Made by a program: the position numbers and the translations under genes | Part shown: one piece after another, positions 1 through 64,000 of the stretch | Position numbering within the stretch: the stretch's first letter is position 1 | Layout: each line of letters starts with the position of its first letter | NCBI RefSeq assembly: GCF_002845275.2 | Contig: NZ_CP088149.1 | Location: 5,152,001 to 5,216,000 of the forward strand | Direction of reading: 5' to 3' | DNA from: Pseudomonas sp. S06B 330 | GTDB lineage: Bacteria > Pseudomonadota > Gammaproteobacteria > Pseudomonadales > Pseudomonadaceae | DNA: 64,000 bases | Notes under the pieces: model-generated | The model's input: only the letters and a program-made list of their open reading frames with translations | The model's database searches: none | Told to the model about the DNA's origin: nothing

Positions 1-1499
1 CCAAGCACGACGAGTTCTTCGGCGACGTCGAGGTCTACCACGGCATTCTCGACATAGATATCCCCCGGCCCGCCAACGACTCGCGCGCCTTTACCCTACT
101 GGTCGGCTACCAAGGCTGCGCCGACAAAGGCTTGTGCTACCCACCGGAAACCGCCCGCCTCAGTGTTGATGGTACGGGAGCCGTTTCAACCACCGATGTC
201 GCGCAGACGGCGGTAAAAGTCTGGACCTGGAAAGAACTGCTGCTGTTCTTTCTCGCAGGTGTCGGCCTGACCTTCACCCCTTGCGTCTTGCCGATGCTGC
301 CGATCCTCTCCGGCGTCGTTTTGCGTGGCCAGGTGGGCGGTCTGCGCGGTTTCAGCCTGTCGCTGGCCTACGTACTGCCGATGGCCGCTTGCTTCGCACT
401 GCTTGGCGCACTGATGGGCCTGTTCGGCGCCGGTATGAACCTGCAGGCACGCTTGCAATCAGCCTGGGTGCTGGTGCCGTTCTCGCTGTTTTTCGTACTG
501 TTCGCCCTAGCGATGTTCGGCCTGTTCGAGTTGAAACTGCCGCACGCCATCAGCCAACGCCTGGAACGCCTGGTAGGCCAGACCAAAGGCGGCTCGCTGC
601 TCGGCGCGGCAATTCTCGGGGTGTTTTCCAGCCTGCTGGTATCGCCCTGTGTATCAGCGCCGCTAGCTGGGGCACTGCTGTATATCAGCGCCAGCGGTGA
701 TGCTGTCGGCGGCGCGCTGAAACTGTTCGCCCTGGGCCTGGGCATGGGCGCTCCACTACTGCTGGTGGCGACTGGCGGCGCGGCCTGGCTGCCGAAAAGC
801 GGGCCGTGGCTGGTCACGGTGAAAAATGCCATCGGCGTACTGCTGTTGGGCCTGGCCATCGGCCTGCTTAGCCGGGTGCTACCGGGGCAGATCACCTTGC
901 TCCTGGTCGGTGCGCTGGCCGCCGGGGTGGCCGTGTTCCTTGGTGCCCTGGAGTTCACGGTCAAAACCACTCGCCAGCGCCTGGCCCAGTTACTCGGTCT
1001 GGCCTTGCTGTTTTACGCCCTGACCTGCTGGTACGGCGCCCTCAGCGGGCAGACCGATCCACTGCGCCCGCTGCCCCAGGCCAACATCGCCAACAGTAGC
1101 CCAAGCAACCAGACCAGTAGTGTCAGTGCCTGGCAGACCGTCACCACCCCCGCCGCGCTGGACAGCGCCCTTGCTACTGCCAAGGCGGCCGGAAAGCCTG
1201 TGCTGCTGGACTGGTACGCCGACTGGTGCATCAGCTGCAAAGTGATTGAACATGAAGTGCTCAACGCCCCGGCGGTGCTGCCTCAGCTCAAGGACTACAC
1301 GCTATTGCGTTTCGATATCACGGCCAGTACCGCCGAGCAACGCGCCCTGCTCGATCGCTATCAACTGTTCGGCCCACCGGCGCTGTTGTTCTTTGCCGCG
1401 AACGGCAGCGAAAAAACCAGCGTTCGGGTAGTAGGAGAGACAAACGCCGGCGAATTTGCCGAGCACCTGACGCGCATTCGCGCCGATCTGGGTCTATAA
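1..1499 (+). CDS. dsbD: Thiol:disulfide interchange protein DsbD (5' truncated by window edge)
   Basis: The reading frame is open from base 3, so the start lies outside the window. DsbD moves reducing power from cytoplasmic thioredoxin across the inner membrane to periplasmic partners such as DsbC. Visible in order are the end of the N-terminal alpha domain with its active-site motif GCADKGLCYPP (near 115-145), a polytopic membrane domain with the Cys-Pro motifs TPCVLPMLP and SPCVSAPL, and a C-terminal thioredoxin-like gamma domain with WCISCK (cysteines near 1227 and 1236). All three redox pairs are intact. The next gene, aroQ, is unrelated and has its own upstream region. Confidence 0.96.
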   Translation, partial: KHDEFFGDVEVYHGILDIDIPRPANDSRAFTLLVGYQGCADKGLCYPPETARLSVDGTGAVSTTDVAQTAVKVWTWKELLLFFLAGVGLTFTPCVLPMLPILSGVVLRGQVGGLRGFSLSLAYVLPMAACFALLGALMGLFGAGMNLQARLQSAWVLVPFSLFFVLFALAMFGLFELKLPHAISQRLERLVGQTKGGSLLGAAILGVFSSLLVSPCVSAPLAGALLYISASGDAVGGALKLFALGLGMGAPLLLVATGGAAWLPKSGPWLVTVKNAIGVLLLGLAIGLLSRVLPGQITLLLVGALAAGVAVFLGALEFTVKTTRQRLAQLLGLALLFYALTCWYGALSGQTDPLRPLPQANIANSSPSNQTSSVSAWQTVTTPAALDSALATAKAAGKPVLLDWYADWCISCKVIEHEVLNAPAVLPQLKDYTLLRFDITASTAEQRALLDRYQLFGPPALLFFAANGSEKTSVRVVGETNAGEFAEHLTRIRADLGL

Positions 1500-1670
1500 C
1501 TTGATCTGGCTGCAGAAAAGCTTTTATCGATGACTGAAATTAATAAATTAGTCACATATTTAGCGTGAATATCGGTCATCGTGCTGGCTATTGCTGGTAA
1601 CTGGACAGTGCCCGCCGGTTTACGGCATAGTCGCCGCGCAACGATTCCTAACGATAAAAAGGATTCACAG

Positions 1671-2123
1671 ATGGCAACGCTACTGGTGCTGCACGGCCCC
1701 AACCTGAACCTGCTTGGCACCCGCGAACCGGGCGTCTATGGCGCCGTCACTCTGGCGCAGATCAACCAGGACCTGGAGCAGCGCGCCCGCGCCGCCGGCC
1801 ATCACTTGCAGTACCTGCAAAGCAATGCCGAGTATGAATTGATCGACCGCATCCACGCCGCGCGCAGCGAAGGCGTCGACTTCATTCTGATCAATCCGGC
1901 GGCTTTCACACACACAAGCGTCGCATTACGTGACGCATTGCTGGCAGTGAGCATCCCATTCATCGAAGTGCATTTGTCCAACGTGCACAAACGCGAACCT
2001 TTTCGCCATCACTCCTACTTCTCTGATGTCGCAGTAGGGGTGATTTGCGGCCTGGGCGCCACTGGCTACCGCCTGGCCCTGGAGTCTGCCCTGGAACACC
2101 TGGCTGCTAACGCAAAGCCCTGA
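1671..2123 (+). CDS. aroQ: 3-dehydroquinate dehydratase, type II
   Basis: Catalyses dehydration of 3-dehydroquinate to 3-dehydroshikimate in the shikimate pathway; cytoplasmic dodecamer in this family. The 150-residue product has the type II signature [18 protein letters not shown] at the N terminus (catalytic Tyr in GVYG), the [10 protein letters not shown] segment and [17 protein letters not shown]. The ATG at 1671 is chosen over an in-frame upstream start at 1581 because it begins exactly at the family N terminus. It sits directly upstream of accB-accC, the usual gammaproteobacterial order. Confidence 0.97.
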
Positions 2124-2131
2124 TGACGAGA

Positions 2132-2149
2132 ACCTGGCCTACGGGCCAG
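2132..2149 (+). other. GC-rich hairpin between aroQ and accB
   Basis: The sequence CCTGGCC-TACG-GGCCAGG forms a short stem without a T tract. It could be an attenuator or mRNA-stability element in front of accB; there is no stronger evidence for a full terminator. Confidence 0.35.
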
Positions 2150-2221
2150 GGCTCACAAGAAACGTTTGCTAACACGTTTTTATATTTACGCCCCTGACCG
2201 AACCTTGGGAGTTGATGATTA

Positions 2222-2680
2222 ATGGATATCCGTAAAGTCAAGAAACTGATCGAACTGCTGGAAGAGTCTGGCATCGACGAGCTGGAGATCAAGGAAGGCG
2301 AGGAATCCGTACGGATCAGCCGCCACAGCAAGACCCCAGCCCAGCAGTACTACGCTCCGGCTCCTGTCGCCGCTCCTGCTCCAGCCGCCGCGCCTGTCGC
2401 CGCTGCTCCAGCTGCCGACGCCGCTCCAGCCGCTGCCAAGCTGAACGGCACCGTTGCCCGTTCGCCAATGGTCGGTACTTTCTACCGCAAAGCCTCGCCT
2501 AGCTCGCCTGCCTTCGTTGAAGTTGGCCAGACCGTGAAGAAAGGCGACACGCTGTGCATCGTTGAAGCCATGAAGATGATGAACCACATCGAAGCTGAAA
2601 CCAGCGGTGTGATCGAGTCCATTCTGGTAGAAGACGGTCAGCCGGTTGAGTTCGACCAGCCGCTGTTCACCATCGTTTGA
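2222..2680 (+). CDS. accB: Biotin carboxyl carrier protein of acetyl-CoA carboxylase
   Basis: BCCP carries the biotin that AccC carboxylates and the AccAD transferase uses to make malonyl-CoA, the first step of fatty acid synthesis. The 152-residue product has an N-terminal helical segment, an Ala/Pro-rich flexible linker (about residues 40-70) and a C-terminal biotinyl domain. The biotin attachment motif EAMKMMN places the modified lysine at residue 118. GGGAG upstream serves as ribosome binding site. It is followed after 17 bases by accC, with which it forms the standard operon. Confidence 0.98.
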
Positions 2681-2697
2681 ACCGCGGAGAGCCAACG

Positions 2698-4053
2698 ATG
2701 TCTGCGAAGCTGGAAAAAGTCCTGATCGCCAACCGCGGGGAAATTGCCCTGCGGATCCTGCGTGCCTGCAAAGAGCTGGGCATCAAGACCGTCGCCGTAC
2801 ACTCGACGGCCGACCGCGAACTGATGCACCTGGGCCTGGCAGACGAGTCGGTCTGCATCGGTCCTGCTTCGGCCAGCCAGTCCTACCTGCACATCCCGGC
2901 GATCATTGCCGCTGCTGAAGTGACCGGCGCTACCGCCATTCACCCAGGCTATGGCTTCCTCGCGGAAAACGCCGACTTCGCCGAGCAGGTGGAGAATTCC
3001 GGTTTTGCCTTCATCGGCCCGAAAGCCGACACCATTCGCCTGATGGGTGACAAGGTATCGGCCAAGGACGCGATGATCAAAACCGGCGTTCCGACCGTGC
3101 CGGGCTCCGACGGCCCGCTGCCGGAAGACGAAGAAGAAGCCCTGCGCATCGGCCGTGAAGTCGGCTACCCAGTGATCATCAAGGCCGCCGGCGGCGGCGG
3201 TGGTCGCGGTATGCGCGTGGTGCACAAGGAAGAGGACCTGATCGCCTCGGCCAAGCTGACCCGTACCGAAGCCGGTGCTGCATTCGGCAACCCAATGGTT
3301 TATCTCGAGAAGTTCCTGACCAACCCACGCCACGTGGAAGTCCAGGTACTGTCCGATGGCCAGGGCAACGCCGTGCACCTGGGTGACCGCGACTGCTCGC
3401 TGCAGCGCCGCCACCAGAAAGTACTGGAAGAAGCACCGGCACCCGGTATCGACGAAAAAGCCCGCCAGGAAGTCTTCAAGCGCTGTGTCGATGCCTGCAT
3501 CGAGATCGGCTACCGTGGCGCTGGTACCTTCGAGTTCCTCTACGAAAACGGTAGTTTCTACTTCATCGAAATGAACACCCGTGTTCAGGTGGAGCACCCG
3601 GTTTCGGAGATGGTCACCGGTATCGACATCGTCAAGGAGATGCTCAGCATCGCCGCTGGCAACAAGCTGTCGTTTACCCAGGATGACGTGGTGATTCGTG
3701 GTCACTCCCTGGAGTGCCGGATCAACGCTGAAGACCCGAAGAAGTTCATCCCGAGCCCAGGCACCGTCAAGCACTTCCACGCCCCAGGCGGCAACGGCGT
3801 TCGCGTCGACTCGCACCTGTACAGTGGCTATGCGGTTCCGCCGAACTACGACTCGCTGATCGGCAAGCTGATCACCTACGGCAAAGACCGTGACGAAGCC
3901 ATGGCACGCATGCGCAATGCCCTGGACGAGATCGTCGTCGATGGCATCAAGACCAACATCCCACTGCACCGCGACCTGGTGCGTGATGAAGGTTTCTGCA
4001 AAGGTGGCGTCAACATTCACTATCTGGAACACAAACTGGCTAACCAGGAGTGA
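2698..4053 (+). CDS. accC: Biotin carboxylase subunit of acetyl-CoA carboxylase
   Basis: ATP-grasp enzyme that carboxylates the biotin of AccB. The 451-residue product starts [20 protein letters not shown], the usual N terminus, so the ATG at 2698 is preferred over an upstream in-frame start at 2677. It has the glycine-rich ATP loop ([12 protein letters not shown]), the metal/biotin region [14 protein letters not shown] and the C-terminal domain ending near [11 protein letters not shown]. Full family length, no anomaly. An intrinsic terminator follows directly. Confidence 0.98.
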
Positions 4054-4075
4054 TTCCGCAGTGATGTGAAAAGGA

Positions 4076-4103
4076 CCCCGGCCTATTGACCGGGGTTTTT
4101 TTT
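4076..4103 (+). terminator. Rho-independent terminator of accBC
   Basis: Stem CCCCGG (4076-4081) pairs with CCGGGG (4090-4095) and is followed by eight T residues (4096-4103), 22 bases after the accC stop. Confidence 0.9.
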
Positions 4104-4107
4104 GCAC

Positions 4108-4207
4108 TGTAGCCGCTGCCGCCAGGCTGCGATCGACTGCGCAGCAGTCGCTGCGAACAGCCTACGACCGCTTCGCGACCGATCGCAGCCTGGCGGCAGC
4201 GGCTACG
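4108..4207. repeat. Palindromic REP element (BIME-like), accC-prmA spacer
   Basis: A 26-base perfect inverted repeat, left arm 4110-4135 (TAGCCGCTGCCGCCAGGCTG...), right arm 4180-4205, around a spacer with a second smaller hairpin. The same arms recur at 25181 and 31771 in this window. This is the typical extragenic palindrome of the P. putida group. Confidence 0.9.
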
Positions 4208-4324
4208 CCAGGCAGAGCGCGGGAGCCCCACGAAGCATTCCCACAAACCCCTCGCACTCAAGTAAACTGGCGGGCTTCTCGCAGCCCTGAGCTGCCCCTG
4301 TAGATTTTCCCAAAGGTGCCCGCC

Positions 4325-5203
4325 ATGCCTTGGCTGCAAGTACGTCTGGCCATCAGCCCGGAACAAGCCGAAACCTATGAAGATGCCCTGCTCGAAGTAG
4401 GCGCAGTTTCGGTCACCTTCATGGACGCCGAAGATCAGCCGATCTTCGAACCCGACCTGAACACCACGCCGCTGTGGTCGCACACCCATTTGCTGGCGCT
4501 GTTCGAAGCCGATACCGACGCCGCTGCAGTGTTCGCCCATTTGCAGCTGCTCACCGGCGCTGCGCTGCCGGAGCACCAGGCCGAAGTCATTGAAGATCAA
4601 GACTGGGAACGCAGCTGGATGGACAACTTCCAACCAATGCGTTTCGGTCAGCGCCTGTGGATCGTGCCAAGCTGGCACGCAGCGCCAGAACCTGAAGCAG
4701 TCAACTTGCTGCTCGATCCGGGCCTGGCATTCGGCACTGGCACCCACCCGACTACTGCCCTGTGCCTGGAATGGCTCGACGGCCAAGACCTGCAAGACGT
4801 ACAGGTGCTCGATTTCGGCTGCGGCTCGGGAATTCTGGCGATTGCTGCGCTGCTGCTCGGCGCTCGCGAAGCGGTCGGTACCGATATCGACGTCCAGGCC
4901 CTGGAAGCCTCCCGCGACAACGCCGGTCGTAACGGTATTGCCGACGAAAAATTCGCCCTGTACCTACCTGAACACATGCCAGCAATGCAGGCCGACGTGC
5001 TCGTGGCCAACATCCTTGCCGGCCCACTGGTCTCCCTGGCCCCGCAACTGTCCGGGCTGGTGCGCCCGGGTGGTCTGTTGGCGCTGTCGGGCATTCTGGC
5101 CGAACAGGGCGAAGAAGTCGCCGCAGCCTACGCCAATGACTTCGACCTGGACCCGATTACCGTTCGCGACGGCTGGGTACGCATCAGTGGTCGCCGCCGC
5201 TAA
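4325..5203 (+). CDS. prmA: Ribosomal protein L11 methyltransferase
   Basis: SAM-dependent enzyme that trimethylates ribosomal protein L11. The 292-residue product has the L11-recognition N-terminal domain ([16 protein letters not shown]), a linker with the [16 protein letters not shown] motif, and a Rossmann methyltransferase domain with the SAM loop [14 protein letters not shown] and the NILAGPL motif. The start at 4325 is preceded by AAAGGTG. Full length and well conserved. A zinc-ribbon protein gene follows after 40 bases. Confidence 0.97.
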
Positions 5204-5243
5204 GTGCGCCTAGAATAACCTTCTGTATAACCCGGACCGCCGC

Positions 5244-6542
5244 ATGACCGACAGTTTCGTCACCCAGTGCCCGCATTGCCAGACCAGCTTTCGCGTCAAC
5301 CACAATCAATTGAGCGTGGCCCGCGGCGTGGTGCGTTGCGGCGCCTGCCTGCAGGTATTCAACGCCGCCAAACAGCTGCTGGAGCAAAGTGCGGCGCAAC
5401 AGCCCGCGGTAGAGCCTGCAAGTGCCGAGCCCACGGTCTCAGCACCAGTGCCAGTGCCAGTGCCAGCACCCGAGGCATCAGTCAGGCAGCACACCTGGAG
5501 CGCTGCTGAACTGGACCTCGACCAGCTCGACCTGGATGAGGAACTGGCACGACTGGAACAGCGTGAAATCCAGCCGACCACCGAGTACAAGGCCAGCGCA
5601 CCACGTGAGGACAGCCTCAGCGCCCACCGTGACGAACCGGAGCGCGACGATCAGCACTGGCCCGATAGCCTGTTCAGCACCCCAGCCAGCGAGCGCGAGC
5701 CGCTGGCAGAGGAGTTCGACGAGCCGCAACCGCCGCTCATTGAACAAGCACCACTGGACCTTGCCCCGGAGCCCGGCGAGCGTACAGAGCCTTCGCTGTC
5801 GCTGAATCCTGATGTGCTCGATGACGATCTGGATGATGAACCGCATCATCCCCACCCCATCGCCGCCGAGCGTGACGACATTGCGATGGAGCATCTGTCG
5901 GCCAATGAGCCGGATGATGACCTCGAACCCCGACCCAACGCTTCCGACGAGCGTCTTGAGCCGGGATTCGGCGCGGCCTCCAGTCGCCCTGAACGCAAGG
6001 AGCCGCTGCTCGATCTGGTGGACGACCCGTTGCAGTTGGATTGGCAAAAGCCCAAGGCCCATTGGGGCAAGCGCTTGCTTTGGATAGCCCTGGTGCTGCT
6101 GGCCGCCGCCGCCTTGGCGGGCCAGTACATCTGGTACCACTTCGACGAACTGGCCCGCCAGGACCAGTACCGCCCCTGGTTCCAGCAGATCTGCCCACAG
6201 GTGGGCTGCAAGGTCCCGTCGCGAGTAGACATCGCCCGAATCAAGAGCAGCAACCTGGTGGTGCGCAGCCACCCGGACTTTAACGGGGCACTGATTGTCG
6301 ATGCGATCATCTACAACCGCGCGCCGTTCACCCAGCCGTTCCCGCTGCTGGAGCTGCGCTTTGCCGACCTCAATGGCCAATTGATCGCCAGCCGGCGCTT
6401 CAAACCCGGCGAATACCTGAGCGGCGAATTGGCCGGCAAGGGCGAGATGCCCAGCCAGGTGCCAATCCACATTGCCCTGGACATCCTCGATCCAGGGCCC
6501 AAGGCGGTCAATTACAGCCTGAGCTTCCGCTCCCCCGAATAG
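5244..6542 (+). CDS. Zinc-ribbon (MJ0042-type) and DUF3426 single-pass membrane protein
   Basis: The 432-residue product starts with a four-cysteine zinc ribbon (CPHCQTSFRV...CGACLQVF, residues 9-35). Then comes a long acidic, Pro/Ala/Asp/Glu-rich, probably disordered region (about 45-270), one membrane helix (about 278-300, LLWIALVLLAAAALAGQ) and a C-terminal globular DUF3426 domain with QICPQVGCKVP. The family occurs between prmA and dusB in many pseudomonads, but its role is not established. The topology suggests a cytoplasmic zinc ribbon and a periplasmic C-terminal domain. Confidence 0.85.
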   Translation: MTDSFVTQCPHCQTSFRVNHNQLSVARGVVRCGACLQVFNAAKQLLEQSAAQQPAVEPASAEPTVSAPVPVPVPAPEASVRQHTWSAAELDLDQLDLDEELARLEQREIQPTTEYKASAPREDSLSAHRDEPERDDQHWPDSLFSTPASEREPLAEEFDEPQPPLIEQAPLDLAPEPGERTEPSLSLNPDVLDDDLDDEPHHPHPIAAERDDIAMEHLSANEPDDDLEPRPNASDERLEPGFGAASSRPERKEPLLDLVDDPLQLDWQKPKAHWGKRLLWIALVLLAAAALAGQYIWYHFDELARQDQYRPWFQQICPQVGCKVPSRVDIARIKSSNLVVRSHPDFNGALIVDAIIYNRAPFTQPFPLLELRFADLNGQLIASRRFKPGEYLSGELAGKGEMPSQVPIHIALDILDPGPKAVNYSLSFRSPE

Positions 6543-6618
6543 CTCTCGGCCAGCATGCCCGGCACTCCAAACTGTCGGACATAACGCCGCAGTTGTTCAG
6601 ATTTTATCCAAATCCATC

Positions 6619-6647
6619 TTTATCCGGTCACCGAGAGCGGGTATCAT
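6619..6647 (+). promoter_or_regulatory. Possible sigma-70 promoter of dusB-fis
   Basis: TTTATC and TATCAT are separated by 17 bases, 52 bases before the dusB start. The -35 box is poor and the call rests only on spacing, position and a reasonable -10. Confidence 0.3.
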
Positions 6648-6698
6648 GCCAACCCTTTTTCGAACTCTAATGATCCGGCCCCACAACAGGGAACTCCT

Positions 6699-7712
6699 AT
6701 GTCGGCGGTACGCATCGGCCCATACACACTGCAGAACAACCTGATCCTCGCGCCGATGGCCGGGGTCACGGATCAGCCATTTCGTCAGCTCTGCCGACGA
6801 ATGGGTGCAGGCCTGGTGGTGTCGGAGATGGTCAGCAGCGACATGAGCCTGTGGAACAGCCGCAAGTCGCGTCTGCGCATGATTCACCAAGGTGATCCCG
6901 AGCCACGCTCGGTACAGATCGCCGGTGGTGACGCGCAGATGCTTGCCGCTGCAGCCCGGGCCAACGTCGAAGCTGGCGCACAGATCATCGATATCAACAT
7001 GGGCTGCCCGGCAAAAAAAGTCTGCAACAAAGCTGCAGGCTCTGCTTTATTGAAAGATGAAGCCTTGGTCAGCGAGATCCTCCACGCGGTGGTTGCCGCC
7101 GTGGATGTACCGGTCACGCTGAAAATCCGCACGGGTTGGGACAGGGCGAACAAGAACGGCCTGACGGTGGCAAAGATTGCCGAACAGGCCGGGATCCAGG
7201 CACTGGCGGTACACGGACGGACCCGCGCCGACCTTTACACCGGCGACGCCGAGTACGACACCATCGCTGAGATCAAGCAGGCGGTGTCGATCCCAGTGTT
7301 TGCCAATGGCGATATCACTTCGCCAGAAAAGGCCCGGGCCGTGCTTCAGGCGACCGGGGCCGATGGCCTGTTGATAGGCCGGGCTGCCCAAGGGCGGCCG
7401 TGGATTTTTCGCGAGATCGAGCACTACCTGCGTACCGGCGAACATTCGCCGGCGCCGCAGTTGCAAGAAGTGGAACGCATACTGCTGGAGCACCTAGCCG
7501 CGCTGCACGCCTTCTATGGCGATGTCATGGGCGTACGCATCGCCCGCAAGCATGTCGGCTGGTACTTGGCAACGCTTCCGGGCGCCAGGGAGTTTCGCGC
7601 CCAGTTCAATCGTTTGGAAGATACGCAAGCGCAGTGCGCCGACGTTCGCGGCTTTTTCCGCGAACGTGAACAGAGCCTTGAGACAGAGGACGGACAAGGG
7701 GTGGCCGCATGA
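6699..7712 (+). CDS. dusB: tRNA-dihydrouridine synthase B
   Basis: FMN-dependent reductase that makes dihydrouridine in the tRNA D-loop. The 337-residue TIM-barrel product shows the family motifs [12 protein letters not shown], the catalytic-cysteine segment [33 protein letters not shown] and the FMN phosphate site [10 protein letters not shown]. The start is preceded by CAGGGAACTCCT. It overlaps fis by four bases (ATGA), the classic dusB-fis operon in which dusB is the leader gene for the nucleoid protein. Confidence 0.97.
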
Positions 7713-8029
7713 CGATGATGACCGAGACTTTAGTGAGTGGAACAACGCCCGTGAGCGACAACGTCAACCTGAAACAGCACCTGAATACACCGAGCGAAGA
7801 GGGTCAGACCCTTCGCGGCAGTGTGGAAAAGGCGCTGCACAACTATTTCGCCCATCTGGAGGGCGCGGCCGTCACGGACGTGTACAACCTGGTGCTCTCG
7901 GAAGTCGAAGCGCCGTTGCTCGAAAGCGTGATGAACTACGTCAAGGGCAACCAGACCAAGGCCAGTGAGCTGCTCGGACTCAACCGCGGCACCTTGCGCA
8001 AAAAGCTGAAGCAGTACGATTTGTTGTAA
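7709..8029 (+). CDS. fis: Nucleoid-associated DNA-binding protein Fis
   Basis: Factor for inversion stimulation: a dimeric bending protein that regulates rRNA and growth-phase genes. The 106-residue product has a variable N terminus and the conserved helix-turn-helix at the C terminus ([27 protein letters not shown]). The ATG at 7709 overlaps the dusB stop. Downstream in-frame ATGs at 7715 and 7718 could also serve as starts. Confidence 0.97.
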
Positions 8030-8046
8030 GCAAGCATCCAAACCAG

Positions 8047-8082
8047 AAAAGGCGGCTCCCATTCGATGAGGTCGCCTTTTTT
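8047..8082 (+). terminator. Rho-independent terminator of dusB-fis
   Basis: AAAAGGCG (8047-8054) pairs with CGCCTTTT (8073-8080) across an 18-base loop and runs into six T residues, 18 bases after the fis stop. Confidence 0.8.
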
Positions 8083-8111
8083 GCTGACTCCACCGCGTTA
8101 TGGAATCTGAA

Positions 8112-9719
8112 ATGACCGACCAGACTACCCGCCTGCCGATCCGCCGCGCCTTGATCAGTGTTTCCGACAAGACCGGGATCCTTGAATTCGCCCGTGAGCT
8201 GCAACAGCTTGGCGTCGAGATCCTGTCCACCGGCGGCACCTTCAAGCTGCTCCAGGACAACGGCGTTGCCGCGGTGGAAGTTGCCGACTACACCGGCTTT
8301 GCCGAAATGATGGACGGCCGGGTCAAGACCCTGCACCCGAAAATCCACGGCGGTATCCTTGGCCGCCGCGGCACCGACGACGCCATCATGGCTGAGCACG
8401 GAATCAAGCCGATAGACCTGGTTGCGGTCAACCTCTACCCGTTCGAAGCCACCATTTCCAAACCAGGCTGTGACCTGCCGACCGCCATCGAGAACATCGA
8501 CATCGGCGGCCCGACCATGGTTCGCTCGGCAGCCAAGAACCACAAAGACGTTGCCATCGTGGTCAATGCCAGCGATTACGGTCAGGTCCTGGAAAACCTC
8601 AAGGCTGGCGGTTTGACCTACGCCCAGCGTTTCGACCTGATGTTCAAGGCGTTCGAACACACGGCTGCCTACGACGGCATGATCGCCAACTACATGGGCA
8701 CGGTTAATCAGACTGCCGAAACCCTGAGCACTGAAGGTCGCAGCGAGTTCCCGCGCACCTTCAACAGCCAGTTCATCAAGACTCAGGAAATGCGCTACGG
8801 CGAGAACCCGCACCAGAGTGCGGCGTTCTATGTCGAAGGCAAGCCTGCCGAAGCCGGCATCGCCACTGCGGTGCAGCTGCAAGGTAAAGAACTGTCGTAC
8901 AACAACGTGGCCGACACTGACGCCGCGCTGGAGTGCGTGAAGAGCTTCGTCAAGCCGGCCTGTGTCATCGTCAAGCACGCCAACCCGTGCGGCGTGGCGG
9001 TGAGCCCGGACGCTGAAGGCGGCATCCGCCAGGCCTACGAGCTGGCCTATGCCACCGATACCGAATCGGCTTTCGGCGGCATCATCGCCTTCAACCGTGA
9101 GTTGGATGCAGAAACTGCCAAAGCCATCGTCGAGCGTCAGTTCGTCGAAGTGATCATCGCTCCGAGCGTCAGCGACGAAGCCCGCGCCGTGGTTGCTGCC
9201 AAGGCCAATGTGCGCCTGCTGGCTTGCGGCCAGTGGTCGCCTGAGCGTGCTGCTGCATGGGACTACAAGCGCGTGACCGGCGGTCTGCTGGTACAGAGCC
9301 GTGACATTGGTATGATCACCGAGGCTGACCTGAAAGTGGTCACCAAGCGTGCGCCAACCGAGCAGGAAATCCACGACCTGATCTTCGCCTGGAAAGTGGC
9401 CAAGTACGTCAAGTCCAACGCCATCGTCTACGCCAAGAACCGTCAGACAATCGGTGTCGGCGCTGGCCAGATGAGCCGCGTGAATTCCGCGCGTATTGCT
9501 GCAATCAAGGCCGAGCATGCTGGCCTGCAGGTGCAGGGCGCGGTCATGGCCTCGGATGCGTTCTTCCCGTTCCGTGACGGTATCGATAATGCGGCTAAAG
9601 TGGGTATCACGGCAGTGATCCAGCCAGGCGGTTCGATGCGTGATGCTGAAGTCATCGCCGCAGCTGATGAGGCCGGCATCGCCATGGTATTCACCGGCAT
9701 GCGCCACTTCCGCCACTAA
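8112..9719 (+). CDS. purH: Bifunctional AICAR transformylase / IMP cyclohydrolase
   Basis: Catalyses the last two steps of IMP synthesis: formylation of AICAR and ring closure. The 535-residue product has the N-terminal cyclohydrolase domain ([36 protein letters not shown]) and the C-terminal transformylase domain ([44 protein letters not shown]). The ATG at 8112 matches the family N terminus; an in-frame ATG at 8100 is an alternative. purD follows after a 203-base structured spacer. Confidence 0.98.
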
Positions 9720-9922
9720 TCGTCAAACGGCCGCACTGAAGCAGGCGTCTGCCGCGTTGGAGCAGGTCCCGCTGATGCTCATTGCCAGGAGGCAACTGCG
9801 CTCAACGTGACCTGCTCTGCCTTGCATCCACCTACTTCATTGCGACCTCGCAATGCATACACAGCAGAAGCGCAGGAGGCTTTACCTCCTGATTGAAGAA
9901 TTAGCGTCATCGAGGTTTTAAC
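9720..9922 (+). ncRNA. Structured leader region between purH and purD
   Basis: The spacer can fold strongly. GAGCAGGTC (9760-9768) pairs with GACCTGCTC (9809-9817) and encloses a perfect hairpin TTGCC-AGGA-GGCAA (9782-9795). A second hairpin CAGGAGG-CTTTA-CCTCCTG (9873-9891) lies 32 bases before the purD start. The first small hairpin exposes AGGA in its loop, as RsmA/CsrA sites do. It may be a cis-regulatory leader for purD (and retS) or a processed small RNA. No known riboswitch class was recognised. Confidence 0.45.
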
Positions 9923-11218
9923 ATGAAAGTTTTGATTATCGGTAGCGGTGGTCGTGAACACGCCCTGGCCTGGAAAGTTGCCCAGGACCCACGGGTCGAA
10001 AAGGTTTTCGTTGCCCCAGGCAACGCTGGCACCGCCACCGAAGCCAAGTGCGAGAATGTCGACATCGACGTTACCGCCCTGGAACAACTGGCCGATTTCG
10101 CTGAGAAAAACGTCGCCCTGACCATCGTCGGCCCTGAAGGCCCGCTGGTTGCCGGTGTCGTCGACCTGTTCCGCAGCCGCGGCCTGGACTGCTTCGGTCC
10201 CACCAAAGGCGCAGCCCAACTGGAAGGCTCGAAAGCCTTCACCAAAGACTTCCTGGCCCGCCACAAGATCCCTACCGCCGACTACCAGAACTTCACTGAG
10301 ATCGAGCCGGCCCTGGCCTACCTGCGCGAGAAAGGCGCACCGATCGTGATCAAGGCCGATGGCCTGGCCGCCGGTAAAGGCGTCATCGTCGCCATGACCC
10401 TGGCCGAAGCCGAAGATGCCGTACGCGACATGCTCGCTGGCAACGCTTTTGGCGATGCCGGTTCGCGCGTGGTGATCGAAGAGTTCCTTGACGGCGAAGA
10501 AGCCAGCTTCATCGTCATGGTCGATGGCCAGAACGTGCTGCCAATGGCTACCAGCCAGGACCACAAACGTGTGGGCGACGGCGACAGCGGCCCGAATACC
10601 GGTGGCATGGGTGCTTACTCCCCTGCCCCTGTGGTCACTGCCGAAGTGCACCAGCGGGTCATGGACCTGGTGATCTGGCCGACCGTGCGTGGCATGGCCG
10701 AAGAAGGCAATGTCTACACTGGTTTCCTCTATGCCGGTCTGATGATCGACAAAGCCGGTAATCCAAAAGTCATCGAGTTCAACTGCCGCTTCGGTGACCC
10801 GGAAACCCAACCAGTCATGTTGCGCCTGGAGTCTAGCCTGGTACTGCTGATCGAAGCCGCCTTCGCCAAGGCGCTGGACAAAGTTGAAGCACAGTGGAAC
10901 CCACAACCGAGCCTGGGCGTAGTCCTGGCTGCCGGTGGCTACCCTGGCGATTACAGCAAAGGCGCGGTCATCAACGGCCTGGACGCTGCGGCCAACTTGA
11001 CCGGTAAAGTGTTCCACGCCGGGACCGCCCTCAAGGACGGTCAGGTCGTCGCTACTGGCGGTCGCGTACTGTGCGCCACAGCTCTGGGTGAAACCGTCGA
11101 AGCCGCCCAACAGCAGGCCTACCGCCTGGCTGGCGAAATCAATTGGGAAGGCAGCTTCTACCGAAAAGACATCGGTTACCGCGCCATCGCCCGCGAACGT
11201 GGTGAAGATCAGCAGTAA
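9923..11218 (+). CDS. purD: Phosphoribosylamine-glycine ligase
   Basis: ATP-grasp enzyme joining phosphoribosylamine and glycine, the second step of purine synthesis. The 431-residue product has the N-terminal MKVLIIGSGGREHALAWK motif, the ATP-grasp core (VIKADGLAAGKGV, SQDHKRVGDGDSGPNTGGMGAYSP), the metal-binding EFNCRFGDPETQ and a C-terminal domain. Full length. It follows purH as usual and retS lies 135 bases downstream, the P. aeruginosa order. Confidence 0.98.
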   Translation: MKVLIIGSGGREHALAWKVAQDPRVEKVFVAPGNAGTATEAKCENVDIDVTALEQLADFAEKNVALTIVGPEGPLVAGVVDLFRSRGLDCFGPTKGAAQLEGSKAFTKDFLARHKIPTADYQNFTEIEPALAYLREKGAPIVIKADGLAAGKGVIVAMTLAEAEDAVRDMLAGNAFGDAGSRVVIEEFLDGEEASFIVMVDGQNVLPMATSQDHKRVGDGDSGPNTGGMGAYSPAPVVTAEVHQRVMDLVIWPTVRGMAEEGNVYTGFLYAGLMIDKAGNPKVIEFNCRFGDPETQPVMLRLESSLVLLIEAAFAKALDKVEAQWNPQPSLGVVLAAGGYPGDYSKGAVINGLDAAANLTGKVFHAGTALKDGQVVATGGRVLCATALGETVEAAQQQAYRLAGEINWEGSFYRKDIGYRAIARERGEDQQ

Positions 11219-11353
11219 AATAGCCTATGGAAGGAGTGACGCCACCGGCGTCCTGCTTCCGGTTCGGCGACAAGGCCCGCCATGGGCCTTGCCTTCGCCT
11301 CGGCGCGCCGCGCATAGTTATCGTCCAGCACTTTGCTAAGAAGGGATTTCGTT

Positions 11354-14125
11354 GTGCGTTGGCTCAGGATCGCCATTGGCCTCACCGTCAGCTTGCTGAC
11401 CTTGCTCTGCCTGTTCCCGGCGTCAGCCGAACAAAGCAGTGGCTGGGCGGTTTTGCTCGATGAACAGGCCAACCTGCAGCTCAGTGACGTGCGCTCCGAG
11501 CGCTACCGCAACCAATTCAGCCCCCTCCAGCTCAACCAACTCGATGCTGCAACGCCAGACCAGGCGCTGTGGTTGCACTACCGCCTGGAACCCGGCCAGC
11601 ACGAACAGCTGCTGCGGGTCTTCGCGCCGGATCTGTCTCGGCTTGATCTCTACGCCCTTGAAGGCGACCACCTGATCAAGCACATGCATAACGGTCGTAC
11701 CGCCGAAAGCGGCGAACTGTCCCTACGCAGCAGCGACCACCAACTGGCTTTGCCGAACAGTCCGCATACGCTGGATATCTACCTGCGCCTGGTTTCTGAG
11801 CATCAATTGCGTCCGAGCATCAGCCTGGAACCTGCTGCCCAGGTCGCTGCCGATCAGCGCCAACCTCTGATGTTTGGCGTGTTGTTTGGCTGCCTGTTGA
11901 TGCTGATGCTGCATAACCTCATTCGTTTCGCCTATTCGCGCTCCACAACCAGCCTGAGCCTGGCCGCCTATCACGGACTTATGCTGCTCAGCGCACTGAT
12001 TTTGCTCAATCTCAGCGGCCCCTGGTGGAGCCTCTGGCATTCAGCCCAAACCCCCGCCGCGTATCTTACTGCCTTGCTCGCCAGCCTGGCCGGCCTGACT
12101 TTCACGCTGCGCTTTTTCATGCCTTGTGAACAACCCCGCCTAAGCCGACTGCTGCAGGCTGAAATGATCCTGATCGGGCTCTCTGGCCTGCTACTGCTGT
12201 TCGTCGACACGCTGCCGCTCAATCTGATGACCTACGCGCTATTCGCCGTGGGCAGCTTGAGTATGCTGCTGATTGCCAGCTACCACTGGTACAAGGGCTA
12301 TGCGCCGGCGCGACTGTTTACGCTAGCCATGCTCGCTTTCAATATTGGCTGCCTGGTGGTACTGCCCGCATTGCTCGGATTGACCCGTACACCGACGCAA
12401 TGGTTGCTGTTCATTCTCCTGGGGCTGACCAGCTTCAGCGGCCTGCTGCTCAATCTGTCGGTCAGCGAACGCCTGCGCCGTATCAGTGAAGAGCGCTTCA
12501 GCGCCAGTCGCGAGCTGGCCGCCAGCAATGCCGAAATCAACGCCAAAGCCGAGTTCCTGGCCAAGATCAGCCATGAAATCCGCACACCGATGAACGGTGT
12601 ATTGGGGATGACCGAACTGCTGTTGGGCACGCCGCTTTCAGTCAAACAACGCGACTACGTTCAAACGATCCACAGCGCCGGTAATGAACTGCTCACACTG
12701 ATCAACGAGATCCTCGACATCTCCAAGCTCGAATCCGGGCAGATCGAGCTGGACGACGTGCAATTCGACCTCAACGCGCTGATCGAAGATTGCCTGAGTA
12801 TTTTCCGCGCCAAGGCCGAACAACAGAATATCGAGTTGATCAGCTTCACTCAGCCGCAAGTGCCCCGGGTCATAAGCGGTGACCCGACACGTCTGCGCCA
12901 GGCGTTGCTGAGTCTTTTGGAAAATGCCCTGAAGAAGACCGAGCAGGGCGAGATTCTCCTAGTGGTAGCGCTCGACCAACGGGGCAACGCTCCACGTTTG
13001 CGCATCGCCGTGCAGGACAGTGGCGACCCCATCGCCCCAGGCGAACGCGAAGCGCTGTTGCAGGCTGAACTGCACAGTAAGCATTTTCTATCCAGCAACA
13101 AGCTGGGTGGGCACCTGGGCCTGGTCATTGCCAAGCAACTGATCTCGCTGATGCAGGGTGAGTTCGGGATCAAGACCAGCCACGGCCTGGGCAACACGTT
13201 GTGGCTGACCCTCCCCCTAGATCCGCAGCGCCTCGAACAGCCTTCCACCGACCTCGACGGCCCCCTGCGTGGTGCCCGGGTGCTGGTAGTAGACGACAAC
13301 GACACCTGTCGCAAAGTCCTGGTACAGCAGTGCAGTGCCTGGGGTATGAACGTCAGCGCCGTGCCTTCGGGCAAGGAAGCCCTCGCCTTGCTGCGCACCA
13401 AGGCTCACTTGCGCGACTATTTCGATGCGGTCCTGCTCGACCAGAACATGCCCGGTATGACGGGCATGCAGTTGGCAGCCAAAATCAAAGAAGACCCGAG
13501 CCTGAACCACGATATTCTGCTGATCATGCTCACCGGCATCAGCAATGCACCGAGCAAGGTCATTGCCCGCAATGCCGGAGTCAAACGGATTCTGGCCAAG
13601 CCGGTTGCCGGTTACACCCTCAAAACCACCCTGGCGCAAGAGCTGGCCCAGCGCAGCAAGGACCAACCCGTTTTCCCGACACCGGTCGGCCTGGGTACAA
13701 CACTGAACGTGCCGAGCGATTTCCGCATCCTGGTAGCAGAAGACAACAGCATCTCGACCAAAGTCATCCGTGGCATGCTCGGCAAGCTCAGCCTGGAACC
13801 CGACACCGCCAGCAACGGAGAAGAAGCCCTGCAGGCGATGAAAACCAAGCACTACGACCTGGTACTGATGGACTGTGAGATGCCTGTGCTTGATGGCTTC
13901 TCGGCAACCCAACAACTACGAATCTGGGAAATCAGCAACCAGCGCAAGCGTACCCCCGTAGTAGCACTGACCGCGCATATCCTCGCCGAGCATAAAGAGC
14001 GCGCACGCCTGGCCGGCATGGACGGCCACATGGCCAAGCCGGTTGAGCTGTCACAATTGCGCGAGTTGATTGAGCATTGGGTGGCACGTCGCGAGGCTGA
14101 GCCCAACCAGGTTTCGACCTCGTAA
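11354..14125 (+). CDS. retS: Hybrid sensor histidine kinase RetS (7TMR-DISM, HK, two receivers)
   Basis: RetS antagonises the GacS kinase and so controls the RsmA switch between acute and biofilm lifestyles. The 923-residue product has a signal peptide (WLRIAIGLTVSLL to PASA), a periplasmic 7TMR-DISMED2-like domain (about 30-165), seven membrane helices (about 175-375), HisKA with FLAKISHEIRTPMNG (His at 407), an ATPase domain with an N box (LLENALKK), and two receiver domains with phosphorylatable Asp at 696 and 840. The GTG at 11354 is chosen because GAAGGGA lies seven bases upstream; TTG 11333 is in frame but would place that site inside the gene. The position after purD matches the PAO1 locus as I recall it. 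Confidence 0.9.
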   Translation: MRWLRIAIGLTVSLLTLLCLFPASAEQSSGWAVLLDEQANLQLSDVRSERYRNQFSPLQLNQLDAATPDQALWLHYRLEPGQHEQLLRVFAPDLSRLDLYALEGDHLIKHMHNGRTAESGELSLRSSDHQLALPNSPHTLDIYLRLVSEHQLRPSISLEPAAQVAADQRQPLMFGVLFGCLLMLMLHNLIRFAYSRSTTSLSLAAYHGLMLLSALILLNLSGPWWSLWHSAQTPAAYLTALLASLAGLTFTLRFFMPCEQPRLSRLLQAEMILIGLSGLLLLFVDTLPLNLMTYALFAVGSLSMLLIASYHWYKGYAPARLFTLAMLAFNIGCLVVLPALLGLTRTPTQWLLFILLGLTSFSGLLLNLSVSERLRRISEERFSASRELAASNAEINAKAEFLAKISHEIRTPMNGVLGMTELLLGTPLSVKQRDYVQTIHSAGNELLTLINEILDISKLESGQIELDDVQFDLNALIEDCLSIFRAKAEQQNIELISFTQPQVPRVISGDPTRLRQALLSLLENALKKTEQGEILLVVALDQRGNAPRLRIAVQDSGDPIAPGEREALLQAELHSKHFLSSNKLGGHLGLVIAKQLISLMQGEFGIKTSHGLGNTLWLTLPLDPQRLEQPSTDLDGPLRGARVLVVDDNDTCRKVLVQQCSAWGMNVSAVPSGKEALALLRTKAHLRDYFDAVLLDQNMPGMTGMQLAAKIKEDPSLNHDILLIMLTGISNAPSKVIARNAGVKRILAKPVAGYTLKTTLAQELAQRSKDQPVFPTPVGLGTTLNVPSDFRILVAEDNSISTKVIRGMLGKLSLEPDTASNGEEALQAMKTKHYDLVLMDCEMPVLDGFSATQQLRIWEISNQRKRTPVVALTAHILAEHKERARLAGMDGHMAKPVELSQLRELIEHWVARREAEPNQVSTS

Positions 14126-14180
14126 GCTCGGCTGCCCCTGATACACTTCTTTCACATTTCCCTTGCCGCGAGCCCCGATC

Positions 14181-14777
14181 ATGCTCCATGAGTTATTCAG
14201 CGTTTACCTGAAAATGCTCGTGCTCTACAGCCCGTTCTTTGTGCTCTCGTGCTTTATCAGTCTGACCCGCGGCTATTCCAGCAAAGAGCGCAAACGCCTG
14301 GCCTGGAAAGTAGCCATTGCCGCGCTGATCGCCAGCGTGCTGCTGTACCTGTTCGGGCGGGCGATCTTTGGTGTGTTCGGTATCACCGTTGATGCTTTTC
14401 GCATCGGTGCTGGCAGCGTCCTGTTCATTTCTGCTCTGGGCATGGCTCAGGGCAAGTCGGCGGTGCAGACCGACAACGTCCAGCAAGACGTCACCATTGT
14501 GCCGCTGACCATCCCCCTGACCGTCGGCCCCGGCACCATCGGTGCTCTGTTGGTCATGGGCGTCGGCCAGCCGCACTGGGATGATAAGTTGCTGGCCATC
14601 GCCAGTATCGCCCTGGCCAGCTTCACCGTGGGCTTGGTGCTGTACCTCTCGAACCGGATCGAGCGAATACTTGGCGACCAGGGTTTGCAAATTGTCAGCC
14701 GGTTGATGGGCTTGTTTGTCTGTGCGCTGGCAGCACAGATTATCTTTACCGGAATCAAGGGTTACTTGGTCCCCTAG
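14181..14777 (+). CDS. MarC-family integral membrane protein
   Basis: The 198-residue product has six predicted membrane helices and family motifs (VPLTIPLTVGPGTIGAL, RLMGLFVCALAAQIIFTGIKGYL). Family members are annotated as multiple-antibiotic-resistance MarC or NAAT-type transporters, but the substrate is uncertain. The ATG at 14181 gives the usual N terminus; an upstream in-frame start at 14163 is less likely. The 3' end overlaps by four bases the 3' end of the convergent unknown gene at 14774. Confidence 0.85.
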   Translation: MLHELFSVYLKMLVLYSPFFVLSCFISLTRGYSSKERKRLAWKVAIAALIASVLLYLFGRAIFGVFGITVDAFRIGAGSVLFISALGMAQGKSAVQTDNVQQDVTIVPLTIPLTVGPGTIGALLVMGVGQPHWDDKLLAIASIALASFTVGLVLYLSNRIERILGDQGLQIVSRLMGLFVCALAAQIIFTGIKGYLVP

Positions 14778-15397
14778 ATCTGCAGCTCGAGGATTTCTCG
14801 CAGGGCAATCGCCTGCAGGCTTCGTTCGACCTTGCTCCTGAACTGTTGATCGAACAGACGGGTGTTGAAGCGCACCAATTCGGCCCTAACCAGTTGATGC
14901 CGACGCGTTCGAAACAGAAAGCCGGCGTCAATCTCCGAGCGCTTGATCACTTCGTGATACAGCACCATATCGACCGCGCCGTTTCTGGCCGGTGCACACG
15001 GCAGTAACTGAAACAGCCCGTTCTGACGTGCACGCTGTTCAAAATGCAGCAACGCCCCGGCATTGTTCTTCAGCCCCTGCAGCGCCAGCTCGGTGGACGT
15101 CGCATAGTGGCTACCGGCAATGGCTGAAATGGTATTGAGCGTACGATCAACAATATTCGGCCGCTCATTGCTCGGCCAGTGCACTTCGCTGGGCGGCACC
15201 GCGTCCCAGCCATAGAACTTCAGCTTGTTTTTGTAATAGCTGTACCAGTCCTCGACAAGACCTTGTTCATGAACAAAGCACGTTTCCTGCTCGGCTTGCA
15301 GCAATGCAAGCTGCACCGAACTTCGTTGTGCCACCGTCAAGCCAGGCATGAATGACATCAGCCCGGTGCCTACCACTGCCGCCTGTTGCTTACTCAT
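14774..15397 (-). CDS. Unknown protein, third member of a three-paralogue cassette
   Basis: I do not recognise the family. The 207-residue product has no clear signal peptide beyond a mildly hydrophobic N terminus. It shares a segment pattern with the two genes upstream: PGLTVAQRSSV, then about 25 residues, then WYSYYKNKLKFYGW, and a final FNxRLFDQQFRSKVERSL helix. The start ATG at 15397 has AAGGAGG seven bases upstream and overlaps the previous stop by eight bases (ATGAGTAA), indicating translational coupling. It is the last gene of the cassette and meets the MarC gene tail to tail. Confidence 0.75.
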   Translation of the reverse strand: MSKQQAAVVGTGLMSFMPGLTVAQRSSVQLALLQAEQETCFVHEQGLVEDWYSYYKNKLKFYGWDAVPPSEVHWPSNERPNIVDRTLNTISAIAGSHYATSTELALQGLKNNAGALLHFEQRARQNGLFQLLPCAPARNGAVDMVLYHEVIKRSEIDAGFLFRTRRHQLVRAELVRFNTRLFDQQFRSKVERSLQAIALREILELQI

Positions 15398-16079
15398 GAT
15401 TGCCTCCTTGCACCCGGCCAAGATTCGACAGGTAACATTGCTCTTGCTGCTTACGCTCGATCAACGCCCGTAATTGCCCTCGCTGAGGCTCGAACTGCTG
15501 GTTGTCCAGTTGCGCCGACAGTCCCTTTACAACTACGTCGCCCTGCAAGGCTTTGGCGAGTAGCGGCCCCTCGATGCTCACATGGGCAACCTGTTCCGAT
15601 GTCTGCAATGCAATGCTGCACAGATTTATCACCGGCCCGGGATGAACCAGGCCAACTTCCAAGGCGACCCGTGTGCCGGACTCATGGCCTTCAAAGGTGA
15701 AGTGGCGAAAGTTATCCAGGTTGTTCTGCGTCTTTTTTAACGTGGCGAGTCCGTACTCAATGAGGTTGTCCGCCATCGGGAATTGGCTGTCCAGCCAAAG
15801 GCGCACCGGCTGGATGGGGGCAATCAATGAACACCCGTTTGCAGACTGCGTATCGTAGAAGGACTGGGTTGTGATCCAACCACGCTCAGAAAGCACCTGC
15901 CGGTAACGCGCATACCACGACGGATACAGAGTGAAGCGCGACCCCACCACCTTGTTGGCCAACAGCTGGGCATACAGCAACGAGTCAAGCACTGCCTGCC
16001 GTTGAGCAGGTGGCACTTGGGGGGCAATCAGCAGCAGGGTGCCCCCTGCTGTCCACAGCGAGTAATCGTCCGTTTCCAT
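15390..16079 (-). CDS. Unknown protein, second member of a three-paralogue cassette
   Basis: The 229-residue product has an N terminus METDDYSLW and the shared pattern PPAQRQAVLDSLLYAQLLANKVV, then WYARYRQVLSERGWITTQSFYD, and a C-terminal charged helix (RGQLRALIERKQQEQ). The start at 16079 is chosen for AGGAGC upstream; the longer open frame to 16124 would run through that site. It is translationally coupled to the next gene. No catalytic motif, membrane segment or known domain is recognised. Weak similarity to its neighbours over the whole length suggests ancient tandem duplication. Confidence 0.75.
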   Translation of the reverse strand: METDDYSLWTAGGTLLLIAPQVPPAQRQAVLDSLLYAQLLANKVVGSRFTLYPSWYARYRQVLSERGWITTQSFYDTQSANGCSLIAPIQPVRLWLDSQFPMADNLIEYGLATLKKTQNNLDNFRHFTFEGHESGTRVALEVGLVHPGPVINLCSIALQTSEQVAHVSIEGPLLAKALQGDVVVKGLSAQLDNQQFEPQRGQLRALIERKQQEQCYLSNLGRVQGGNHE

Positions 16080-16133
16080 GATTCTTGCTCCTGAAGTGAC
16101 AGGATGGCTCGCCGAGCGAGCCATCCTGTGCGG

Positions 16134-16823
16134 TCAGATCTCGTAATCCAGTACGTTGTTGAGGCTTTTATCGCCCAGCTTGCTCTCGATGGTGCCGCGC
16201 AGTCGCTCGTACAGCGACTTGTTGAACGACAGCGCCGCTGTGCCGGTGTAGAACACTGTAGAGCTGCTTTTCCATTCAAGAACAAACGAATCCAGGTCAC
16301 GGACCAAGGTGTCGGAATGCACACAGCTCATGGCCAAGACCACTTCACCCTCGGAGGTTTCAATGCAGGACGCCAGACCGATTGTGGCCGCCTCTTTGCC
16401 TTTTACGTTATGGTCAAAAAGCTTCTGGGCCTGATCAACTTCGATCAGCTTCGCCAAGGCATCGCTGGTCAACTTGTTCAACGCCACGCCAATTGCCCCA
16501 CCCAGCACAGCCGTACCGACAGCGCCCAGCGCTTTGGAGGCGATAGCACCGACGGTCAATGCTTGCGAGGAAACAGACTCACGCTCGTAGCTGCGGCGCG
16601 CAGTGACCCAACCACAATCCTGCATGACTTTGAGAAATTGCTTGAACCAGGCTTCGCCCTGGCCTTCCTGGTCATAAAGCTTGCTGGCGACGAGGGAGGC
16701 GAACTGGTACGAGTTCTTCACGTCGGTGCGGCTTTGCACCGACATGCCGGCACCAAACGCCATCAGCGATTGCTCAAGAACGGCCGCAGTGTTGGTACTC
16801 AGAATTTCAGTGGTATCGCTCAT
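16134..16823 (-). CDS. Unknown protein, first member of a three-paralogue cassette, with Gly/Ala-rich hydrophobic segment
   Basis: The 229-residue product shares with its two neighbours the pattern GMSVQSRTDVKNSYQFASLVASKL and WFKQFLKVMQDCGWVTARRSYE. Uniquely it carries a Gly/Ala-rich hydrophobic stretch (about residues 90-120, IASKALGAVGTAVLGGAIGVAL) that could insert in a membrane. The C-terminal part is rich in Thr/Ser beta-like strands and ends LNNVLDYEI. Start ATG at 16823. It is separated from the cob operon upstream by a hairpin, and 54 bases separate it from the next cassette gene. Function unknown; an effector or toxin-like role would be speculation. Confidence 0.75.
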   Translation of the reverse strand: MSDTTEILSTNTAAVLEQSLMAFGAGMSVQSRTDVKNSYQFASLVASKLYDQEGQGEAWFKQFLKVMQDCGWVTARRSYERESVSSQALTVGAIASKALGAVGTAVLGGAIGVALNKLTSDALAKLIEVDQAQKLFDHNVKGKEAATIGLASCIETSEGEVVLAMSCVHSDTLVRDLDSFVLEWKSSSTVFYTGTAALSFNKSLYERLRGTIESKLGDKSLNNVLDYEI

Positions 16824-16844
16824 CTCGAATAGTCCTTTTCATGA

Positions 16845-16872
16845 AAGCCCCGCGCGTTATTGGCGGGGGCTT
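16845..16872 (-). terminator. Possible terminator downstream of cobJ
   Basis: On the minus strand AAGCCCC (16872-16866 side) pairs with GGGGCTT (16851-16845 side) around a 13-base loop, 55 bases after the cobJ stop. The following T tract is only three bases, so termination may be partial. Confidence 0.5.
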
Positions 16873-16926
16873 CACACTATTGGAGACAACCACTTTGATC
16901 AGGATCGAAACCTTTCCCGGACAAAC

Positions 16927-18627
16927 TTAGCCCTGTGCTGGATACCAGCGCGGGGTATACACCCACTGGCTGCCATCAGCGCGGGCAAAGCCGCAGGTGG
17001 TCGAAGAACCGACCAGTACCATGGTGCGCATGTCGACCATCTCTGGCTGCAGTTCACCCAACGTGACCACTCTCAGCGTCTGCCCCGGCCTACCAATGTC
17101 ACGGCCAAGTACTACAGGCGTCTGTGCCGTACGGTGCTGACGAACAATGTCGAGCGCCCGGCCCAACTGCCAAGGACGCGAGCGTGAGATCGGGTTGTAG
17201 AAGGCCAGCGCCAAGTCGGCCTGGCAGGCAAGATCCAAGCGTTTCTCAATAATCGACCAGGGCTTGAGATTGTCCGACAGCGACAGCACGCAGAAGTCAT
17301 GGCCCAGCGGCGCCCCGGCCTGAGCGGCAGTGGCCAACGATGCGGAAACGCCGGGCAGGATTTCCAGCTCAACCGCATGCCAGCGTGGATCACCGGATTC
17401 GTGCAGGGCTTCAAGCACGGCTGCAGCCATGGCGAAGACACCAGGATCACCCGAAGAAACCACCACCACTGAACGACCTTGGGCTGCCAATTCAAAGGCA
17501 TGCCGGGCACGCTGCATTTCTTCACGGTTGTCGGTGCAGTGCATGACTTGATCCGCACGGAAAGGACCCGCCATGCGTACGTAGGTTTCGTAACCGAGAA
17601 TATCATTGGCCTGAGCCAGCTCGGCCTTGACCGCAGGCACCATGAACTCGGCAGCACCCGGCCCTAGCCCGATCACCGCCAGACGACCACGGGGGCGACC
17701 GATGAGCAGTGGCTCGATGGGTTGGTTTGAGACCACCATCGCCAAGTGTTCTGAGACCGGCTGCGGCGGCAGCAACTGCGGCAGCACCTGTGCCGCCAGT
17801 GCACTGGCACTTTCAGCATCCGGCGCAAAACGTACTGCTACGCCCAGCTCAGCCGCTGCAGCGTGTAAAGCCTGCTCAGCCATCAGCGATTCGCTGGCCA
17901 ACAGACAGGCCAGCGCAGGTTCGGCAATGCGTGCATTGCCCAACGCCTCGCGCACAGTTGTCGCCAGGTCTGACTCTACAGCCGTAACCGCGACCATGAC
18001 GCAACGCGGATAGATAACCAGCTCGTGAGCCGACACTTCCCGCGCCTCGCAGCCAACATGAATGGCCAGTTGTGCCTGATCGCTGTGCGGCAGTTGGGCA
18101 TCGGCTAGCCAGGGTGCCTCACCGTTGATACGCACCGACTCGCCAGCCAATAGATCGGAGACAAAGCGCTTGCCCAGCTCCAGATCAGCCAGGGCATAAC
18201 CATTGGGAGGATTGAGCAAGCAAGTGCCGAAACGCAGTTCACCGCTGGTGGTAATTGCCGCCGTTACGCCCAGGCCTACGGCAATTTCCCGCGCCAGGAC
18301 ATTGACTCCGCCCAGGCCGCCGAGCAGAGGCACCACTGCACTGCCGTCTTCGGCCACCGCCAGGACTGGCGGCTCCACACCTTTCTCCAACAGAAGGCTG
18401 GCCAGGCTGCGAATGACAATTCCGGCAGCACACAAGGCAATGATCGGTGTGTCTTGCTGATAGAGCTGGCGCAGCGTCACGCCGAATTCCTGATAACTGC
18501 GATCGACGTCCTCGACCCGGCCTTCCAGACCATGAATCAAAGCGTCCGGATAGAGTTGCTGAATCTTGCGGGCAGTGGCCAGGCTGCCTTTGCCGAGGAT
18601 GACGATGGCCGGAGCTTTGCGTGTCAT
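16927..18627 (-). CDS. cobJ: CbiG-CobJ fusion: cobalamin biosynthesis protein / precorrin-3B C17-methyltransferase
   Basis: The 566-residue product joins an N-terminal CbiG-like region (about 1-310: APAIVILGKGSLATARKI, CAAGIVIRSLASLL, GGLGGVNVLAREIA) to a C-terminal tetrapyrrole methylase domain (about 325-566: LAVIGLGPGAAEFMVP, VVVVSSGDPGVFAMAA, EILPGVSA). The latter performs SAM-dependent C17 methylation with ring contraction. The start ATG at 18627 overlaps the cobI stop (TGATG); GTG codons at 18630 and 18639 are alternatives. It is the last gene of cobGHIJ. CbiG opens the ring-A lactone in the anaerobic route, so the fusion beside the aerobic CobG is notable. Confidence 0.93.
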   Translation of the reverse strand: MTRKAPAIVILGKGSLATARKIQQLYPDALIHGLEGRVEDVDRSYQEFGVTLRQLYQQDTPIIALCAAGIVIRSLASLLLEKGVEPPVLAVAEDGSAVVPLLGGLGGVNVLAREIAVGLGVTAAITTSGELRFGTCLLNPPNGYALADLELGKRFVSDLLAGESVRINGEAPWLADAQLPHSDQAQLAIHVGCEAREVSAHELVIYPRCVMVAVTAVESDLATTVREALGNARIAEPALACLLASESLMAEQALHAAAAELGVAVRFAPDAESASALAAQVLPQLLPPQPVSEHLAMVVSNQPIEPLLIGRPRGRLAVIGLGPGAAEFMVPAVKAELAQANDILGYETYVRMAGPFRADQVMHCTDNREEMQRARHAFELAAQGRSVVVVSSGDPGVFAMAAAVLEALHESGDPRWHAVELEILPGVSASLATAAQAGAPLGHDFCVLSLSDNLKPWSIIEKRLDLACQADLALAFYNPISRSRPWQLGRALDIVRQHRTAQTPVVLGRDIGRPGQTLRVVTLGELQPEMVDMRTMVLVGSSTTCGFARADGSQWVYTPRWYPAQG

Positions 18628-19361
18628 CACCCTTGCCACCTTTCACCCGGAACGATGATCAGCGAGAAGTACGGCGATGACTGCGGATCGACTTCATCCA
18701 GGGCCACAATTTTCTGATTGGCCATGGTCGCGCGCTCCACGTACAGCGCACGCTCGGCCAGGCCAAGTTCAGTCAACACCTCACGGACCTTGGGGAAGTT
18801 GCGCCCCAGCTTCATGATCACCGCTGCATCGGCATCGGCCAGGCGGCGCTTGAGTTCGTCATGGGGCAGAACGCCAGACAGCACCGACAGGCTCTGGTTG
18901 CGATAAACCAGCGGTGCGCCGAGCACCGACGCACCGCCCAACATCGAGCAGACACCCGGAATCACCTCGGCCTGGTAACGCTCGGCCAGGCGATCATGCA
19001 GGTACATGTAGGAACCGTAGAAGAACGGATCCCCCTCACAGATAACCGCGACATCACGTCCGGCATCCAGGTGGGCGGCAACCTCAAGGCTCGCTGCGTC
19101 GTAGAAATCGCTGATGACCTGCTCATAGGACAGCGGCGCTGGCAGCACCTCGGTGGTCACCGGGTATACCAGCGGCAGCAGCGTCTGGGCTTGCTGCAAG
19201 TGGCCTTCGATGATGCCAAACGCATTACCGCGCTTACCCTTGGCAACGAAATACGCCACCACCGGCGATTCGCGCAGTAGCCGCAGTGCCTTGACGGTGA
19301 TCAGTTCTGGGTCACCCGGGCCTACGCCCAGGCCAAGCAAACGTCCACGAGCCTGCATCAT
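18627..19361 (-). CDS. cobI: Precorrin-2 C20-methyltransferase
   Basis: SAM-dependent methylation of precorrin-2 to precorrin-3A. The 244-residue tetrapyrrole methylase has [22 protein letters not shown], the SAM motif [18 protein letters not shown] and [15 protein letters not shown]. Two ATG codons (19361, 19358) are possible starts; GGAGG lies four and seven bases upstream of them. The first overlaps the cobH stop. Central gene of the cobGHIJ operon. Confidence 0.95.
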
Positions 19362-19984
19362 TCGACCTCCGTGGCCAGGGCATTGACCGCCGCCGCCGCC
19401 ATGGCGCTGCCGCCCAGGCGACCCTGCATGATCACGAACGGCACACCACGGCTGTCAGCGGCGAGCATCGCCTTGGATTCGGCAGCGCCGACAAAGCCTA
19501 CTGGGAAACCAAGGATCAGCGCCGGTTTCGGCGCACCGGCATCGAGCATTTCCAGCAGGTAGAACAACGCGGTGGGGGCATTGCCGATCACCACGACACT
19601 GCCTTCCAGGTGCGGACGCCACAGTTCCAGCGCCACCGCCGAACGGGTGTTACCCAGTTCGCGGGCCAGATCTGGCACCTGCTCATCACGCAGGGTGCAA
19701 ATCACCGGGTTGTTCGCAGGCAAGCGAGCACGGGTAATACCCTCGGAGACCATGCGCGCGTCGCAGAGAATCGGCGCACCAGCGGCCAAGGCATCGCGGC
19801 CGGCCTTGCCCGCGCCTGGCGAGAACTGCAGGCCATCAATCGCATCGACCATGCCGCAGGCGTGAATCACCCGCACCGCGAGTTTTTCCAGATCGGCAGG
19901 AATACGATCGAGCCGCGCTTCCTCGCGAATGATTGCGAAGGAGTTGCGATAGATCTCCTGACCATCGCGGATGTAATCAATCAT
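19358..19984 (-). CDS. cobH: Precorrin-8X methylmutase
   Basis: Moves a methyl group from C11 to C12 to form hydrogenobyrinic acid. The 208-residue product has the catalytic histidine motif VIHACGMVD (about residue 42), [15 protein letters not shown], and the C-terminal [13 protein letters not shown]. The ATG at 19984 is preferred to TTG 19987 and has CGGAGC upstream. It overlaps both cobG and cobI by a few bases, so the operon is translationally coupled. Confidence 0.95.
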
Positions 19985-21329
19985 CAAGGGTGCTCCGTGA
20001 GCAGGCGTCTAGCAGTGCGCCAGCTTCTTTCAGTGTGAGGTTGCGTGCGCGCAAGCTGCCGAAACCCGGCTGGGCTGCGTCACGCAGGTACAAGTCGTAG
20101 TGGCCCGGGTTCTGCGCCAACAGGGTCGCCGGGGCAACATGGGCCATGGCGCAGGAGCGCGGGCAGCCGCTCAGGTGCACGCTGGCTGGGGCGCCACTGG
20201 CAAGTAGGGTGGCCAGCAGGCGGGCATCACCCTTGGTCTCGGCCTGGGCCTTGGCGCAACCGGCGGAACCGGTGCAGGCAACCAGTCGCGCCAACGGTTG
20301 ATCTGGCGAGCACAGCAAACCCAGCTGAGCCAGCTCGCGGTTGATGGCGGCTGCATGCGGGTGCGCAATATTGGGCAGCAACAGGCTCTGCCAAGGTGTC
20401 ATGCGCAGGCTGCCATCGCCCCGTTCGCGGGCCAGCTGCGCGGCGCCGCGCAGCATGTGCGGAGTCAAACGCCCCAAAGGGGCGGCGCCACCGACGGCGC
20501 TCAGGCCAGCTTGCTGCTGTGGATAAATACCCAGATAACCGTTGCCGACGGTTGCCGACCGGCGCCAGTGCAAAACCGTTGCATCACGTCGGATGCTCAG
20601 CCCTAAGCCGGCAACAAAATCATCTGGCGAATGCTCTGCCAGCAATTGGCGCATCCGCGCTTGCTCTGGCGTAGCCAGATCAAGAAAGCGATTGAGCACC
20701 GCCAGCACCAATGCATGCCCTTGCACCAGAGGGACGGCACCTACGGGTGCGTTGTTTGCCGGGCAACCTGCCAAGCCAAACACCCACCACAGCTCACCCT
20801 CCAGGCGCACAGTGCTGAGCCACACGTCATGGGGGTGCTCGAGCATCGCCAGGGCCTCGCCGCCATCCACTTGTACAGCGAACTTGGCCGACAGCTGATG
20901 AAAGCGCGGGGTAGTTTCAAGCGCTTGCAGCAATTGCTCCGCCAACGGCCGGGTATCAACCAGCATCTGCGGATCAACACCAGCGGTAGGGCTGAGCATC
21001 AGGTTGCGTACGTCATCACCGGCGGCATCGCGCGGCCCCAGGCCCGCCGCCAGCAATCGCTCAATCAACCCCGAGGGGTCGCTGCCGATGCCACGGATCT
21101 GCAGATTGCCGCGGTTAGTGACCTCGATCTCACCGGTGGCAAAACGTTCGGCGGCGTCGGCCACCGCGTCCGCCTGATCAGCCCAGAGCGCGCCGCCGGC
21201 AAGCTTTATCCGGCAGATCCCACCGTCCTGTGCCTGAACGATGCGCAGCAACCCCGGACAGGCCGAGGGACGCAGCGAAGCTTGGGGCTGGTGGGCCGAT
21301 ACAGGCTGGTTCAAAAGGTCACCCGGCAA
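19977..21329 (-). CDS. cobG: Precorrin-3B synthase
   Basis: Iron-sulfur monooxygenase of the aerobic cobalamin route, related to sulfite/nitrite reductase. The 450-residue product shows ferredoxin-like half domains (RPSACPGLLRIVQAQDGGICRIKL, EVTNRGNLQIRGI) and the cluster cysteines ACTGSAGCAKA and SGCPRSCAM. No ATG lies near the N terminus: TTG 21329 is the longest start and TTG 21314 is an alternative, so the exact start is uncertain. First gene of cobGHIJ, divergent from cobL across a short intergenic region that must hold both promoters. Confidence 0.92.
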   Translation of the reverse strand: MPGDLLNQPVSAHQPQASLRPSACPGLLRIVQAQDGGICRIKLAGGALWADQADAVADAAERFATGEIEVTNRGNLQIRGIGSDPSGLIERLLAAGLGPRDAAGDDVRNLMLSPTAGVDPQMLVDTRPLAEQLLQALETTPRFHQLSAKFAVQVDGGEALAMLEHPHDVWLSTVRLEGELWWVFGLAGCPANNAPVGAVPLVQGHALVLAVLNRFLDLATPEQARMRQLLAEHSPDDFVAGLGLSIRRDATVLHWRRSATVGNGYLGIYPQQQAGLSAVGGAAPLGRLTPHMLRGAAQLARERGDGSLRMTPWQSLLLPNIAHPHAAAINRELAQLGLLCSPDQPLARLVACTGSAGCAKAQAETKGDARLLATLLASGAPASVHLSGCPRSCAMAHVAPATLLAQNPGHYDLYLRDAAQPGFGSLRARNLTLKEAGALLDACSRSTLDD

Positions 21330-21431
21330 TCGTGAAAAGGCACTTCAGTGTAGAAGGCGCGGTATTATGCCTGCTTTGTCCGAAGGCATGAAAAGCCAGC
21401 CGGTCGGATTGCGGTGAATTGAGGAAAAACC

Positions 21432-22643
21432 ATGTCGCCCTGGCTGACAGTAGTAGGTATCGGTGAAGACGGCTTCAGTGGCCTGGGCAAGAATGCCCGG
21501 CGCGCATTGCTGGGCGCGGCAAAGGTGTTTGGCGGCCAGCGCCAGTTGGATCTGCTGCCGCACTGCATCCGTGGCGAACGCCTGCTGTGGCCCAGCCCCT
21601 TCTCCCTGACACCGGTATTGGCACTGCGCGGTGAGCCGGTTTGCGTGTTGGCCAGCGGTGATCCGATGTTCTTTGGGGTGGGCGCCAGCCTGGCCCGGCA
21701 GCTCAGCACCGAGGAAATGAGCGTGCTGCCGATGCCTTCATCCTGTGCGTTGGCCGCCGCCCGCCTGGGCTGGCCGCTGCAGGAAGTGACGACACTGTCA
21801 GTGGTGGCCCGTCCGCTGGCAGCCCTCAATGCTCATGTGTACAGCGGCGTACGCTTGTTGGTGCTGAGCAACGATGGCAGCAGCCCGGCAGCTATTGCTG
21901 CGCTGTTGCGTGAGCGCGGGTTCGGCGCCAGTCGCCTGAAGGTCTTCGAACACCTCGGTGGCGCGGCTGAACAGTGCTTGCAAGGCACGGCGCAGGACTG
22001 GCCGCATGCACGCACAGCAGACCTCAACCTGGTTGCCATCGAATGCCTGGCGAGCGCCGATGCACCGCGCCTGTCGCCACTGGCAGGCTTGCCGGACTCG
22101 GCCTTCCAGCACGATGGCCAATTGACCAAGCGCGACGTTCGGGCCATCACCCTCGCCCGCTTGGCGCCGCGACCAGGCGAACTGCTCTGGGATGTCGGTG
22201 CCGGCAGCGGCTCGATTGGCATCGAGTGGATGCGCGCTCACCCCAGCTGTCGAGCGCTGGCCATTGAGGCCGATGCGGGCCGCCAACAACTGATCGAACA
22301 CAACCGCGATGCCCTCGGCGTGCCCGGCCTGCAGTTGATCCGCGGCCGCGCCCCGCAAGCCTTGCATGGCCTTGAGCGCCCCGACGCTATCTTCATTGGT
22401 GGTGGTGTAACACGTGAGGGTGTGCTGCAACACTGCTGGGAGCAACTGCGCCCAGGCGGCCGTCTGGTGGCCAATGCCGTTACCCTGCAAAGCGAGCTGA
22501 CGCTGGTCAACTGGCGTGAGCAACATGGCGGCGAACTGACCCGTATCCACATCGCCCAGGCCCAGCCGTTGGGCGAGTTCGACACCTGGCGCCAAGCCCT
22601 GCCCATCACCCTGTTAGAAGCGATCAAGCCCGCAGATGCGTGA
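21432..22643 (+). CDS. cobL: Precorrin-6Y C5,15-methyltransferase (decarboxylating)
   Basis: Bifunctional enzyme that methylates C5 and C15 and decarboxylates ring C. The 403-residue product has an N-terminal CbiE-like tetrapyrrole methylase domain ([32 protein letters not shown]) and a C-terminal CbiT-like Rossmann domain ([30 protein letters not shown]). GAGGAAA precedes the ATG. It overlaps cbiD by eight bases. Confidence 0.95.
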
Positions 22644-23733
22644 CGAGACCCAGGAACAACCGGCCCCGCTGCGCAGCGGCCTGACCACCGGCAGCTGCGC
22701 CACCGCCACCAGTCTGGCGGCGGCGCGGCTGTTGCTGACCGGCGTCGAAAACGATGCCGTGCAGATCACCCTGCCCAAGGGCAAAGTGGTGCAGATGCGC
22801 CTGGAGTTCTGCCGCTTGCATGAAGGCGGTGCAGAAGCGGGCACCCTCAAGGATGCCGGTGATGACCCTGATGTCACCCATGGCGCACTGCTCTACAGTC
22901 GCGTGCGCTTGCTCGCTGACCCTGGCGTGCGCTTCGTCGCGGGCAACGGTGTAGGCACCGTGACCCGCCCTGGGCTGGTCCTTGCCGTGGGCGAACCGGC
23001 GATCAACCCGGTGCCACGACGAATGATGACCGAACACCTGCAGCAACTGGCTGAAGAGTGCGCCTACAGCGGCGGCTTCGAAGTCACGGTGAACGTCCAG
23101 GACGGTGAAAACCTAGCGTTGAAAACCATGAACCCGCGCCTGGGAATTCTCGGTGGCCTGTCGATTCTCGGCACCAGCGGCATCGTTCGACCGTTCTCCT
23201 GTTCAGCCTATATTGCCTCGATCCATCAGGGCATCGACGTGGCCAAAACCAACGGTTACCTGCACATCGCCGCGTGCACCGGCAACGCCAGTGAAGACAC
23301 CATGCGCCGGGTCTACAACCTGCCGGAAATCGCCCTGATCGAAATGGGCGACTTTGTCGGTGCAGTGCTCAAGCACCTGCGCAAAGTGCCGGTGGACAAG
23401 CTCAGCCTGTGCGGCGGTTTCGGCAAGATCAGCAAACTCGCTGCCGGGCACATGGACCTGCACAGTCGTCACTCCAGCATCGACCTGCCGCAACTGGCCG
23501 AATGGGCTGCTGCCATCGGTGCCGACAGCGAACTGCAAACCGCGATTCGCCAGGCCAACACCAGCCAGCAGGCCCTGGCTATGGCCAGTGCGGCCGGCAT
23601 CGCCCTGGGTGACGCGGTCTGTGCCCATGCCCTGACTTTTGCTCGCAGTGTGGTACCGGCCCAGGTACAGGTGGAGGTCTTCGCCATTGATCGCCAGGGT
23701 GGCATCGTCGGCCACGCAGGAACCTTTGCATGA
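22636..23733 (+). CDS. cbiD: Cobalt-precorrin-5B C1-methyltransferase
   Basis: CbiD methylates C1 in the anaerobic pathway. The 365-residue product has [60 protein letters not shown] and [10 protein letters not shown]. It sits between cobL and cobK in a cluster that also has the oxygen-dependent cobG and lacks cobF, so it probably replaces CobF in this organism. It overlaps cobL by eight bases and cobK by four. Confidence 0.95.
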
Positions 23734-24440
23734 AACGCATCTTGCTGCTGGGCGGCATCACCGAAGCCTTGGCCATTGCCCGAACACTGGGCCCCGAGCA
23801 TGTCTACAGCCTGGCCGGGATTGGCCGGGTGCCCAGTGACTTGAAGTGTCAGGTTAGGGTTGGCGGTTTTGGTGGGGCCGACGGACTGGCGGCGTATCTG
23901 CTCGGCGAAAGCATCGACCTGCTGATCGACGCCACCCACCCTTATGCCGCACAGATCAGTGCCAACGCCGCCCGCGCCTCACAGCTCACCGGCGTTCCTT
24001 GCTGGGCCCTGCGACGTCCGGCGTGGCAAGCGCAAGCCGCTGATGACTGGCGCGAGGTTGCCGGCTGGGCTGAGCTGATTGAAGCCCTGCGGCCGTTCCG
24101 CCGCCCGTTGTTCACCCTGGGCCGCGAACCCTTGGCGCACCTGGATGAAATTCCGGCGCATCAGTTCTGGACGTTACGTGCCTTGGAGGCCTGCCCGAGC
24201 AATGACCGCTGCGAAGTGATTGGCGCCCGCGGGCCCTTTCAGCTGGAAGATGAGCGAACCCTGTTTGAACGGCGACAGATTGATGTGTTGATCAGCAAGA
24301 ACAGTGGGAGTGCAGCGACTGAGCCGAAGTTGCAAGTGGCCCGTGAGCGTGGGATTACGGTGCTGATTCTGGGCCGCCCGCAACTCCCGGACGTCAGTCG
24401 ACACTTCTCCACGGTGCAGGCGCTGTTGCAAGCGCTTTAG
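23730..24440 (+). CDS. cobK: Precorrin-6A reductase
   Basis: NADPH-dependent reduction of the macrocycle (precorrin-6A to 6B). The 236-residue product has [15 protein letters not shown] at the N terminus, [16 protein letters not shown], and C-terminal [22 protein letters not shown], typical of CobK/CbiJ. Overlaps cbiD (ATGA). Last gene of the plus-strand cob operon. Confidence 0.95.
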
Positions 24441-24474
24441 CGCGGACTCCTCAGGGCGCAAAGGTATATCCCAT

Positions 24475-24525
24475 TGACAGATACCCGCCGACATTTAAAC
24501 TTGGATATACATTTGGCATATACAT
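24475..24525 (+). promoter_or_regulatory. vapBC promoter and probable operator
   Basis: A consensus TTGACA (24475-24480) is followed at 16 bases by TAAACT. Just downstream are two direct copies of ATATACAT (24505-24512 and 24518-24525), 13 bases apart centre to centre. They overlap the expected transcription start, where VapB/VapBC complexes usually autoregulate. The operator role is inferred from position and repetition. Confidence 0.45.
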
Positions 24526-24535
24526 GAGGTGGATC

Positions 24536-24766
24536 ATGGAGCAAGGTGCGGTCTTCAAGAGCAATCGCAGCCAAGCTGTACGCTTGCCCAAATCCGTAGC
24601 ACTTCCAGAGGATGTCAAACGCGTGGATGTCGTCGCAGTGGGTCGAACCCGAATCATTTCCCCCGCCGGTGAAACCTGGGACAGCTGGTTTGAAGGCCCA
24701 AGCGTCAGTGCCGACTTCATGGCCGAACGCGAGCAGCCCACCGATCAGGAGCGCGAGGGTTTCTGA
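24536..24766 (+). CDS. vapB: VapB-type antitoxin (AbrB/VagC fold)
   Basis: The 76-residue product starts MEQGAVFKSNRSQAVRLPKSVALP, the swapped-hairpin AbrB-like DNA-binding signature of VagC/VapB antitoxins. The acidic C-terminal tail (about 45-76) would wrap the toxin. The ATG at 24536 has GAGGTGG six bases upstream; ATG 24524 lies before that site and is rejected. Its stop codon directly abuts the toxin ATG. Confidence 0.9.
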   Translation: MEQGAVFKSNRSQAVRLPKSVALPEDVKRVDVVAVGRTRIISPAGETWDSWFEGPSVSADFMAEREQPTDQEREGF

Positions 24767-25183
24767 ATGCTCAAGTACATGCTTGATACCAACATCTGCA
24801 TTTTTACCCTGAAAAACAAACCTCAAGCGATACGTGAAGCATTCAACCGCCATCATGGCCAACTCTGCATCAGTACCATTACGCTGATGGAGTTGATCTA
24901 CGGTGCAGAAAAATCTGCCGCTGCCGAACGCAATCTGGCCGTGGTCGAAGGCTTTGCCGCTCGCCTGGAGGTCCTCAGCTACGACAGTCATGCAGCGGCA
25001 CATAGCGGCCAGCTACGCGCGGAACTGGCCAGGGCTGGAACACCAATTGGCCCCTATGACCAGATGATCGCGGGCCATGCAAGGTCGCTGGGGCTGCTGT
25101 TGGTCACCAACAATATGCGCGAGTTCCAGCGAGTGCCTGGGCTACGCGTAGAGGATTGGCTCAATTCCTCTGTCCAGCTGTAG
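24767..25183 (+). CDS. vapC: VapC-type PIN-domain ribonuclease toxin
   Basis: Type II toxin; many relatives cut initiator tRNA. The 138-residue PIN domain has the acidic residues of the active site: Asp7 (YMLDTNI), Glu42 (TLMELIYG), Asp98 (GPYDQMIAGHA), and the LVTNNMREFQRVPGLRVEDW ending. All needed residues are present, so it is probably functional. The stop codon TAG is at the same time the first three bases of a REP element. The pair sits between the cob operon and nfeD as an apparent insertion. Confidence 0.9.
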   Translation: MLKYMLDTNICIFTLKNKPQAIREAFNRHHGQLCISTITLMELIYGAEKSAAAERNLAVVEGFAARLEVLSYDSHAAAHSGQLRAELARAGTPIGPYDQMIAGHARSLGLLLVTNNMREFQRVPGLRVEDWLNSSVQL

Positions 25184-25284
25184 CCGCTGCCGCCAGGCTG
25201 CGATCGGGCGTAAAACGGCCGTCGTTCGTCCCCATCAGGGTGACTGGATGACGACTGCTTCGCAGCCTGGCGGCAGCGGATACG
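25181..25284. repeat. Palindromic REP element downstream of vapC
   Basis: Left arm TAGCCGCTGCCGCCAGGCTG from 25181, right arm CGCAGCCTGGCGGCAGCGGA to 25280. Same arms as at 4108 and 31771, with a different inner spacer. It supplies the vapC stop codon. Confidence 0.9.
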
Positions 25285-25403
25285 AATCAATAGTGCACCT
25301 ACAGGTCTGCGCATCTGAATCGCAGTTTCAGATTAGTCCGATAGCTCACAATCACCCACTGCCTTAAACTACCCCCCTCTCCCCCCGGAAGAAATTCGCC
25401 CAT

Positions 25404-25841
25404 ATGGAAATGCAATGGTGGATCTGGCTGGTATTCGGTTTCGGCCTGGTTGTGCTCGAACTGATGCTGCCGACCTTCTTCATCCTCTGGTTCGGCATCG
25501 GCGCTGTGCTGGTATCGCTCATCGCTTACCTGGCACCCAGCCTGCAGCTCGACATGCAGGTACTGCTCTGGGTGCTGTTCTCGTCGGTTACCACGCTGCT
25601 GTGGTTCAAGGTGTTTCGCAAGAAGAAACCAGACACCCGCTGGACCGCTGATGATGTGGTCGGTGAAGTCGGCCTGCTCACCGCTAAGGTCTCTGAATTT
25701 CACAAAGGCCGCGTGCGCTTCCAGAAACCGGTCCTCGGCAACGAGGAATGGGTCTGCGTTGCCGATGACGAGATCCCCTCGGGCGAGCGCGTACGCATCA
25801 CTGCCATCGAAGGCAATACTGCCCGGGTAACCCGGGCCTGA
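25404..25841 (+). CDS. NfeD-family membrane protein
   Basis: The 145-residue product has two or three membrane helices in the first 75 residues (WIWLVFGFGLVVLELMLPTFFILWFGIGA) and a C-terminal OB-fold domain (about 80-145, GEVGLLTAKV...ERVRITAIEGNTARV). NfeD-like proteins pair with SPFH/stomatin proteins in membrane microdomains, and the qmcA-type gene follows after 23 bases. Confidence 0.88.
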   Translation: MEMQWWIWLVFGFGLVVLELMLPTFFILWFGIGAVLVSLIAYLAPSLQLDMQVLLWVLFSSVTTLLWFKVFRKKKPDTRWTADDVVGEVGLLTAKVSEFHKGRVRFQKPVLGNEEWVCVADDEIPSGERVRITAIEGNTARVTRA

Positions 25842-25864
25842 TCAGTAAAAGGAAGCTTTGACTC

Positions 25865-26722
25865 ATGACCAGCCTCATCGTCGCCGGTACTATCGCCGCG
25901 TTCGTCATCATCACCCTGTTCAAGGGGGTGCGCATCGTGCCCCAGGGTGAGGAATGGATCGTCGAACGCCTGGGGCGCTACCACAGCACCCTCAAACCCG
26001 GCCTGAACATCCTCATTCCGTACATGGACGTGGTTGCCTACCGTTTGCCGACCAAGGACATCATCCTCGACGTGCAGCAACAGGAAATCATCACCCGTGA
26101 CAACGCCGTCATCGTTGCTAACGCGCTGTGTTTCGCCAAGGTTGTCGACCCGCAGAAGGCCGCCTACGGGGTGCAGGATTTCACTTACGCCGTGACCAGC
26201 CTGACCATGACCTCGCTGCGTGCCATTGTCGGCGCCATGGACCTCGACGAAGCCCTTTCCAGCCGTGAACAGATCAAGGCCCGCCTGCGCGAAGCCATGT
26301 CAGAGCAGACCGAAGACTGGGGGGTGACCGTACGCTCGGTCGAGATCCAGGACATCAAGCCATCGGAGAACATGCAGTCGGCCATGGAGCGTCAAGCCGC
26401 TGCCGAGCGTGAGCGTAAAGCCGACGTTACCCGCGCCGAAGGCGCCAAGCAGGCCGCCATTCTCGAAGCCGAAGCACGCCTGCAATCGGCCAAGCTCGAT
26501 GCCGAAGCACAAATCAATCTGGCCGAAGCCTCGGCGCGCTCAATCACCCTGGTTCGTGACGCGGTCGGTAGCGAGATCACCCCGGCGATGTACCTGCTGG
26601 GCGAACGCTACATCGGCGCCATGGAAAACCTGGCCGGCAGCGACAACGCCAAGGTTGTGGTGTTGCCCGCTGACCTGCAGGAAACCGTGCGCGGTCTGAT
26701 GGGCCGTAACAAGGCAGTCTGA
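25865..26722 (+). CDS. qmcA: SPFH/stomatin-family protein, QmcA-like
   Basis: Membrane-anchored SPFH protein thought to scaffold inner-membrane complexes or modulate FtsH-type proteolysis. The 285-residue product has one N-terminal helix (SLIVAGTIAAFVIITLF), an SPFH domain (about 25-190: VPQGEEWIVERLGRYHSTLKPGLN) and a coiled-coil tail rich in Ala/Glu/Arg (about 190-250). It forms an operon with the NfeD gene and ends at a strong terminator. Confidence 0.9.
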   Translation: MTSLIVAGTIAAFVIITLFKGVRIVPQGEEWIVERLGRYHSTLKPGLNILIPYMDVVAYRLPTKDIILDVQQQEIITRDNAVIVANALCFAKVVDPQKAAYGVQDFTYAVTSLTMTSLRAIVGAMDLDEALSSREQIKARLREAMSEQTEDWGVTVRSVEIQDIKPSENMQSAMERQAAAERERKADVTRAEGAKQAAILEAEARLQSAKLDAEAQINLAEASARSITLVRDAVGSEITPAMYLLGERYIGAMENLAGSDNAKVVVLPADLQETVRGLMGRNKAV

Positions 26723-26741
26723 TCCGCAGCGCCAACCCCAT

Positions 26742-26784
26742 AAGCCGGGCCCGTGCGACACTTCATCGCACGCCCGGCTTTTTT
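26742..26784 (+). terminator. Rho-independent terminator of nfeD-qmcA
   Basis: AAGCCGGGC (26742-26750) pairs with GCCCGGCTT (26772-26780), with an inner CGTGCG/CGCACG extension, followed by T residues to 26784. Confidence 0.9.
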
Positions 26785-26842
26785 ACATATACTTTCAACT
26801 CTGGCTAAATAGCCACCACTCGAATCCTGACCGGATCTCTCC

Positions 26843-27229
26843 ATGCCTTCACATCGGCTTGCCCATGCCTGGATCGCCTGCTTTGCAGTGCTGTTCAACC
26901 TGCTGGCCATGCCGTTGTCTGCTGCCGCACCGAAAAGCCAGACCGAGCAATTACTCTGGGGGGCATTCTGCTCCACCGGCGGTACCAAGCTGATCGCTAT
27001 CTCCCTGGGCCAGCCGGACGGCACCCAACAGAACGACGATCACTCGACCATGCAGCATTGCTGGTGCTGCTCGGGTGCTGCGCCGCTGCTGGCGTTGCCG
27101 GGGCATCCACCGCGCTTGCTGCTGCCAGCCCAGGAGTTTGCACCTGCCCAGGTCCTGCTCAGCGCCACTCAGCCGACCCCGCGCCAACTCTGGCCAGCGC
27201 TGAACCCGCGCGCCTCCCCTCTAGCCTGA
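26843..27229 (+). CDS. DUF2946-type secreted protein of the copper module
   Basis: The 128-residue product has a signal-type N terminus (HAWIACFAVLFNLLAMPLSAAA) and a central HxxxMQHCWCC cluster with His, Met and three Cys residues. A Pro-rich C terminus follows. The family is small and recurs next to copper chaperones and TonB receptors in pseudomonads; a metal-binding role is inferred from the Cys/His/Met cluster and the neighbours. First gene of the group up to 31773. Confidence 0.75.
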   Translation: MPSHRLAHAWIACFAVLFNLLAMPLSAAAPKSQTEQLLWGAFCSTGGTKLIAISLGQPDGTQQNDDHSTMQHCWCCSGAAPLLALPGHPPRLLLPAQEFAPAQVLLSATQPTPRQLWPALNPRASPLA

Positions 27230-27276
27230 ATTCACTACGCTACCTGTTGCGAACCTGAATCGACTGGAGAATCACC

Positions 27277-27747
27277 ATGTTCAAGAACGCCCTGCTGCTG
27301 GCCGCCCTGCTGTTGCCAGCGACTTTTGCCAACGCCCACGAATACACCAAAGGTGACCTGCATATCGCCCATCCGTGGTCGCAGGAAATGCCGCCGAACG
27401 CGCCTAACGTCGCCGCCTATTTCGTCGTCCACAACAATGGCTCGAGCGCCGATACGCTGCTCGGTGTCGACAGCCCGATCAGCGACGATGCGCAGTTGCA
27501 CGAGCATGTGCACAAGGACGGTCTGATGAAGATGCAGCAAGTGCAGCGCGTCGAAGTACCCGCAGGGAAAGACCTGGTCTTCGCCCCAGGCGCCTATCAT
27601 GTGATGCTGATGCAGCCCAAAGACCGCAGCCTGCTGGTGGACGGCAAGCGTTTCCCGCTGACCCTGCACTTTGAGAAAGCCGGTAATGTCACCGTCGAAG
27701 TCGCCGTGCACAAGCAAGCCCCCGAGGGTGCCGCGCACAGTCACTGA
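27277..27747 (+). CDS. Periplasmic copper chaperone, PCuAC family
   Basis: PCuAC proteins bind Cu(I) in the periplasm and deliver it, classically to cytochrome oxidase. The 156-residue product has a signal peptide (MFKNALLLAALLLPATFANA) and the expected metal ligands: HPWSQEMPP, a HEHVHKDGLMKM segment and YHVMLMQPK. The C terminus ends in a His-containing tail. Lies 47 bases after the DUF2946 gene and 19 before the next, so probably one operon. Confidence 0.9.
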   Translation: MFKNALLLAALLLPATFANAHEYTKGDLHIAHPWSQEMPPNAPNVAAYFVVHNNGSSADTLLGVDSPISDDAQLHEHVHKDGLMKMQQVQRVEVPAGKDLVFAPGAYHVMLMQPKDRSLLVDGKRFPLTLHFEKAGNVTVEVAVHKQAPEGAAHSH

Positions 27748-27766
27748 TCGCTGAACGCAGCTCCCC

Positions 27767-28195
27767 GTGAGCATCGTCCGCAGCCGCCTCAACCGCCCTG
27801 CGCGCCCTGATTCCAGAAGGGTTCGCGGTAGCTGGCTGAGCCTGTTCGCCATGTTGATGATCTTTATCGGCCCACTGGTTTCCCAGTCGATGCCGATGGA
27901 TCACCGTGCCATGTCGACAGACATGGGCATGAGCATGGCCATGGACAGCAGCGCTGATTGTCACAGTGGTAGCCACCATGAAAGCAGTCCTTCGCTGCAT
28001 GTTATCTGGGAGAAATGCGGTTACTGCAGCCTGTTTTTCCATTGCCCGGCACTGCCTCAGGCCCTGAGCCTGCTCAACACCGAAGCGGCCCCCGTCAGTG
28101 GCTCACTGATTGTCCAGCCGCGTCAGGGCCATGCCCGGCAAACGGTTTTCCCGGGGGCCCGAACCCGCGCGCCGCCGCCCTTCATCGTCGTCTGA
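27767..28195 (+). CDS. DUF2946-like Met/His-rich membrane-anchored protein
   Basis: The 142-residue product starts at GTG 27767. One hydrophobic segment (SWLSLFAMLMIFIGPLV, about 22-38) is followed by a very Met/His-rich stretch (MPMDHRAMSTDMGMSMAMD, then CHSGSHHE) and a CGYC motif (near residues 85-88). Such composition is typical of periplasmic copper scavenging. No catalytic domain is seen. It precedes the OprC-like receptor by 79 bases. Confidence 0.72.
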   Translation: MSIVRSRLNRPARPDSRRVRGSWLSLFAMLMIFIGPLVSQSMPMDHRAMSTDMGMSMAMDSSADCHSGSHHESSPSLHVIWEKCGYCSLFFHCPALPQALSLLNTEAAPVSGSLIVQPRQGHARQTVFPGARTRAPPPFIVV

Positions 28196-28274
28196 ATTCA
28201 CCGTTGCGTTCTCAGGTCCGGCATTTTGCCGATGACTTGGTGCGCCCTCATGACTGATCGATGTTGGAATCACT

Positions 28275-30341
28275 ATGTCCAGCTGTACTGCTGTCTATCG
28301 CCTGTCCCTGCAAGGGACCCTCGCCGTCATCTGCGGCGCCCTACTCAGCCCACTGGCTCTGGCCGTCAGCCAGAGCGTGAACGAGCATGCTCACGAACAA
28401 TCCGAGCTGAGCCCGACGGTGATAACCGCCGTCGCCCCCAGCTCACCATTGACCATCGTCACCAATCCCAAAGACCCACGCCAACCGGTGCCGGCCAGTG
28501 ATGGCGCTGACTACCTGAAAACCATCCCCGGCTTTTCTGCCATCCGCGCCGGTGGCACCAATGGCGATCCGGTACTGCGCGGCATGTTCGGTTCACGGCT
28601 GAACATTCTCACCAACGGTGGCGTGATGCTCGGCGCCTGCCCCAACCGTATGGACGCGCCCACCTCCTACATCTCGCCAGAAACCTACGACCGCCTGACT
28701 GTGATCAAAGGCCCGCAAAGCGTGATCTGGGGGCCTGGGGCATCGGCCGGGACCATTCTCTTTGACCGTGAGCCAGAGAAATTCGGTGAGCTGGGCAGCC
28801 GGGTCAATGCCAGCCTGCTGGGCGGTTCCAACGGGCGTTTCGACAAGGTCATCGACACCGCCGCAGGTAACCGTTTGGGCTACGCCCGCTTCGTCGGCAA
28901 CCAGTCGCACTCCGACGACTACGAGGATGGCAATGGCGATACCGTGCCATCGCGCTGGGACAAATGGAACGGTGATGTAGCCCTGGGCTGGACCCCCGAC
29001 GCCGACACCCTGGTGGAACTGACTGCTGGCAAGGGCGACGGCGAAGCCCGTTACGCGGGGCGCGGCATGGACGGCTCGCAGTTCAAACGCGAGAGCCTGG
29101 GTCTGCGCGTTGAGAAGTCCAACATCGGTGATGTGTTCGACAAGCTTGAAGCTCAGGTCTACTACAACTACGCCGACCACGTGATGGACAACTACAGCCT
29201 GCGTACCCCGTCGGGCACGGGCATGATGGGTATGCCGATGGTCAGCAACGTCGATCGCCGTACCCTGGGTGGCCGGGTCAAGGGTACCTGGCGCTGGAGT
29301 GAGTTGCAGTTGATTGCGGGCATCGACGCGCAAACCAACGAACACCGTCAGCGCGGCGGCATGGGCATTGATGTGCACAAGAACATGCCCTGGACCAAGG
29401 ACGCCGACTTTCACAACTACGGCGTGTTTGGCGAACTGACCTGGTACGCCGCTGATCAGGACCGCCTGATCACCGGTGCACGTCTTGATCGCGCGTCGGC
29501 CGAAGACTATCGCCAAGACAGCCCCACCGACGGCGATACCCGCGCCGATACCTTGCCCAGCGGCTTTGCGCGCTACGAGCATGATTTGCTCGATCTCCCC
29601 GCCACAGCCTACGTGGGGCTTGGTCACGCCGAGCGTTTCCCAGACTACTGGGAGCTGTTCTCACCCAAGTCGGGCCCGGCAGGTTCGGTCAATGCCTTCG
29701 ACAGTATCAAACCGGAGAAAACCACCCAGCTGGACTTCGGCATCCAGTACCAGACTGAAGACTTCCAAGCCTGGGCCTCGGGCTACGTCGGGCAGATCCG
29801 CGATTACATCTTGTTCGACTACAGCACCAACATGATGGGCAAGAGCAGCTCAAGGGCGCAGAACATCGACGCACGCATCATGGGTGGCGAACTAGGCGCT
29901 GCCTATATGTTGACCTCCAACTGGAAAGCTGACGCGACCCTGGCCTACGCTTGGGGCAAGAACAGCAGTGATGGCACGGCACTACCACAGATGCCGCCGC
30001 TGGAGAGTCGCCTGGGCCTGACCTATAGCCGTGATGTCTGGAGTGCCGGGGCCTTGTGGCGCCTGGTGGCGGCGCAGAATCGCATTGACGAAGACCACGG
30101 CAACGTGGTCGGCAAGGACTATGAAAAGAGTGCCGGTTTCGGGGTGTTCTCGCTCAATGGCAGTTACAAGGTCAGCAAGCACCTGAAGCTCAGTGCCGGG
30201 GTCGATAACCTGTTCGACAAGGCCTATTCCGAACACCTGAACCTGGCGGGCAATGCCGGTTTCGGCTACCCGGCCAGTGATCCACAGGCAATCGATGAGC
30301 CGGGGCGCACGCTCTGGACCAAGGTCGACCTGAGTTTCTGA
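28275..30341 (+). CDS. oprC: TonB-dependent copper receptor, OprC-like
   Basis: Outer-membrane receptor for copper uptake. The 688-residue product has a signal peptide, a plug domain (about 60-170, IPGFSAIRAGGTNGDPVLRGMFGSRLNIL) and a 22-strand barrel ending in the terminal aromatic motif (TLWTKVDLSF). It carries the CxxxM-HxM copper-site signature described for P. aeruginosa OprC: Cys122 and Met126 in GACPNRMD, and His302 and Met304 in DHVMD. The genes on both sides are copper-type proteins. Confidence 0.92.
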   Translation: MSSCTAVYRLSLQGTLAVICGALLSPLALAVSQSVNEHAHEQSELSPTVITAVAPSSPLTIVTNPKDPRQPVPASDGADYLKTIPGFSAIRAGGTNGDPVLRGMFGSRLNILTNGGVMLGACPNRMDAPTSYISPETYDRLTVIKGPQSVIWGPGASAGTILFDREPEKFGELGSRVNASLLGGSNGRFDKVIDTAAGNRLGYARFVGNQSHSDDYEDGNGDTVPSRWDKWNGDVALGWTPDADTLVELTAGKGDGEARYAGRGMDGSQFKRESLGLRVEKSNIGDVFDKLEAQVYYNYADHVMDNYSLRTPSGTGMMGMPMVSNVDRRTLGGRVKGTWRWSELQLIAGIDAQTNEHRQRGGMGIDVHKNMPWTKDADFHNYGVFGELTWYAADQDRLITGARLDRASAEDYRQDSPTDGDTRADTLPSGFARYEHDLLDLPATAYVGLGHAERFPDYWELFSPKSGPAGSVNAFDSIKPEKTTQLDFGIQYQTEDFQAWASGYVGQIRDYILFDYSTNMMGKSSSRAQNIDARIMGGELGAAYMLTSNWKADATLAYAWGKNSSDGTALPQMPPLESRLGLTYSRDVWSAGALWRLVAAQNRIDEDHGNVVGKDYEKSAGFGVFSLNGSYKVSKHLKLSAGVDNLFDKAYSEHLNLAGNAGFGYPASDPQAIDEPGRTLWTKVDLSF

Positions 30342-30352
30342 CCCACCATCAG

Positions 30353-30373
30353 GGCGCGATCATCGATCGCGCC
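30353..30373. other. Perfect hairpin between oprC and the PepSY gene
   Basis: GGCGCGATC-ATC-GATCGCGCC, a nine-base perfect stem starting 12 bases after the oprC stop. There is no T tract, so it may act as an mRNA 3' stabiliser or attenuator. Confidence 0.5.
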
Positions 30374-30399
30374 TTACCCTGGCAACACAGGAGTGCTCC

Positions 30400-31773
30400 A
30401 TGAGCAAACCGTCGATTTCCTTCTACAACCTGGCTTGGCGTTGGCACTTTTATGCCGGGCTGTTCGTCGCCCCGATCATGATCTTGCTGGCGATCACCGG
30501 GATTATCTACTTGTTCAAGCCGCAGCTGGATCCTCTGCTTTACCGCGACTTGATGGTGGTCGAGGCCGGGCACCACACGCAAAACGCCGAAAGCTTGCTA
30601 CAGCAGGTACGACAGGCCTACCCCAAGGGTCAGGTCAGCCAGTACTTGCCGGCCATTGCCAGTGACCGCAGCGCGCAGTTTGTGGTCACTGATGCCGACC
30701 GTGAACTGAATGTGTTCATCAACCCCTATGACGGCAGATTGCTAGGCACACAGGATGCGAAGGACAACCTGCAAGCCATCGCCCGTGCCCTGCATGGCGA
30801 GCTGATGGTCGGCACACTCGGTGATCGCGTAGTGGAGCTGGCCGCAGGTTGGGGCGTGGTGCTGGTGGTCTCAGGATTGTACCTTTGGTGGCCACGCGGC
30901 AAGCGCACAGGCGGTGTACTTTGGCCGCGTCGGAACGCTCGCGGGCGCCTGCTTTGGCGTGATCTGCACGCGGTTACCGGCTTCTGGGGTTCAGCCCTAC
31001 TGCTGTTGATGCTGCTCAGCGGCATGACCTGGACCGGTTTCTGGGGCAAGCAGTATGCCGAGGTATGGAACAGCTTTCCGGCAGCGATGTGGACGGATGT
31101 CCCCCAGTCCGACAAGCAGGCAGGCGAGCTGAACAGTGCCAGTCGCCAGACCGTGCCCTGGGCGATGGAAAACACACCGATGCCAAAATCGGGTGCCCAC
31201 GCCGAACATGCCGGGCATAACATGGGCTCCAGTGCACCCGCAGCCCCGCAGGTCAGCCTGCAACAGATCCAGGACCTGGCCACCGCCCGCGCAGTCGAGC
31301 CTGGCTACAGCATTACCCTGCCCACCACCGCCGAAGGCGTGTACACCATCGCCGTGTTCGCCGACGACCCGCGCAACGATGCCACCCTGCATGTCGATCA
31401 ATACACCGGCAAGGTCCTGGTCGACGTGCGCTGGCAGGATTACAACAACGTCGCCCGAGCTACCGAGCTTGGCGTAATGCTGCATGAAGGCAAGATGTTC
31501 GGTCCGCTGAACCAACTGGTCATTCTGCTGATCTGCCTGATGATTCTGCTCGGCTCGGTCAGTGGCTTGGTGATGTGGTGGAAGCGGCGTCCGGAAGGCG
31601 GGCTGGGTGTACCGCCGCTGCGCCATGACCTGCCACGCTGGAAAACCGCGACGGTGATCATGCTGATGCTCGGCGTTGCGTTTCCGCTGGTGGGGGCCTC
31701 AATGGTGCTGGTGTGGTTGGTGGACCGTGTGAGCGTGACCCGCCTGAGGCCCAAGGCAGAATTGGGTCTGTAG
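30400..31773 (+). CDS. PepSY-associated membrane protein with His/Met-rich loop
   Basis: The 457-residue product has about four membrane helices (near 20-40, 145-165, 195-215, 370-390, plus a C-terminal one) and PepSY domains in the periplasmic loops. Related proteins act beside TonB receptors, some as inner-membrane metal or siderophore reductases. A loop near residues 260-285 is His/Met-rich (MPKSGAHAEHAGHNMGSS), fitting copper. CAGGAG precedes the ATG. The stop TAG is part of the following REP element. Confidence 0.82.
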   Translation: MSKPSISFYNLAWRWHFYAGLFVAPIMILLAITGIIYLFKPQLDPLLYRDLMVVEAGHHTQNAESLLQQVRQAYPKGQVSQYLPAIASDRSAQFVVTDADRELNVFINPYDGRLLGTQDAKDNLQAIARALHGELMVGTLGDRVVELAAGWGVVLVVSGLYLWWPRGKRTGGVLWPRRNARGRLLWRDLHAVTGFWGSALLLLMLLSGMTWTGFWGKQYAEVWNSFPAAMWTDVPQSDKQAGELNSASRQTVPWAMENTPMPKSGAHAEHAGHNMGSSAPAAPQVSLQQIQDLATARAVEPGYSITLPTTAEGVYTIAVFADDPRNDATLHVDQYTGKVLVDVRWQDYNNVARATELGVMLHEGKMFGPLNQLVILLICLMILLGSVSGLVMWWKRRPEGGLGVPPLRHDLPRWKTATVIMLMLGVAFPLVGASMVLVWLVDRVSVTRLRPKAELGL

Positions 31774-31871
31774 CCGCTGCCGCAGGCTGCGATGGGGCCG
31801 ACAGGTTCCCGGCGCTCTCAAGGTTCCGCGCCTGCTGTGCAGCCGATCGCAGCCTGCGACAGCGGCTACGG
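31771..31871. repeat. REP element downstream of the PepSY gene
   Basis: Left arm TAGCCGCTGCCGCAGGCTGC from 31771, right arm CGATCGCAGCCTGCGACAGC from 31844 on. A slightly diverged version of the repeats at 4108 and 25181; it provides the stop codon of the gene before it. Confidence 0.85.
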
Positions 31872-31940
31872 GGAACTCCAGCGCCTGCGGTTGTGGGACA
31901 AATCCGCTACCATGGGCGCCCGCTTTTCACAGGACCGGCA

Positions 31941-32729
31941 ATGAGCACCCTGAGTATCAGCGACCTGCACTGGTCGCCGCTTGGCCACGGCCATTGTCAT
32001 CATCAGTTCCAACTGCGCGAGGTCAACTTGCGGGTCAAGGCAGGCGAGTTCGTCGGCCTGATCGGTCCCAACGGCAGTGGCAAGACCAGCCTGCTGCGCT
32101 GCGCTTATCGATTCAACAAACCCGAGCGCGGCCTGGTACGCCTGGATGAACACGACCTGTGGCGACAATCGCCGCGCTGGTGTGCCCAGCGTATCGCCGT
32201 GGTCCTGCAGGAATTCCCCGATGCCTTCGGCCTGAACGTCGAGGAAGTGGTCGCCATGGGCCGTACTCCGCACAAGGGTCTGTTCGATGGCGACAACGAC
32301 GACGATCGCCAGTTGGTCAAAACGGCGCTGCACGCGGTCGGCCTGGAGGGCTTCGATGATCACAGCTTTGTCAGCCTGTCGGGCGGCGAAAAGCAACGAG
32401 TGATCCTCGCCCGGGCACTGGTCCAACAACCGCAATTGTTGATCCTCGACGAGCCGACCAACCATCTCGATCCCCGCTATCAGTTGGAGTTGTTGCAGCA
32501 AGTGCGCCGTCTGGGGATCGGCACCCTGGCCAGCATCCATGACCTGAACCTGGCCGCAGCGTTCTGTGATCGTCTGTACGTCCTCGACCACGGCCGCATC
32601 GTCGCCAGCGGCACACCGAGCGAGGTACTCACCACCGACCTGTTGCACGACGTGTTCGGCGTACGCGCCCTGATAGACCGCCACCCCCTCGCCGACCACC
32701 CACGCCTTACCTGGATAACCCAGCGATGA
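31941..32729 (+). CDS. ABC transporter ATP-binding protein, FecE/BtuD class
   Basis: ATPase of a FecBCD-type metal-chelate, heme or corrinoid importer. The 262-residue product has Walker [10 protein letters not shown], the Q loop (VLQEFPD), signature LSGGEKQRV, Walker [13 protein letters not shown] and the H-loop histidine (SIHDLN). An N-terminal GHGHCHH stretch is unusual. The ATG at 31941 gives the family N terminus. It overlaps the binding-protein gene by four bases. Confidence 0.9.
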
Positions 32730-33673
32730 TTCGAACCACCTTGCTTGTGCTGCTGGGCCTGCTCGCCAGCAGCAACGTCTTCGCCGAGGCGACCCAGTAC
32801 CCGCTGACCGTACAGAGCTGCAACCGTCAGGTGACCTTCAACAAGGCTCCCGAACATGCCCTGAGCCATGACATCAACATGACCCAGATGATGCTCGCCC
32901 TCGGCCTGCGCCCGCGCATGGTCGGCTACAGCGGCGTCAGTGGCTGGAAGGCAGTCACGCCGGAACTGCAGAAGGAGCTCGAAGGGCTGCCGGAGCTGGC
33001 CAGCAAGTACCCGTCGGTGGAGACCCTGCTCAACGCCAATGTCGACTTCTTCTTCGCCGGTTGGGATTACGGCATGCGCGTCGGTGGCGACCTTACCCCG
33101 CAGTCCTTGGCGCCGCTGAATATCGCCGTCTACGAGTTGACCGAGTCGTGTGCCTTTGTCATGAAACGGCCAGCCGCCAGCCTCGACGATACCTACACCG
33201 ACGTGCGCAACCTGGGCAGAATTTTTGATGTGCAGAACCGCGCCGAGCAGTTGATCAGCCACATGCAGCAACGGGTCAATGCGGTTCAGCAGCATGTGCC
33301 CGCGCAGCGCCCACGGGTGTTTCTGTATGACAGTGGTGAAGACCGGGCCATGACCTCTGGCCGCCTGGGCATGCCCCAGGCCTTGATTGAGGCGGCCGGT
33401 GGACGCAACGTGCTCGACGATATCGACGCCAGCTGGACCCGGGTGAACTGGGAAAGCGTGGTCGAGCGCAATCCCGAAGTGATTGTCATCGTCGACTACG
33501 GCGAAGTCAGCGCCGAACAGAAGCAGGCGTTCCTCGAACAGCACCCGGCCCTGCAGTCGGTGTCGGCGATCCGTAACAAGCGATTTGTGGTTATTCCCTA
33601 CGTCGCCGCCACGCCAAGCCTGGAAAATGTCGACGCCATCGAAACCATTGCTGCGAGCCTACACGGCACATGA
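32726..33673 (+). CDS. Periplasmic substrate-binding protein, FecB/BtuF class
   Basis: The 315-residue product has a signal peptide (LLVLLGLLASSNVFA) and the two-lobed binding fold of the helical-backbone class: RVAYxx-like region PEHALSHDINMTQMMLALGL, VDFFFAGWDYG, and the C-terminal lobe (RVFLYDSGEDRAMTSG, VIVIVDYGE). The substrate cannot be read from the sequence. Iron chelates, heme and cobalamin precursors are possible; the nearby cob cluster and copper receptor give weak hints. Overlaps both neighbours by four bases. Confidence 0.85.
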   Translation: MIRTTLLVLLGLLASSNVFAEATQYPLTVQSCNRQVTFNKAPEHALSHDINMTQMMLALGLRPRMVGYSGVSGWKAVTPELQKELEGLPELASKYPSVETLLNANVDFFFAGWDYGMRVGGDLTPQSLAPLNIAVYELTESCAFVMKRPAASLDDTYTDVRNLGRIFDVQNRAEQLISHMQQRVNAVQQHVPAQRPRVFLYDSGEDRAMTSGRLGMPQALIEAAGGRNVLDDIDASWTRVNWESVVERNPEVIVIVDYGEVSAEQKQAFLEQHPALQSVSAIRNKRFVVIPYVAATPSLENVDAIETIAASLHGT

Positions 33674-34680
33674 GTCGTTATCGTCTGCTGTTACTCGCGC
33701 TGATCGGGCTACTGCTGCTGTCCTGTGTGGTGTCGCTGGGCTTTGGTTCCGCACCGGTGCCGGTCGAGGTGGTCTGGCGCGTGTTGTTGTCCAAGCTCTT
33801 CGGGATTGCCCCCCAGACACCCGCCTGGACCACTGGCCAGGAACATATTGTCTGGCTTATCCGCGTACCACGCATGCTACTGGCGGCGCTGGTGGGGGGG
33901 GGACTGGCGATGATCGGCGCGGTGCTGCAGGCCGTCACGCGCAACCCGTTGGCCGACCCGCACCTGCTCGGCGTGACCTCCGGCGCCACCCTCGGGGCTG
34001 TATTGGTGGTATTGCATATCGGTGAATTGCTCGGCGTCTTCACCTTGCCGCTGGCAGCCTTTATCGGCGCCTTGTGCAGCATGCTGCTGGTGCTGGCAAT
34101 TGCCAGCCGTCATGGCCGCCTGGACAGTGACCGTCTGCTGCTGTGCGGTGTCGCGGTGGCGTTTGTAATGATGGCCATCGCTAACCTGTTGCTGTTCCTT
34201 GGCGACCACCGTGCCAGCTCCGCCGTGATGTTCTGGATGCTCGGCGGCTTGGGCCTGGCGCGCTGGGAGTTGCTGCCGATTCCGGCCATCAGCGTGTTGC
34301 TGGGCTTGACCCTGTTGCTGGGCATGGCCCGCGCGCTCAATGCACTGATGGCCGGCGAACAAACAGCGGTAACCCTCGGGCTCAACGCCCGTACGGTGCG
34401 CCTGCTGGCGTTCCTCATCTGTTCACTACTGACTGGAGTGCTGGTGGCGATCAGTGGCTCGATCGGCTTTGTCGGCCTGATGGTGCCGCATATTGCCCGG
34501 CGCCTGGTCGGTGCCGAGCACACCCGTCTGTTACCGGTGTGCCTGTTACTCGGCAGCCTGTTCCTAATCTGGGTCGATGTTGCTGCGCGCACCCTGATCT
34601 CGCCCGAGGACCTGCCCATCGGGATCGCCACGGCAGCGATCGGCGGTCTGTTTTTTATCGGCCTGATGCGCAAGCGTTGA
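33670..34680 (+). CDS. ABC transporter permease, FecCD family
   Basis: Inner-membrane permease that dimerises in FecBCD-type importers. The 336-residue product has about ten membrane helices and the family motifs RVPRMLLAALVGGGLAMIGAVLQAVTRNPLADPHLLG (start of the conserved core) and GSIGFVGLMVPHIARRLVG. Last gene of the three-gene operon ATPase - binding protein - permease. Confidence 0.92.
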   Translation: MSRYRLLLLALIGLLLLSCVVSLGFGSAPVPVEVVWRVLLSKLFGIAPQTPAWTTGQEHIVWLIRVPRMLLAALVGGGLAMIGAVLQAVTRNPLADPHLLGVTSGATLGAVLVVLHIGELLGVFTLPLAAFIGALCSMLLVLAIASRHGRLDSDRLLLCGVAVAFVMMAIANLLLFLGDHRASSAVMFWMLGGLGLARWELLPIPAISVLLGLTLLLGMARALNALMAGEQTAVTLGLNARTVRLLAFLICSLLTGVLVAISGSIGFVGLMVPHIARRLVGAEHTRLLPVCLLLGSLFLIWVDVAARTLISPEDLPIGIATAAIGGLFFIGLMRKR

Positions 34681-34790
34681 TTACCGTCAAGCACCCATTG
34701 GTCTTGAGACGTATTGTCGCGGTTGCGCCAGGAAGGCGCGTGTTAGCCTAACGCGCACAAGAGAACTGCTCTGAACGGAATGCCTAGCCT

Positions 34791-36206
34791 ATGACCGTAA
34801 ACCTGTCCCCGCAACACCCCTCGCCTGACCAACATGAACACCTCGAACGCAGCCTGTCCAACCGCCATATCCAATTGATCGCCATCGGTGGTGCCATCGG
34901 TACCGGGTTGTTCATGGGCTCGGGCAAGACCATCAGTCTGGCCGGTCCGTCGATCATCTTTGTCTACATGATCATTGGTTTCATGCTGTTCTTCGTCATG
35001 CGCGCCATGGGTGAACTGCTGCTGTCGAACCTGGAGTACAAGTCGTTCATCGACTTCTCCGCCGACCTGCTCGGCCCCTGGGCGGGTTATTTTACCGGCT
35101 GGACTTACTGGTTCTGCTGGATCATCACTGGCATTGCCGATGTGATTGCGATCTCTGCCTACTCGCAATTCTGGTTTCCCGACTTACCGCAATGGGCACC
35201 CGCACTGGCCTGTGTCGGCCTGCTGCTGTCGTTGAACCTGATCACGGTGAAGATGTTCGGCGAGATCGAATTCTGGTTCGCCATGATCAAGATCGTCGCC
35301 ATCCTCGCCCTGGTCGGCACCGGCCTGTACATGGTCTTGGTCGGCTTCGAGTCACCGAGCGGGCGCAGTGCCGATCTGGCCAACCTATGGAACGATGGCG
35401 GCATGTTCCCGCATGGTTTGATGGGCTTCTTCGCCGGGTTTCAGATTGCCGTGTTTGCCTTCGTTGGTATCGAGCTGGTGGGCACCACCGCCGCTGAAGC
35501 GAAGAACCCCGAGCGCACCCTGCCACGGGCGATCAACTCGATCCCGGTGCGGATCATCGTGTTCTACGTGCTGGCCCTGATCACCATCATGGTGGTGACG
35601 CCATGGCGCGACGTGGTGCCGGGCAAGAGCCCGTTCGTTGAGCTATTCGTACTGGCTGGCCTGCCAGCAGCAGCGAGCATCATCAACTTCGTGGTACTGA
35701 CCTCGGCGGCCTCCTCGGCCAACAGTGGCGTGTTCTCCACTAGCCGCATGCTCTTCGGCCTGGCCCAACAAGGCGACGCACCCCGTAGCTTCGAACACCT
35801 CTCCAGCCGCAAGGTGCCGGCCAACGGCCTGTACTTCTCCTGCACCTGCCTATTGCTCGGCGCCGCGCTGATGTACGTAATTCCCGATCTGATCGAAGCC
35901 TTCACCCTGGTGACCACGGTGTCGGCGATCTTGTTCATGTTCGTCTGGACCCTGATCCTGCTGTCGTACCTGCGCTACCGCAAACATCGCGCCGCCCTGC
36001 ATCAGGCGTCGAAGTACAAAATGCCCGGCGGACGCTTCATGTCGGTGGTATGCCTGGCGTTCTTCGCCTTCATCCTGGTGCTACTGAGCCTGGAAAGCGA
36101 CACCCGTCAGGCACTGATTGTCACGCCGCTGTGGTTCCTGCTGCTGGCCGTGACCTACCAGTTCGTGCGACGCAATCGCCAGCAACTGGCAACGCAGCAG
36201 AACTGA
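34791..36206 (+). CDS. cycA: D-serine/D-alanine/glycine transporter CycA
   Basis: APC-superfamily proton symporter for glycine, D-alanine and D-serine. The 471-residue product has 12 predicted helices and strong CycA-like motifs: LSNRHIQLIAIGGAIGTGLFMGSGKTI, YWFCWIITGIADV, AEAKNPERTLPRAI, SSANSGVFSTSRML. Full length. It has its own 110-base upstream region and ends in a hairpin. Confidence 0.9.
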   Translation: MTVNLSPQHPSPDQHEHLERSLSNRHIQLIAIGGAIGTGLFMGSGKTISLAGPSIIFVYMIIGFMLFFVMRAMGELLLSNLEYKSFIDFSADLLGPWAGYFTGWTYWFCWIITGIADVIAISAYSQFWFPDLPQWAPALACVGLLLSLNLITVKMFGEIEFWFAMIKIVAILALVGTGLYMVLVGFESPSGRSADLANLWNDGGMFPHGLMGFFAGFQIAVFAFVGIELVGTTAAEAKNPERTLPRAINSIPVRIIVFYVLALITIMVVTPWRDVVPGKSPFVELFVLAGLPAAASIINFVVLTSAASSANSGVFSTSRMLFGLAQQGDAPRSFEHLSSRKVPANGLYFSCTCLLLGAALMYVIPDLIEAFTLVTTVSAILFMFVWTLILLSYLRYRKHRAALHQASKYKMPGGRFMSVVCLAFFAFILVLLSLESDTRQALIVTPLWFLLLAVTYQFVRRNRQQLATQQN

Positions 36207-36212
36207 CCTGCC

Positions 36213-36243
36213 GCCGGTTGCGCACCAGCGCGGCGCAACCGGC
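36213..36243. other. Long hairpin after cycA
   Basis: GCCGGTTGCGC (36213-36223) pairs perfectly with GCGCAACCGGC (36233-36243). There is no T tract. It probably protects or weakly terminates the cycA transcript. Confidence 0.55.
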
Positions 36244-36279
36244 TGCACCGTTCTACGGGTTAAGCCCCAGGCCGGTGCA
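36244..36279 (+). promoter_or_regulatory. Possible NtrC half-sites upstream of urtA
   Basis: TGCACC (36244-36249) and GGTGCA (36274-36279) are the two halves of the NtrC consensus but lie 24 bases apart instead of five. They are 50-90 bases upstream of the sigma-54 promoter, a normal distance for an enhancer. Inferred only. Confidence 0.35.
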
Positions 36280-36330
36280 GCAATTTCTTCTGCGTCCCCT
36301 CAACACCCGTGCCAGAGCCCTTGGCGGTTC

Positions 36331-36346
36331 CGGCACAGCCCTTGCT
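36331..36346 (+). promoter_or_regulatory. Sigma-54 promoter of urtABCDE
   Basis: CGGCACAGCCCTTGCT matches the -24/-12 consensus (TGGCAC-N5-TTGC) at all but the first base, with the required ten bases between GG and GC. Predicted start near 36357, about 54 bases before the urtA ATG. Sigma-54/NtrC control of urea uptake is expected under nitrogen limitation. Confidence 0.75.
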
Positions 36347-36410
36347 AAAGCTCTCTTGCGAAGTCGCCATCTGCCTTACCCGCACATTCGAACTCAACGG
36401 AGAGAGCACT

Positions 36411-37676
36411 ATGAAGCGTCGCAGTCTGATCAAGGCCTTCACCCTCAGCGCGTCCATCGCGGCGATGGGCCTGAGCTGGAGCATCCAGGCCGCCGAGACC
36501 ATCAAGGTCGGCATCCTGCATTCGCTGTCCGGGACCATGGCGATTTCCGAGACATCGCTCAAGGACATGGCCTTGATGACCATCGAACAGATCAACGCCA
36601 AGGGCGGCGTCAACGGCAAGTTGCTGGAGCCGGTGGTAGTCGATCCGGCGTCGAACTGGCCGCTGTTCGCCGAGAAGGGCCGGCAGTTGCTGACCCAGGA
36701 CAAGGTCGCAGTGGTGTTCGGCTGCTGGACGTCGGTATCACGTAAGTCGGTGCTGCCAGTGTTCGAGGAGCTCAATGGCCTGCTGTTCTATCCGGTGCAG
36801 TATGAGGGCGAAGAGATGTCGCCCAACGTCTTCTACACCGGCGCCGCCCCCAACCAGCAGGCAATCCCGGCAGTGGAATACCTGATGAGCGAAGAAGGCG
36901 GTGCGGCCAAGCGCTACTTCCTGCTTGGCACCGACTATGTCTACCCACGCACCACCAACAAAATTTTGCGCGCCTTCCTGCACAGCAAAGGCGTGGCCGA
37001 CAAGGACATTGAGGAGGTCTACACGCCGTTCGGCCACAGCGATTACCAGACCATCGTTGCCAACATCAAGAAGTTCTCCGCCGGTGGCAAGACGGCGGTG
37101 ATCTCCACGGTCAACGGTGATTCCAATGTGCCCTTTTACAAAGAACTGGCCAACCAGGGCCTGAAAGCCACCGATGTGCCGGTGGTGGCCTTCTCGGTCG
37201 GTGAGGAAGAGCTGCGCGGGATCGACACCAAGCCGTTGGTGGGACACTTGGCGGCCTGGAACTACTTCGAGTCGGTCGACAACCCGGTCAACAGCCAGTT
37301 CGTGGCGAACTGGAAAGCCTACGCCAAAGCCAAAAACCTGCCGGGCGCCGACAAGGCGGTAACCAACGACCCGATGGAAGCTACCTATGTCGGCATCCAT
37401 ATGTGGGCCCAGGCAGTAGAGCAGGCCAAGTCCACTGACGTCGACAAAGTCCGCGAAGCGCTGGCCGGGCAAACCTTCAAAGCGCCGTCGGGCTACACCC
37501 TGACCATGGACAAGACCAACCATCACCTGCACAAGCCGGTGATGATCGGCGAAATCCAGGATGACGGGCAGTTCAGCGTGGTCTGGGAGACCGAGCAGCC
37601 ACTGCGGGCACAGCCTTGGAGCCCGTTCATTCCGGGTAATGACAAGCGCCCGGATTATGCGGTGAAGGGTAACTGA
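36411..37676 (+). CDS. urtA: Urea ABC transporter substrate-binding protein
   Basis: Periplasmic urea receptor. The 421-residue product has a twin-Arg-like N terminus (MKRRSLIKAFTLSASIAAMGLSWSIQAAE) and the UrtA core: KVGILHSLSGTMAISE, FGCWTSVSRKSVLPVFEE, FYPVQYEGEEMSPNVFYTGA, LLGTDYVYPRTTNKI. The ATG at 36411 is preceded by GGAGAGA. It heads the urt operon and is followed by a repeat-containing spacer before urtB. Confidence 0.96.
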   Translation: MKRRSLIKAFTLSASIAAMGLSWSIQAAETIKVGILHSLSGTMAISETSLKDMALMTIEQINAKGGVNGKLLEPVVVDPASNWPLFAEKGRQLLTQDKVAVVFGCWTSVSRKSVLPVFEELNGLLFYPVQYEGEEMSPNVFYTGAAPNQQAIPAVEYLMSEEGGAAKRYFLLGTDYVYPRTTNKILRAFLHSKGVADKDIEEVYTPFGHSDYQTIVANIKKFSAGGKTAVISTVNGDSNVPFYKELANQGLKATDVPVVAFSVGEEELRGIDTKPLVGHLAAWNYFESVDNPVNSQFVANWKAYAKAKNLPGADKAVTNDPMEATYVGIHMWAQAVEQAKSTDVDKVREALAGQTFKAPSGYTLTMDKTNHHLHKPVMIGEIQDDGQFSVVWETEQPLRAQPWSPFIPGNDKRPDYAVKGN

Positions 37677-37714
37677 TAGCCCCAGGCTCCCCCAGGTACA
37701 GCATGCCGCAAACC

Positions 37715-37747
37715 TTGTGGGAGCCGGTCTTGCCGGCGATGAGGCCG
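37715..37747 (+). repeat. GTGGGAGC-type intergenic repeat, urtA-urtB spacer
   Basis: TTGTGGGAGCCGGTCTTGCC followed by GGCGATGAGGCCGG. The same unit occurs at 41257, 46833 (inverted), 46889 (degenerate) and 56495. It can form a small GC hairpin (CCGG..CCGG) inside the operon. Confidence 0.8.
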
Positions 37748-37788
37748 GAGCAGACGACACCCCTCTCAAAACCGCGACGGATCCCGCC

Positions 37789-39288
37789 ATGCCCAAGGCT
37801 CTTCACTGCCTCCTCCTCGGCCTGCTCCTGCTGCTGCCCCTCGGCGCCCAGGCTAGCGACGCCGACTACTTCATCGCCGCCAAGGCCAACGAGCAGGCAC
37901 GCCTGCTACAGGATTGGGCCGCACAACCGGACCCAGCCCGTCTGGACCTGCTGACCTCCCTGCAGCAGGGTCACTTGAGCCCCACCGACAGCCGCAAACT
38001 GCGCCTGAACAACCGCCTGCGCGGCCTTGTGGATAACGCCCTGGCCAGCCATCAACTGCTCAGCAACGACGCCAAGCTGCGCCTGGCCGCAGCCCAGCAA
38101 CTGCAAAAATCTGCCCAACCCGCACAGGTCGCCTTCCTCGACCGGCGCTTCGCCAGCGAAACCGATGCCGCCGTGCATGCCGCGCTCGGCCTGGCCCTGG
38201 CCAACCTGCAACTGGTTGCCAGTGACCCGGCGGTGCGTCTGGCTGCCGTGCGCCTGCTCGGTGAAACCGGCGACCCCATGGCCCGCACCCGTCTCGAGGC
38301 GCTGCTCGCGCCGGGTGTAGAGAGCAATGCCAACGTGCGTACCGCCGCCGAAACCAGCCTGGCCCAGGTCAAGCGCAAGCTGCTGTTCGGTGAACTGCTC
38401 GGCCAGGCGTTCAGTGGTCTTTCGCTGGGTTCGATCCTGTTATTGGCGGCCTTGGGCCTGGCGATCACCTTCGGCCTGCTCGGGGTCATCAACATGGCCC
38501 ACGGCGAGATGCTGATGCTCGGTGCCTACGCCACCTATGGGGTGCAGGTGCTGATCCAGCGCTACGCACCAGGTGCCATCGAGTTTTACCCGTTAGTTGC
38601 CCTGCCGGTAGCCTTCACAGTCAGTGCCGGCGTCGGCATGCTTCTGGAGCGTACGGTCATTCGCCACCTGTACGGCCGACCGCTGGAAACGCTGTTGGCC
38701 ACCTGGGGCATAAGCCTGATCCTGATCCAGGCCATCCGCCTGCTGTTTGGCGCGCAGAACGTCGAAGTAGCCAACCCGGCCTGGCTCTCCGGCGGCCTCC
38801 AGGTGCTGCCCAATCTGGTTCTGCCCTACAGCCGCCTGGTGATCATCGCCTTCGCCCTGTTCGTGGTGGTGCTGACCTGGCTGCTGCTCAACCGTACGCG
38901 CCTGGGCCTGAACGTGCGTGCCGTCACCCAGAACCGCAACATGGCCGCCTGCTGCGGCGTGCCCACCGGGCGTGTCGACATGCTCGCCTTCGGCCTCGGT
39001 TCAGGCATCGCCGGCCTCGGTGGCGTAGCCCTGAGCCAGATCGGCAACGTCGGCCCGGACCTGGGCCAGAGCTACATCATCGACTCTTTCCTGGTGGTAG
39101 TGCTCGGCGGCGTCGGGCAACTGGCCGGCAGCCTCTGGGCCGCGTTTGGCTTGGGTATCGCCAACAAATTGCTGGAGCCGCAGATCGGTGCGGTGCTCGG
39201 CAAAATCCTCATCCTTGCACTGATCATTCTGTTCATCCAGAAACGCCCGCAAGGCCTCTTCGCACTCAAGGGACGGGTAATCGACTGA
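37789..39288 (+). CDS. urtB: Urea ABC transporter permease UrtB
   Basis: First permease of the urea importer. The 499-residue product has a signal-type segment, an extra N-terminal periplasmic helical domain (about 25-200) typical of UrtB, then a LivH-like permease core with about eight helices (LGLAITFGLLGVINMAHGEMLMLGAYATY, LLATWGISLILIQ, VVVLGGVGQLAGS). The ATG at 37789 starts at the signal segment; the longer frame would run through the intergenic repeat. It overlaps urtC by one base (TGATG). Confidence 0.95.
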   Translation: MPKALHCLLLGLLLLLPLGAQASDADYFIAAKANEQARLLQDWAAQPDPARLDLLTSLQQGHLSPTDSRKLRLNNRLRGLVDNALASHQLLSNDAKLRLAAAQQLQKSAQPAQVAFLDRRFASETDAAVHAALGLALANLQLVASDPAVRLAAVRLLGETGDPMARTRLEALLAPGVESNANVRTAAETSLAQVKRKLLFGELLGQAFSGLSLGSILLLAALGLAITFGLLGVINMAHGEMLMLGAYATYGVQVLIQRYAPGAIEFYPLVALPVAFTVSAGVGMLLERTVIRHLYGRPLETLLATWGISLILIQAIRLLFGAQNVEVANPAWLSGGLQVLPNLVLPYSRLVIIAFALFVVVLTWLLLNRTRLGLNVRAVTQNRNMAACCGVPTGRVDMLAFGLGSGIAGLGGVALSQIGNVGPDLGQSYIIDSFLVVVLGGVGQLAGSLWAAFGLGIANKLLEPQIGAVLGKILILALIILFIQKRPQGLFALKGRVID

Positions 39289-40367
39289 TGAACCAGCCTC
39301 TGCTTGTTACCGCCAGCCAAAAGGTCGGCCCACGCTGGACCCTGGCCACAGGTGCTGTTGTCCTGCTGGTGCTGCTGGCCCTGGCGCTGTTGTCGTTGTT
39401 GCCCGACGGCCATGGCCTGCAGGTTTCGGCCTACACCCTGACCCTGGTCGGCAAAATCCTCTGCTACGCCATCGTTGCCTTGGCGCTGGACCTGGTCTGG
39501 GGCTATGCCGGCTTGTTGTCGCTGGGGCATGGCCTGTTCTTCGCCCTCGGTGGTTACGCCATGGGCATGTACCTGATGCGTGAAGCGGCGGGCGATGGCT
39601 TGCCGGCGTTCATGACCTTCCTGTCATGGACCGAACTGCCCTGGTACTGGGCCGGTACCCAGCACTTTGCCTGGGCCTTGTGCCTGGTGGTGCTGGCGCC
39701 GGGATTGCTGGCGCTAGTGTTCGGGTTCTTCGCCTTCCGCTCGCGGATCAAGGGCGTGTACTTCTCGATCATGACTCAGGCCCTGACCTTCGCCGGCATG
39801 CTGTTGTTCTTTCGCAACGAGACCGGCTTTGGCGGCAATAACGGCTTCACCAACTTTCGCAGCATCCTCGGCTTTTCGATCACCGCGCAAAGTACACGTG
39901 CGGTGCTGTTCCTGCTGACCGTGGCGCTGCTGGTCGTCAGTCTGTACCTGGGCTGGCGCCTGGCCCGAAGCAAGTTCGGCCGGGTTCTGACCGCGCTGCG
40001 CGATGCTGAAAACCGACTGATGTTCTGTGGCTACGACCCACGCGGCTTCAAGCTGTTTGTCTGGGTGCTCAGCGCTGTGCTCTGCGGCCTGGCGGGTGCG
40101 TTGTACGTACCGCAGGTAGGCATCATCAATCCCAGTGAAATGTCGCCAACCAACTCCATCGAGGCCGCTGTGTGGGTGGCCCTGGGCGGACGTGGCACGC
40201 TGATCGGCCCGTTGCTCGGCGCCGGCCTGGTCAATGGCATGAAGAGCTGGTTCACCGTGGCGTTCCCCGAGTACTGGCTGTTTTGCCTGGGCGCGCTGTT
40301 CATTCTGGTCACTTTGTACCTGCCCAAGGGCGTGGTCGGGCTGTTGAAGAAAAGAGGTGAACAATGA
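39288..40367 (+). CDS. urtC: Urea ABC transporter permease UrtC
   Basis: Second permease, LivM-like. The 359-residue product has around nine helices with LDLVWGYAGLLSLGHGLFFALGGYAMGMYLM, the UrtC-specific loop FLSWTELPWYW, and WVALGGRGTLIGPLLGAGLVNGMKSWFT. Overlaps urtB by one base and urtD by four. Confidence 0.95.
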   Translation: MNQPLLVTASQKVGPRWTLATGAVVLLVLLALALLSLLPDGHGLQVSAYTLTLVGKILCYAIVALALDLVWGYAGLLSLGHGLFFALGGYAMGMYLMREAAGDGLPAFMTFLSWTELPWYWAGTQHFAWALCLVVLAPGLLALVFGFFAFRSRIKGVYFSIMTQALTFAGMLLFFRNETGFGGNNGFTNFRSILGFSITAQSTRAVLFLLTVALLVVSLYLGWRLARSKFGRVLTALRDAENRLMFCGYDPRGFKLFVWVLSAVLCGLAGALYVPQVGIINPSEMSPTNSIEAAVWVALGGRGTLIGPLLGAGLVNGMKSWFTVAFPEYWLFCLGALFILVTLYLPKGVVGLLKKRGEQ

Positions 40368-41224
40368 GAGCCCTACCCCTGCCACCGGCCCATCCGGAAT
40401 TCATGCTCGAACCGATCCTCGACGCGGGCAGCGGTCGCGACGCTATCGGCCTTGGTCAGTTGCGCGCAGAAGGCCTGGATGTCCGCCACGGCACGGTCCT
40501 GACGCTGGAGGACATCAGCGTCAGCTTCGATGGTTTCAAGGCCCTCAACGCCCTGAACCTGTACATCGGCGTCGGCGAGCTGCGTTGCATTATCGGCCCC
40601 AACGGCGCCGGTAAAACCACGCTGATGGATGTGATCACCGGCAAGACCCGCCCCTCCACGGGCAAGGCCTGGTTTGGCGACACCCTGGACCTCACCCGCA
40701 TGAGCGAAGTGCAGATCGCCCAGGCCGGCATCGGGCGCAAGTTCCAAAAGCCCACGGTGTTCGAAGCCTTGAGTGTGTTCGAGAACCTGGAGCTGGCACA
40801 AAAGGCCGACAAATCGGTACTGGCTAGCCTGGTTGCACGCTTGAGTGGCGAACAGAAGGACCGTATCGACGAAGTCCTGCAGACCATACGCCTGACCAGT
40901 TCTGTGCAGCGCCCGGCAGGCTTGCTGTCGCACGGCCAGAAGCAGTTTCTGGAGATCGGCATGCTGTTGATGCAGGACCCGCAATTGCTGCTGCTCGATG
41001 AGCCGGTGGCGGGCATGACCGACGCCGAAACCGAGTTCACCGCCGAACTGTTCAAAGGCCTGGCCGGCAAGCATTCGCTGATGGTGGTCGAGCATGACAT
41101 GGGCTTTGTCGGCAGCATTGCCGACCATGTCACGGTACTACATCAGGGCAGCGTATTGGCCGAAGGTTCGCTGGAGCAGGTGCAGGCTGACGATCGGGTG
41201 ATCGAGGTTTACCTCGGGCGGTGA
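40364..41224 (+). CDS. urtD: Urea ABC transporter ATP-binding protein UrtD
   Basis: The 286-residue LivG-like ATPase has a 45-residue N-terminal extension, Walker A GPNGAGKTT, a family SHGQKQFLEIGM signature in place of LSGGQ, Walker B LLLLDEPVAGMTDAE and the H loop (VVEHDMGFV). The SHGQK variant is usual for UrtD. The next gene, urtE, is separated by a GTGGGAGC repeat. Confidence 0.94.
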   Translation: MRALPLPPAHPEFMLEPILDAGSGRDAIGLGQLRAEGLDVRHGTVLTLEDISVSFDGFKALNALNLYIGVGELRCIIGPNGAGKTTLMDVITGKTRPSTGKAWFGDTLDLTRMSEVQIAQAGIGRKFQKPTVFEALSVFENLELAQKADKSVLASLVARLSGEQKDRIDEVLQTIRLTSSVQRPAGLLSHGQKQFLEIGMLLMQDPQLLLLDEPVAGMTDAETEFTAELFKGLAGKHSLMVVEHDMGFVGSIADHVTVLHQGSVLAEGSLEQVQADDRVIEVYLGR

Positions 41225-41256
41225 CTGCATCACCCCGGCCGGTTTCCACAGGGTCC

Positions 41257-41290
41257 TGTGGGAGCTGGCCTTGCCAGCGATGAGGCCAGT
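41257..41290 (+). repeat. GTGGGAGC-type intergenic repeat, urtD-urtE spacer
   Basis: TGTGGGAGCTGGCCTTGCC followed by AGCGATGAGGCCAGT; a hairpin-forming variant (CTGGCC..GGCCAG) of the unit in the urtA-urtB spacer. Confidence 0.8.
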
Positions 41291-41314
41291 ACAGACCACA
41301 AACGGACAACAGAC

Positions 41315-42013
41315 ATGCTGAAAATCGACTCACTGCACCAATACTACGGCGGCAGCCACATCCTGCGCGGCCTGTCCTTCGAGGCCAAGGTCGGCGAAGT
41401 AACCTGCCTGCTCGGCCGCAACGGCGTCGGCAAAACCACCCTGCTGCGCTGCCTGATGGGCCTGTTGCCCACGCGCGAAGGCAGCGTGCACTGGGAAGGC
41501 CAGGCCATCACTGCGCTCAAACCGCACCAACGGGTCCAGGCCGGTATCGCCTACGTGCCCCAGGGCCGGGAAATTTTCCCGCGTCTGAGTGTTGAAGAAA
41601 ACCTGCTGATGGGCCTCTCGCGCTTCAGCGCTGGGCAGGCCAAAAGCGTCCCACCGTTCATCTACGAACTGTTCCCGGTCCTGCTGCAAATGAAACAGCG
41701 TCGCGGTGGCGACCTCTCCGGCGGTCAACAACAGCAACTGGCCATCGGCCGAGCCCTGGCCAGCCAGCCACGCCTGCTGATCCTCGACGAACCCACCGAA
41801 GGCATTCAGCCCTCGGTGATCAAGGAAATCGGTGCGGTCATCAGCAAACTTGCCGCACGGGGCGACATGGCGATCTTGTTGGTCGAGCAGTTCTACGACT
41901 TTGCCGCCGAGCTGGCCGATCAGTACCTGGTAATGTCCCGAGGCGAGATTGTTCAGGCCGGACGCGGTGAAAACATGGAAGCCGAAGGTGTGCGCGGGCT
42001 GGTAACCATTTAA
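41315..42013 (+). CDS. urtE: Urea ABC transporter ATP-binding protein UrtE
   Basis: The 232-residue LivF-like ATPase has Walker A GRNGVGKTT, LSGGQQQQLAIGRAL, Walker [16 protein letters not shown] and the H-loop region LLVEQFYDF, the UrtE variant. The ATG at 41315 gives the family N terminus MLKIDSLHQYYGGSHILRGL. It ends the urt operon; the GNAT gene follows after 36 bases and may be cotranscribed. Confidence 0.95.
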   Translation: MLKIDSLHQYYGGSHILRGLSFEAKVGEVTCLLGRNGVGKTTLLRCLMGLLPTREGSVHWEGQAITALKPHQRVQAGIAYVPQGREIFPRLSVEENLLMGLSRFSAGQAKSVPPFIYELFPVLLQMKQRRGGDLSGGQQQQLAIGRALASQPRLLILDEPTEGIQPSVIKEIGAVISKLAARGDMAILLVEQFYDFAAELADQYLVMSRGEIVQAGRGENMEAEGVRGLVTI

Positions 42014-42049
42014 CCTGAGCGACACTTCGTAGACGTTCGAGAAACTGCC

Positions 42050-42583
42050 ATGACCTACCTGATTCGTGATGCCGTATCTGCCGATCTGCCGGGCATTCGC
42101 GACATCTACAACGATGCCGTGCTCAACACCACGGCGATCTGGAATGAACAACCGGTCGACCTGGCCAATCGCCAGGCCTGGTTTGACGCCCGCCAGGCGC
42201 AGCACTATCCGATTCTGGTGGCGGTGGACGTCGCCGATACAACGCAAGTGCTCGGCTATGCTTCATTCGGTGACTGGCGCCCCTTCGAAGGCTTTCGCCA
42301 TACCATCGAGCATTCGGTGTACATCCGCAGCGACCAACGCGGTAAAGGTCTGGGCCCGTTGTTGATGCAGCCGCTGATCGAGCGCGCCCGCCACAGTGAC
42401 AAACACGTCATGGTCGCGGCCATCGAAAGCGGCAACAGCGCCTCGATTCGGTTGCACGAACGCCTGGGGTTTACCCTCAACGGGCACATGCCCCAAGTAG
42501 GCGTGAAGTTCGGCCGCTGGCTCGACCTGACATTCATGCAGTTGATCCTCAACCCGGGCGCGACACCACGCTCACTGGAGTAA
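42050..42583 (+). CDS. GNAT acetyltransferase, phosphinothricin/methionine-sulfoximine type
   Basis: The 177-residue product is a typical PAT-like enzyme: IRDAVSADLPGIRDIYNDAVLNTTAIW, the GYASFGDWRPFEGFRHTIEHSVYI strand, the acetyl-CoA loop RGKGLGPLLMQPLIE, and SASIRLHERLGF. Relatives detoxify methionine sulfoximine and sulfone. In P. aeruginosa, as I recall, a relative lies within the urease locus, so its place behind urt is plausible ancestral context. The exact substrate is not shown here. Confidence 0.85.
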   Translation: MTYLIRDAVSADLPGIRDIYNDAVLNTTAIWNEQPVDLANRQAWFDARQAQHYPILVAVDVADTTQVLGYASFGDWRPFEGFRHTIEHSVYIRSDQRGKGLGPLLMQPLIERARHSDKHVMVAAIESGNSASIRLHERLGFTLNGHMPQVGVKFGRWLDLTFMQLILNPGATPRSLE

Positions 42584-42590
42584 AGCCTTA

Positions 42591-43112
42591 ATGAATCCTG
42601 GGTACCTCAACCGCGTCACCCACGAAAGCCTTGCCCATTACCGCGACGGCCTGGTGGCGTTGCTGCTCGATGCTGTGCGCCAGGGTGCTTCGGTTGGTTT
42701 TCTGGAGGATATCGATGCTCAACAGGCCAACAGCTACTTCGATGAAGTAAAACAGCGCCTGGCCAATGGTGAGTTGTTGCTGTGGGTGGTGAGCAAGGAT
42801 GAGGAAGTACTGGGCAGCGTGCAATTGGGGCTGTGCCAGAAGCCTAATGGCCTGAACCGGGCTGAAGTGCAGAAACTGCTGGTGCACAGTGAAGCGCGGC
42901 GGCGGGGTCTGGGTCAGCAGTTGATGCAAGTGCTGGAGCTGACCGCGCAGCAGAAAAAGCGCGGCCTGTTGTACCTGGATACCGAGGCAGGTTCGGCGGC
43001 GGAGGCGTTCTACAGATCGCAGGGCTACACCAAGGCAGGGGAAATTCCGCAGTATGCCTGCGGGCCGGATGGCACCTACCGGGCGACGGCGTTGTACTAC
43101 AAACTGATTTAA
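42591..43112 (+). CDS. GNAT-family N-acetyltransferase
   Basis: The 173-residue product has the GNAT core: LLLWVVSKDEEVLGSVQL, then VQKLLVHSEARRRGLGQQLMQVLE (acetyl-CoA loop RRRGLG), LYLDTEAGSAAEAFYRSQGY. It starts seven bases after the previous acetyltransferase gene, so the two are coupled. The acceptor is unknown. Downstream is a hairpin shared with the convergent small genes. Confidence 0.85.
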   Translation: MNPGYLNRVTHESLAHYRDGLVALLLDAVRQGASVGFLEDIDAQQANSYFDEVKQRLANGELLLWVVSKDEEVLGSVQLGLCQKPNGLNRAEVQKLLVHSEARRRGLGQQLMQVLELTAQQKKRGLLYLDTEAGSAAEAFYRSQGYTKAGEIPQYACGPDGTYRATALYYKLI

Positions 43113-43147
43113 GCTCCCCGGGGCAAATCGGCAAATTGATTCGTAGG

Positions 43148-43179
43148 TACCGTCTTGCCCGTCCCCGGGCAAAACGGTA
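43148..43179. terminator. Hairpin between convergent genes
   Basis: TACCGTC-TTGCCCG (43148-43161) pairs with CGGGCAA-AACGGTA (43166-43179) around TCCC, with one mismatch. It lies between the GNAT gene and the minus-strand DUF3077-like pair and may act for both, although no long T tract is present. Confidence 0.5.
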
Positions 43180-43194
43180 ACTAAGGCCTCACGC

Positions 43195-43470
43195 TCACGA
43201 CTTGTTCATCGCCAACCCCACATCATCGATGATCGCCTTGGCGAACCCGCTGAGGTAATAGGCTGCCAAAATCGTGTCCTCGTCTTTATCCGTAACACCG
43301 ATCAAGATCAGCTTATGCACACACCCGAGGAGGGTTGAAGCCTCTTCTAGCGCGTAGTCGCATGGAACACCCGGTGAAATTCGAAACAGGTCGATGGCCG
43401 GTTCCTGACTTTGAATGAAGCTCGCAATGCCTACCGTCTCGTCAGTCTTGGCTGATGAATTGGTACTCAT
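43195..43470 (-). CDS. Small DUF3077-like protein, second of pair
   Basis: The 91-residue product has the pattern FRISPGVPCDYALEEASTLLGCVHKLI followed by DTILAAYYLSGFAKAIIDDV, resembling the DUF3077 small proteins abundant in fluorescent pseudomonads. They have no known function; a mainly helical fold is likely. It overlaps the gene before it by four bases (ATGA), so translation is coupled. Confidence 0.7.
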   Translation of the reverse strand: MSTNSSAKTDETVGIASFIQSQEPAIDLFRISPGVPCDYALEEASTLLGCVHKLILIGVTDKDEDTILAAYYLSGFAKAIIDDVGLAMNKS

Positions 43471-43736
43471 GTCATCGCTCCTCTGTCCATGCCTTGCAGC
43501 CTGCTCAGCGCATGCTCGACCAAGGCTCTAGCCATTTCAGCCGAATACAGCACATTCACCAGCATGCCCTGGCCGGGTTCATTGGCGTGGACGCGGCAGA
43601 ATTCGTCGCTGGTTTCGTGTATGCCACGCAGCAGTTCACTGGCGTAGGCCAGGGAGTCTGGGGGGATCAGATCGCTGTGGATGGAGAAGTAGGGGGTAGT
43701 GAAGGGAGTAGGTGGGTCTGGGACAATCTTTTTCAT
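43467..43736 (-). CDS. Small DUF3077-like protein, first of pair, with hairpin-sequestered start
   Basis: The 89-residue product starts MKKIVPDPPTPF, an N terminus I associate with DUF3077-type proteins of pseudomonads, and continues IHSDLIPPDSLAYASELLRGIHE and LVNVLYSAEMARALVEHALSRL. It is a diverged paralogue of the gene after it (same layout: short Pro-rich start, PPDSLAYAS helix, final helix). The ribosome binding site AGGAG lies seven bases upstream inside a perfect hairpin, and a large structured leader precedes it. No function is known. Confidence 0.75.
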   Translation of the reverse strand: MKKIVPDPPTPFTTPYFSIHSDLIPPDSLAYASELLRGIHETSDEFCRVHANEPGQGMLVNVLYSAEMARALVEHALSRLQGMDRGAMT

Positions 43737-43743
43737 GGCGTAA

Positions 43744-43763
43744 CTCCTAGTTCCATTTAGGAG
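43744..43763 (-). promoter_or_regulatory. Hairpin that hides the ribosome binding site of the DUF3077-like pair
   Basis: On the minus strand CTCCTA-AATGGAAC-TAGGAG forms a perfect six-base stem. The 3' arm TAGGAG is the ribosome binding site, seven bases before the ATG at 43736. Folding would block initiation, so translation probably needs an opening event set by the leader upstream or by an antisense RNA. Confidence 0.65.
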
Positions 43764-43796
43764 CCACCACCTGAATCCTTCTCACGGGATAAAGGT

Positions 43797-43925
43797 GGCA
43801 GCCGTACGCGGGGTGAGAAACCGAGGGAACATAGGAAAACTCGGCCAGACCGAAGCCTGCCCGCGCACGGCCGCCATTACACGCTTGCCGCTATATTCAT
43901 CAACGGGTTCTCACGCCCGGCCGCC
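43797..43925 (-). ncRNA. Structured leader RNA (about 130 nt) upstream of the DUF3077-like pair
   Basis: Read on the minus strand, GGCGGCCG...GTGAGAACC (43925-43906) can pair with GGTTTCTCAC...CGGCTGCC (43822-43797): two helices of eight to ten pairs with one G-U and small bulges, closing a domain of about 85 nt. Inside is a C(UUCG)G tetraloop hairpin (GGCAGGCUUCGGUCUGGCC region). The RBS-occluding hairpin follows 34 bases downstream. The architecture is that of a riboswitch or of a phage-type antisense/immunity RNA. I do not recognise the class. Confidence 0.5.
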
Positions 43926-44130
43926 AAAAATGACGACCCGAGGAAATTAGCCCTGATGCATCTCCCTCACAACAGAGAAAAGGCGACAGCGTGCGTAGGA
44001 TAGATCCGAAAGCGACTAACACTGAAATTTTTTGACTGCTCCAGAGTAAGTCTGTCTTGCTTGGGCAGCGGCTACCTATGAGCGATCGAAAAAATCATCT
44101 ACTGACAAAAATGCTAGGTAGCGCTTCGCT
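43926..44130. other. Non-coding remainder of the spacer between the structured leader and cbpM
   Basis: Lower GC than the surroundings. No open reading frame with a credible start was seen. It must hold the promoter of the minus-strand leader and perhaps the cbpM 3' end signals; no convincing -10/-35 pair or terminator was identified. Confidence 0.4.
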
Positions 44131-44433
44131 TCACCCCTGCAAAAAACGACTCAAACGCTGCTGAAGCATGCTGTTTTCACGGCGCAACTGCTGAACCTCT
44201 TCCAACAACTCCAGCGCCAGCGCCACCCCTTCCCACTCCAGATCCAGCTCGCGCTGCAGCTTCGCTGCACGCTTGGCCAGCACTGGCGCCTGATCGTCAA
44301 ACAGCCACTCTTCCGGGGTTCGCCCAGAAGGTTCAACAATGCCGTGTTCGACGATTTCGATCACGTAGGCCGCCGGTAGATCGGCTTCCCGACAAAGGGT
44401 CTGCATGTCCAGTTGAACGACCAGGGTGCTCAT
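44131..44433 (-). CDS. cbpM: Chaperone modulatory protein CbpM
   Basis: CbpM inhibits the J-domain cochaperone CbpA. The 100-residue product has a MerR-like N-terminal helix-turn-helix (DMQTLCREADLPAAYVIEIVEHGIVEP) and a C-terminal coiled-coil (LELLEEVQQLRRENSMLQQRL). ATG 44436 and 44433 are both possible; the gene follows cbpA with an overlap or immediate junction, so the ratio of the two proteins is probably fixed by coupling. Confidence 0.9.
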   Translation of the reverse strand: MSTLVVQLDMQTLCREADLPAAYVIEIVEHGIVEPSGRTPEEWLFDDQAPVLAKRAAKLQRELDLEWEGVALALELLEEVQQLRRENSMLQQRLSRFLQG

Positions 44434-44435
44434 CA

Positions 44436-45389
44436 TCAGCTACTCCATTGTGTTCTCGGATTGAACGCCGCTTTCTCTGCCAACTTGCTCCACAACTCAC
44501 GGGTTGTGTCGTCGCTCTGGCTGGGCATCACCACTTTCAGTTGCGCATACAGATCACCACGCTGGCCCTGCTTGTTGGCCAGGCCCATGCCCTTGACCCG
44601 CAGGCGCTGACCGCTCTGGCTGTCTGGGCGGATGGTCAGGTTGATCTTGCCGGTCAGGGTCGGCACTGCCACTTTGGTCCCCAACGCAGCTTCCCACGGT
44701 GCCAGCGGTACGGTGATGATCAGGTCATGACCTTCGACATCGAACAGCGGATGCGGTGCCATGCGAATGGTCAGGAACAGGTCACCGTTGGCGCCCCCGC
44801 CGATCCCCGAAGCGCCCTGGCCTTTCAGGCGAATCTTCTCACCATCGGTAACGCCAGCCGGGATCTTCACGTTCAGCGTCTTGGTGGTAAAACCGGTTCG
44901 CTGGCCATGGGCGTTGTGCTGCGGCACCTGGAAGCTGATCTGCTTCGACTCGGCGGACAAGGTTTCCTCAAGGAAAATCGCCAGTTCCATTTCCACGTCC
45001 TGCCCTCGCCGACCGGCGCTGCGTTGCTGGCCGCGGCCAAAAGGATTGCCGTTGCCGTTACCGTTGCGCGCACCGAAGATCGAGCTGAAGAAGTCGGAGA
45101 AGTCTCCGCCTTCGAAACCGCCGGAGCTGCGGCTTTCCCAGCCTGGCGGGCCCTGGAACGGCCGGCCATGCTGACCGTACTTGCGCAGCTCGTCGTATTC
45201 AGCGCGTTTTTCCGGGCTGCTCAAGGCCTCATAGGCCTCGTTGGCCTCTTTGAATTTTTCTTCCGCGTCACGCTCTTTGCTGACGTCGGGGTGATACTTG
45301 CGCGCAAGCTTGCGGTAGGCGGTCTTGATCGCCTTGTCGTCCGCCGTCGGCTCTACGCCAAGTATCTTGTAATAGTCTTTGAAGTCCAT
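44436..45389 (-). CDS. cbpA: Curved DNA-binding protein CbpA, DnaJ-class cochaperone
   Basis: Stimulates DnaK and binds curved DNA. The 317-residue product has the J domain (1-70) with the HPD motif ([18 protein letters not shown]), a Gly/Phe-rich linker (about 75-130, [24 protein letters not shown]) and C-terminal substrate-binding domains ([19 protein letters not shown]). It lacks the zinc fingers of DnaJ, as CbpA does. A sigma-32-like promoter lies upstream and cbpM is directly downstream. Confidence 0.95.
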
Positions 45390-45425
45390 CTAAGGAATCA
45401 CCATCAAGTTGTTCGATGCTGCTGA

Positions 45426-45453
45426 AGATTGGGGTCAAGCATAGCCTTTCAAG
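45426..45453 (-). promoter_or_regulatory. Sigma-32 (heat-shock) promoter of cbpA-cbpM
   Basis: On the minus strand CTTGAAA, then 12 bases, then CCCCAATCT, close to the RpoH consensus CTTGAAA-N11-16-CCCCATNT. It lies 36-64 bases before the cbpA ATG, predicted start near 45418. It fits the chaperone role of the operon. Confidence 0.65.
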
Positions 45454-45550
45454 TCGCCCTTGGGTTTGCTGTAAAGCAGATAATCGGTCTTGATTCTGCT
45501 GACAGCTGGCATAAACTGCGCGGCCGTTTTTCCCCCGGACAGTACATCCC

Positions 45551-46816
45551 ATGAGTGACGCATCCCCGGCCCGTGCCTGCGGCATCGACTTTGGCACCTC
45601 CAACTCCACCGTCGGCTGGCATCGCCCCGGCGTTGAGTCGTTGATCGCCCTGGAAGACGGCAAGATCACCCTGCCGTCGGTGGTGTTCTTCAACATCGAG
45701 GAGCGCCGCCCGGTCTATGGCCGCCTGGCCCTGCACGAATACCTCGAAGGTTACGAAGGCCGGCTGATGCGCTCGCTCAAGAGCCTGCTGGGTTCCAAGC
45801 TGATCAAGCATGACACCAGCGTGCTCGGCACCGCGCTACCGTTCAAGGACTTGCTGGGCATGTTCATCGGTGAGCTGAAAAAGCGTGCCGAGGCCAATGC
45901 TGGCCGCGCATTTGATGAAGTGGTACTGGGTCGCCCGGTGCATTTCGTCGATGACGACCAGGCTGCCGACCAGGAAGCCGAAGACACCTTGGCTGAAGTG
46001 GCAAAGAAAATCGGCTTCAAGGAAGTCTCTTTCCAGTACGAGCCGATTGCGGCCGCCTTCGACTACGAGTCAAACATCCAGGGCGAAGAGCTGGTACTGA
46101 TCGTCGACATCGGTGGTGGTACCTCGGACTTCTCCCTGGTGCGCCTGGCCCCTGAGCGGCACATGCTCGATGACCGCCATGACGATATCCTCGCCACCGG
46201 CGGCGTGCACATCGGCGGTACCGACTTCGACAAGCAGTTGAGCCTGCAGGGCGTGATGCCGCTGTTCGGCTACGGCAGCCGGATGAAAAGCGGCGCCTTC
46301 ATGCCCACCAGCCACCACATGAACCTGGCCACCTGGCACACGATCAACTCGGTGTACTCGCAAAAATCCCAGCTGGCCCTGGGCAGCATGCGCTACGACA
46401 TCGAAGACACCGACGGCATCGACCGCCTGTTCAAACTGATCGAACAGCGCGCGGGTCACTGGTTGGCCATGGAAGTGGAAGAAACCAAGATCGAACTGAC
46501 TCACAACGACCGCCGCCTGGTCGACCTCAAGCGGGTCGAGTCGGGGCTGAACGTCGAGCTGACCCGGGCGTTGTTCGAAGAGTCGATCGACAACCTGCTG
46601 GAGCGTGTGCGGGGCAGTGTCAGCGAGCTGTTGATCAAAGCCGGCGTGGGTGTGGCCCAGGTCGATACGGTGTTCTTCACCGGTGGTTCGAGCGGTATCC
46701 CGGCCCTGCGCCAGAGCGTGGCGGCCATGCTGCCGAATGCGCGGCATGTTGAAGGTAATATCTTCGGCAGTATTGGTAGCGGTTTGGCGATCGAAGCGCG
46801 CAAGCGTTACGGTTGA
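45551..46816 (+). CDS. yegD: Hsp70-family protein, YegD-like
   Basis: The 421-residue product is an Hsp70/actin-type ATPase: phosphate-1 motif CGIDFGTSNSTVGW, the long connector, phosphate-2 motif LIVDIGGGTSDFSLV, and adenosine motif FFTGGSSGIPAL. It stops shortly after the ATPase domain and so lacks the usual peptide-binding and lid domains, as YegD does. Client and function are not established. It is divergent from cbpA across about 160 bases, suggesting a chaperone locus. Confidence 0.88.
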   Translation: MSDASPARACGIDFGTSNSTVGWHRPGVESLIALEDGKITLPSVVFFNIEERRPVYGRLALHEYLEGYEGRLMRSLKSLLGSKLIKHDTSVLGTALPFKDLLGMFIGELKKRAEANAGRAFDEVVLGRPVHFVDDDQAADQEAEDTLAEVAKKIGFKEVSFQYEPIAAAFDYESNIQGEELVLIVDIGGGTSDFSLVRLAPERHMLDDRHDDILATGGVHIGGTDFDKQLSLQGVMPLFGYGSRMKSGAFMPTSHHMNLATWHTINSVYSQKSQLALGSMRYDIEDTDGIDRLFKLIEQRAGHWLAMEVEETKIELTHNDRRLVDLKRVESGLNVELTRALFEESIDNLLERVRGSVSELLIKAGVGVAQVDTVFFTGGSSGIPALRQSVAAMLPNARHVEGNIFGSIGSGLAIEARKRYG

Positions 46817-46832
46817 GGGCATCGGGGCCGCT

Positions 46833-46868
46833 ATGTGGCCCTTTCGCCGGCAAGGCCGGCTCCCACAA
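46833..46868 (-). repeat. GTGGGAGC-type repeat, inverted
   Basis: Minus strand reads TTGTGGGAGCCGGCCTTGCC then GGCGAAAGGGCC. Together with the degenerate plus-strand copy at 46889-46916 it forms an inverted pair between yegD and the AI-2E transporter gene. Confidence 0.75.
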
Positions 46869-46888
46869 TAGGTTTAACCGCCGCCCCC

Positions 46889-46916
46889 TGTGGAAGCCGC
46901 ACTTGCCAGCGATTAG
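46889..46916 (+). repeat. Degenerate GTGGGAGC-type repeat
   Basis: CTGTGGAAGCCGCACTTGCC followed by AGCGATTA, a diverged copy opposite in direction to the neighbour at 46833. Confidence 0.6.
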
Positions 46917-46918
46917 CG

Positions 46919-47926
46919 TCAGACCAATTCAGCCTGACGTAGCTCACTTTTGAGGTACGCATAGTAGATCGGCCCCGCTACTACCCCCGGCAAGCCAAAC
47001 GCCGCCTCGCACACCAGCATTGCCAGCAGCAATTCCCACGACTTGGCACTGATCTGCCCACCGACAATCCGTGCGTTGAGAAAGTACTCAACCTTGTGGA
47101 TAACAATCAGATAGCCCAACGCCGCCATGGCCACCCAGATCGACAGCGACAGGCCGACGATCGTGATCAGGGTATTGGACATCAGGTTGCCGATCACCGG
47201 TAGCAAGCCGAGCAGGAAGGTCAGTACGATCAGGGTTTTGGTCAGCGGCAGGTGCACGTCGAATAATGGCAGCACCACGGCGAGGAAGATGCCGGTAAAG
47301 AACGTGTTGAGCAGGGAAATCTTGATCTGCGCAAAAACGATATTGCGAAACGCCTGGACCAGCAGCGCCAGCCGATTGAACAGGGCCGCCGCCAAAGGCT
47401 TGCGCCGGGAAATATCTGGAATGCGCTGCAAGGCCACAATGGCCCCGAGGATCATCCCGATCAGCAGGGTAACGAACATGTGCGCCGCGCCCTTGCCCAC
47501 CAGTTGCAACTCGCCCAGATGGGTCTTGAGCCATTCGCCGATGGCAACTTTGAACTCCGCCGCACTGGCCGGCAGGTAGGCATCGACAAAGGGCGGTAAC
47601 TGCCCACGTGCCTGATCCACCAGCAGCATGAACTTGTCCAGCGAGGCGCCAGGGTTCTCAGCTTCGTGCAATAGAAAGCTGATTGCACCGGCAAACAACA
47701 AGGTCAGGGTGCTGACAACCAGGGTGCCGAGCAATGCCACCGCCACCCAACGCGCGCGCTCCCCGGCGATCAGGTGCTGCAGTTTGGGGGTGAGCATGTT
47801 GACCAGTTCGAACACCAGCAGACCGGCCAACAGGCTCGGCAACAGCTTGAGCGGCAACACCAGCAACAGTCCGGCGAAGACGATGATCCAACTGGCCATT
47901 TTGATCTGGCGCGGGGTAAAGGTCAT
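46919..47926 (-). CDS. AI-2E-family transporter
   Basis: The 335-residue membrane protein has about eight helices: a double-helix N terminus (IKMASWIIVFAGLLLVLPLKLLPSLLAGLLVFELV) and the conserved FVTLLIGMILGAIVAL and GLLPVIGNLMSNTLITIVGLS segments of the PerM/AI-2E family. Family members include putative autoinducer-2 exporters and Na+/H+ antiporters, so the substrate is open. Monocistronic in appearance. Confidence 0.85.
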   Translation of the reverse strand: MTFTPRQIKMASWIIVFAGLLLVLPLKLLPSLLAGLLVFELVNMLTPKLQHLIAGERARWVAVALLGTLVVSTLTLLFAGAISFLLHEAENPGASLDKFMLLVDQARGQLPPFVDAYLPASAAEFKVAIGEWLKTHLGELQLVGKGAAHMFVTLLIGMILGAIVALQRIPDISRRKPLAAALFNRLALLVQAFRNIVFAQIKISLLNTFFTGIFLAVVLPLFDVHLPLTKTLIVLTFLLGLLPVIGNLMSNTLITIVGLSLSIWVAMAALGYLIVIHKVEYFLNARIVGGQISAKSWELLLAMLVCEAAFGLPGVVAGPIYYAYLKSELRQAELV

Positions 47927-47972
47927 ACAACCTCAGAGGCAACGGCGGGGGAAACGCGCAGTCTGCCAGCCT

Positions 47973-48773
47973 TCACCGGGCAGGCATAGTGGCAGTGCGA
48001 GCCTGGCGTCGATATTGCTCAGGTGTGCACTGGGCATGCCGTTGGAACATGGCAATAAACGCCGAAGGGCTGCTGTACCCAAGCTCGAAAGCAATCTGCT
48101 GAATCGGCAGGTTCTGTTCCAGCGCTTCGATCGCCCGCAGAAAGCGCAGGCGCAGGCGCCATTCACCAAAGCTGATGCCGAGTTCACGAATGAACTGACG
48201 GGCCAGGGTACGTTCACTGACATGCACACCCGCCGCCCAGTCGGCCAACGCTCGGTTGTCCCCAGGCTCCGCCTGCAAGGCCTGCAGTACTGCATCCAGG
48301 CCGGCACTGCGTGCATAGGGCAGAAAGCAACTCTGGGTCGGTGCCAGACGCAGTTGATCGACCAGAACCTGCGCCAGACGATGATCGGCTGGGTCTTCGG
48401 GGATTTTCACATCGCGCCGGGCAAAGTCGCCAAGAATGGCCTTGAGGATCTCACTGATCACCAGCGTGCAGGGCTGTGCCGGTAACGCCTGGCACAAGGC
48501 ACGGTCCAGATACACCGAGCGGTAGACGATGGCCTGAGGGTTGTAGCAGCTGTGCTCCGTGTCCGGTGGCACCCAGACCGCATAGTGGGGAGGCGAGACA
48601 AAGCGCTGGCCGTCGATCTCCAGGTGCATGATGCCGTGGGCCGCATAGTTAAGCTGGCCCCAGGCGTGACGATGCGCAGCGCTGTGGGTATCGGCGCCAA
48701 ACTCGTCGTAGCGAAAGTACACCGGCGCCGGCAAAGCAGCGAATTGCGGGATGTTGACGTATTTGCGCGACAT
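47973..48773 (-). CDS. AraC-family transcriptional regulator with cupin domain
   Basis: The 266-residue product has an N-terminal cupin sensor (HRHAWGQLNYAAHGIMHLEIDGQRFVSPP, metal-type HxHxxGQ motif) and a C-terminal AraC double helix-turn-helix (WAAGVHVSERTLARQFIRELGISFGEWRLRLRFLRAIEAL, then IQQIAFELGYSSPSAFIAMFQRHAQCTPEQYR). ATG 48773 is preferred to an upstream TTG at 48809, but neither has a strong ribosome binding site. It is divergent from the EamA exporter gene, which it may control. Confidence 0.85.
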   Translation of the reverse strand: MSRKYVNIPQFAALPAPVYFRYDEFGADTHSAAHRHAWGQLNYAAHGIMHLEIDGQRFVSPPHYAVWVPPDTEHSCYNPQAIVYRSVYLDRALCQALPAQPCTLVISEILKAILGDFARRDVKIPEDPADHRLAQVLVDQLRLAPTQSCFLPYARSAGLDAVLQALQAEPGDNRALADWAAGVHVSERTLARQFIRELGISFGEWRLRLRFLRAIEALEQNLPIQQIAFELGYSSPSAFIAMFQRHAQCTPEQYRRQARTATMPAR

Positions 48774-48871
48774 GCTGTCTGGATCGATGGGTAGGTTGTC
48801 TGGATGCAAGTATAACTAACAAGACAGACAGGTGGATAATAGCGCCCTGTATCCTCAAGAGTTCCTGCTTC

Positions 48872-49768
48872 ATGAATTATGCGTTTCCGCTGCTGGCCAT
48901 TCTGATCTGGGCTGGCAACACCGTGATCACCAAAATGTCGGCCGGCGCGATTTTCCCCGCTGAGATCGGCTTCTATCGCTGGCTGCTGGCCGGTTTGCTG
49001 TTCACCCCGTTCTTGCTGCGGCCGATGCTGCGCAACTGGGCTGAGATCCGCCAACACTTGGGCAAGATCTTCGTGCTCGGCGTCCTGGGCATGGCCGTGT
49101 ATCAGAGCCTGGCCTACTTTGCCGCAGCGATCACCAGCGCCACCAACATGGGCATCATCCTCTCACTGATGCCATTGATGTCACTGGCATTGGCCATCAT
49201 CAGCCTGGGCCAGCGCCTGACCTATGGAGCGCTGGTTGGCGCAGTGGTGTCGTTTGTCGGCGTGCTGCTGGTGGTGTCAGCCGGCGATCTAGGCGTGCTG
49301 TTGCAACACGGGATCAATGGCGGCGATGCGATGATGCTGATCGCTACGCTGGCCTACGCGCTGTACAGCACCTTGTTGAAAAAATGGCAGCTGCGCTTGC
49401 CGCCCCTGCTGCTGCTCTATCTGCAGGTGTTGGTAGCAATTATCGTGCTGTTTCCGCTGTTTCTGTTCTCAGAGAAAACCGGCCTTGGCAGGGGCAATAT
49501 CGGCCTGGTGCTGTACGCCTGCGTGCTGGCCTCGATGGTTGCACCACTGGTGTGGATGCAGGCCGTCAGCCGCCTCGGCCCGAGTCGCACGACGCTGTTC
49601 TTCAATTTGCTCCCTGCGGTAACGGCAGTGATCGCCGCCGTTGTCCTGGATGAGCAACTGGCGCTGTACCACCTGTTCGGAGGCCTGCTGACGCTGGCCG
49701 GAGTGATCCTTGCCGAACGCTGGAAAACCCCGATGCGCAGCGCCAGCGCTACAGTCCCGCAGCCTTGA
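48872..49768 (+). CDS. EamA/DMT-family exporter
   Basis: The 298-residue product has ten predicted helices in two EamA repeats (NYAFPLLAILIWAGNTVITKMSAG start; second repeat from GGDAMMLIATLAYALYSTLLKKW) and the end motif QLALYHLFGGLLTLAGVILAER. Members export amino acids or other metabolites; the substrate is unknown. Divergent from an AraC regulator. Its 3' end overlaps by 20 bases the 3' end of the convergent lipase gene. Confidence 0.88.
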   Translation: MNYAFPLLAILIWAGNTVITKMSAGAIFPAEIGFYRWLLAGLLFTPFLLRPMLRNWAEIRQHLGKIFVLGVLGMAVYQSLAYFAAAITSATNMGIILSLMPLMSLALAIISLGQRLTYGALVGAVVSFVGVLLVVSAGDLGVLLQHGINGGDAMMLIATLAYALYSTLLKKWQLRLPPLLLLYLQVLVAIIVLFPLFLFSEKTGLGRGNIGLVLYACVLASMVAPLVWMQAVSRLGPSRTTLFFNLLPAVTAVIAAVVLDEQLALYHLFGGLLTLAGVILAERWKTPMRSASATVPQP

Positions 49769-50654
49769 GGCGAGCGGCATGTTCGGTGAACAGCCGCACC
49801 GGGTCAGCCCCCCTGCCCACCGCACCGAGTGACTGATTGACGATGTCCAGGTGATCAAGCGGATAGTCATCGCCGATCACCTGGCCAAGGTGCGAGCTGT
49901 AACGCCCGACCATGCCATCGCAGTGCCCGGCCTCACGGATAAAGGTTCGCGCAAACAAGCGACAGAAGCGGTTGCTGCCATCCAGGCGATTCAACCCCGT
50001 ATCCGTCAACCCCGGCTGCAAGGTGCCTGACCAGGAGTAGTAACGCACGCCGTTGACCTCGGCGGCCCCCTGCCCACCCCAGGTATTGGGCAAGCCCTGT
50101 GGATAAGCCTGATTGAACCGGGCCACACCGGCGCAGGTCAGGGAATGGTGCGAGGCGTGCACATCAATTGGCAAACCGGGCCCGCGCCAGCCGGTTTCCA
50201 ACCACCCCATCAGTACGCCAAGGCCATGCAACAACGCCTTGAGCAAGCGCCCTCGGGCAGAGTCTGCAGGGTATTTTTCGTGCAGGTAGTCGGCCAGCTC
50301 TGAGCCGTGGTTGGGGCCGGCAATCGAAGTCACCGAAGCGACCCATTCCGGTCGTTTGGCCGCTGCATAGCGTGCCGTCAGGGCCCCCTGGCTATGGCCA
50401 AGCAAGTTGACCTTGTCAGCTCCCGTGCGCTGACGGATACCTTCAATGATCAGCAGCAACTGCTCACCACGCAACTCAGTGCTGTTGAGCGGCGATACCT
50501 GGATGGCAAAGACCTTGGCCCCACCGCGGCGCAACGCCGACACGATGCCGAACCAGTAGGGATACAGCAACAGGCGGACGAAGCCGAGCATACCTGGCAC
50601 CAGCACCAGTGGATAACGCGTGGCAAGCCCTTGAGCCATGGCCGCAATCCCCAT
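49749..50654 (-). CDS. Triacylglycerol lipase-like alpha/beta hydrolase
   Basis: The 301-residue product has the oxyanion region YPLVLVPGMLGF, the nucleophile elbow GHSQGALTARYAA, the TSIAGPNHGSELADYL segment of Pseudomonas family I lipases, and a late HLDIVNQ with the likely catalytic histidine. Unlike secreted lipases it has no signal peptide, even from the first ATG, so it may be cytoplasmic or exported by another route. ATG 50639 is an alternative start. Confidence 0.85.
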   Translation of the reverse strand: MGIAAMAQGLATRYPLVLVPGMLGFVRLLLYPYWFGIVSALRRGGAKVFAIQVSPLNSTELRGEQLLLIIEGIRQRTGADKVNLLGHSQGALTARYAAAKRPEWVASVTSIAGPNHGSELADYLHEKYPADSARGRLLKALLHGLGVLMGWLETGWRGPGLPIDVHASHHSLTCAGVARFNQAYPQGLPNTWGGQGAAEVNGVRYYSWSGTLQPGLTDTGLNRLDGSNRFCRLFARTFIREAGHCDGMVGRYSSHLGQVIGDDYPLDHLDIVNQSLGAVGRGADPVRLFTEHAARLKAAGL

Positions 50655-50762
50655 TCCGTGGTCGTTCGCCCAACACTACAGGCACTGTGATAACAATCGC
50701 AATCGAACTCCCGGCGTTCCTTGCGGTTCCAACCTTGTAGACCCTCAGCAAGGAGCTGGACC

Positions 50763-51116
50763 ATGTACAAACAGACCCTGGCAATCCTCCTGGCCACCAC
50801 TGCCCTGACTGCCTGCGGCAGCCGCCCGGAAAACCCGGTGGACTACGTCACCTACCGTGACGAACCCTTGGTCAAACAGGTGGAAAATGGCATGACCATG
50901 CAACGGGTAATCGCCATTGGTGGCAGCCCGTCTACGGTCATCGACCTGCCGCACGGTGGTACCTGCAACAATTACATCCTCAACCAAGACGGCCACCAGC
51001 AGCCCTACTACGTGCGCTTCGACGCCACCGGCCATGTCGACGCCAAGGGTTTCAAGACCTGTGAACAGCGCCAGGAAGATGACAAGGCCGTCGAGAGCGC
51101 CGAATCCAAGGTGTAA
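50763..51116 (+). CDS. osmE: Osmotically inducible lipoprotein OsmE
   Basis: The 117-residue product has a lipoprotein signal with lipobox LTAC (Cys18) and the SmpA/OmlA-like fold seen in OsmE (VENGMTMQRVIAIGGSPSTVID, then GTCNNYILN and YYVRFDATGHVDAKGFKTC). The ATG at 50763 begins the signal peptide and has GGAGC upstream. Outer-membrane lipoprotein of unknown activity, induced by osmotic stress in relatives. Confidence 0.88.
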   Translation: MYKQTLAILLATTALTACGSRPENPVDYVTYRDEPLVKQVENGMTMQRVIAIGGSPSTVIDLPHGGTCNNYILNQDGHQQPYYVRFDATGHVDAKGFKTCEQRQEDDKAVESAESKV

Positions 51117-51157
51117 GCCTTTTCGCTGTAGCCAATCCCGTTTCCAGCCTGGAGAAG

Positions 51158-51691
51158 ATGATGAGCACCGTCGAACTAACCGATGTCAAAACCCTGCGCG
51201 AGCGCGCCCGCCAGCATGTCGAGCAAGGCGCCGTAACCGAGGGCTACAACGCCGACCGGGAAACAATCTTGCGCCTGCTCAACGAGTCGCTGGCCACCGA
51301 ATGGGTGTGCGCCCTGCGCTACAAACGTCACTACTACATGGCCAGCGGGATCAAAGCCAGCGTTGCCGCCGAGGAGTTCCTCGAGCATGCCACCCAGGAG
51401 CTGGAGCATGCTGACAAGCTGGCCGAGCGCATCGTGCAGCTGGGTGGCGAGCCGGACCTGAACCCCGACAACCTGAGCAAGAACTCCCACGCCCAGTACG
51501 TCGCGGGCAAGAACCTCAAGGAAATGGTGCTCGAAGACCTGGTGGCCGAACGGATCGCCATCGACAGCTATCGCGAGATCATTCAATACATCGGTGAATC
51601 AGACCCAACCACCCGACGCATTTTCGAAGATATCCTGGCTCAGGAAGAAGAGCACGCGGACGATATGGCAGATCTGCTCAAGGGTCTTTGA
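51158..51691 (+). CDS. Bacterioferritin-like di-iron protein
   Basis: The 177-residue four-helix protein has ferritin-type iron ligands: LLNESLATEWVCALRYKRHYY (Glu), EEFLEHATQELEHADKLAERI (ExxH), VLEDLVAERIAIDSY (Glu) and ILAQEEEHADDMADLL (ExxH). The heme-Met of true bacterioferritin cannot be confirmed. Start at ATG 51158 or 51161; GGAGA upstream. The stop codon sits inside a long perfect palindrome. Confidence 0.88.
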   Translation: MMSTVELTDVKTLRERARQHVEQGAVTEGYNADRETILRLLNESLATEWVCALRYKRHYYMASGIKASVAAEEFLEHATQELEHADKLAERIVQLGGEPDLNPDNLSKNSHAQYVAGKNLKEMVLEDLVAERIAIDSYREIIQYIGESDPTTRRIFEDILAQEEEHADDMADLLKGL

Positions 51692-51721
51692 TCCTGTGCG
51701 GGGCAAGCCCCGCACAGGATC
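51690..51721. terminator. Perfect 15-bp hairpin at the end of the ferritin-like gene
   Basis: GATCCTGTGCGGGGC (51690-51704), AA, GCCCCGCACAGGATC (51707-51721). The stem starts within the TGA stop. No T tract follows on either strand, so it may block exonucleases or ribosomes rather than terminate. Confidence 0.6.
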
Positions 51722-51732
51722 AAATAGCTTGT

Positions 51733-51781
51733 TGTGGGAGCGGATTAACCGGGACGCAGGACCGGTGAATCCGCTCCCACA
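51733..51781. repeat. Inverted repeat between two convergent genes
   Basis: TGTGGGAGCGGATT (51733-51746) pairs with AATCCGCTCCCACA (51768-51781). A GTGGGAGC-type palindrome that could work as a bidirectional terminator between the ferritin-like gene and asmA. Confidence 0.75.
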
Positions 51782-51787
51782 TAACTT

Positions 51788-53848
51788 TTAGCCCGCCTTC
51801 ACCGCCCGCGGTGCTTTCCCCGATTTCATCTGCTCTAGCAACGGCGTGCATTGATTCGGCACATCACCGCCCGGCGCGACCAGCGCCAGCAGCCCCGCCG
51901 CCGGTCCGATCAAAACCCCCAATGCAACCATTCCCGCGCCACGCAACGCCAGTGGCACTGCCTGTACACCCGCACTGGGCTTGGCAAAAGGACCGCGCAC
52001 GTACAACGGCGAGCGCAGTGATAACAGGCGCACGCCCTTGGATTCAGGATTGATCTTCAAGTCCAGCTGTTCGCTGGCGAAATTGGCCGTGCCATTGATG
52101 TAGATAATCGCGTTCTCGGTATCAAAAACGAACAAACGCGTGGTCGCCAAGCCATCCTTGATACCGAAGTCGGCTGCGGCGCAGTTGATCTTCACTTCCT
52201 TGTCACCGAACAACTGCCCCACTACATAGTTGCCCACATTGAGCCCGGCGATCTCCATCAGGCCGCGACTGATGGCGCCATCGTTGATGAGCATTTTCAG
52301 ATTGCCGTTAGCGGTGGCCAGCAATGCCGCCACCGAATTACCCCGACCGCTGAGGTCGGCGTCCCCATTGAGTTGACCAAAGCTGGTCTTCATGGGCTCG
52401 AAGGTCGGGAACAGTTGCTTGAGCTTGAACCCTCGCGCACTGAGTTGAGCCCGGCCCTGCAAAGGCACCGCCCGCCCGTCCAGGCGAACCTGGGCATCCA
52501 GGGTCCCCCCGGCCACGCCAAAACGCAGTGGTTCCAGACGCAGTACACCATCGTCGAGGACAAAGTGGCTGGAGAGATCGGTGAACGGTAACGCCTCGCT
52601 GTGGACAATGCGCTTGCCACTGAAGGTTACGTCGGCGTCCATGGTCCGCCAACGCTCGGTGCGGAACTCCTCAACCGGTAGCACCTTACCCGCCGGTTGC
52701 TTGCTGGCCCCACCACGCGCCTTTTGCTCAGCGTTGGAGTCGGCACCGATCAGCGGTGCCAGGTCTTTGAACAGCAACTGATTGGACACCAGCTTGCCAC
52801 TGAGCTTGGGCCGCGGCTGGCTGGAGACAAAGGTCAGGTCACCCTGGATATCGCTGTCGCCGATCTTGCCGTTGAAGCCTTGGTAGCGGAAAAACGCACC
52901 GCCTGGCTCGTGCAGTTTGGCTAGCAGATGACCGTCGGTGGAATACGGCGGTGAATCCGGCAGGGTCACCCCGGTCAATGGATAGAGGTTGCCCAGGCTT
53001 GCGCCTGACAGACGCAGACGCAGGTCCAGAGCACCTAGATTGCGCGGATCGGTCAGGGTGCCGGCCAGAGCGATACGGGTATCGGCTATCTGCATGTCGG
53101 CCTGCAGCGGGAACGGCTGTGAGGCATCTTGCAGCGCCAGCAGGCCTCCAATCTTGCCATTGCCAGAGAGCGGCTGGCCTTTGTAGCGCCCTTTGACCTT
53201 GAGGCCAAAGGCGTAGTCCTGAGCAGCCCCAGCCTTCTGCGCCGTGGCCTTGCCGACAATGTCGCTGAACGGGATCGGCTTGCCTAAGGGGTCGATCACC
53301 ACATCGACGCTGGTTTTCAGCGTGTGGTCGTCAATGTTCACCCGGCCCTGATCGAATCCGATAGCGCCGATGTCTAGCACCCAGTTCGAAGGCTCAGTCT
53401 GATCATCCTTGGGCCCGAAATCAAACGTCCAGTTGGCCCGGCCATCGGCCAGGCGTTTGAGTTTGGCGGTGGGTTGGTTGAGATCGATGCGCGGAATGAC
53501 GACTTGCTGAAACAGCAATGGCAACGGCGCCAGGCGAAACTCGACACGCTTTAGGCTCACCATTTGTGGCTCTTTGAGCCAGTCCGGGTTGCCCAGGGTC
53601 AGGTCTTCGGCGATGAAGTGCGGCCACGGCAACCAAGCTCGCCAACCACCCTGCTCCGGCTCACGCTGCCAGCGCACATCAAGGTTGCCGTTGATGGCGA
53701 AAGGGCGATGCAACGCTTCAGATACCTTGGCATTGAGGGTCGGTTTGACCCGGTTCCAATCGAACGTCGCGATGGCAATTACCAGGAGTGTCAGCACCAG
53801 CAACAGGCTGCTGAGGGTCCAGATGAGGATTCTGGCGGGACGCGTCAT
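51788..53848 (-). CDS. AsmA-family outer-membrane biogenesis protein
   Basis: The 686-residue product has one N-terminal membrane helix (RILIWTLSSLLLVLTLLVIAIATFDWNRVKPTLNAKV) followed by a long periplasmic beta-rich AsmA domain and a C-terminal AsmA_2-type region (LNGDADLSGRGNSVAALLATANGNLKM, then VRLLSLRSPLYVRGPFAKPSAGVQ). Family proteins form bridge-like phospholipid conduits to the outer membrane. ATG 53848 has CAGGAG upstream and is preferred to the start at 53899. Confidence 0.88.
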   Translation of the reverse strand: MTRPARILIWTLSSLLLVLTLLVIAIATFDWNRVKPTLNAKVSEALHRPFAINGNLDVRWQREPEQGGWRAWLPWPHFIAEDLTLGNPDWLKEPQMVSLKRVEFRLAPLPLLFQQVVIPRIDLNQPTAKLKRLADGRANWTFDFGPKDDQTEPSNWVLDIGAIGFDQGRVNIDDHTLKTSVDVVIDPLGKPIPFSDIVGKATAQKAGAAQDYAFGLKVKGRYKGQPLSGNGKIGGLLALQDASQPFPLQADMQIADTRIALAGTLTDPRNLGALDLRLRLSGASLGNLYPLTGVTLPDSPPYSTDGHLLAKLHEPGGAFFRYQGFNGKIGDSDIQGDLTFVSSQPRPKLSGKLVSNQLLFKDLAPLIGADSNAEQKARGGASKQPAGKVLPVEEFRTERWRTMDADVTFSGKRIVHSEALPFTDLSSHFVLDDGVLRLEPLRFGVAGGTLDAQVRLDGRAVPLQGRAQLSARGFKLKQLFPTFEPMKTSFGQLNGDADLSGRGNSVAALLATANGNLKMLINDGAISRGLMEIAGLNVGNYVVGQLFGDKEVKINCAAADFGIKDGLATTRLFVFDTENAIIYINGTANFASEQLDLKINPESKGVRLLSLRSPLYVRGPFAKPSAGVQAVPLALRGAGMVALGVLIGPAAGLLALVAPGGDVPNQCTPLLEQMKSGKAPRAVKAG

Positions 53849-54174
53849 TGCAAAATTCTCCTGACGCCCATACAGCAAAACTGGGCGTATTGATGGCACT
53901 TAATCATCGGACTGATGAAAACCTGAGGGGTTTAATTGATGACGGAATTTCCCTGGATTTTCCCGTTTCCCCATCAATCCGCGCCAGGCCAACCCCCTGC
54001 AGCAGCGCCCGAACACGACGGCAAAACCTCTTGAAAGCATTGTTATAGAGCCTTAGCTGCAAAGCATCAATTCCATCGATTGTCACCATTATCCTTATGA
54101 ACTTCTATCTCTCGCCCCCAAGCGTAGCATTGGCCCCGTACCCACTTTCCAGCCCCATCAAGGAGCACCGAACC
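53849..54174. other. Divergent spacer between asmA and the repeat-protein gene
   Basis: AT-richer than its surroundings. It holds the CAGGAG site of asmA near its left end and AAGGAG for the repeat protein near its right end. No credible reading frame, repeat or clear promoter was identified. Confidence 0.4.
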
Positions 54175-54531
54175 ATGAAACGCCAATTGCTGCTGAGTCT
54201 GTCCCTGTCCATCCTGGCTGCCAATGCCTTCGCCGTTCCAGCCAGTGAGCAAAGCCTGACTGCCGAGTCCCGCTCCAGCTCCACGGTGATCTCGCAACCG
54301 CTGAACACCCTGGCCGAAGGTGGCTCGGATCGTCTGCTGGAACGCAACCGTGTCGCCGAAGGTGGCGCCGACCGCCTGCTGGAACGTAACCGCATCGCCG
54401 AAGGTGGCGCCGACCGCCTGCTGGAGCGTAACCGCGTCGCTGAAGGTGGATCTGACCGTCTGAAAGAGCGCTATCAAGTTGCCGAAGGTGGTTCTGACCG
54501 TCTGATCGAAAAGAACCAACGGGCGAGCTGA
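54175..54531 (+). CDS. Small exported protein with five tandem 14-residue repeats
   Basis: The 118-residue product has a signal peptide (MKRQLLLSLSLSILAANAFA), a Ser-rich segment, then five units of the form (V/I/L)AEGG(S/A)DRL(L/I/K)E(R/K)NR at residues 46-115, and a short RAS tail. The repeats are 42 bases each (54310-54519). Similar proteins are called phage infection protein in pseudomonads, but I know of no firm function. AAGGAG precedes the ATG. A strong terminator follows. Confidence 0.85.
   Translation: MKRQLLLSLSLSILAANAFAVPASEQSLTAESRSSSTVISQPLNTLAEGGSDRLLERNRVAEGGADRLLERNRIAEGGADRLLERNRVAEGGSDRLKERYQVAEGGSDRLIEKNQRAS
54310..54519 (+). repeat. Five in-frame 42-bp coding repeats
   Basis: Each unit begins with a GCCGAAGGTGG-type core and keeps the frame. 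The three central units are nearly identical, the last two more diverged, as expected for expansion by slippage or recombination. Confidence 0.9.
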
Positions 54532-54581
54532 AGCCTATGCCAGACAACAAGAGGTACCAGCGCTGTAGCAGCTCCCCTCCC

Positions 54582-54611
54582 AGCCCGGTCCATTGACCGG
54601 GCTTTGTTTTT
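54582..54611 (+). terminator. Rho-independent terminator of the repeat-protein gene
   Basis: AGCCCGGTC (54582-54590), CATT, GACCGGGCT (54595-54603), then TTGTTTTT. Confidence 0.9.
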
Positions 54612-54665
54612 CCGTGCGCAGGCTATTAGAGTGCAGGGCTGTTTCATTGCCAGCCGATACTCGCC

Positions 54666-55295
54666 ATGCTGCCGCGCGCCGAACAAAAGCTACAGACCCG
54701 CCAAGCCCTGCTGGATGCCGCCCGCCACCTGATGGAAAGTGGTCGAGGCTTCGGCAGCATCAGCCTGCGTGAAGTAAGCAAAAGCGCCGGCATTGTACCG
54801 ACGGGCTTCTACCGCCACTTTTCCGATATGGACCAACTCGGCCTGGCCCTGGTTAATGAAGTCGGCGAAACCTTTCGCCAGACCATTCGCCTGGTGCGCC
54901 AAAACGAATTCGAACTTGGCGGCATTACCAACGCCTCGGTACGCATCTTTCTCGACGTGGTGGCGGCCAATCGTCCGCAGTTCCTGTTCCTTGCACGCGA
55001 ACAATATGGCGGCTCACAGCCGGTACGCCAGGCGATTGCCACCCTGCGCCAGGGCATTAGCTCAGACCTGGCCACTGACCTTGCGCGCATGCCGCGTTGG
55101 CAACACCTGGACAATGCCGCGCTGTCGGTAATTGCTGACCTGGTGGTGAAAACCGTGTTCGCGACCCTGCCAGAGCTGATCGATGAACCGGCTGACGGCA
55201 GTGCTGAGCCACTGAGTGCGCAGGAGAAAATCATCCAGCAACTGCGCTTCATCTTTGTCGGCGCCAAACACTGGCAAGGGCTCAGCACCCTCTAG
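54666..55295 (+). CDS. desT: TetR-family regulator, DesT/FabR-type repressor of unsaturated fatty acid synthesis
   Basis: The 209-residue product has an N-terminal TetR helix-turn-helix (KLQTRQALLDAARHLMESGRGFGSISLREVSKSAGIVPTGFYRHFSDMDQLGLALVNEVG core) that closely follows the FabR/DesT pattern, and a ligand domain with FLFLAREQYGGSQPVRQAI. DesT senses acyl-CoA saturation and controls the desaturase desCB in P. aeruginosa. No desaturase gene is in this window, so the target is elsewhere. FabR or DesT naming is inferred from similarity only. Confidence 0.75.
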   Translation: MLPRAEQKLQTRQALLDAARHLMESGRGFGSISLREVSKSAGIVPTGFYRHFSDMDQLGLALVNEVGETFRQTIRLVRQNEFELGGITNASVRIFLDVVAANRPQFLFLAREQYGGSQPVRQAIATLRQGISSDLATDLARMPRWQHLDNAALSVIADLVVKTVFATLPELIDEPADGSAEPLSAQEKIIQQLRFIFVGAKHWQGLSTL

Positions 55296-55354
55296 GGCTG
55301 AGCCATTTCCTGCTACCATGCGCGCAAACGCCTTGATTGCGACGATTTTTCTCC

Positions 55355-56464
55355 ATGCCCGACCTTCGTACTGCCCAGCCCGAACTGCCCGCCCTGCTCG
55401 AACAGGCCCAGGCGCACTTTACCCAGCGCATCGTGCCGCTCTGGCAAGGTCCTGGCTGGAACGCAACGTTGGCTCTGCCTTACGAAGCGCTCGACCCGCA
55501 GCAGCAGCCTCTGCCCGTGCAACGCTACCGGGCCATGGCCTGTGCTCGGCAGTTGTACCTGTTCAGCAGTCGCATCGAGCAACCCGGCGCCCGTGAACGC
55601 GCTGCCGCACTGTTTCGCTCGTTGCAACGACACTTTCACGATGCCGAGCATGGCGGCTGGTTCTACAGCATCGATGCTCAGGGCAAGCCGCTGGATCGAC
55701 GTAAAGACCTCTACACCCACGCGTTCATCATCTTTGCCTGTGCCCATTACTGGGGGCAGGTTCGCGAGCAGTTGATCGAGTCGACTCTCAATGCGGCGCT
55801 GAGCGTGGTCGCCGAACAGTTCGCACGTGATGATGGCTTGTATGAGGCCAGTCTCGCTGAAGACTGGTCGGATTTGGCCAGTGGCCCCTTGCAGAATCCG
55901 TTGATGCATTTGGCTGAAGCCTTCCTCGCCACCCTCTCAGTGCGTGATGACGCCGCTGTTGAAGACGCCTTGGCAAGCTTGGCGGCAGCCATGCAAACGC
56001 ACTTCATCGACCCTGAACACGGGGTGATGCTGGAAAAGCCGCGGGGTGCTGTGGATAACTGGTTCGAGCCAGGCCACCAGTTTGAATGGTTCTACTTGCT
56101 GGAGTCTTCACCGCTGCTAGGCAGCAGCGACCTGCATGCTTCACTCAGCCGGGCGTTTGCCTACGCCGAGCAATACGGGGTGAAAGACACTGCCGTATTG
56201 GCCATGCTCAGTGCTGATGGCCAGGTCCTCGATGCCACTCAGCGCATCTGGGCTCAGGCCGAGTACGTGCGCGCGCTAGCCTTGCGCCCAGACAATGCCG
56301 ACAAAGTCCTGATCCAGCTACAGGCGCTGCAGCAGCGTTTCCTGCATGCTGGTGGCTGGTATGAGTGCCGTGACGCCAGTGGCGCGGTCAGCCGTAGCGA
56401 TATGCCATCGACCACGCCCTATCATCTGGCGACCTGCCTGCAAGGTTTGCAACGTCAGGTCTGA
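55355..56464 (+). CDS. AGE-family epimerase/isomerase
   Basis: The 369-residue product has the alpha/alpha barrel pattern of N-acylglucosamine 2-epimerases and mannose isomerases: LYLFSSRIEQPGARERAAALFRSL, GGWFYSIDAQGKPLDRRKDLYTHAFIIFACAHYW, then EPGHQFEWFYLL with a catalytic-type histidine. Length is close to the mannose isomerase subgroup. The ATG at 55355 is preferred to TTG-type upstream starts. Substrate unknown; mannose/fructose interconversion is likely. Confidence 0.85.
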   Translation: MPDLRTAQPELPALLEQAQAHFTQRIVPLWQGPGWNATLALPYEALDPQQQPLPVQRYRAMACARQLYLFSSRIEQPGARERAAALFRSLQRHFHDAEHGGWFYSIDAQGKPLDRRKDLYTHAFIIFACAHYWGQVREQLIESTLNAALSVVAEQFARDDGLYEASLAEDWSDLASGPLQNPLMHLAEAFLATLSVRDDAAVEDALASLAAAMQTHFIDPEHGVMLEKPRGAVDNWFEPGHQFEWFYLLESSPLLGSSDLHASLSRAFAYAEQYGVKDTAVLAMLSADGQVLDATQRIWAQAEYVRALALRPDNADKVLIQLQALQQRFLHAGGWYECRDASGAVSRSDMPSTTPYHLATCLQGLQRQV

Positions 56465-56470
56465 CGCCAT

Positions 56471-56527
56471 AGCCAGCAAGGCCGACTCCCTCATGGTGGG
56501 AGCCGCTCTTGCCGGCGATGAGGGCCT
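56471..56527. repeat. Inverted pair of GTGGGAGC-type repeats
   Basis: A minus-oriented copy at 56471-56490 (GGGAGTCGGCCTTGCTGGCT) faces a plus-oriented copy at 56495-56527 (TGGTGGGAGCCGCTCTTGCC...). Located between convergent genes, it can form a bidirectional hairpin. Confidence 0.75.
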
Positions 56528-57294
56528 CAAGCCTTGCCGGAACGATCGATCGAAAAGCCCGCCCACGCCTGACTCACCGGCATCAGCTCAAGGCTGTTGA
56601 TGTTGATGTGTGCCGGCTGGTTCATGATCCAGAAGATGGTTTCAGCGATATCCTGCGGCTGAATTGCCTCGGCGCCCGCGTAAGTCGCGTCATAACGCGC
56701 CTGGTCGCCACCGAAACGCACCAGGGAAAACTCGCTTTCGCACAACCCCGGCTCAATGTTGCTCACGCGCACGCCCGTGCCTTGCAGGTCGCAGCGCAGG
56801 CTCAAGGAAAACTGCCCGACAAAGGCCTTGGTGCCGCCATACACATGGCTGCCCGGGTACGGATAGTTACCCGCCACCGAGCCGACGTTGAGAATGGTCG
56901 CGCCGCGGCCATGGGCGATTAGCCGGGGCAACAGCAGGCGGGTGCTGTACATCAGGCCCTTGATGTTGGTATCGACCATGGTGTCCCAATCATCCAGATC
57001 GCACTTGGGCGCAGGATCCGCCCCCAGGGCCAGCCCGGCGTTGTTGATCAGCCCGCGCAGCTTGGCGAATGAGGGCGGCAGCGTGGCAATCGCCGCTTCC
57101 ATCGCCTTGCGGTCACGTACGTCGAGGACCAGGCCGTGCACTTCGGTAGTCTTCGACAGCTCTTCACACAGCGCATCCAGGCGCTCCTGACGGCGACCGG
57201 TCAGCACCAGCGACCAGCCGGCTTCGGCGAACCGACGGGCACAGGCTTCGCCAAAGCCCGAGGTCGCGCCGGTGATGAAAACGGTAGAGGTCAT
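56527..57294 (-). CDS. NADP-dependent short-chain dehydrogenase, YdfG-like
   Basis: The 255-residue product has the cofactor loop TGATSGFGEACARRFAEAGW, NNAGLAL, and catalytic Ser-Tyr-Lys in NVGSVAGNYPYPGSHVYGGTKAF. The C terminus (HININSLELMPVSQ) matches YdfG-type enzymes, which reduce malonic semialdehyde and 3-hydroxy acids. ATG 57294 has AAGGAG upstream; the frame is open far upstream to 57627 but without a family N terminus. Confidence 0.9.
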   Translation of the reverse strand: MTSTVFITGATSGFGEACARRFAEAGWSLVLTGRRQERLDALCEELSKTTEVHGLVLDVRDRKAMEAAIATLPPSFAKLRGLINNAGLALGADPAPKCDLDDWDTMVDTNIKGLMYSTRLLLPRLIAHGRGATILNVGSVAGNYPYPGSHVYGGTKAFVGQFSLSLRCDLQGTGVRVSNIEPGLCESEFSLVRFGGDQARYDATYAGAEAIQPQDIAETIFWIMNQPAHININSLELMPVSQAWAGFSIDRSGKA

Positions 57295-57963
57295 GCCTAA
57301 CTCCTTGCAAGTCGAGATCACGGCTGAGCAGCATGCCCGCCGACAACGCCGCCAGCAAGCATAGCCGCACTGTACAAAAAACAACCAAACCCGCCAACAC
57401 CTTGATTCATATGGGCTGTAGCAAACGTTGCTCACCTTATCCACAGGCTCTTGCACACACTCTGGGGGCAACTTCGAGCCCTGTAGACCGGGCTTTGGCG
57501 TGGCTTGAAAGTATTTTCCTTGACCACTGGCCTGCTGTTTGACCTCAGCACCTACGGCCTTTCCATTGAGGAATTTCCGATGCTGGCCCAACGCCTGTGA
57601 GTACGGCGCTTTGCGCATTCTTTCCAATGCTTGCCCACAGACTTATCCACAGGCTTGGCGCTATATTTCATGCCGGTTGCGCCAGTTATAAAAAACTTGA
57701 CAAGAGCCGCTGAAAATCTTTATTGAACACTTGATCAAAAAACAACCAGATGGCCGAAAGCCTTGAAAACAAAGGCCTGTAGCAAGGTGCCACCAAGTTA
57801 CCCACAGCCGCTTCCACACCAATGGTGGACAACTCAAAAGCTCGGCAAAACAGCTGTTTGCAGCGACTTTGTGTCGCGTCTGAAAAGAAGTGCTCGTAAG
57901 GTTTTCCACAAAGCTGTGGAAAAAAAACGCCCTGCATTGCAGGGCGCTTTGAAGCGGGTCGAA
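57295..57963. other. Long intergenic region with DnaA-box-like sequences and a duplicated block
   Basis: No gene is seen in 669 bases. Sequences near the DnaA-box consensus TTATCCACA occur at 57437-57445 and 57643-57651 (perfect), 57798-57806 (TTACCCACA), and 57902-57910 and 57915-57923 (TTTTCCACA and its complement). A block starting AAAAAACAACCA, continuing with CTGTAGCAA and a TTATCCACAG-type motif, occurs twice (about 57375-57461 and 57738-57822) in diverged form. It may titrate DnaA or regulate neighbours. It is not oriC, since dnaA, rpmH and gyrB are absent. Confidence 0.5.
57920..57946 (-). terminator. Rho-independent terminator of the liv operon
   Basis: On the minus strand CGCCCTGCA pairs with TGCAGGGCG (57946-57928) and runs into eight T residues (57927-57920), about 18 bases after the livF stop. 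Confidence 0.9.
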
Positions 57964-58680
57964 TCAGTGTCCACCCAGGTAAGCGTTACGCACCTCTTCG
58001 TTGACCAACAGCTCCTGGCCAGTACCGGTCAGACGGATCTGCCCGTTGACCATCACGTAGGCACGGTCCGAGAGCTTCAGCGCATGGTTAGCGTTCTGCT
58101 CCACCAGAAAGATGGTCATGCCAGTCTTGGCCAGTTCCCGCAGAGTAGAGAAGATCTGTTTGACCACAATCGGCGCCAGCCCCAGCGACGGTTCATCGAG
58201 CAGCAACAGCTTGGGTCGGCTCATCAACGCCCGGGCGATGGCAAGCATTTGCTGCTCACCACCGGACATGGTCATGGCCCGTTGGTTACGTCGCTCCTTG
58301 AGCCGTGGAAACAACTCGAACATGCGCTGCATGTCTTCGCTGGCGAACTTGTCACCAATGGGGATGGTGCCCATCATCAGGTTCTCTTCCACCGACATGT
58401 CCGGGAACACCCGCCGTCCTTCCGGCGACTGGGCAATGCCATTGGAAGCGATGTAGTGGGACGATTTGTGAGTGATGTCCGTCCCACGATAGACAATCTG
58501 CCCACTGGCCGCCCGTGGCTGACCAAAGATCGACATCAGCAGGGTCGACTTGCCGGCGCCATTGGAACCAATCAGGCTCACCGTCTCACCTTCATCGATG
58601 TGCATCGATACTTTTTTCAGCGCCTGGATCGGCCCATAGAACACATCCAGGTCCTTGAGTTCGAGAATGGGTGCAGTCAT
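57964..58680 (-). CDS. livF: Branched-chain amino acid ABC transporter ATP-binding protein
   Basis: The 238-residue ATPase has Walker A GSNGAGKST, LSGG-type signature MSGGEQQMLAIARAL, Walker B LLLLDEPSLGLAP and H-loop LVEQNANHAL. It energises uptake together with LivG. Overlaps livG by four bases. Last gene of the operon livJ-livH-livM-livG-livF, also named braCDEFG in P. aeruginosa. Confidence 0.96.
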   Translation of the reverse strand: MTAPILELKDLDVFYGPIQALKKVSMHIDEGETVSLIGSNGAGKSTLLMSIFGQPRAASGQIVYRGTDITHKSSHYIASNGIAQSPEGRRVFPDMSVEENLMMGTIPIGDKFASEDMQRMFELFPRLKERRNQRAMTMSGGEQQMLAIARALMSRPKLLLLDEPSLGLAPIVVKQIFSTLRELAKTGMTIFLVEQNANHALKLSDRAYVMVNGQIRLTGTGQELLVNEEVRNAYLGGH

Positions 58681-59552
58681 ACCAGCTCCTCTTCGTCAGC
58701 ACCCAGGTAGGCGGCGATCACCGTCGGGTTGTTGCGGATGTCCTGTGGCGCGCCTTCAGCAATCACGTTGCCGTGATCGAGAACGACGATATGGTCAGAG
58801 ATGCTCATGACCATGCCCATGTCGTGTTCGATGAGCACCACGGTCAGGTCGTGCTCGTCGCGCAGCACCCGAATCATCTTGCTCAAAGCTTCGGTTTCCT
58901 GCGGGTTGAGGCCTGCTGCCGGTTCGTCCAGGCAGATGATTTGCGGTCGTGTGCACATTGCCCGGGCAATCTCCAGACGGCGCTGCTGCCCGTACGACAG
59001 CTCACCAGCCAAGCGGTTGGCGCAATCGACCAGGTCGACCACTTCCAGCCAATAGAACGCGTGATCGAGCGCATCGCTTTCGGCCTTGCGATAGCCCTTG
59101 GTGTTAAGCACACCAGCCAGCAAGTTGCGGTTGACCCACATGTGCTGGGCCACCAGCAGGTTTTCCACCACCGACATTTCCTTGAACAGGCGAATGTTTT
59201 GGAAGGTGCGCGCCAATCCAGCACGGTTGACCAGGTGGGTACCACCAAACATTTTGTAGTGCAGGCGGCTGATAAAACGCTTGGGTGAGACGAAGTCGCC
59301 CAACTGGAAGCGCTCGCCAAGCAGTTGGATCACGTTGGTGCGGGTACCGCGCATGTTCAGTTCGATCTTCCCGCCACTGGCCTTGTAGAAGCCGGTCAGG
59401 CAGTTGAATACCGTGGTCTTGCCCGCACCGTTGGGGCCGATCAGGGCAAATATCTGGTTGCGCTTGACCTTGAGGCTGACATCGCTGAGCGCCTTGATGC
59501 CACCAAAATGCATCATCAGGTGTTCGACCGAGAGAATCACGTCATCGCTCAT
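58677..59552 (-). CDS. livG: Branched-chain amino acid ABC transporter ATP-binding protein
   Basis: The 291-residue ATPase has Walker A GPNGAGKTT, signature LSYGQQRRLEIARAM, Walker B IICLDEPAAGLNPQE and the H-loop VLIEHDMGMV. The extra helical insertion (about 100-150) is typical of LivG. Overlaps livF and livM by four bases each. Confidence 0.96.
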   Translation of the reverse strand: MSDDVILSVEHLMMHFGGIKALSDVSLKVKRNQIFALIGPNGAGKTTVFNCLTGFYKASGGKIELNMRGTRTNVIQLLGERFQLGDFVSPKRFISRLHYKMFGGTHLVNRAGLARTFQNIRLFKEMSVVENLLVAQHMWVNRNLLAGVLNTKGYRKAESDALDHAFYWLEVVDLVDCANRLAGELSYGQQRRLEIARAMCTRPQIICLDEPAAGLNPQETEALSKMIRVLRDEHDLTVVLIEHDMGMVMSISDHIVVLDHGNVIAEGAPQDIRNNPTVIAAYLGADEEELV

Positions 59553-60832
59553 GGCGCCACTCCTTTACGCGGGACTACACCGGTACGGCTGATACGAATC
59601 AGGCCGCGCGGTCTCCAGATCATCATCAACACCATGAGTACGCCAAACAGCAACACCCGGTACTCGGAGAAGCTACGCAGCAGCTCTGGCGCCACGGTCA
59701 GGACGAATGCCGCAATCACCACGCCGACGGTCGAACCCATGCCGCCGAGTACCACGATGGCGAGGATCAGCGCCGACTCAAAGAAGGTGAACGAGGACGG
59801 GTTCACAAAGCCCTGGTAACTGGCGAAAAACACTCCGGCAAGGCCGGCTGTGGAAGCACCCAGAGTGAAGGCTGAGAGTTTTACCAGCACGTGATTCAGG
59901 CCCATGGAGCGACAGGCGATCTCGTCTTCACGCAGCGCTTCCCAGGCGCGACCGACTGGCATACGGGTCAGCCGGTGCTTGATGTACAGCACCGCCAGCA
60001 CCACCAAGAACAGCACGATGTAGATGAACAGGAACTTAATGTTGGGGTTGTAGGCGATACCGAAGAACTCGTGAAACGGCACACCGCCGTCTTTAGCCCG
60101 ACGCCCGAACTCCAGGCCCATAAAGGTGGGCGAAGGCACCGGCATACCGTTCGGACCGCCGGTGAACGACAGCCAGTTGTTCAGTATCAAGCGAATGATT
60201 TCACCGAAGCCCAAGGTCACGATGGCCAGGTAGTCACCGTGCATCCTCAGCACCGGGAAGCCCAATATGCACCCGGCTAATGCGGCGGCGATTGCAGCCA
60301 GTGGCAGCACGGTCCAGAAGCCCAAGCCCAGGTACTGGTAGCCCAGTGCAAGGCCATAAGCACCGATGGCATAGAAAGCCACGTAACCCAGGTCGAGCAG
60401 GCCAGCCAGCCCCACCACAATGTTCAGGCCAAGCCCCAGCAAAACATAGATCAGGCCGAGGATGACCACGGTAAGCAGGTACTTGTTGGCAAAGAACGGA
60501 AAGACAATGGCGATCACGATCAGCGCCGGAATGATCCAGCGCAGCCGCGACTTGTAGTCCGGCGCCAGCACATGCACACCGGAACTACTGCCTTCGAAAC
60601 CTTGCAGGATCGATTGGCCCTTGGGGGTCTGCAGGAACAGGCTGAGCAGGAAGCGCCCGACCATGACCCCGGCTACCAGCCAGGCGACGCGGGTCGGTTC
60701 CATGTTGAAGCTGTAGCCGTCGAGCACCACGCCGACGATGGGCCCGAAAACAATCAGGGAAATCAGCCCGGCGAGAATCGCATCGATCAGACTGCGCTTT
60801 AGATCGAATGAAACGGTTTTGGCAGCAGACAT
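59549..60832 (-). CDS. livM: Branched-chain amino acid ABC transporter permease
   Basis: The 427-residue permease has an N-terminal extension with two helices (about 1-70), then the LivM core: LGLNIVVGLAGLLDLGYVAFYAIGAYGLAL, TLGFGEIIRLILNNWLSFTGGPNGM, GRAWEALREDEIACRSMGLN, VVLGGMGSTVGVVIAAF. It starts two bases after the livH stop. Longer than typical because of the extension, as in other pseudomonads. Confidence 0.95.
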   Translation of the reverse strand: MSAAKTVSFDLKRSLIDAILAGLISLIVFGPIVGVVLDGYSFNMEPTRVAWLVAGVMVGRFLLSLFLQTPKGQSILQGFEGSSSGVHVLAPDYKSRLRWIIPALIVIAIVFPFFANKYLLTVVILGLIYVLLGLGLNIVVGLAGLLDLGYVAFYAIGAYGLALGYQYLGLGFWTVLPLAAIAAALAGCILGFPVLRMHGDYLAIVTLGFGEIIRLILNNWLSFTGGPNGMPVPSPTFMGLEFGRRAKDGGVPFHEFFGIAYNPNIKFLFIYIVLFLVVLAVLYIKHRLTRMPVGRAWEALREDEIACRSMGLNHVLVKLSAFTLGASTAGLAGVFFASYQGFVNPSSFTFFESALILAIVVLGGMGSTVGVVIAAFVLTVAPELLRSFSEYRVLLFGVLMVLMMIWRPRGLIRISRTGVVPRKGVAP

Positions 60833-60834
60833 AC

Positions 60835-61749
<915 letters not shown>

Positions 61750-61752
61750 AAC

Positions 61753-61776
61753 GCAATCTCACGTATTTGAGATTGC
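61753..61776. other. Hairpin just upstream of livH
   Basis: GCAATCTCA-CGTATT-TGAGATTGC, a perfect nine-base stem that lies within a few bases of the livH start on the minus strand. It may limit translation initiation or mark an mRNA processing site. Confidence 0.5.
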
Positions 61777-61874
61777 ACAGCGCCGACTACGGTGAGCCCC
61801 GGATGAAGCGGCCCTCGCAGCGCAGGGTTGTGCATATCTACGAGAAAAGACAGGTACGGCGCAAAACCGGGTAG

Positions 61875-61898
61875 CGACCCGGGCACAGACCCGGGTCG
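61875..61898 (-). terminator. Attenuator-like hairpin between livJ and livH
   Basis: CGACCCGGG (61875-61883) pairs with CCCGGGTCG (61890-61898) around a six-base loop, directly after the livJ stop, followed on the minus strand by CTACCCGGTTTTG. Partial termination here would give more binding protein than permease. Confidence 0.55.
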
Positions 61899-61908
61899 GA
61901 TACCGTTG

Positions 61909-63045
61909 TTATTTTTGTTTTTCCAGCTGGTGGTATTTGCCGTCCTTGTCCCACTGGTAGACCACATAGTCGGAAACGGTCAGGTCGCCTTTGGCGTCCC
62001 ACTTCTTCTCGCCCATCACGGTTTTCACTGGGTTGGCCTTGAGCCACTTGGCAGCGTCTTCACCCTTGTTCGACTTGGCGCCATTGAAGGCGGCGGCCAG
62101 GGCCTGGACCGACGCGTAGGCGTACAGGGTGTAGCCCTCTGGTTCGGTGCCGGCCTTGCGGAACTCCTCTACCACCGCCTTACTTTCAGGCAGCAAGCGT
62201 GGGTCGGCACCGAAGGTCATGTACACGCCGTCTACGTACTGCGCACCACCGGCAGTGGTGACCAGCTCGTCAGTGACGATGCCGTCATCGGACATGAATT
62301 TGACGTCTTTGAGACCCTGCTCACGCATCTGTCGAACCAGTGGGCCAGCTTCCGGATGCAAACCGCCGAAGTAGACGACATCGGCACCTGCTGCGCGGAT
62401 CTTGGTGACCACAGCGCTAAAGTCCTTCTCGCCACGGGTCAGGCCTTCGTACAGCACTGGCGTCACGCCTCGCTTGGCCAGTTGAGCTTTGGTGGCATCC
62501 GCCAGGCCCTGACCGTAGGTGTCCTTGTCATGCAGGACCACAACCTTCTTACCCTTGAGCACGTCGACGATGTAATCGCCAGCCACGATGCCCTGCTGAT
62601 CGTCACGCCCGCACATACGGAACATGCCGCTCAGGCCGCGCTCGGTAACCTGCGGGTTGGTCGAACCCGGCGTGATCGCGATGATCCCGGCTTCGTCATA
62701 CACCTCGGAAGCGGGAATGGTGTTGGACGAGCAGAAGTGCCCCACCACGCCAGCGACCTTGTCCTGATCAACCAGACGGTTGGCCACGGCCACTGCCTGC
62801 TTCGGTTCACAGGCGTCATCGCCCCTGATCAGAACGATCTTCTCGCCGTTGACACCGCCCGCTTTGTTGACGGCATCAGCCGCCGCCTGGGCACCTTTCA
62901 TGTACTGCTCGCCAAACGCTGCGTTGGCACCGGTCATCGGGCCTGCTACACCGATCTTGATGTCGGCCTGAACATACGAAGAAACACCCAGCGCCGTAGC
63001 TACGGCAAGGGCCAGAAAGCCTTTCTTGTAAAACGTCTGCGACAT
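61909..63045 (-). CDS. livJ: Branched-chain amino acid ABC transporter substrate-binding protein
   Basis: Periplasmic receptor for Leu/Ile/Val (BraC in P. aeruginosa). The 378-residue product has a signal peptide (YKKGFLALAVATALGVSSYVQA), then DIKIGVAGPMTGANAAFGEQY, the disulfide region DDACEPK and GHFCSSNTIPASEVYDEAG, ITPGSTNPQVTERG and MCGRDDQQG. ATG 63045 has AAGGAG upstream. First gene of the operon, behind a sigma-54 promoter. Confidence 0.96.
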   Translation of the reverse strand: MSQTFYKKGFLALAVATALGVSSYVQADIKIGVAGPMTGANAAFGEQYMKGAQAAADAVNKAGGVNGEKIVLIRGDDACEPKQAVAVANRLVDQDKVAGVVGHFCSSNTIPASEVYDEAGIIAITPGSTNPQVTERGLSGMFRMCGRDDQQGIVAGDYIVDVLKGKKVVVLHDKDTYGQGLADATKAQLAKRGVTPVLYEGLTRGEKDFSAVVTKIRAAGADVVYFGGLHPEAGPLVRQMREQGLKDVKFMSDDGIVTDELVTTAGGAQYVDGVYMTFGADPRLLPESKAVVEEFRKAGTEPEGYTLYAYASVQALAAAFNGAKSNKGEDAAKWLKANPVKTVMGEKKWDAKGDLTVSDYVVYQWDKDGKYHQLEKQK

Positions 63046-63102
63046 GAGGTGGTGCTCCTTGGAGTTTTTTTGGTTGGCACTACAACTTTCAGCAATTGCT
63101 CT

Positions 63103-63119
63103 GAGCAAGGGCCGTGCCA
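63103..63119 (-). promoter_or_regulatory. Sigma-54 promoter of livJHMGF
   Basis: On the minus strand TGGCACGGCCCTTGCTC, a full match to the -24/-12 consensus TGGCACG-N4-TTGCW with ten bases between GG and GC. Predicted start near 63093, about 48 bases before the livJ ATG. Confidence 0.85.
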
Positions 63120-63317
63120 TTGGTTTTTTATTCTGGAAAAACTCATGAAGAACTTACCGCAGCCCTGAGCGCGTCCTTTTTTTACTGGCTGTGCAACCGT
63201 CTGCCGCAAGGCGAGCGCCACCCCATCCAGAGAAAAAGAGCAACCACAAAGTGCCATCATTGCAACCCCGGCAAGTGTTTACGTGCAACCAGCCTGTAAC
63301 AGCATGCGTAACCGAAC

Positions 63318-63334
63318 TGCACATCCTTGGTGCG
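63318..63334. promoter_or_regulatory. NtrC-like enhancer site upstream of liv
   Basis: TGCACATCCTTGGTGCG matches the NtrC dyad TGCACC-N5-GGTGCA at ten of twelve specified positions and has the right 17-base length. It lies about 200 bases upstream of the sigma-54 promoter, a workable enhancer distance. Confidence 0.5.
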
Positions 63335-63517
63335 CGACTGCTACACCGGGCACCATTACAGGCTAGCTGCTGATCTGGGAAAGTGCTGCAGCTACAAGCT
63401 GCTACTGATGTACCCGAAGCCCACCCGCCCACCTGTGGAAAAAGGCTGGCACAATGGACAGGTCTGTGTGTCATTGCTGCTGGCAGTGGATGGCGCGCGC
63501 CCTTTACGGAGCCCCTT

Positions 63518-64000
63518 ATGAGCGAGAGCGCCTTCGCCGATCGCATCGTGCAGAACCTGCTCGACACTGATTTCTACAAGCTGAGCATGATGCAGGCGGT
63601 GCTGCACAACTACCCCAACGTCGAGGTTGAATGGGAGTTCCGCTGCCGCAACGGCGAAGACCTGCGCCCCTATCTGGCGCAGATACGCGAGCAGATCGAG
63701 AAACTCTGTGAACTGAGCCTGGCGAATGGCCAATTGGATTTTCTGGAGCAGATCAGCTTTATAAAGCCAGACTTCCTGCGCTTTCTCGGTTTGTTCCGCT
63801 TCAATTTGCGTTATCTGCAAATGGGCATCGAAAACGACCAGTTTTATCTGCGTCTACGGGGACCCTGGCTGCATGTAATCCTCTTCGAGGTGCCGTTGCT
63901 GGCAATCATCAGCGAAGTGCGCAACCGCCACCGCTACCCCCAGGTCAAGCTCAGCGAGGCCCGTGACCAGCTCTACCGCAAGTTCGACTGGCTCAGGGCG
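63518..64000 (+). CDS. pncB: Nicotinate phosphoribosyltransferase (3' truncated by window edge)
   Basis: Salvages nicotinate to nicotinate mononucleotide for NAD synthesis. 161 codons are visible from ATG 63518: [33 protein letters not shown], then [29 protein letters not shown] and [27 protein letters not shown], the PncB N-terminal region. The frame is open to the window end, so about 60 percent of the gene is missing. It is transcribed away from liv. Confidence 0.96.

What the first reader, a model, noticed from the sequence alone, without database searches (positions are those of the whole stretch)
43737..43930. Large structured leader plus RBS-hiding hairpin in front of two small DUF3077-like genes
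On the minus strand a domain of about 130 nt is closed by long helices (43925-43906 with 43822-43797), contains a C(UUCG)G tetraloop, and is followed by a perfect hairpin CTCCTA/TAGGAG that sequesters the ribosome binding site of the first gene. This is the layout of a translational riboswitch or of a phage-type antisense/immunity RNA. One frame across it reads RENPLMNIAASV, and another RVMAAVRGQAS, phrases I associate (from memory, unverified) with spurious ORFs annotated over P4/C4-like immunity RNAs. A new RNA class controlling this large, uncharacterised small-protein family is possible.
Basis: partly seen in the sequence, partly recalled or inferred. Interest (0 to 1): 0.75.

Follow-up and report, generated by a model that had tools for sequence, protein, structure and literature searches.

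The report
C4 antisense RNA guarding DUF3077 operon
The structured leader is a known phage-type antisense RNA called C4, here on a bacterial chromosome and matched to switch off the two small genes behind it; the same genome carries sixteen such RNA-gene units, each with largely its own matching code.

Summary
The leader is a C4 antisense RNA (Rfam RF01695, 73.5 bits, cut-off 45; window 43791-43881, minus strand), not a new RNA class or a riboswitch. C4's b' loop is complementary to the ribosome-binding site of gene 1; gene 2 (DUF3077) overlaps gene 1 by four bases.

The unexpected part is scale. This 5.6-Mb chromosome has 16 C4 copies, all followed by a DUF3077/DUF6124-type gene; two other genomes of the genus have 41 and 47, of which 36 and 40 are. 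C4 segments match their own downstream target better than those of other copies (-22.3 against -12.2 kcal/mol; own best for 14 of 16). The unit (about 850 bp) is dispersed: three relatives have cbpM facing the GNAT gene without it.

Most likely mechanism, by analogy with P1/P4: C4 is cut from the leader, pairs with the targets and silences its own operon; diverged loops keep copies apart. Expression, processing and repression are untested, and protein function is unknown. Multi-copy C4 is published for Acinetobacter baumannii, targets left open; my searches listed no paper on the DUF3077/DUF6124 link.

The parts
43994..44007 (-). upstream element GGATCTATCCTACG; its CCTAC begins 27 nt before the -35 hexamer
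   Evidence: CCTAC is within 75 nt of the -35 in 58 of 112 loci (49 occurrences at exactly -27) against 5 of 110 in stretches 225-300 nt upstream (only loci with the promoter pattern, duplicates dropped). Role inferred only (possible activator site).
43944..43972 (-). predicted sigma-70-type promoter: -35 TTGTGA 43967-43972, 17-nt spacer, -10 TAATTT 43944-43949; start of transcription expected near 43938
   Evidence: TTGN3-(16..18)-TAN3T, a pattern I drew from these loci, found in 91 of 101 C4 loci at this place against 10 on the reverse complement, 1 of 96 further upstream and a mean of 6.0 in shuffles
43919..43938 (-). 5' hairpin of the leader (GGTCGTC/GGCGGCC), first stem of the c4-a1b1 target element
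   Evidence: RF03163 match 43900-43950 at 29 bits, below its gathering score 46.7; a hairpin here is in the fold
43904..43915 (-). target a1 (CGTGAGAACCCG), upstream of C4
   Evidence: complementary to a' (-12.1 kcal/mol); a', a1 and a2 change together between this locus and the paralogue L005 (sequences)
43882..43899 (-). target b1 (weaker), upstream of C4
   Evidence: complementary to b' with bulges (-11.1 kcal/mol)
43791..43881 (-). C4 antisense RNA; a processed 5' end before the GG at 43875-43874 is expected by analogy with RNase P cleavage of phage C4
   Evidence: RF01695 73.5 bits, gathering score 45, E 1.9e-12; covariation of the Rfam structure
43825..43840 (-). C4 loop b' (GTTTTCCTATGTTCCC)
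   Evidence: complementary to the gene-1 ribosome-binding site, -14.4 kcal/mol
43813..43822 (-). C4 segment a' (GGTTTCTCAC)
   Evidence: complementary to a1 and a2
43777..43786 (-). target a2 (CGTGAGAAGG), just downstream of C4
   Evidence: a'-a2 duplex -9.2 kcal/mol
43739..43755 (-). target b2 (TGGAACTAGGAGTTACG), overlapping the Shine-Dalgarno sequence of gene 1
   Evidence: b'-b2 duplex -14.4 kcal/mol
43744..43763 (-). hairpin CTCCTA/TAGGAG that hides the ribosome-binding site
   Evidence: -12.4 kcal/mol for 43740-43768; over 88 of 101 loci (the others had no recognised Shine-Dalgarno or too little sequence) the Shine-Dalgarno bases are paired with probability 0.88 on average, 0.65 after shuffling the sequence before them
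43467..43736 (-). gene 1, 89 aa, MKKIVPDPP..., predicted two-helix hairpin
   Evidence: no Pfam match; 42 proteins at E <= 1e-3, its own cluster included, those with a named organism all Pseudomonas; AlphaFold2 pLDDT 81.4, helices 25-49 and 57-87
43195..43470 (-). gene 2, 91 aa, DUF3077, overlapping gene 1 by 4 nt (ATGA)
   Evidence: PF11275 62.2 bits, E 5.4e-17; AlphaFold2 pLDDT 73.9 (residues 1-21 below 50), long helices 37-61 and 64-90

Best explanation
The leader encodes a C4-type antisense RNA that silences the operon it belongs to. Transcription from a promoter at 43944-43972 yields an RNA carrying targets a1/b1, then C4, then targets a2/b2, then the two small genes. C4 is released from the transcript (inferred, as in phages P1/P7, by RNase P at its 5' end). 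Through a' and b' it pairs with a2 and with b2, which contains the Shine-Dalgarno sequence of gene 1; a hairpin already hides that site. Ribosomes are kept off gene 1 and, through the four-base overlap, off gene 2; the untranslated RNA probably ends early (inferred from P4 and P1). C4 can act in trans (inferred), so only copies with different loops escape each other: this would explain why dozens of dispersed paralogous units in one genome carry largely private a/b codes. Shown here by sequence: RNA identity, covariation, a promoter-like sequence, target complementarity and its locus specificity, association with the gene family, and dispersal. Inferred: expression, processing, repression, coupling, the reason for the divergence, and any role of the two-helix proteins.
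For: RF01695 over its cut-off. The Rfam structure on 50 C4 copies: 97.1% of cells paired, 20 of 27 pairs with changes on both sides, 0 of 500 shuffles as high. b' against own ribosome-binding site -13.24 kcal/mol, against those of other loci -7.22 (16 loci, 0 of 5000 permutations as low, own best for 11 of 16); control coding stretch -5.67 against -5.94 (15 loci). a and b together: own target best for 14 of 16 C4 of this genome, and for 52 of 75 distinct loop pairs from all 101 loci. Association: 16 of 16, 36 of 41 and 40 of 47 C4 copies have a DUF3077/DUF6124 match within 700 nt downstream in three genomes, 0.03 to 0.10 expected at random. In other genera (19 loci, 15 with a loop that could be extracted) b' also prefers its own ribosome-binding-site region: -9.60 against -4.45, own best for 12 of 15, 0 of 5000 permutations; coding control -2.67 against -2.85. 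Purifying selection between the two close paralogous units of this genome: gene 1 dN 0.056, dS 0.39; gene 2 dN 0.086, dS 0.45.
Against: No expression or processing data for this genome. The a1b1 match at this locus is below its cut-off (29 against 46.7 bits) and b1 is a weak target. Two of 16 C4 RNAs of this genome (L006, L016) pair slightly better in silico with another locus's target and others come close (L004, L015), so the code is not fully private. Loops read backwards also pair slightly better with their own site (-8.02 against -7.10, 204 of 5000 permutations as low; all loci -7.70 against -6.97, 3 of 5000), a small bias that base composition may explain. Some gene-family members lack a detectable C4: 2 of 18, 4 of 42 and 4 of 46 in three genomes, and L078, L084 and L086 of 30. 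Hairpin and antisense both cover the ribosome-binding site, so how much C4 adds is unknown. In the related Gifsy-1 IsrK system the sRNA activates instead (abstract and passages of PMC4825925).
Confidence: 0.8

Rival explanations
1. C4 acts as an activator, as IsrK does in Gifsy-1: the leader hides the ribosome-binding site, and the sRNA binding in trans opens it.
For: The ribosome-binding-site hairpin is a family feature (mean pairing probability 0.88 against 0.65 with shuffled upstream sequence, 88 loci). IsrK is an experimentally supported precedent (PMC4825925, abstract and passages), and some Pseudomonas leaders of this family match isrK.
Against: b' is complementary to the Shine-Dalgarno sequence itself, so binding would cover rather than expose it; the window leader has no isrK match.
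Confidence: 0.1
2. The units are type I toxin-antitoxin-like: C4 is the RNA antitoxin of a harmful small protein, and the cassette persists by addiction.
For: Small ORFs behind an antisense RNA; dispersal without other genes; phage C4 controls an operon with Icd, which blocks cell division (passages of PMC8198154).
Against: No direct sign of toxicity: two-helix hairpins without informative structural relatives; one PADLOC match among 19 family proteins, weak (E 0.0091); a decayed DUF3077 copy persists with no C4 over the cut-off (G000:C1:380972). No toxicity data either way.
Confidence: 0.25
3. A phage remnant: the C4 unit is left over from a prophage or satellite and guards against superinfection.
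For: C4 is best known from phages; C4 loci in other genera, and some in Pseudomonas, precede antirepressor genes (AntA, Rha, Bro-N).
Against: Neither gene has a match in 50,697 phage records, nor has another DUF3077 protein; one DUF6124 protein has one, in the first 405 bases of a 22.7-kb record. The neighbours are chromosomal-type genes (DnaJ-domain protein; CbpM-like; GNAT), and three relatives have the empty site.
Confidence: 0.1
4. A metabolite riboswitch or a new RNA class controls the genes.
For: A large stable fold plus a ribosome-binding-site hairpin.
Against: The fold is RF01695; the loops differ between loci and match each locus's own target; no other Rfam family matches the window at gathering threshold.
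Confidence: 0.02

Closest known systems
C4 antisense RNA of phages P1/P7 (immI: c4-icd-ant)
   Same: Same Rfam family and layout; a' and b' pair with targets, b' over a ribosome-binding site; a small gene (icd) first in the operon (passages of PMC8198154; section 16 of PMC5320573).
   Different: On a bacterial chromosome with no sign of a prophage at this site; operon of DUF3077-type genes, no antirepressor; 16 copies in the genome.
CI RNA of satellite phage P4 (seqA/seqC targets)
   Same: Processed antisense RNA between an upstream and a downstream target of its own transcript, causing early termination (passage of PMC4825925).
   Different: Termination is untested here; different genes and setting.
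Group 1 C4-like sRNAs of Acinetobacter baumannii AB5075
   Same: Multi-copy C4 in a bacterial genome (21 sequences), which by RNA-seq coverage appear to be processed from longer transcripts (PMC5320573: abstract, passages and section 16).
   Different: Targets were left open in the passages read. Here nearly all copies in three genomes are tied to a DUF3077/DUF6124 gene with matching targets; up to 47 copies found.
isrK with C4 (Burkholderia cenocepacia, Xylella) and IsrK of Salmonella Gifsy-1
   Same: isrK and C4 in one transcriptional unit in B. cenocepacia (table passage of PMC4603805) and adjacent in Xylella (table passage of PMC12189769); Pseudomonas leaders with the extra terminator match isrK (L034 and L057 above its cut-off, L001 and L065 below).
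   Different: The window leader belongs to the terminator-less class with no isrK match.

Membership tests
C4 antisense RNA (RF01695) | covariance-model score at or above gathering | tested here: met
   73.5 against 45 bits
C4 antisense RNA (RF01695) | three-stem fold kept by compensatory changes | tested here: met
   20 of 27 pairs with changes on both sides; slid controls 5-9 (50 copies)
C4 antisense RNA (RF01695) | a'/b' complementary to downstream a2/b2 at the ribosome-binding site | tested here: met
   -9.2 and -14.4 kcal/mol at the window locus; own better than other loci
C4 antisense RNA (RF01695) | upstream a1/b1 target element (RF03163) | tested here: inconclusive
   29 bits, below gathering 46.7, E 4.1e-5; a1 complementarity clear, b1 weak
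C4 antisense RNA (RF01695) | RNase P processing and repression in trans | not testable with these tools
   needs RNA data and reporters
phage immunity region (P1 immI / P4 type) | lies in a phage or satellite and controls lysogeny genes | tested here: not met
   no phage match for either gene; chromosomal-type neighbours; empty sites in three relatives
isrK (RF01394) | covariance-model match | tested here: not met
   no isrK match at E <= 5 in 43400-44400 or at E <= 1 in L013
DUF3077 (PF11275) | Pfam score over cut-off, gene 2 | tested here: met
   62.2 bits against 21
DUF3077 (PF11275) | Pfam score over cut-off, gene 1 | tested here: not met
   no match at E <= 1
riboswitch | match to a known riboswitch family | tested here: not met
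   only C4 matches the window at gathering
riboswitch | ligand binding | not testable with these tools
   needs in-line probing

The most novel reading that the evidence does not exclude
Pseudomonas chromosomes carry a dispersing family of RNA-gene cassettes of about 850 bp (41 and 47 C4 copies in two genomes). In each, a C4 RNA silences its own small two-helix protein, and a and b sites diverge in concert so that copies mostly do not silence each other: a set of near-private RNA address codes, comparable to phage immunity groups, inside one cell.
Probability: 0.55. Interest if true: 0.75.

Novelty: new variant of a known kind. Interest (0 to 1): 0.6.

Why it matters
C4 is a classical phage regulator. 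Here, in three genomes examined in full, it is tied almost one to one to a large, uncharacterised chromosomal small-protein family (DUF3077/DUF6124). That gives the family a concrete regulatory context, offers a natural series of dozens of diverging sense-antisense pairs in single genomes for studying how RNA specificity evolves, and makes the open question of what the A. baumannii C4-like sRNAs target directly testable: look at the ribosome-binding site of the next gene.

Tried and rejected
Riboswitch and new RNA class: rejected. Fold comparison for function: both proteins give two-helix hairpins with no Foldseek match at E <= 0.001, uninformative. Profile comparison of gene 1 with gene 2: probability 1.9, no support; their kinship rests only. 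PADLOC on 19 family proteins: one weak match. A strict folding test for terminators upstream of C4 found 7 of 125 against 3 in a control stretch, no clear signal, because the competing hairpin wins in the fold; an inverted-repeat scan found 32 of 130 against 5 of 125 in a control stretch and a mean of 3.4 in shuffles, none at the window locus; at least L003 and L010 among the 32 are the a1 hairpin itself. The one paper holding DUF3077 (PMC9630843, one passage) only reports a mutation in a DUF3077 pseudogene of an evolved strain. A search for the strict upstream element in this genome hit two places, one before the cassette L005 and one beside the decayed copy. The plasmid search found one record, matching only the ribosome-binding site and start of gene 1, not C4.

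How rows were chosen or dropped: own-target counts depend on my extraction of loops. Six of 101 C4 copies failed the pattern and were read by eye; duplicates were dropped, leaving 69 (b' to ribosome-binding site) and 75 (a and b). In other genera 4 of 19 loops could not be extracted and were left out. One search used 50 of the 101 C4 copies then held, chosen by me to thin out near-identical ones. C4 copy numbers are lower bounds: candidates scored per genome were 33, 11 and 150. In reviewing the report I found that I had misread the plasmid match as covering C4 and withdrew that point; two searches were added to test the claims about other genera and the DnaJ-domain neighbour.

Full report
WHAT IS THERE. 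On the minus strand, in 5' to 3' order: an upstream element (44007-43994), a promoter-like sequence TTGTGA-17-TAATTT (43972-43944), a hairpin (43938-43919), targets a1 (43915-43904) and b1 (43899-43882), the C4 antisense RNA (43881-43791; RF01695, 73.5 bits, cut-off 45), targets a2 (43786-43777) and b2 (43755-43739, over the Shine-Dalgarno), gene 1 (43736-43467) and gene 2 (43470-43195; DUF3077). The upstream target element also matches Rfam's c4-a1b1, but below its cut-off (29 against 46.7 bits). The region folds better than 200 of 200 shuffles. Upstream neighbours are a CbpM-like gene and a DnaJ-domain gene; downstream and facing it is a GNAT gene.

The two arms 43925-43906 and 43822-43797 do pair (duplex -28.3 kcal/mol), but the second arm is part of C4 (a' and the 3' strand of its long stem) and the first contains a1. 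It contains the antisense-target interaction, seen as a fold because both lie on one transcript. The ribosome-binding-site hairpin is real, and over 88 C4 loci of this and related genomes the Shine-Dalgarno is more often paired than when the sequence before it is shuffled (0.88 against 0.65; higher in 82 of 88).

C4 IS UNDER SELECTION AS AN RNA. On 50 C4 copies (window plus 49 others; 50 of the 101 then held), with the structure taken from Rfam and not from this alignment, 97.1% of cells are paired and 20 of 27 pairs show changes on both sides; 0 of 500 shuffles reach these values, and sliding the partner by 1 to 3 columns drops pairing to 35-40%.

SIXTEEN COPIES IN THIS GENOME. A whole-genome search found 16 C4 copies, all over the cut-off, and 16 DUF3077 matches. 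With DUF6124 added, 16 of 16 C4 copies have a DUF3077/DUF6124 match within 700 nt downstream on the same strand, and 16 of 18 such genes have a C4; two other single-contig genomes of the genus give 36 of 41 and 40 of 47 C4 copies, and 38 of 42 and 42 of 46 genes. Random placement gives 0.03 to 0.10 on average and 3 at most in 2000 trials per genome. Over the genus, 109 of 119 genomes have a C4 over the cut-off and 93 of 119 a DUF3077. Over the class, 24 of 369 genomes have one, this genome included; the others mostly one to three copies, with four exceptions (4, 6, 6 and 10) at 11 candidates scored per genome.

INDEPENDENT LOCI. Of 30 DUF3077 loci in other genomes, 27 have a C4 over the cut-off; L084 and L086 have the a1b1 element without C4, L078 nothing. 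Of 29 gene-1-type loci, 27 have one; the exceptions are L116, whose fetched stretch stops within a few bases of the match, and L121. Of 30 C4 loci from other genomes, 28 have an ORF of 40 or more codons with a start 41-57 nt after C4 (not L037 and L058; L047's ORF looks cut short). Of 19 products chosen from these loci and this genome, second genes included, 6 match DUF6124, 3 DUF3077 and 1 Bro-N. Several genes of this genome match both DUF3077 and DUF6124 over their cut-offs, so these are probably one superfamily.

PRIVATE CODES. For the 16 C4 RNAs of this genome, b' binds its own ribosome-binding-site region at -13.24 kcal/mol on average and those of the others at -7.22 (0 of 5000 permutations as low; own best for 11 of 16). 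The same loops against coding sequence show no difference (-5.67 against -5.94, 15 loci); reversed loops show a small one (-8.02 against -7.10, 204 of 5000). Over 69 distinct loci the figures are -14.07 against -7.37 (own best for 33), coding control -5.51 against -5.30, reversed -7.70 against -6.97 (3 of 5000). Adding a', the own target is best for 14 of 16 in this genome (mean -22.3 against -12.2); L006 and L016 are second best. Over 75 distinct loop pairs it is best for 52 and in the top three for 68. These loci are related, so permutation counts are not strict probabilities. The closest pair is instructive: the window locus and its paralogue L005 encode gene 1 products 89% identical, yet a' differs by one base (TTTCTCA, TCTCTCA) and both a1 and a2 differ by the matching base (GTGAGAA, GTGAGAG) (sequences).

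OTHER GENERA. In 19 C4 loci from 19 genomes of other genera, 17 have an ORF of 40 or more codons with a start 41-57 nt after C4 (not L155 and L157). For the 15 whose loop could be extracted by folding, b' prefers its own ribosome-binding-site region (-9.60 against -4.45; own best for 12; 0 of 5000 permutations; coding control -2.67 against -2.85). Four first genes scanned are AntA, Bro-N, Rha and AntA proteins: phage regulators, as expected of classical C4. The DUF3077/DUF6124 cargo is the Pseudomonas peculiarity in what I saw.

PROMOTER AND UPSTREAM ELEMENT. TTGN3-(16..18)-TAN3T occurs in the expected place in 91 of 101 loci (80 with a 17-nt spacer), against 10 on the other strand, 1 of 96 further upstream and 6.0 on average in shuffles. 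CCTAC occurs within 75 nt of the -35 in 58 of 112 loci against 5 of 110 in a control stretch, with 49 occurrences at exactly -27. Both patterns were drawn from these loci.

A DISPERSED UNIT. The window locus and its closest relatives L005, L094, L095 and L096 are alike from about 130-157 nt before C4 to about the end of gene 2, and not beyond. None of the 29 other cbpM loci of relatives has a C4-like sequence within 700 nt downstream (a crude pattern search); in three of them (L172, L173, L175) cbpM and the GNAT gene face each other across about 49, 111 and 135 nt with nothing in between; in the others the GNAT gene was not recognised next to cbpM, so the site itself cannot be judged. The shared unit holds no mobility gene; how it spreads is unknown.

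PROTEINS. Both are predicted two-helix hairpins; structure searches were uninformative. Between the paralogous units of this genome dN/dS is about 0.14 for gene 1 and 0.19 for gene 2, so the proteins are maintained.

TWO CLASSES OF LEADER. In 32 of 130 loci a GC-rich inverted repeat followed by T4 or more lies between -110 and C4 (5 of 125 in a control stretch); 27 of these 32 have a competing upstream hairpin, by eye typically directly behind b1. Four such leaders that were scanned match isrK, two above its cut-off. In them, C4 binding at b1 could favour the terminator and so limit C4's own synthesis (inference). The window leader is of the other class.

KNOWN AND NEW. C4 in phages P1/P7 and CI in P4 work by the same anatomy (passages of PMC8198154 and PMC4825925, section 16 of PMC5320573). 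Weinberg et al. 2010 list C4 as 'Proteobacteria, phages' (table passage of PMC2864571). Multi-copy C4 with apparent processing is published for A. baumannii, with targets left open in the passages read. Searches for C4 antisense RNA with Pseudomonas, DUF3077, RF01695, C4 RNA, DUF6124, and C4 name variants listed no paper that by title, start of abstract or the passages read describes the DUF3077/DUF6124 link. The library lacks most subscription journals, so this is not proof of novelty. The RNA itself is a member of a known family; the chromosomal, multi-copy, cognate arrangement is the new variant.

LIMITS. Repression, termination, coupling, action in trans and the reason for divergence are inferences.

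Noticed in passing
L001, L007, L034, L057, L065 and others, about -110 to C4: A class of leaders has b1 followed by GGCGC/GCGCC and then GGCGC-T7: an isrK-like terminator with a competing hairpin between the upstream target and C4.
   Followed up: partly
window 43994-44007 and the same place in other loci: Conserved CCTAC-containing element at a fixed distance before the promoter; it looks like an activator or operator site of an unknown regulator.
   Followed up: partly
L041, L043, L044, L045, L048, L051: Pseudomonas C4 loci whose first gene is a Bro-N (phage antirepressor-like) protein (L041 scanned, the others alike by eye); closer to the classical phage arrangement.
   Followed up: partly
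L033-L036, L046, L049, L050, L052, L053, L057, L060: C4 loci with a 52-57-aa first ORF of the type MHALNPS...AALHANSSLATRLSRYN followed, mostly with a 4-nt overlap, by a second small gene; the pair scanned (L034) has no Pfam match for either.
   Followed up: no
G000:C1:380972-381301 (L028): Decayed DUF3077 copy with two stops, no C4 over the cut-off, but a perfect upstream element nearby: a dying cassette.
   Followed up: partly
L152-L170: C4 loci of other genera precede diverse small genes and phage regulators (AntA, Rha, Bro-N in four scanned), with the same own-target preference.
   Followed up: partly
G658:C9:1700-3092: A 1.5-Mb genome with four C4 copies within 1.4 kb, a tandem arrangement not seen in the three Pseudomonas genomes examined in full.
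   Followed up: no
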